From: Actinoplanes liguriensis
Lineage (GTDB): Bacteria; Actinomycetota; Actinomycetes; Mycobacteriales; Micromonosporaceae
DNA: 10,113 bases
NCBI GenBank assembly: GCA_000715855.1
Contig: KL571257.1
Location: forward strand, 14,359 to 24,471
Direction of reading: 5' to 3'
Shown: in pieces, positions 1 through 10,113 of the stretch
Position numbering within the stretch: the stretch's first letter is position 1
How the letters are laid out: each line of letters begins with the position of its first letter
Position numbers and translations under genes: made by a program
The notes under the pieces: model-generated
Seen by the model: the letters and a program-made list of their open reading frames with translations, nothing else
Database searches by the model: none
What the model was told of the DNA's origin: nothing

Positions 1-18
1 GATGTGTATAAGAGACAG
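1..18. other. Tn5/Nextera mosaic-end adapter (sequencing artefact)
   Basis: The first 18 bases, GATGTGTATAAGAGACAG, equal the last 18 bases of the 19-base Tn5 mosaic end used in Nextera libraries. This is known library chemistry, not genome sequence. It marks the physical end of an assembled contig, and position 19 is the first credible genomic base. Any reading frame crossing this point, in particular a plus-strand frame from base 2, is spurious at its start. Confidence 0.95.
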
Positions 19-19
19 G

Positions 20-463
20 AGATGTCGTGGCCGTGGCGCCGAGGCGGATGAGCACCTCGTTCTCCGCCACCTCGCGATGCCCGATCACCGTTCGGGCCTC
101 GGTGACGAGGGCGGCGAGGCGTTGGTCGGTTTCGGCGTGGCCGATCGTTGCCTTCTGGAGCTGGTCGACGTACTCCAGGCGGGCATCTTCGGCATCGGAG
201 TCCGTGCAGCGCAGCCGCAACAGCCCCGCCAGGATCCGCCGATCGAGCACGCTGTCCTCGTAGTACAAGTCCCGGACCAGGGCAAGCGCGGCCGCGTCTG
301 TCGGCAGGCCGGCGATTTCCAGTCGCCGAAGCTGGTGGGCAGCCGTGTTGTAGATCCACATGATCTCCGCCATGTCGTCCTGCGACAGCGGCGCTGTCCG
401 CAGGATGGCATCGAGGCGTCGTCTTAGGCGCATGAGGTCGTCCACCACAGCGATGCTGTTCAC
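20..463 (-). CDS. M3-type peptidase paralogue, N-terminal part, cut by contig end
   Basis: This is a partial gene: 148 codons are visible and the frame is open into the adapter at base 18. It starts with GTG at 463, inside the stop of the upstream ureohydrolase (GTGA, 4-base overlap), so the two are probably translationally coupled; an in-frame ATG lies at 433. The product is helical, charged and without a signal peptide. By eye it aligns along its length with the first ~160 residues of the M3 peptidase at 6828-8603. Shared blocks are LSQD..(A/V)EI...YN, LDRRIL or LLDRIL, LRC(T/S)D.(D/E)AE..RL.Y..QL.K, and a final RLG.(T/S)A. The two are therefore paralogues. The catalytic HExxH would lie in the missing part, so activity cannot be judged. 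It is likely cytoplasmic, with a peptide-processing or peptide-binding role shared with the other copy. Confidence 0.8.
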
Positions 464-1425
464 GAGCTTTCTCCCTGTCGGCCGGCCCACGTGAGCAGGT
501 GCAGAAAGATATGCGCGGCACGTGAGGCGTCGGCGAGCGTCTTACGGTCTCGTGCATCGCGGGCGGCCACGAATTCGACGACGTCGAAGCCGACGAGGTG
601 GTTCGACGCGAGAGCGACATCGATGAGTTCAAGCAGGGTACGCATGGCCAGGCCGACATCGGCGGGATAACCCGTCGACGACATCTCGGCGTCGTCCAGC
701 ACGTCCACGTCCACCGTCACGTAGAGATCGCCGCCCGAGCCCACCACGGCCCGGAACGCGTCGGCGTCCAACTCGGGTGCCAGAACGGGCACCTGCCGGC
801 CGACCGAGGCAAGGTACGACGCCATCGCGGGTGCGCTGGTGTCCTCCACCACCGCATACGGGCTGACCCCGACCTGCAGAAGCCGCCCCGGGCCCAGTAC
901 ATCGGCGACGTGCGACATGACGTTGGTGTGGAAGATCGGATCCCTGGCCGCTCGGGGGTCACCAGGTGCGCCGTCCCAGGTCTGGAGGTCGAGGTGGTGG
1001 TCGAACTGAAGGACCGTGAACGGTTCCCGCCGCGCGGCGAGGGCGGTGACCACCGGGAGGGTCACCGTGTGGTCACCGCCGAGAACAGCCGGGACCACCT
1101 GGTCAGGCAGAGCTGCGATGACTGCACGGATCTGGTCCAGCACCATCGGCACCGGAGCGTCACCGAACTCGAGGTCGCCCAGGTCGACGATCTCGGCCAG
1201 CGCCGGAACGCCTCGGCGGACATCGATCAGTGTCGGCTGTCGCGCTCCCCAGCTGTAGGCCTTGGACACCGTACGCAGGAAGTAGGGCCCGTTCTCGGCA
1301 CCCCCGTGCGGGCTGCCCAGTGCCGTTCCTGCGCCGAGCACCACCGCGCGGGTTCCGGACGGGATCTGTTTGATTCCGGCGAAGGGTAATCCGCCGAACG
1401 GCAGGCTCTTGCGTAGTCGTGCCAC
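460..1425 (-). CDS. Arginase/agmatinase-family ureohydrolase
   Basis: A binuclear manganese hydrolase of 321 residues, the usual family length. Family members release urea (or a related product) from a guanidine such as arginine or agmatine. All six canonical metal ligands are visible: H119 in GGDHT, D142, H144 and D146 in FDHHLD, and D239 and D241 in VDVDVLD. GFDVVEF near residue 279 matches the family's GxDxVE motif. The family's DP..PGTGTP loop is altered to DDAEMSSTGYP, so the substrate may be unusual. I chose the GTG at 1425, which has AGGGG 7 bases upstream; the frame is open to a GTG at 1605, but that extension looks unlike the family. The gene leads the leftward operon and overlaps the M3 paralogue by 4 bases. 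Ureohydrolases that convert arginine to ornithine inside RiPP precursors (OspR type) are known, so a peptide substrate is possible here, but this is inference. Confidence 0.85.
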   Translation of the reverse strand: MARLRKSLPFGGLPFAGIKQIPSGTRAVVLGAGTALGSPHGGAENGPYFLRTVSKAYSWGARQPTLIDVRRGVPALAEIVDLGDLEFGDAPVPMVLDQIRAVIAALPDQVVPAVLGGDHTVTLPVVTALAARREPFTVLQFDHHLDLQTWDGAPGDPRAARDPIFHTNVMSHVADVLGPGRLLQVGVSPYAVVEDTSAPAMASYLASVGRQVPVLAPELDADAFRAVVGSGGDLYVTVDVDVLDDAEMSSTGYPADVGLAMRTLLELIDVALASNHLVGFDVVEFVAARDARDRKTLADASRAAHIFLHLLTWAGRQGESS

Positions 1426-1628
1426 GTAAGCACCCCTGTTCCGTGGTGGGCCGCGCCGTTGACGCGACTTCCGAACGCACTGCCGTATGCATCCCCTGGA
1501 CACAACAGCCAGGATGAATGCCGCCGACAGCCTGCGGGCTTCTCGGCAAGCAGATTCAACCAAACTCATAAAAGCCAAGCTCAAGAAGCTTTTTCCGCTC
1601 TTCACGGATCCGCCACGAGCCTTGCAGG

Positions 1629-1658
1629 ACGTTACGTGAGGCCCGATAGCCCAGTCAA
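1629..1658 (-). promoter_or_regulatory. Candidate leftward promoter for the ureohydrolase operon
   Basis: On the minus strand TTGACT (1658-1653) is followed after 18 bases by TAACGT (1634-1629), a fair match to an actinobacterial housekeeping-sigma promoter. Transcription would start near 1622 and leave an untranslated leader of about 195 bases if the GTG at 1425 is the start. That long leader weakens the call or suggests a leader function. Confidence 0.4.
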
Positions 1659-1662
1659 GTAA

Positions 1663-1676
1663 ACATCGATGTACAT
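1663..1676. promoter_or_regulatory. Interlocked palindromes, candidate operator
   Basis: ACATCGATGT (1663-1672) is a perfect 10-base palindrome. It overlaps ATGTACAT (1669-1676), a perfect 8-base palindrome. The pair sits between the -35 boxes of the two candidate divergent promoters, a position where a dimeric regulator could control both operons. No regulator gene is present in the window. Confidence 0.35.
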
Positions 1677-1697
1677 GATGGTGATGCCAATCCCGCC

Positions 1698-1726
1698 TTG
1701 ACCCCCGAATTCCTATGTGTTAGGTT
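1698..1726 (+). promoter_or_regulatory. Candidate rightward promoter for the oxygenase/peptide operon
   Basis: TTGACC (1698-1703) is followed after 17 bases by TAGGTT (1721-1726). This is a good -35/-10 pair with the TAGnnT form common in actinomycetes. Transcription would start near 1733 and give a leader of about 80 bases before the GTG at 1814. Confidence 0.55.
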
Positions 1727-1813
1727 GAATTTGAAACGGGGAACAGCGCATTCTGCCGCGCCTTCCACGATCCCCGGTCTGGGTGTTGTCCAGACAAAAT
1801 CATGGAGGATTTC

Positions 1814-2656
1814 GTGAGCACTGAATCACGCGATGAATTCGAGATGAAAGACTTCGACAAAGAAGTTTTCTTCCGCGATTTTTGGCGCAAAAAACCGCTG
1901 TATATTCACGGTGGCGCAGCCTCGTTCGCCGGAAGGAAGTGGTCCGGAGCGAACTTCGACGCGGCGCTCGGCCGGGCCCGCGGCGCCGGCCACCACGTCC
2001 AGGACCGCGCCGGCCAGGTCACCTTCATCGAGAAGGTTTCCCTGTTCAACGACGATCTGACCAGACGCACGAAGGACTTCGCCGACCTGTTCGGCGTCCC
2101 TGAGACGTGGTTCGACACCGTCCGGACGCACGCGCCGGACGGCATCGGAGCACACTTCGACCACAGCGACAACTTCGTGCTCCAGCAGGAGGGGACGAAG
2201 CTGTGGTCACTGGCCTCACCCGAGAACATCAGCCGCGCCGAGATAGCGCAGCGCATGATGAATGTACCCGGCATCGGCTCTCATGAACTGCCACTCGACC
2301 CGCCGGTGCAATTTACCCTCGAACCCGGTGATCTGCTGTACATTCCCTTGCTGTGGCTGCATTCCGGCGTGTCGACGGGGCCATCCCTCAGCCTTTCTTT
2401 AGTTTGCCCTGCCATTCCTCTCTACACGGCCGTAATGCCCTTCGTGGAACACATCGCGAAAAACCGCGCACTCGGATACCAACCCATTCCGGCATTTCAT
2501 CGATACATGTCCGAGGAAGAAAGAACCGTGGCCTCCGAAAAGCTGCGGGCTGCCACTGATGCGTTTCTTTCCCGATTGGTCGGTCAAGATCTGCGTGAAG
2601 CTCTCAGCACCTCGCAGAGGGAACATCTGATCGGCACCCGACATCCGGTTGATTGA
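1814..2656 (+). CDS. JmjC/cupin_4-family Fe(II)/2-oxoglutarate oxygenase
   Basis: A likely protein or peptide hydroxylase of 280 residues. FFRDFWRKKPLYIHGG near the N-terminus is the typical opening of the cupin_4 (PF08007, YcfD/NO66-like) JmjC family. The iron ligands are visible as H114 and D116 in AHFDHSDN, and a distal H183 in YIPLLWLHSG. Family members act in the cytoplasm and hydroxylate residues such as Arg or His of ribosomal proteins, using 2-oxoglutarate and O2. I chose the GTG at 1814 because GGAGG (1804-1808) lies 5 bases upstream; an in-frame ATG at 1802 would contain that site. It is the first gene of the rightward operon, 116 bases before the small peptide, which I infer to be its substrate. 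Its two ends are richer in A/T codons than the genes downstream, which may mark separate acquisition. Confidence 0.85.
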   Translation: MSTESRDEFEMKDFDKEVFFRDFWRKKPLYIHGGAASFAGRKWSGANFDAALGRARGAGHHVQDRAGQVTFIEKVSLFNDDLTRRTKDFADLFGVPETWFDTVRTHAPDGIGAHFDHSDNFVLQQEGTKLWSLASPENISRAEIAQRMMNVPGIGSHELPLDPPVQFTLEPGDLLYIPLLWLHSGVSTGPSLSLSLVCPAIPLYTAVMPFVEHIAKNRALGYQPIPAFHRYMSEEERTVASEKLRAATDAFLSRLVGQDLREALSTSQREHLIGTRHPVD

Positions 2657-2681
2657 ACTGCGGCGCTTCTCGGCGAGAGAT

Positions 2682-2699
2682 TGCGCGCCGGCGTGCGCA
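2682..2699 (+). repeat. Small inverted repeat downstream of the oxygenase gene
   Basis: TGCGCGC and its partner GTGCGCA frame a 7-pair stem (one G-U pair) with loop CGGC, 25 bases after the oxygenase stop. A perfect palindrome, CTCCCGGGAG, follows at 2703-2712. No T tract follows either. They may form part of a structured leader before the small peptide gene or weak 3' ends for the oxygenase message. Confidence 0.4.
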
Positions 2700-2726
2700 C
2701 AACTCCCGGGAGAGCACGCGATGTGT

Positions 2727-2752
2727 CTTCTTCTGGCGCCCGCCAGAAGAAG
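2727..2752 (+). promoter_or_regulatory. 12-base perfect inverted repeat just upstream of the peptide gene
   Basis: CTTCTTCTGGCG (2727-2738) and CGCCAGAAGAAG (2741-2752) are exact inverse complements separated by two bases; in RNA the innermost pair would open to give a 4-base loop. The stem ends 5 bases before the strong ribosome binding site of the small peptide (2758-2766). With no T tract it does not look like an ordinary terminator. An mRNA 5' stabiliser, a processing site, an attenuator or a protein-binding dyad are all possible. Confidence 0.65.
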
Positions 2753-2757
2753 GTCTA

Positions 2758-2766
2758 GGAAAGGAG
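2758..2766 (+). promoter_or_regulatory. Very strong ribosome binding site for the small peptide
   Basis: GGAAAGGAG contains AAAGGAG, close to the ideal anti-16S match, and ends 6 bases before the ATG at 2773. It is among the best sites in the window and fits a product needed in far larger amounts than the enzymes. It also fixes the start of this short gene. Confidence 0.8.
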
Positions 2767-2772
2767 TAGCCC

Positions 2773-2958
2773 ATGGAAACCTACTCGTACGAGAAGAAGC
2801 CGGCCTTCTTCCGCTGCCTCTGCGCCTACATGTTCTTCGAGGCGGAGGCCAGCTCGGACGAGATCGTCGAGAACCTCAACTCGACCCTGTCGCTCGACGC
2901 CGACCCGGAGCTCGACGCGGAACTCGACGAGATCCTCGGCCTGCAGGAAGTCCGCTAG
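2773..2958 (+). CDS. Small peptide, candidate RiPP precursor (61 aa)
   Basis: I do not recognise the family. The peptide has 61 residues and two unlike halves. Residues 4-22 are basic and aromatic: YSYEKK, then FFRCLCAYMFF, with Cys at 15 and 17 and Arg at 14. Residues 23-60 are acidic (13 Asp/Glu), Cys-free and helix-prone, with ELDAELDEIL at 46-55, and the last residue is Arg61. An acidic, Leu-rich helix is typical of RiPP recognition segments. If it serves that role, the core may lie at the N-terminus with a C-terminal follower, as in bottromycin; a conventional C-terminal core ending in Arg61 is the alternative. There is no signal peptide. The gene lies between an oxygenase and transport, protease and tailoring genes, with inverted repeats on both sides and an excellent ribosome binding site. 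A non-precursor small regulatory protein is possible. Confidence 0.7.
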   Translation: METYSYEKKPAFFRCLCAYMFFEAEASSDEIVENLNSTLSLDADPELDAELDEILGLQEVR

Positions 2959-2967
2959 CCGGCATCC

Positions 2968-2999
2968 GGCCCGGCCGGCCCCACCGGGCCGGCCGGGCC
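2968..2999 (+). terminator. 14-pair GC hairpin after the peptide gene (attenuator or terminator-like)
   Basis: GGCCCGGCCGGCCC (2968-2981) and GGGCCGGCCGGGCC (2986-2999) are exact inverse complements around the loop CACC, starting 9 bases after the peptide stop. The stem is all G/C and no T run follows, as is common for actinomycete 3' ends. Its place between a highly expressed short gene and the enzyme genes suggests partial termination or 3' protection, giving more peptide message than downstream message. Confidence 0.7.
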
Positions 3000-3032
3000 C
3001 CCTGACCACCTCGGCAGGCCGTCGACCCGCAC

Positions 3033-3046
3033 CGGCAGGCCTGCCG
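3033..3046. repeat. Perfect 14-base palindrome before the TPR gene
   Basis: CGGCAGGCCTGCCG is its own inverse complement. Its left part, CGGCAGGCC, also occurs directly at 3012-3020. It lies 22 bases before the ATG at 3069. It may be a protein-binding dyad or only a product of the very GC-rich spacer. Confidence 0.35.
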
Positions 3047-3068
3047 CCGGATCGAAAGCTTGCGTGTC

Positions 3069-4295
3069 ATGCCAACGTCGTCAGCACTCCAGACCAACGC
3101 CTTCCAGGAAACAATTCTGGGCCTCACGTACGCCGAGCGGCCGGACCCGATCGATCTCTTCTCGCGTGCATGCGTGGAGCAGTACCAGGAGTTCAGTACG
3201 GAACACTTCGGTTACCTGCTCACCCAAGTCTTCGAACCCAACGTGCTGCTGGAGTCCGCGCTGCTGGCCGACGTGCCGTACGAGTCGGTGGCGATGCTGG
3301 AGCAGCATCCCACCGAGCCCATCACGCGACTCGCCGAGCTGGTCGCCCAGCGGGACGATCTCGCCATGCCCGGCCTGGTGAACCTGGCCGCGGCTTTGAT
3401 CAGTATCTCCCGTTTCGCGGTCGCCTCCGCGGTGCTCGACACCGCCGCCGCCCGATCCCGTGAGCCGCGCGAAGCCTTCGAGACGGCCATGCTGCGGTTC
3501 ATCGTGGCCAACCGGCGAGACGATGGCGAGGGATCGGCCGCGGCGTTCGCCGGCATGCGGGCGGCGATCGAGGCCGGGACTCTTCCGGATCACCGCATCC
3601 TGGACGCCTGCACCCAGGCGATGGTGTGGTATCTCAAGCGGCGCGAGATTCCCCGGTCGACCTTCACGTGGTTCGTGCGGACCGGACATCGCCTGGTGGA
3701 GTCCCGCCGGGACATCAGTCCCGGGGCCCTGTCCGCCTGGTATCGAGGACTGGCGATGATCCCGGCCGCCAAGGGGGACGCACATACGACCCAGCGGTAC
3801 ATGACCTATGCCCGCCGGTCCGCGGACGACATGGTGGCGCAGCGACCCTTCGCGTACGAGCTCCATCTGGTGAAGACATACCACGAGTCCTCCATCAAGG
3901 AATACATGTACGTAACTCCGGATCCGGACCGGGCTGTCGACGCGGCGCTTAAATTGATCGATCTCGATCCTGCGTGGGCGCCGAGCTATGGCGAGCTTGG
4001 GGACGCCTGCGTTCGGTTCCACAAACTGGACATCGCCGCGGAAGCCTACGAAAGGGCTATCGAGCTCGGACCGCCCTATTTCGGCCATCACCTCCTACAG
4101 GCCGCACGCGTGCAAGCCGCCCGCGGTAATGAGGACCTGGCACTGGAGCATTACGAGAAGCTGATGGATCTCAATCACACAAATGAGGCTCTGCGGCGCG
4201 AGGCACGGGAGCTTTCGGAGAGAACTTTCCGTTCTGCGGGCACGAGGCTCGCGCCGGCGCCGGCCGGATCGCAGGACGAGGACAGCCCCGCGTGA
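3069..4295 (+). CDS. TPR-repeat (helical repeat) protein
   Basis: An all-helical protein of 408 residues, without signal peptide or membrane segments. The C-terminal third shows tetratricopeptide units: one with WAPSYGELGDACVRFHKLD and AAEAYERAIELGP, the next with LLQAARVQAARGNEDLALEHYEKLMDLN. The first two thirds look like degenerate helical repeats and match nothing I know. TPR proteins bind peptides or partner proteins, so a role in presenting the precursor or assembling the enzymes is reasonable but unproven. The start is uncertain: the ATG at 3069 has no clear ribosome binding site (GAAAG is 10 bases away), and an in-frame TTG at 3060 is the alternative. It is the first gene after the hairpin at 2968-2999 and overlaps the transporter by 4 bases. 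The last ~20 residues are a Pro/Ala/Asp-rich tail. Confidence 0.75.
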   Translation: MPTSSALQTNAFQETILGLTYAERPDPIDLFSRACVEQYQEFSTEHFGYLLTQVFEPNVLLESALLADVPYESVAMLEQHPTEPITRLAELVAQRDDLAMPGLVNLAAALISISRFAVASAVLDTAAARSREPREAFETAMLRFIVANRRDDGEGSAAAFAGMRAAIEAGTLPDHRILDACTQAMVWYLKRREIPRSTFTWFVRTGHRLVESRRDISPGALSAWYRGLAMIPAAKGDAHTTQRYMTYARRSADDMVAQRPFAYELHLVKTYHESSIKEYMYVTPDPDRAVDAALKLIDLDPAWAPSYGELGDACVRFHKLDIAAEAYERAIELGPPYFGHHLLQAARVQAARGNEDLALEHYEKLMDLNHTNEALRREARELSERTFRSAGTRLAPAPAGSQDEDSPA

Positions 4296-5656
4296 TGAAA
4301 CACACCGATCTGACCGTGCGCAACTTCGGCAGCCTGTCCACCACCGTCTTCATGATCAGCCTGCTCAGCGTCGGGTTCGGCACCGTCGATCTGTTGTTCG
4401 TCGCTCCGCAGGGCGAGACGCACGTCGCGGCAGTTGGTCAGGGCGCCGTCATCGTCTCCGCCGTCATCACCTTCTTCGGAGGTGTCGTCGACGTCTTCTC
4501 CAGTCGGCTGTCGATCGCCGAGGGCGCGGGCCGGCGCTCTCAACAGCTGCCCGTGCTGCTCGGTGCCCTGGTCCTGCTACTGATCGCGAGCGAACTGCTC
4601 GGCGTGCTGCTCAGCCTGGGCGTGTCACCCTTCCTGTCCTGGACGGGTCAGCCGGCCGAGGTGGTGCCGCTGGTGACGGATTACATCCGGATTCATCTGT
4701 GGAGCGTCGCGCTCGTGGTCGGCTACAGCGCCGTCATGGCAGCTTTGAAGATATGCGGCCTGAAGAACTACTCCCTGGCCGTCCTGACCATCGGCTTCGG
4801 CGCCAACGTGCTGCTCGACTGGCTGTTCCTCTACACCGCCGTCGCCGATCGGTTCCCTTCACCGGAGTACGCGGTCTCGATGGCGACCGTGGTCGTCGAC
4901 GTCGTGATGGGGGTGCTCGGCATCGCGGTGTTCCGATGGCAGGCACGACGGCAGAATTACCGCTTCGCCAGGCCCGGCGGCACGGAAGTAGCGGCGGAGG
5001 CACGCTCCATGGCGCGAGTCAGCTGCGGGATCGGAATCCGGCATCTCAACGACTGGATGGGAGCCGTTGTCCCGACCCTGTTCATCGGTTCCCTCGGGGT
5101 CGGCGCGCTCGCCGCGACCGCGGTGGCCACCCGCCTCTACACCCTGTTCTGCCGTGTGCCACAGGCCTGTGTCTCCGGCGCGTTCGTCTTCTACGGCTAT
5201 GCGGTGGGCGGTGACACCGGGCAACTCCGATCGACGGCACGCCGCCTGCTCCGGTATGCGGCGATCCCGACAGCCGTGGCGGCGCTGCTGGTCGTCCTCT
5301 TCTCCCGCGACCTGGTCGCCCTGTTCGGCGACGGCCGTCTGGACGAGAATGCGGCACGCCGGCTGCTCTTCGCCTATCTGGTCTTCCTGCCCGTCTACCT
5401 GCCCGGGGCCGTCTTCGGCGAGATGCTGACCGTGCACCAGCGGGCCGGCCTGCTCTTCTGGGGATCGACGATCGCCACCTACGCCATCATCATCCCGCTC
5501 TCCTGGTACGGGGTGTTCGTCCTCGACTCAGCCGTCTTCGCGGTCGCCGCAGGTGGACTGCCCAACCTGGTACTCGCACCGCTGTTCTGGCGTGCTCTGC
5601 GCCGTCGGCACTGGGCCGAGCCGGCCGTCACCGACACGGGGGTCCGCGTTGCTTAG
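4292..5656 (+). CDS. MATE-family multidrug/peptide exporter
   Basis: A polytopic inner-membrane protein of 454 residues with about 12 hydrophobic segments, the normal MATE size and architecture. The N-terminal segment with VGFGTVDLLFVAPQGETHVAAVGQG resembles the MATE first-helix region (D...G..G...LAA.G), and ALKICGLKN....LTIGFGANVLLDWLFLY resembles the family's internal G...N..LD..F pattern. MATE proteins export organic molecules using a H+ or Na+ gradient. The GTG at 4292 overlaps the TPR stop (GTGA) and has GAGGA 9 bases upstream; the adjacent ATG at 4295 is also possible. Here it is the only transporter, so it is the likely exporter of the product and may give self-protection. Most RiPP clusters use ABC exporters, so a MATE exporter points to a small, fully trimmed product or an unusual export order. 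Confidence 0.85.
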   Translation: MMKHTDLTVRNFGSLSTTVFMISLLSVGFGTVDLLFVAPQGETHVAAVGQGAVIVSAVITFFGGVVDVFSSRLSIAEGAGRRSQQLPVLLGALVLLLIASELLGVLLSLGVSPFLSWTGQPAEVVPLVTDYIRIHLWSVALVVGYSAVMAALKICGLKNYSLAVLTIGFGANVLLDWLFLYTAVADRFPSPEYAVSMATVVVDVVMGVLGIAVFRWQARRQNYRFARPGGTEVAAEARSMARVSCGIGIRHLNDWMGAVVPTLFIGSLGVGALAATAVATRLYTLFCRVPQACVSGAFVFYGYAVGGDTGQLRSTARRLLRYAAIPTAVAALLVVLFSRDLVALFGDGRLDENAARRLLFAYLVFLPVYLPGAVFGEMLTVHQRAGLLFWGSTIATYAIIIPLSWYGVFVLDSAVFAVAAGGLPNLVLAPLFWRALRRRHWAEPAVTDTGVRVA

Positions 5657-5829
5657 CGCACCCGCCTTCCGGCACGACCCGGTCAAGGCCGTCATCCCGG
5701 GCCGCGGCCGGCCTCCGATCCAGTGGACGAGGGAACCGGTGGTCTGCGGTTACCGGCCGCTGACCTACCGGAACGAGACACTGGGCCGGGAGATCGCCGT
5801 ACCGGTGAGCTCGACTCCTGCTGTCGTCG
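5649..5829 (+). pseudogene. N-terminal fragment of the beta-propeller gene, upstream of an apparent frameshift
   Basis: Frame 5649-5828 encodes 60 residues that belong to the next gene but lie one base out of frame with it. It begins at a TTG at 5649 that overlaps the transporter end by 8 bases and has GGGGG 6 bases upstream. It ends with the propeller strand VPVSSTPAVV. Removing one G at 5829/5830 joins this directly to VAQGIVAASDDG, a normal propeller blade. The shift is either an assembly error or a real mutation. Confidence 0.7.
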
Positions 5830-6831
5830 GTGGCGCAGGGCATCGTCGCTGCCAGCGACGATGGTTATGTCCGCTTCTACACCCGGGATCTGACCAAGGT
5901 CTATTGGGAGCGACGTGTCGACAGCAGCGTCTACGCCTCCCTGGTCGTCGATGCCGCGCGCGGTCACGTCATCGTGGCGGCTACCAGCGGGATGGTGGTG
6001 TGCTTCGACCTGCGCGGCCGCACGGTGTGGTCCGCGGACACCGGATCGCCGGTGTTCGCCACCCCGGCCGTCTCGCCGGATGCCGGACTGCTGGCGATCT
6101 CCGCGTTCCACAGCAGGTTCGTCGGTCTGGACCTGGCCACGGGAGCGCTGGTCATCGACCGGCGACTGCCTGAGCCATGGCATGCGCGGCACGGCGGGTC
6201 GGCGTCCTATCGGGATCCGTACGCGAGCCCGGTGATCACCGAATTCGGTGATGTGATCATCGGTTGCGCCGAGCACGTCCTGTGTCTGGCACCTGACGGA
6301 GAGCAGCGCTGGCAGTACACGATCGGGCGCTCGATCCGTGCCTCCCCGGCCGCGATCCACGAGACGGGCGAGGTCGCGGTGTGCGCTGTCGACGGCACCT
6401 GCACGTTCCTGGACAGCCGCAGCGGCCGGGAACGGGCCACCCTGCGATTGGGTTCCAAGGTCACGGCCAGTCCGGCGGTGTCCGGCCAGATCCTCGCCAT
6501 CGGCACCCAGGACGACGTCACGACCGGCGTGGACGTGCGTACCCACGAGATCCGGTGGCGTTCGTCCCAGGGCGGCCCACGCTCGTACACCTCGTTCAGT
6601 GTGCTTCCCGGCGGGGACTTCATCGCCACCACCGGCCGGGGCAACGTCCTGTGCCTGCGGCGTGACGACGGCTTGTTCCTGTGGGAGACCAGCCAGGTCC
6701 TCGGGCTGCCCGACCACGACCCGACCCTGGACATCACTCCGATGGCGAGCCCGCAGGGCTACCTGTACTGCGCCTCGTACTCCGGTTACCTGTACTGCTT
6801 CGGCTTTGCGCCAGTTGAGGAGGCCGCATGA
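5830..6831 (+). CDS. PQQ/WD40-like beta-propeller protein (main part, frameshifted relative to its N-terminus)
   Basis: Repeated blades of the PQQ-like propeller type are clear: SDDGYVRFY, VVCFDLRGRTVWSAD, VLCLAPDGEQRWQY, TCTFLDSRSGRE and GYLYCASYSGYLYCFGF. A motif like (A/S)(T/S)P(A/V)V recurs about once per 40-45 residues. Counting the upstream fragment there are eight: SSTPAV, YASLVV, FATPAV, YASPVI, RASPAA, TASPAV, YTSFSV and ITPMAS. That suggests an eight-bladed ring of 393 residues in total. The GTG at 5830 has no ribosome binding site, starts mid-blade and leaves a 173-base gap in an operon of overlapping genes, so it is probably not the true start. There is no signal peptide, so the protein is likely cytoplasmic, and no catalytic motif is visible. 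It probably acts as a protein- or peptide-binding scaffold. It overlaps the peptidase by 4 bases (ATGA). Confidence 0.75.
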   Translation: MAQGIVAASDDGYVRFYTRDLTKVYWERRVDSSVYASLVVDAARGHVIVAATSGMVVCFDLRGRTVWSADTGSPVFATPAVSPDAGLLAISAFHSRFVGLDLATGALVIDRRLPEPWHARHGGSASYRDPYASPVITEFGDVIIGCAEHVLCLAPDGEQRWQYTIGRSIRASPAAIHETGEVAVCAVDGTCTFLDSRSGRERATLRLGSKVTASPAVSGQILAIGTQDDVTTGVDVRTHEIRWRSSQGGPRSYTSFSVLPGGDFIATTGRGNVLCLRRDDGLFLWETSQVLGLPDHDPTLDITPMASPQGYLYCASYSGYLYCFGFAPVEEAA

Positions 6832-8603
6832 TGCCCGCCGACATGATGACCGAACCGCCGCGGGAGACCATCGTCGAGATCGAGGCGTCGTTGGAGGCGA
6901 TGATGGCCCGGCTGAGGGCGATCCTGACGGAGGAAGGGCTCAGTCAGGACACGCTCGTCGAGATCATCTCGCTCTACAACAACGTCGCCTACATCTTCCT
7001 TTACCTGGAGGCAACGGACGACTTCGGGAACTTCGAGCGCCTCAAACCCTGGCGTGAGCGGTTCTACGACGACGGTGAACTGCTGGACCGGATTCTGGCG
7101 ATGCTGCGAGAGCTGCGCTGCTCCGATCCCGAAGCCGAGCAGTCGCGCCTGAACTACATCGCGCAGCTGGAGAAACGGCGTCGTCACGATCGAGACAGTG
7201 ATCGGCGGATCGACGAGCTTCTCAGCGAGGCAAAGGAGATCGCCGAACGCCGGGAGCAGCATCAGGTGGCTCTGCTGGAGCGCCTGGGGGTGTCCGCGGG
7301 CCAGGCCCGGCCGGCGGTGCTGTTTTACAAGCTCATCAGTGGTAACGGCAATCCGCTGACCCGGCAGAAGTTGACCCGCGCCTGGGCGCTTCAGCGCGAC
7401 CGGCATGCGTCCGAGCTGGCCTCGATCGTCGATCAAATGATCGGGATCAGGTGGGTACGGAGCACGGCCGAGGGCTATGACAGCGTTCTGGCGCAGACCC
7501 TCGAACGGTGCCGGGTGTCGGCCGCCGAGGTGGAGATCTTCCTGGAACAGTCGCTGCAGCAGGCTCTGGTCAGCTTCGCCGCCATGGAGGCGGAGGTACA
7601 GCAACTCGTCGGCCCGGTCGAGCGCCCGATCGAACACTTCGAGTACGCGATCCGCACGATGACCCGCGCCGCAAGGACGCCGTTGTTCGCCTTGGACGAC
7701 TGCTTGGACTACATCTTCCGCGTCACGCACAGTGTCTTCGGCCTTGACCTGGAGCGCTTCCAAGAACCGGGACGTGACCTCATCACGGTGCTGGTCCGCA
7801 GCAACGGGGTCGACGTCGGTCAGATCAAGCTCGACCTCTGGGTGACCGGTGGGAAGGCGTCGGGCCCCAACCACACCAGGGGCCTCCGCAACCGCACCGC
7901 GTGGGCGGGGCTCACCCAGTTGCCGGTGGCCTTCGTCTCCTGCCACTTCACACCCGGAGCGGGCGGGACGAACGGCATCACGTTCCAGAACGTCCACAGC
8001 CTCTTTCACGAATTCGGCCACGCGGTCAACCATCTGCTGGTCCGCAAGCGTGTCTCCGACCAGTCCGGGCTGGAGTACTTGCCGCCCGAGCGGCTGGAGT
8101 ACCTGAGCATGTGGTATGAGAAGTGGGCCTACCATCCGGAGTTCGCTCGGTACGTGCCCGGCGCCGACGCCGCGACGCTGGCCCGCTGCGCGCGCCTGGT
8201 CATGCTGGAGACCCGCCGGACCTACGTGGAACGGGCCGTCCTGGCGCTCATGGATCTGAACGTGCACCGGCACCGCGATCGTGGACTGCGGGAGTCCTTC
8301 GACCAGCTCGATCTGCGCTTCGACGTCTCCCGCTACCTGTCCTTCGGCGAACTGCCCGAGTACTTCACCTGGCCGATGTACGTCACCCACCCCGGGGCGA
8401 ACTTCAGCTATCTCTGGGGGTCCGCTGACAGCTGTACGAAATTCGAGCCGTTTCGGGGCTTGTCCCTGAGCGACATCGCGGAGCGGTCCGACCTGCGGGC
8501 ACTGTTCCATTCGTCCTTCGACTTCGAGGCGGCCTCCGGCACCCCCGATCCGATCGCTGTCTACACCTTCTACGACGAGGCGCATCTGAAGGACCTCGCA
8601 TGA
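6828..8603 (+). CDS. M3-type zinc metallopeptidase (oligoendopeptidase F-like)
   Basis: A cytoplasmic zinc endopeptidase-like protein of 591 residues, the usual size for PepF/M3 enzymes, which cut short peptides. The zinc site is visible as HEFGH at 394-398 with E424 in LEYLSMWYEKW as the third ligand, matching HExxH plus a Glu about 25 residues on. The C-terminal SYLWGSAD (527-534) and ASGTPDP (569-575) echo the family's YSYLW and GGS.DP motifs. The family's G-Y-rich substrate loop before YSYLW is replaced by VTHPGANF, so specificity probably differs. The first ~160 residues are charged, helical and paralogous to the partial gene at 20-463. GAGGAGG lies 5 bases before the ATG at 6828, and the start overlaps the propeller stop (ATGA). 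The likely role is removal of the recognition segment of the precursor or its breakdown; an inactive binding role is less likely because the site is intact. Confidence 0.85.
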   Translation: MMPADMMTEPPRETIVEIEASLEAMMARLRAILTEEGLSQDTLVEIISLYNNVAYIFLYLEATDDFGNFERLKPWRERFYDDGELLDRILAMLRELRCSDPEAEQSRLNYIAQLEKRRRHDRDSDRRIDELLSEAKEIAERREQHQVALLERLGVSAGQARPAVLFYKLISGNGNPLTRQKLTRAWALQRDRHASELASIVDQMIGIRWVRSTAEGYDSVLAQTLERCRVSAAEVEIFLEQSLQQALVSFAAMEAEVQQLVGPVERPIEHFEYAIRTMTRAARTPLFALDDCLDYIFRVTHSVFGLDLERFQEPGRDLITVLVRSNGVDVGQIKLDLWVTGGKASGPNHTRGLRNRTAWAGLTQLPVAFVSCHFTPGAGGTNGITFQNVHSLFHEFGHAVNHLLVRKRVSDQSGLEYLPPERLEYLSMWYEKWAYHPEFARYVPGADAATLARCARLVMLETRRTYVERAVLALMDLNVHRHRDRGLRESFDQLDLRFDVSRYLSFGELPEYFTWPMYVTHPGANFSYLWGSADSCTKFEPFRGLSLSDIAERSDLRALFHSSFDFEAASGTPDPIAVYTFYDEAHLKDLA

Positions 8604-9244
8604 CCGACGAGCGCAGCGTCTACGCCAGGGCGGTGCTCGGGCCGCGCGACGATCTTCTCGATGATGTGCTGCGCCGTTCGCTGCTCGACCGGGAGCTGCC
8701 GACCATCATGGTGGACGACGAGACCGGCCGGCTCCTGCAACTGCTGACCCGGATGATGCGGCCACAGCGCGTGATAGAGGTCGGCACGCTGTTCGGCTAC
8801 TCCGCGATTCACATCGCCCGCGCCATGCCACCGGGCGGCCGGATCACCACCCTCGAACGCGACCCGGCGCCGGCCGCGATCGCCCGGGAGAACTTCGCGG
8901 CCGCCGGTGTTCAGGAGCGGATCGAGGTGGTGGTGGGTGACGCCCTCGGCTACCTCCGAACGGTCCCCCGGGAGAGCGTGCACATGCTCTTCATCGATGC
9001 GGACAAGGCTTCCTATCCCGCCTATCTGAAGGCCGCCTATCCCCTACTGGCACCGGGCGGTCTCCTGATCGCCGACGACGCCTTCGCCGACGGTGACTTC
9101 AGCGCCGAGAACGGCGAGCGCGGCGAGCCGGGCAGACATCCGGGGATCACCACCTACAACCGGGCGGTGGGACGCAGTCCTCAACTCTTCTCTGCTCTCG
9201 TCCCGACCGGCACCGGTCTCATGATCAGTCACAAGGAGTGGTGA
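8600..9244 (+). CDS. Class I SAM-dependent O-methyltransferase (COMT/CCoAOMT-like)
   Basis: A cytoplasmic methyltransferase of 214 residues, the normal length for the Methyltransf_3 / COG4122 family. The SAM-binding motif VIEVGTLFGYSAIHIA is at 58-73, with acidic E60. Candidate divalent-metal ligands are D133 in FIDADK, and D159 and D160 in LIADDAF, in the places of the family's D...DN set; N187 follows in YNRAV. The family typically methylates catechol or other hydroxyl oxygens, and some members methylate other acceptors. Here the acceptor could be a Tyr or hydroxylated residue of the peptide, or an Asp/Glu side chain, all inferred. The start overlaps the peptidase stop (ATGA), and the stop TGA directly abuts the next ATG, so expression is coupled. 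It is distinct from the PIMT methyltransferases known in some lanthipeptide and graspetide clusters. Confidence 0.88.
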   Translation: MTDERSVYARAVLGPRDDLLDDVLRRSLLDRELPTIMVDDETGRLLQLLTRMMRPQRVIEVGTLFGYSAIHIARAMPPGGRITTLERDPAPAAIARENFAAAGVQERIEVVVGDALGYLRTVPRESVHMLFIDADKASYPAYLKAAYPLLAPGGLLIADDAFADGDFSAENGERGEPGRHPGITTYNRAVGRSPQLFSALVPTGTGLMISHKEW

Positions 9245-9994
9245 ATGGGCACGAAGCACGCTCTGGTCACCGGGGCGAGTCGCGGCCTGGGCCATGAGCT
9301 CGCTGTGCACCTGACCAAGGCCGGCTGGTCCGTCACAGGTTTTGCACGGCGACCTCCGGACGAGCTGGGCAGCCTGGTTCCGTTCGACTACTTCCAGGCG
9401 GACCTCAGCACTCCGGAGGTCCTTCCGGTGATCCTGGGACGTGTCGGCGGGCCACTCGACCTGGTGGTGCACTGCGCCGTACACCACGAGGCGTCGATGG
9501 CGTCCGGGCTGACGGCCTCCGAGATGGCGTTCCGGGTCAACGCCCTGACCCCCTATCACCTGAGCGAGGCGCTGTTGAAACGGCAGCCCGCCGAACGGTT
9601 GCTGTCCGTCATCATGATCAACTCTGAGTCGATCTTCCACGCGGACCGGCACTCCGCGGTCTACGCGGCGAGCAAGGCCGCGCTGCGACCGCTGGCGGCC
9701 GGACTCGCCGAGTCCTGCCGGTCACGCAACGCCAGCGTCGCGACCGTCCTGCTGGGACCCCTGGCCGACGAGAAGAAGCTAGCCGATCTGCGGCGCGTGG
9801 CGCACCAGCGCGGCGTCACCGAGGACGAGATCACCAAGGTGTTCCTGCGGCGGTCCAACCCTGACCTGGTCATCGAGTCCCTCATCGACTACGAGGCATG
9901 CGTGCGGACCGTGGAGTACGTGAACAGCTTGGGACGAGTGGCCAACGGCATGGTCTGCCGCTTGGACGGCGGATCAGCCGGATCGCTGATCTGA
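9245..9994 (+). CDS. Short-chain dehydrogenase/reductase (SDR)
   Basis: An NAD(P)-dependent oxidoreductase of 249 residues, the classical SDR length. The Rossmann motif TGASRGLG is at 9-16. R14-type basic character next to the nucleotide loop (S12-R13, and ARR at 34-36) suggests NADPH preference, but weakly. The catalytic set is visible: N99 in RVNAL, a Ser at 127/129 in INSES, and Y140 with K144 in VYAASKAAL. The usual NNAG motif is replaced by HCAVHH at 77-82, a clear departure. The ATG follows the methyltransferase stop without a gap, with AAGGAG about 6 bases upstream. A plausible job is to oxidise or reduce a hydroxyl/carbonyl made on the peptide, for example by the oxygenase, though it could act on a small precursor molecule instead. 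No signal peptide or membrane segment is visible. Confidence 0.88.
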   Translation: MGTKHALVTGASRGLGHELAVHLTKAGWSVTGFARRPPDELGSLVPFDYFQADLSTPEVLPVILGRVGGPLDLVVHCAVHHEASMASGLTASEMAFRVNALTPYHLSEALLKRQPAERLLSVIMINSESIFHADRHSAVYAASKAALRPLAAGLAESCRSRNASVATVLLGPLADEKKLADLRRVAHQRGVTEDEITKVFLRRSNPDLVIESLIDYEACVRTVEYVNSLGRVANGMVCRLDGGSAGSLI

Positions 9995-10027
9995 GCGCGA
10001 CAGTCGACGAACTTTGGGGAGTGTGAA

Positions 10028-10113
10028 GTGTCGGAGACAAAGCAGGTGCTGTGGCCGGCGATGCAGCCGGTCGACATGCGAGGACGCGACGACCTGTGTT
10101 CGGTCGCGGCGAA
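10028..10113 (+). CDS. Start of an unidentified gene, cut by the window end
   Basis: A reading frame opens at GTG 10028 and stays open to the window end (28 codons plus 2 bases). GGGGAG at 10016-10021 lies 6 bases upstream, and codon third positions are mostly G or C, as in a real gene here. The visible start reads VSETKQVLWPAMQPVDMRGR and continues DDLCSVAA. I do not recognise the family from this little. It follows the SDR stop by 33 bases on the same strand, so it probably belongs to the same operon and may be a further biosynthetic enzyme. Confidence 0.6.
   Translation, partial: MSETKQVLWPAMQPVDMRGRDDLCSVAA

Follow-up and report, generated by a model that had tools for sequence, protein, structure and literature searches.

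Background

In RiPPs of the bottromycin type, the core lies near the N terminus of the precursor and is followed by a long C-terminal follower. Closer to the locus analysed here are the biphenomycin clusters (bip, bpm and pbs), which, according to the two papers on them, encode a short precursor with Arg next to Phe and a TPR protein (PMC12707348, PMC12257519). According to the same papers, an arginase makes Orn from Arg, a JmjC or cupin oxygenase hydroxylates the Orn, and BipC is a protein of the UPF0489 family with TPR (PMC12707348, PMC12257519). Biphenomycin-like precursors without the Arg are described there as also being without the arginase and the hydroxylase, and OspR of the landornamide pathway is cited as a post-translational peptide arginase of a RiPP pathway (both in PMC12257519).

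The window, i.e. the whole stretch of 10,113 nucleotides of Actinoplanes liguriensis DNA that was analysed (genome G000, contig C65), combines an arginase and a JmjC oxygenase with a different set of enzymes around a 61-residue peptide. No description of such a RiPP family was found in the open-access literature searched. Among the matches listed, searches with the peptide motif returned unrelated titles only, and M3 peptidases combined with RiPP terms returned no such cluster.

Gene content of the window

The proteins encoded in the window (ten in total) were scanned against Pfam and NCBIfam; all NCBIfam matches remained below the cut-offs of that collection. The gene families named from motifs in the earlier note were recovered by Pfam matches above the curated cut-offs (Arginase, JmjC_2, MatE, PQQ_2, Peptidase_M3, Methyltransf_3 and adh_short). 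Coordinates are compiled in Table 1. The two repeat-scaffold proteins proposed in that note fared differently, since the beta-propeller was confirmed and the TPR matches of the other protein were only marginal. One of the two M3 peptidases is a whole gene in the window, and the second is a fragment that was cut by an assembly gap (run of N). Next to the run of N, bases 1-18 of the window match the Tn5/Nextera mosaic end.

Table 1. Features of the window, with strand and supporting evidence
Feature	Position	Strand	Evidence
Second M3 gene, N-terminal fragment	20..490	-	37% identity to M3 residues 21-158; rest at C65:12877-14118
Arginase-family enzyme (ureohydrolase)	460..1425	-	PF00491, 8.3e-38, 131 bits; 4/4 Arg-type, 0/4 Pro-type genomes
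JmjC oxygenase (2-oxoglutarate/Fe type by family)	1802..2656	+	PF08007, 1.2e-16
Putative precursor peptide gene, 61 aa, Arg type (KKPAFFR ... FFEAEA ... ELDAELDEIL)	2773..2958	+	60-member family; SD; homologous ORFs in seven further genomes
GC-rich stem-loop, 14-bp stem, directly 3' of the peptide stop	2968..2999	+	-40.7 kcal/mol for 2959-3010, z -5.4
TPR protein, candidate scaffold or recognition protein	3060..4295	+	marginal TPR matches (best 26.5 bits, cut-off 27); homologue in 8/8 genomes
MATE exporter	4292..5656	+	PF01554, 2.7e-18; 7/8 genomes, absent in G288
PQQ-like beta-propeller protein	5649..6831	+	PF13360, 1.9e-22; 7/8 genomes
M3-fold zinc peptidase, cluster-specific clade	6828..8603	+	PF01432, 1.3e-17
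O-methyltransferase	8600..9244	+	PF01596, 2.7e-32; 8/8 genomes
SDR oxidoreductase	9245..9994	+	PF00106, 5.9e-18; 7/8 genomes, contig of G1165 ends too early

Two gene models required correction. The listed arginase ORF is too long at its 5' end; homology to two of three relatives sets in about 60 residues into it, which makes a start near position 1425 probable. The frame of the propeller gene is interrupted near 5814-5840 in this assembly, so that the homologue of genome G827 is matched by two pieces in two frames. The nearest solved relatives of the JmjC protein were the histidyl hydroxylases NO66 and MINA, and the L16 arginine hydroxylase was a weaker match. Carrier-protein, carbamoyltransferase, KASIII-like and adenylation-domain genes occur nearby and could mean a hybrid or a neighbouring pathway.

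Class-defining RiPP enzymes of the usual kinds, none of which the earlier note saw, were looked for beyond the window as well. MNIO gave no match in the whole genomes of G000 and G288 and one match in each of the six other genomes that carry the peptide, which lay either on a different contig or at least about 43 kb from the cluster. Radical SAM proteins gave 158 matches in the eight genomes, 27 of them in G000; among the matches listed, which were all but the weakest few, none was on contig C65, and the nearest to any cluster was about 40 kb away (at G1063). Pfam scans of the ten proteins of the window, of seven more from the scaffold and of ten neighbours at other loci gave no match to LanB, LanC, LanM, YcaO, lasso or ATP-grasp enzymes. 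A RiPP recognition domain was likewise absent from the listed Pfam and NCBIfam matches of the window proteins.

Peptide family

The 61-residue peptide, pointed out earlier for its strong ribosome-binding site, is encoded by a real gene. The Shine-Dalgarno sequence AAAGGAG (2760-2766) ends six bases upstream of the ATG, and a profile search yielded a family of 60 members, of which 58 were further relatives (weakest E-value 0.008). Two near-identical homologous ORFs differ by five synonymous and no nonsynonymous substitutions, and pN/pS exceeded 1 in 1 of 28 sequence pairs. The alignment comprises 49 rows, 11 of the 60 peptides being left out; it consists of conserved blocks and variable stretches, with conservation along the whole length. 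The conserved stretch PAFF-(R/P)-xxx-AE-x-FFEAEA is located in the N-terminal third, which was modelled as unstructured with low confidence. AFF is followed by Arg in 40 and by Pro in 20 of the 60 peptides, and by no other residue.

The stem-loop behind the peptide gene is probably an attenuator or an mRNA stabiliser. Hairpins at the same place reached z-scores of -3.8 or lower at G827, G288b and G1279, and were unremarkable at four of the eight loci (z -2.0 to +1.0 at G1063, G1006, G1165 and G1434).

Occurrence across genomes

The M3 gene of the cluster marked two of the 354 genomes searched as the family of the window. The second of these, G288, also contained the peptide (E-value 5.3e-9), as detected with a profile that did not include the peptide of that genome. 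With a profile in which the peptides of G000 and G288 were themselves rows, none was found in the other 352 genomes. Co-occurrence, proposed as a check in the earlier note, was observed for M3 and the peptide, which marked the same two genomes (Fisher p 1.6e-5, with both peptides being rows of the profile used). Among 396 genomes drawn across the phylum only that of the window matched, and a search for the peptide in 70 genomes of the genus of G827 yielded G827 only. For 15 of the 31 peptides on contigs longer than 5 kb, the contig was exactly as long as the longest contig of an M3 relative, one of these cases being the window. Only 60 peptides were found as compared with 118 M3 relatives, which counts against reading the locus as a RiPP cluster.

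The same peptide and enzyme set was found again in other soil-type bacteria. Eight genomes were compared (G000, G288, G827, G1006, G1063, G1165, G1279 and G1434), of which G288 is that of a Micromonospora and G1006 that of a Streptomyces strain; since six of them had been found by peptide search, presence of the peptide in these six is by construction. The M3 protein, the O-methyltransferase and the TPR protein were common to all eight, and the propeller protein and the SDR to seven. Loci that keep the enzymes and lack a peptide gene had been named beforehand as evidence against a peptide product. In seven genomes the peptide gene adjoined the enzyme operon or lay inside it; in the draft genome G288 the enzymes and the peptide gene were on separate contigs, the latter next to a different M3-type gene.

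The residue after AFF covaried with the gene content. The arginase was present in 4/4 genomes with an Arg peptide versus 0/4 with a Pro peptide, and the JmjC oxygenase in 3/4 versus 0/4, G827 being an Arg type without a JmjC homologue. The association with arginase has a Fisher p of 0.029 with kinship ignored. Because G1165 and G1434 are near-identical, the Pro group effectively consists of three genomes, and because the Pro types form one clade, the covariation represents one evolutionary event. It gives indirect support to an arginase that would act on Arg14 within the peptide. The Arg at the C terminus of the window peptide was rejected as arginase substrate, because most members of the family lack it.

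M3 peptidases

At an E-value threshold of 1e-30, 118 M3 relatives were obtained, including that of the window, and the M3 model was built on 52 of them. Six relatives no longer than 520 aa were omitted from the motif counts and the tree. The zinc motif HE(L/F/I/M/V)GH was present in 111 of the 112 full-length relatives and a PGANFxY-type loop in 87. The eight M3 proteins of Pro type formed one clade, with one Fitch change over 22 labelled leaves. One homologue, P0098, is a fusion of M3 and methyltransferase domains. The predicted structure (pLDDT 91.9) had the organellar oligopeptidase 4ka8 as its best PDB match by E-value (TM-score 0.69, query); both defining features of the M3 peptidase family, the HExxH zinc motif and the M3 fold, were thus found. 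A single M3 protein used as query against the genome contigs confirmed no relative. The M3 alignment as query retrieved mostly generic M3 peptidases at no fewer than 80 loci, none of which was used.

Proposed pathway and alternative explanations

A conserved gene for a small ribosomal precursor beside genes of modifying enzymes corresponds to the broad definition of a RiPP locus. We therefore read the locus, with a probability of roughly 0.7, as a RiPP biosynthetic cluster with the 61-residue peptide as precursor and with enzymes that trim, tailor and export the product. The peptide gene, its family, the genomic linkage and the Arg/arginase covariation are direct observations. Points that weigh against this reading are the single event behind the covariation, the lack of a JmjC homologue in G827, the separate contig of the G288 peptide, the surplus of M3 relatives, the lack of a recognition domain among the listed matches of the window proteins, the unremarkable hairpins at four loci and the genes that could mean a hybrid or a neighbouring pathway. 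From the conserved gene set, the co-occurrence of peptide and M3 and the covariation, which largely support the earlier note on this point, we infer that the genes jointly make a modified peptide. The chemical steps, the core boundaries and the nature of the product given in the following are proposals throughout.

The likely core would lie within the N-terminal third of the precursor, and the acidic C-terminal helix (LDAELDAIL) would serve as a follower that is probably recognised by the enzymes. The window represents the Arg subtype, in which Arg14 would be turned into ornithine by the arginase, and this ornithine would probably be hydroxylated by the JmjC oxygenase. A short modified piece may be excised by the M3 zinc oligopeptidase or oligopeptidases and tailored by the O-methyltransferase and the SDR, plus a variable aminotransferase or aldo-keto reductase. 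The MATE protein would export the finished product, most likely a small antibiotic-like molecule derived from a short, ribosomally made peptide. At two of the eight loci the cluster is flanked by a gene similar to those of ribosome-protection resistance proteins (OtrA-like GTPase), which hints faintly at the ribosome as target. A more speculative version, which we consider doubtful, is a new RiPP class defined by the module of M3-fold enzyme, O-methyltransferase, SDR, beta-propeller and TPR protein. Here an altered M3 enzyme would go beyond trimming, e.g. by modifying the backbone or the C terminus of a tiny core, to yield a small ribosome-directed antibiotic against which the OtrA-like GTPases protect.

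The peptide might instead be a carrier, a scaffold or a regulatory small protein that is bound or modified by the enzymes, with an exported product made from other building blocks, e.g. by proteins encoded next to the window (KASIII, carrier protein and aminotransferase). Conservation along the entire peptide would suit such a role. At G000, G1006 and G1434 a KASIII-like gene accompanies one for a class III aminotransferase, KASIII occurs also at G1165, and a carrier protein and a carbamoyltransferase are encoded downstream of the window. However, no close homologue of the aminotransferase or KASIII was found in the stretches examined at G827, G288 and G1279, and G1063 had a 28% aminotransferase match only. 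Peptide, M3, methyltransferase and TPR protein persist where these two were not found, and the R/P switch tracks the arginase as expected of a substrate; we therefore regard a carrier or scaffold as unlikely. It appears very unlikely that the M3 peptidases serve for protection or processing within a signalling or immunity system, the peptide being their substrate, inhibitor or signal. Their solved relatives do include 5l43, an M3 dipeptidyl carboxypeptidase that bears the name of the K-26 pathway, but the grouping of arginase, methyltransferase, SDR and exporter genes into one operon better suits biosynthesis.

A chance or unrelated ORF at a locus for a non-ribosomal product would agree with an NRPS-like reading frame on the same scaffold (judged by eye) and with the adenylation-domain genes at G288. 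This reading was rejected as extremely improbable in view of the conservation of the 60-member family, its linkage and the purely synonymous change between near-identical loci. Membership in the biphenomycin type, i.e. an ortho-tyrosine biaryl tripeptide made via MNIO, B12 radical SAM, arginase and JmjC enzymes, is hardly credible either, although arginase, JmjC and TPR protein stand beside a short Phe-Phe-Arg peptide. It was rejected on the MNIO results and the listed radical SAM matches given above, and core motif, peptidase and arginase family also argue against it (see below).

If the preferred reading of a RiPP cluster is true, a family is added whose common enzymes fall outside the usual search marks, and genome mining can start from 60 precursors and 118 M3 marker proteins. 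A clear first biochemical test is offered by the Arg/Pro switch and its link with the arginase.

Comparison with known systems

The locus resembles the biphenomycin clusters in the combination of arginase and JmjC oxygenase with an Arg precursor (both enzymes in 3/4 Arg-type genomes), in the TPR protein and in the same Arg/arginase rule. It differs in that the genome of the window gave no MNIO match, with no nearby radical SAM among the matches listed, and in that the core motif FHAFRF occurs in 0/60 family peptides, which have AFF(R/P) instead. The arginase of the window belongs to PF00491 where BipC is UPF0489 with TPR, M3 takes the place of the TldD of biphenomycin clusters (none of the ten proteins of the window matched TldD), and methyltransferase, SDR and propeller are additional. 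With OspR of landornamide, as cited in PMC12257519, the locus shares an arginase within a RiPP pathway, a likeness by description and not by sequence. The layout of core and follower would resemble that of the bottromycin type, provided that the core assignment holds, but YcaO was absent among the Pfam-scanned proteins. With the M3 oligopeptidases (4ka8, thimet oligopeptidase and Dcp), the M3 protein shares the fold, the HExGH zinc motif and the downstream Glu, whereas the clade of the cluster has the PGANFxY-type loop where the aligned oligopeptidase has a longer loop rich in His, Gly and Tyr.

Probable precursor peptide

A single-sequence search with the 61-residue window peptide returned itself and one 59-aa relative (72% identity). 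A two-row profile retrieved a relative in genome G288 (E 5.3e-9), and a three-row profile retrieved 60 proteins at E<=10 (304 candidates; weakest E 0.008), 2 of which were rows of the query. An AFF motif is present in all 60, followed by Arg in 40 (Arg type, including the window peptide with Arg14) and by Pro in 20 (Pro type). A11, F12, F13, F22, E23, L51 and L55 were invariant in the alignment, which took in 49 of the 60 members. The genes of G1165 and G1434 differ by five synonymous and no nonsynonymous changes, and pN/pS stayed under 1 for 27 of the 28 pairs compared, although in so short a gene this signal is weak. Given this family and the synonymous-only change between those two loci, the 61-residue ORF pointed out in the earlier note is a real, conserved gene.

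The peptide model was of low confidence (mean pLDDT 68.1), with residues up to 17 lacking regular structure and a helix at 45-60. A 14-bp hairpin directly follows the window stop codon; similarly strong hairpins follow it at G827, G1279 and the G288 peptide locus, and none of such strength was present at the remaining four of the eight loci. Cys-x-Cys immediately after the Arg was seen in the window peptide and its close relatives P0002 and P0121, and was absent from the other triplets listed.

Linkage to enzymes

The window M3 peptidase gave 118 matches at E<=1e-30, itself counted (7996 candidates scored), with named matches from Streptomyces, Kitasatospora, Micromonospora, Actinokineospora, Streptosporangium, Nocardia, Pseudonocardia, Frankia and a Chloroflexi MAG. 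Among 354 genomes taken as the window's family, M3 (E<=1e-40) and peptide (E<=0.01) were each found in the same two, G000 (the window's genome) and G288. Because the peptides of both were rows of this profile, the informative part is the G288 match with the earlier profile and the 352 negatives. For 15 of 31 peptides from contigs >5 kb, the longest contig was identical in size to that of an M3 relative; the window itself accounts for one of the 15. Peptide searches of three overlapping genome sets (394 from another family, 70 from a genus of that family, 392 from a further genus) yielded six loci in total (G827, G1063, G1006, G1165, G1434, G1279).

M3, methyltransferase and TPR protein occur in all eight genomes with the peptide, propeller and SDR in seven (the G1165 contig ends) and MATE in seven (missing from G288). 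The peptide gene adjoins the cluster in seven of eight; that of G288 sits apart, on C221, next to an M3-type gene that resembles the window M3 only distantly. The TPR gene of G288 is matched as two pieces that overlap but lie in different frames, so it too looks interrupted in that draft. A RiPP-type biosynthetic cluster, which the earlier note put forward as a candidate, is well supported by the conserved precursor gene and its linkage to enzymes. No description of a cluster of this kind appeared among the papers listed in open-access literature searches.

The HE(L/F/I/M/V)GH zinc motif was found in 111 of 112 full-length M3 relatives and a PGANFxY-type loop in 87. The best PDB E-value for the M3 model (pLDDT 91.9) was that of organellar oligopeptidase (TM 0.69 of query), whose His/Gly/Tyr-rich loop is shorter in the window protein. 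P0098 (818 aa) carries M3 and methyltransferase domains in one chain, which suggests that the two work together.

Arg/Pro switch

Of the three enzymes whose co-occurrence with the peptide the earlier note suggested checking, M3 is in all eight genomes; whole-genome searches of the eight found arginase (E<=1e-20) in 4/4 Arg-type and 0/4 Pro-type genomes, and JmjC (E<=1e-10) in 3/4 and 0/4. The eight Pro-type leaves form one clade in the M3 tree (22 labelled leaves), so the Arg/arginase covariation represents one evolutionary event; a concatenated tree of the eight loci gave the same split.

Window genes and flanks

The gene families named from sequence alone were recovered by Pfam, with marginal TPR matches; NCBIfam gave only matches below cut-off for the window proteins. 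The window spans C65:14359-24471 of G000, a draft (12.4 Mb, 556 contigs) with 14 runs of N in the scaffold's first 40 kb, one directly preceding the window. The window opens with 18 bases that match the Tn5/Nextera mosaic end, and its left edge is an artefact of assembly. The second of the two M3 genes reported is thus present but split across the gap. Aligned to its G827 homologue, the propeller gene is divided between two reading frames, which indicates a frameshift or assembly error.

Features located in the window, its flanks and homologous loci
Feature	Location	Remark
Mosaic end	window 1-18	
Second M3	window 20..490(-)	fragment
Peptide	window 2773-2958(+)	
Cys-x-Cys	window 2815-2823	
Propeller frame change	window 5814-5840	
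M3	window 6828..8603(+)	
Class III aminotransferase	right of window	
KASIII-like gene	right of window	NCBIfam score under cut-off
Carrier protein	right of window	
Carbamoyltransferase	right of window	
Prolyl-oligopeptidase-type protein	left, beyond second M3	
Pyridine nucleotide-disulphide oxidoreductase	left, beyond second M3	
TPR gene	L007:8188-9353	G288
OtrA-like GTPase	L008:3718-5700	G288
OtrA-like GTPase	L101:14361-16310	G1006
Two neighbouring genes	L107:9010-10216	G1434

Near the cluster were an aldo-keto reductase (G827, G288), a DegT-type aminotransferase (G1063) and a P450 (G288, G1006); the class III aminotransferase recurs at G000, G1006 and G1434, and the KASIII-like gene at these and G1165. 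OtrA-like ribosome-protection GTPases adjoin cluster genes at two of eight loci (761 and 756 bits for G288 and G1006, under the NCBIfam cut-off of 900; 46% identical to each other) and possibly serve self-protection. The Pro-type clusters of G1434 and G1165 hold two neighbouring, distantly related genes, one matching DUF6445.

Comparison with biphenomycin

In biphenomycin-like precursors, PMC12257519 has arginase and hydroxylase presence depend likewise on Arg, and Orn hydroxylation follows the arginase step (PMC12707348, PMC12257519). With the co-occurrence found here, this precedent makes Arg14 the likely arginase target. Hydroxylation, peptide trimming and tailoring would be expected from the gene families and precedent, which might also indicate the product's target.

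Membership in the biphenomycin group was set aside, with no MNIO match and none of the radical SAM matches listed lying at the cluster. MNIO had no match in the G000 and G288 genomes and one in each of the other six, on a different contig or distant on the same one (about 43 kb in G1279); among the radical SAM matches listed (158 in total, the weakest few aside), the nearest to any cluster lay about 40 kb away.
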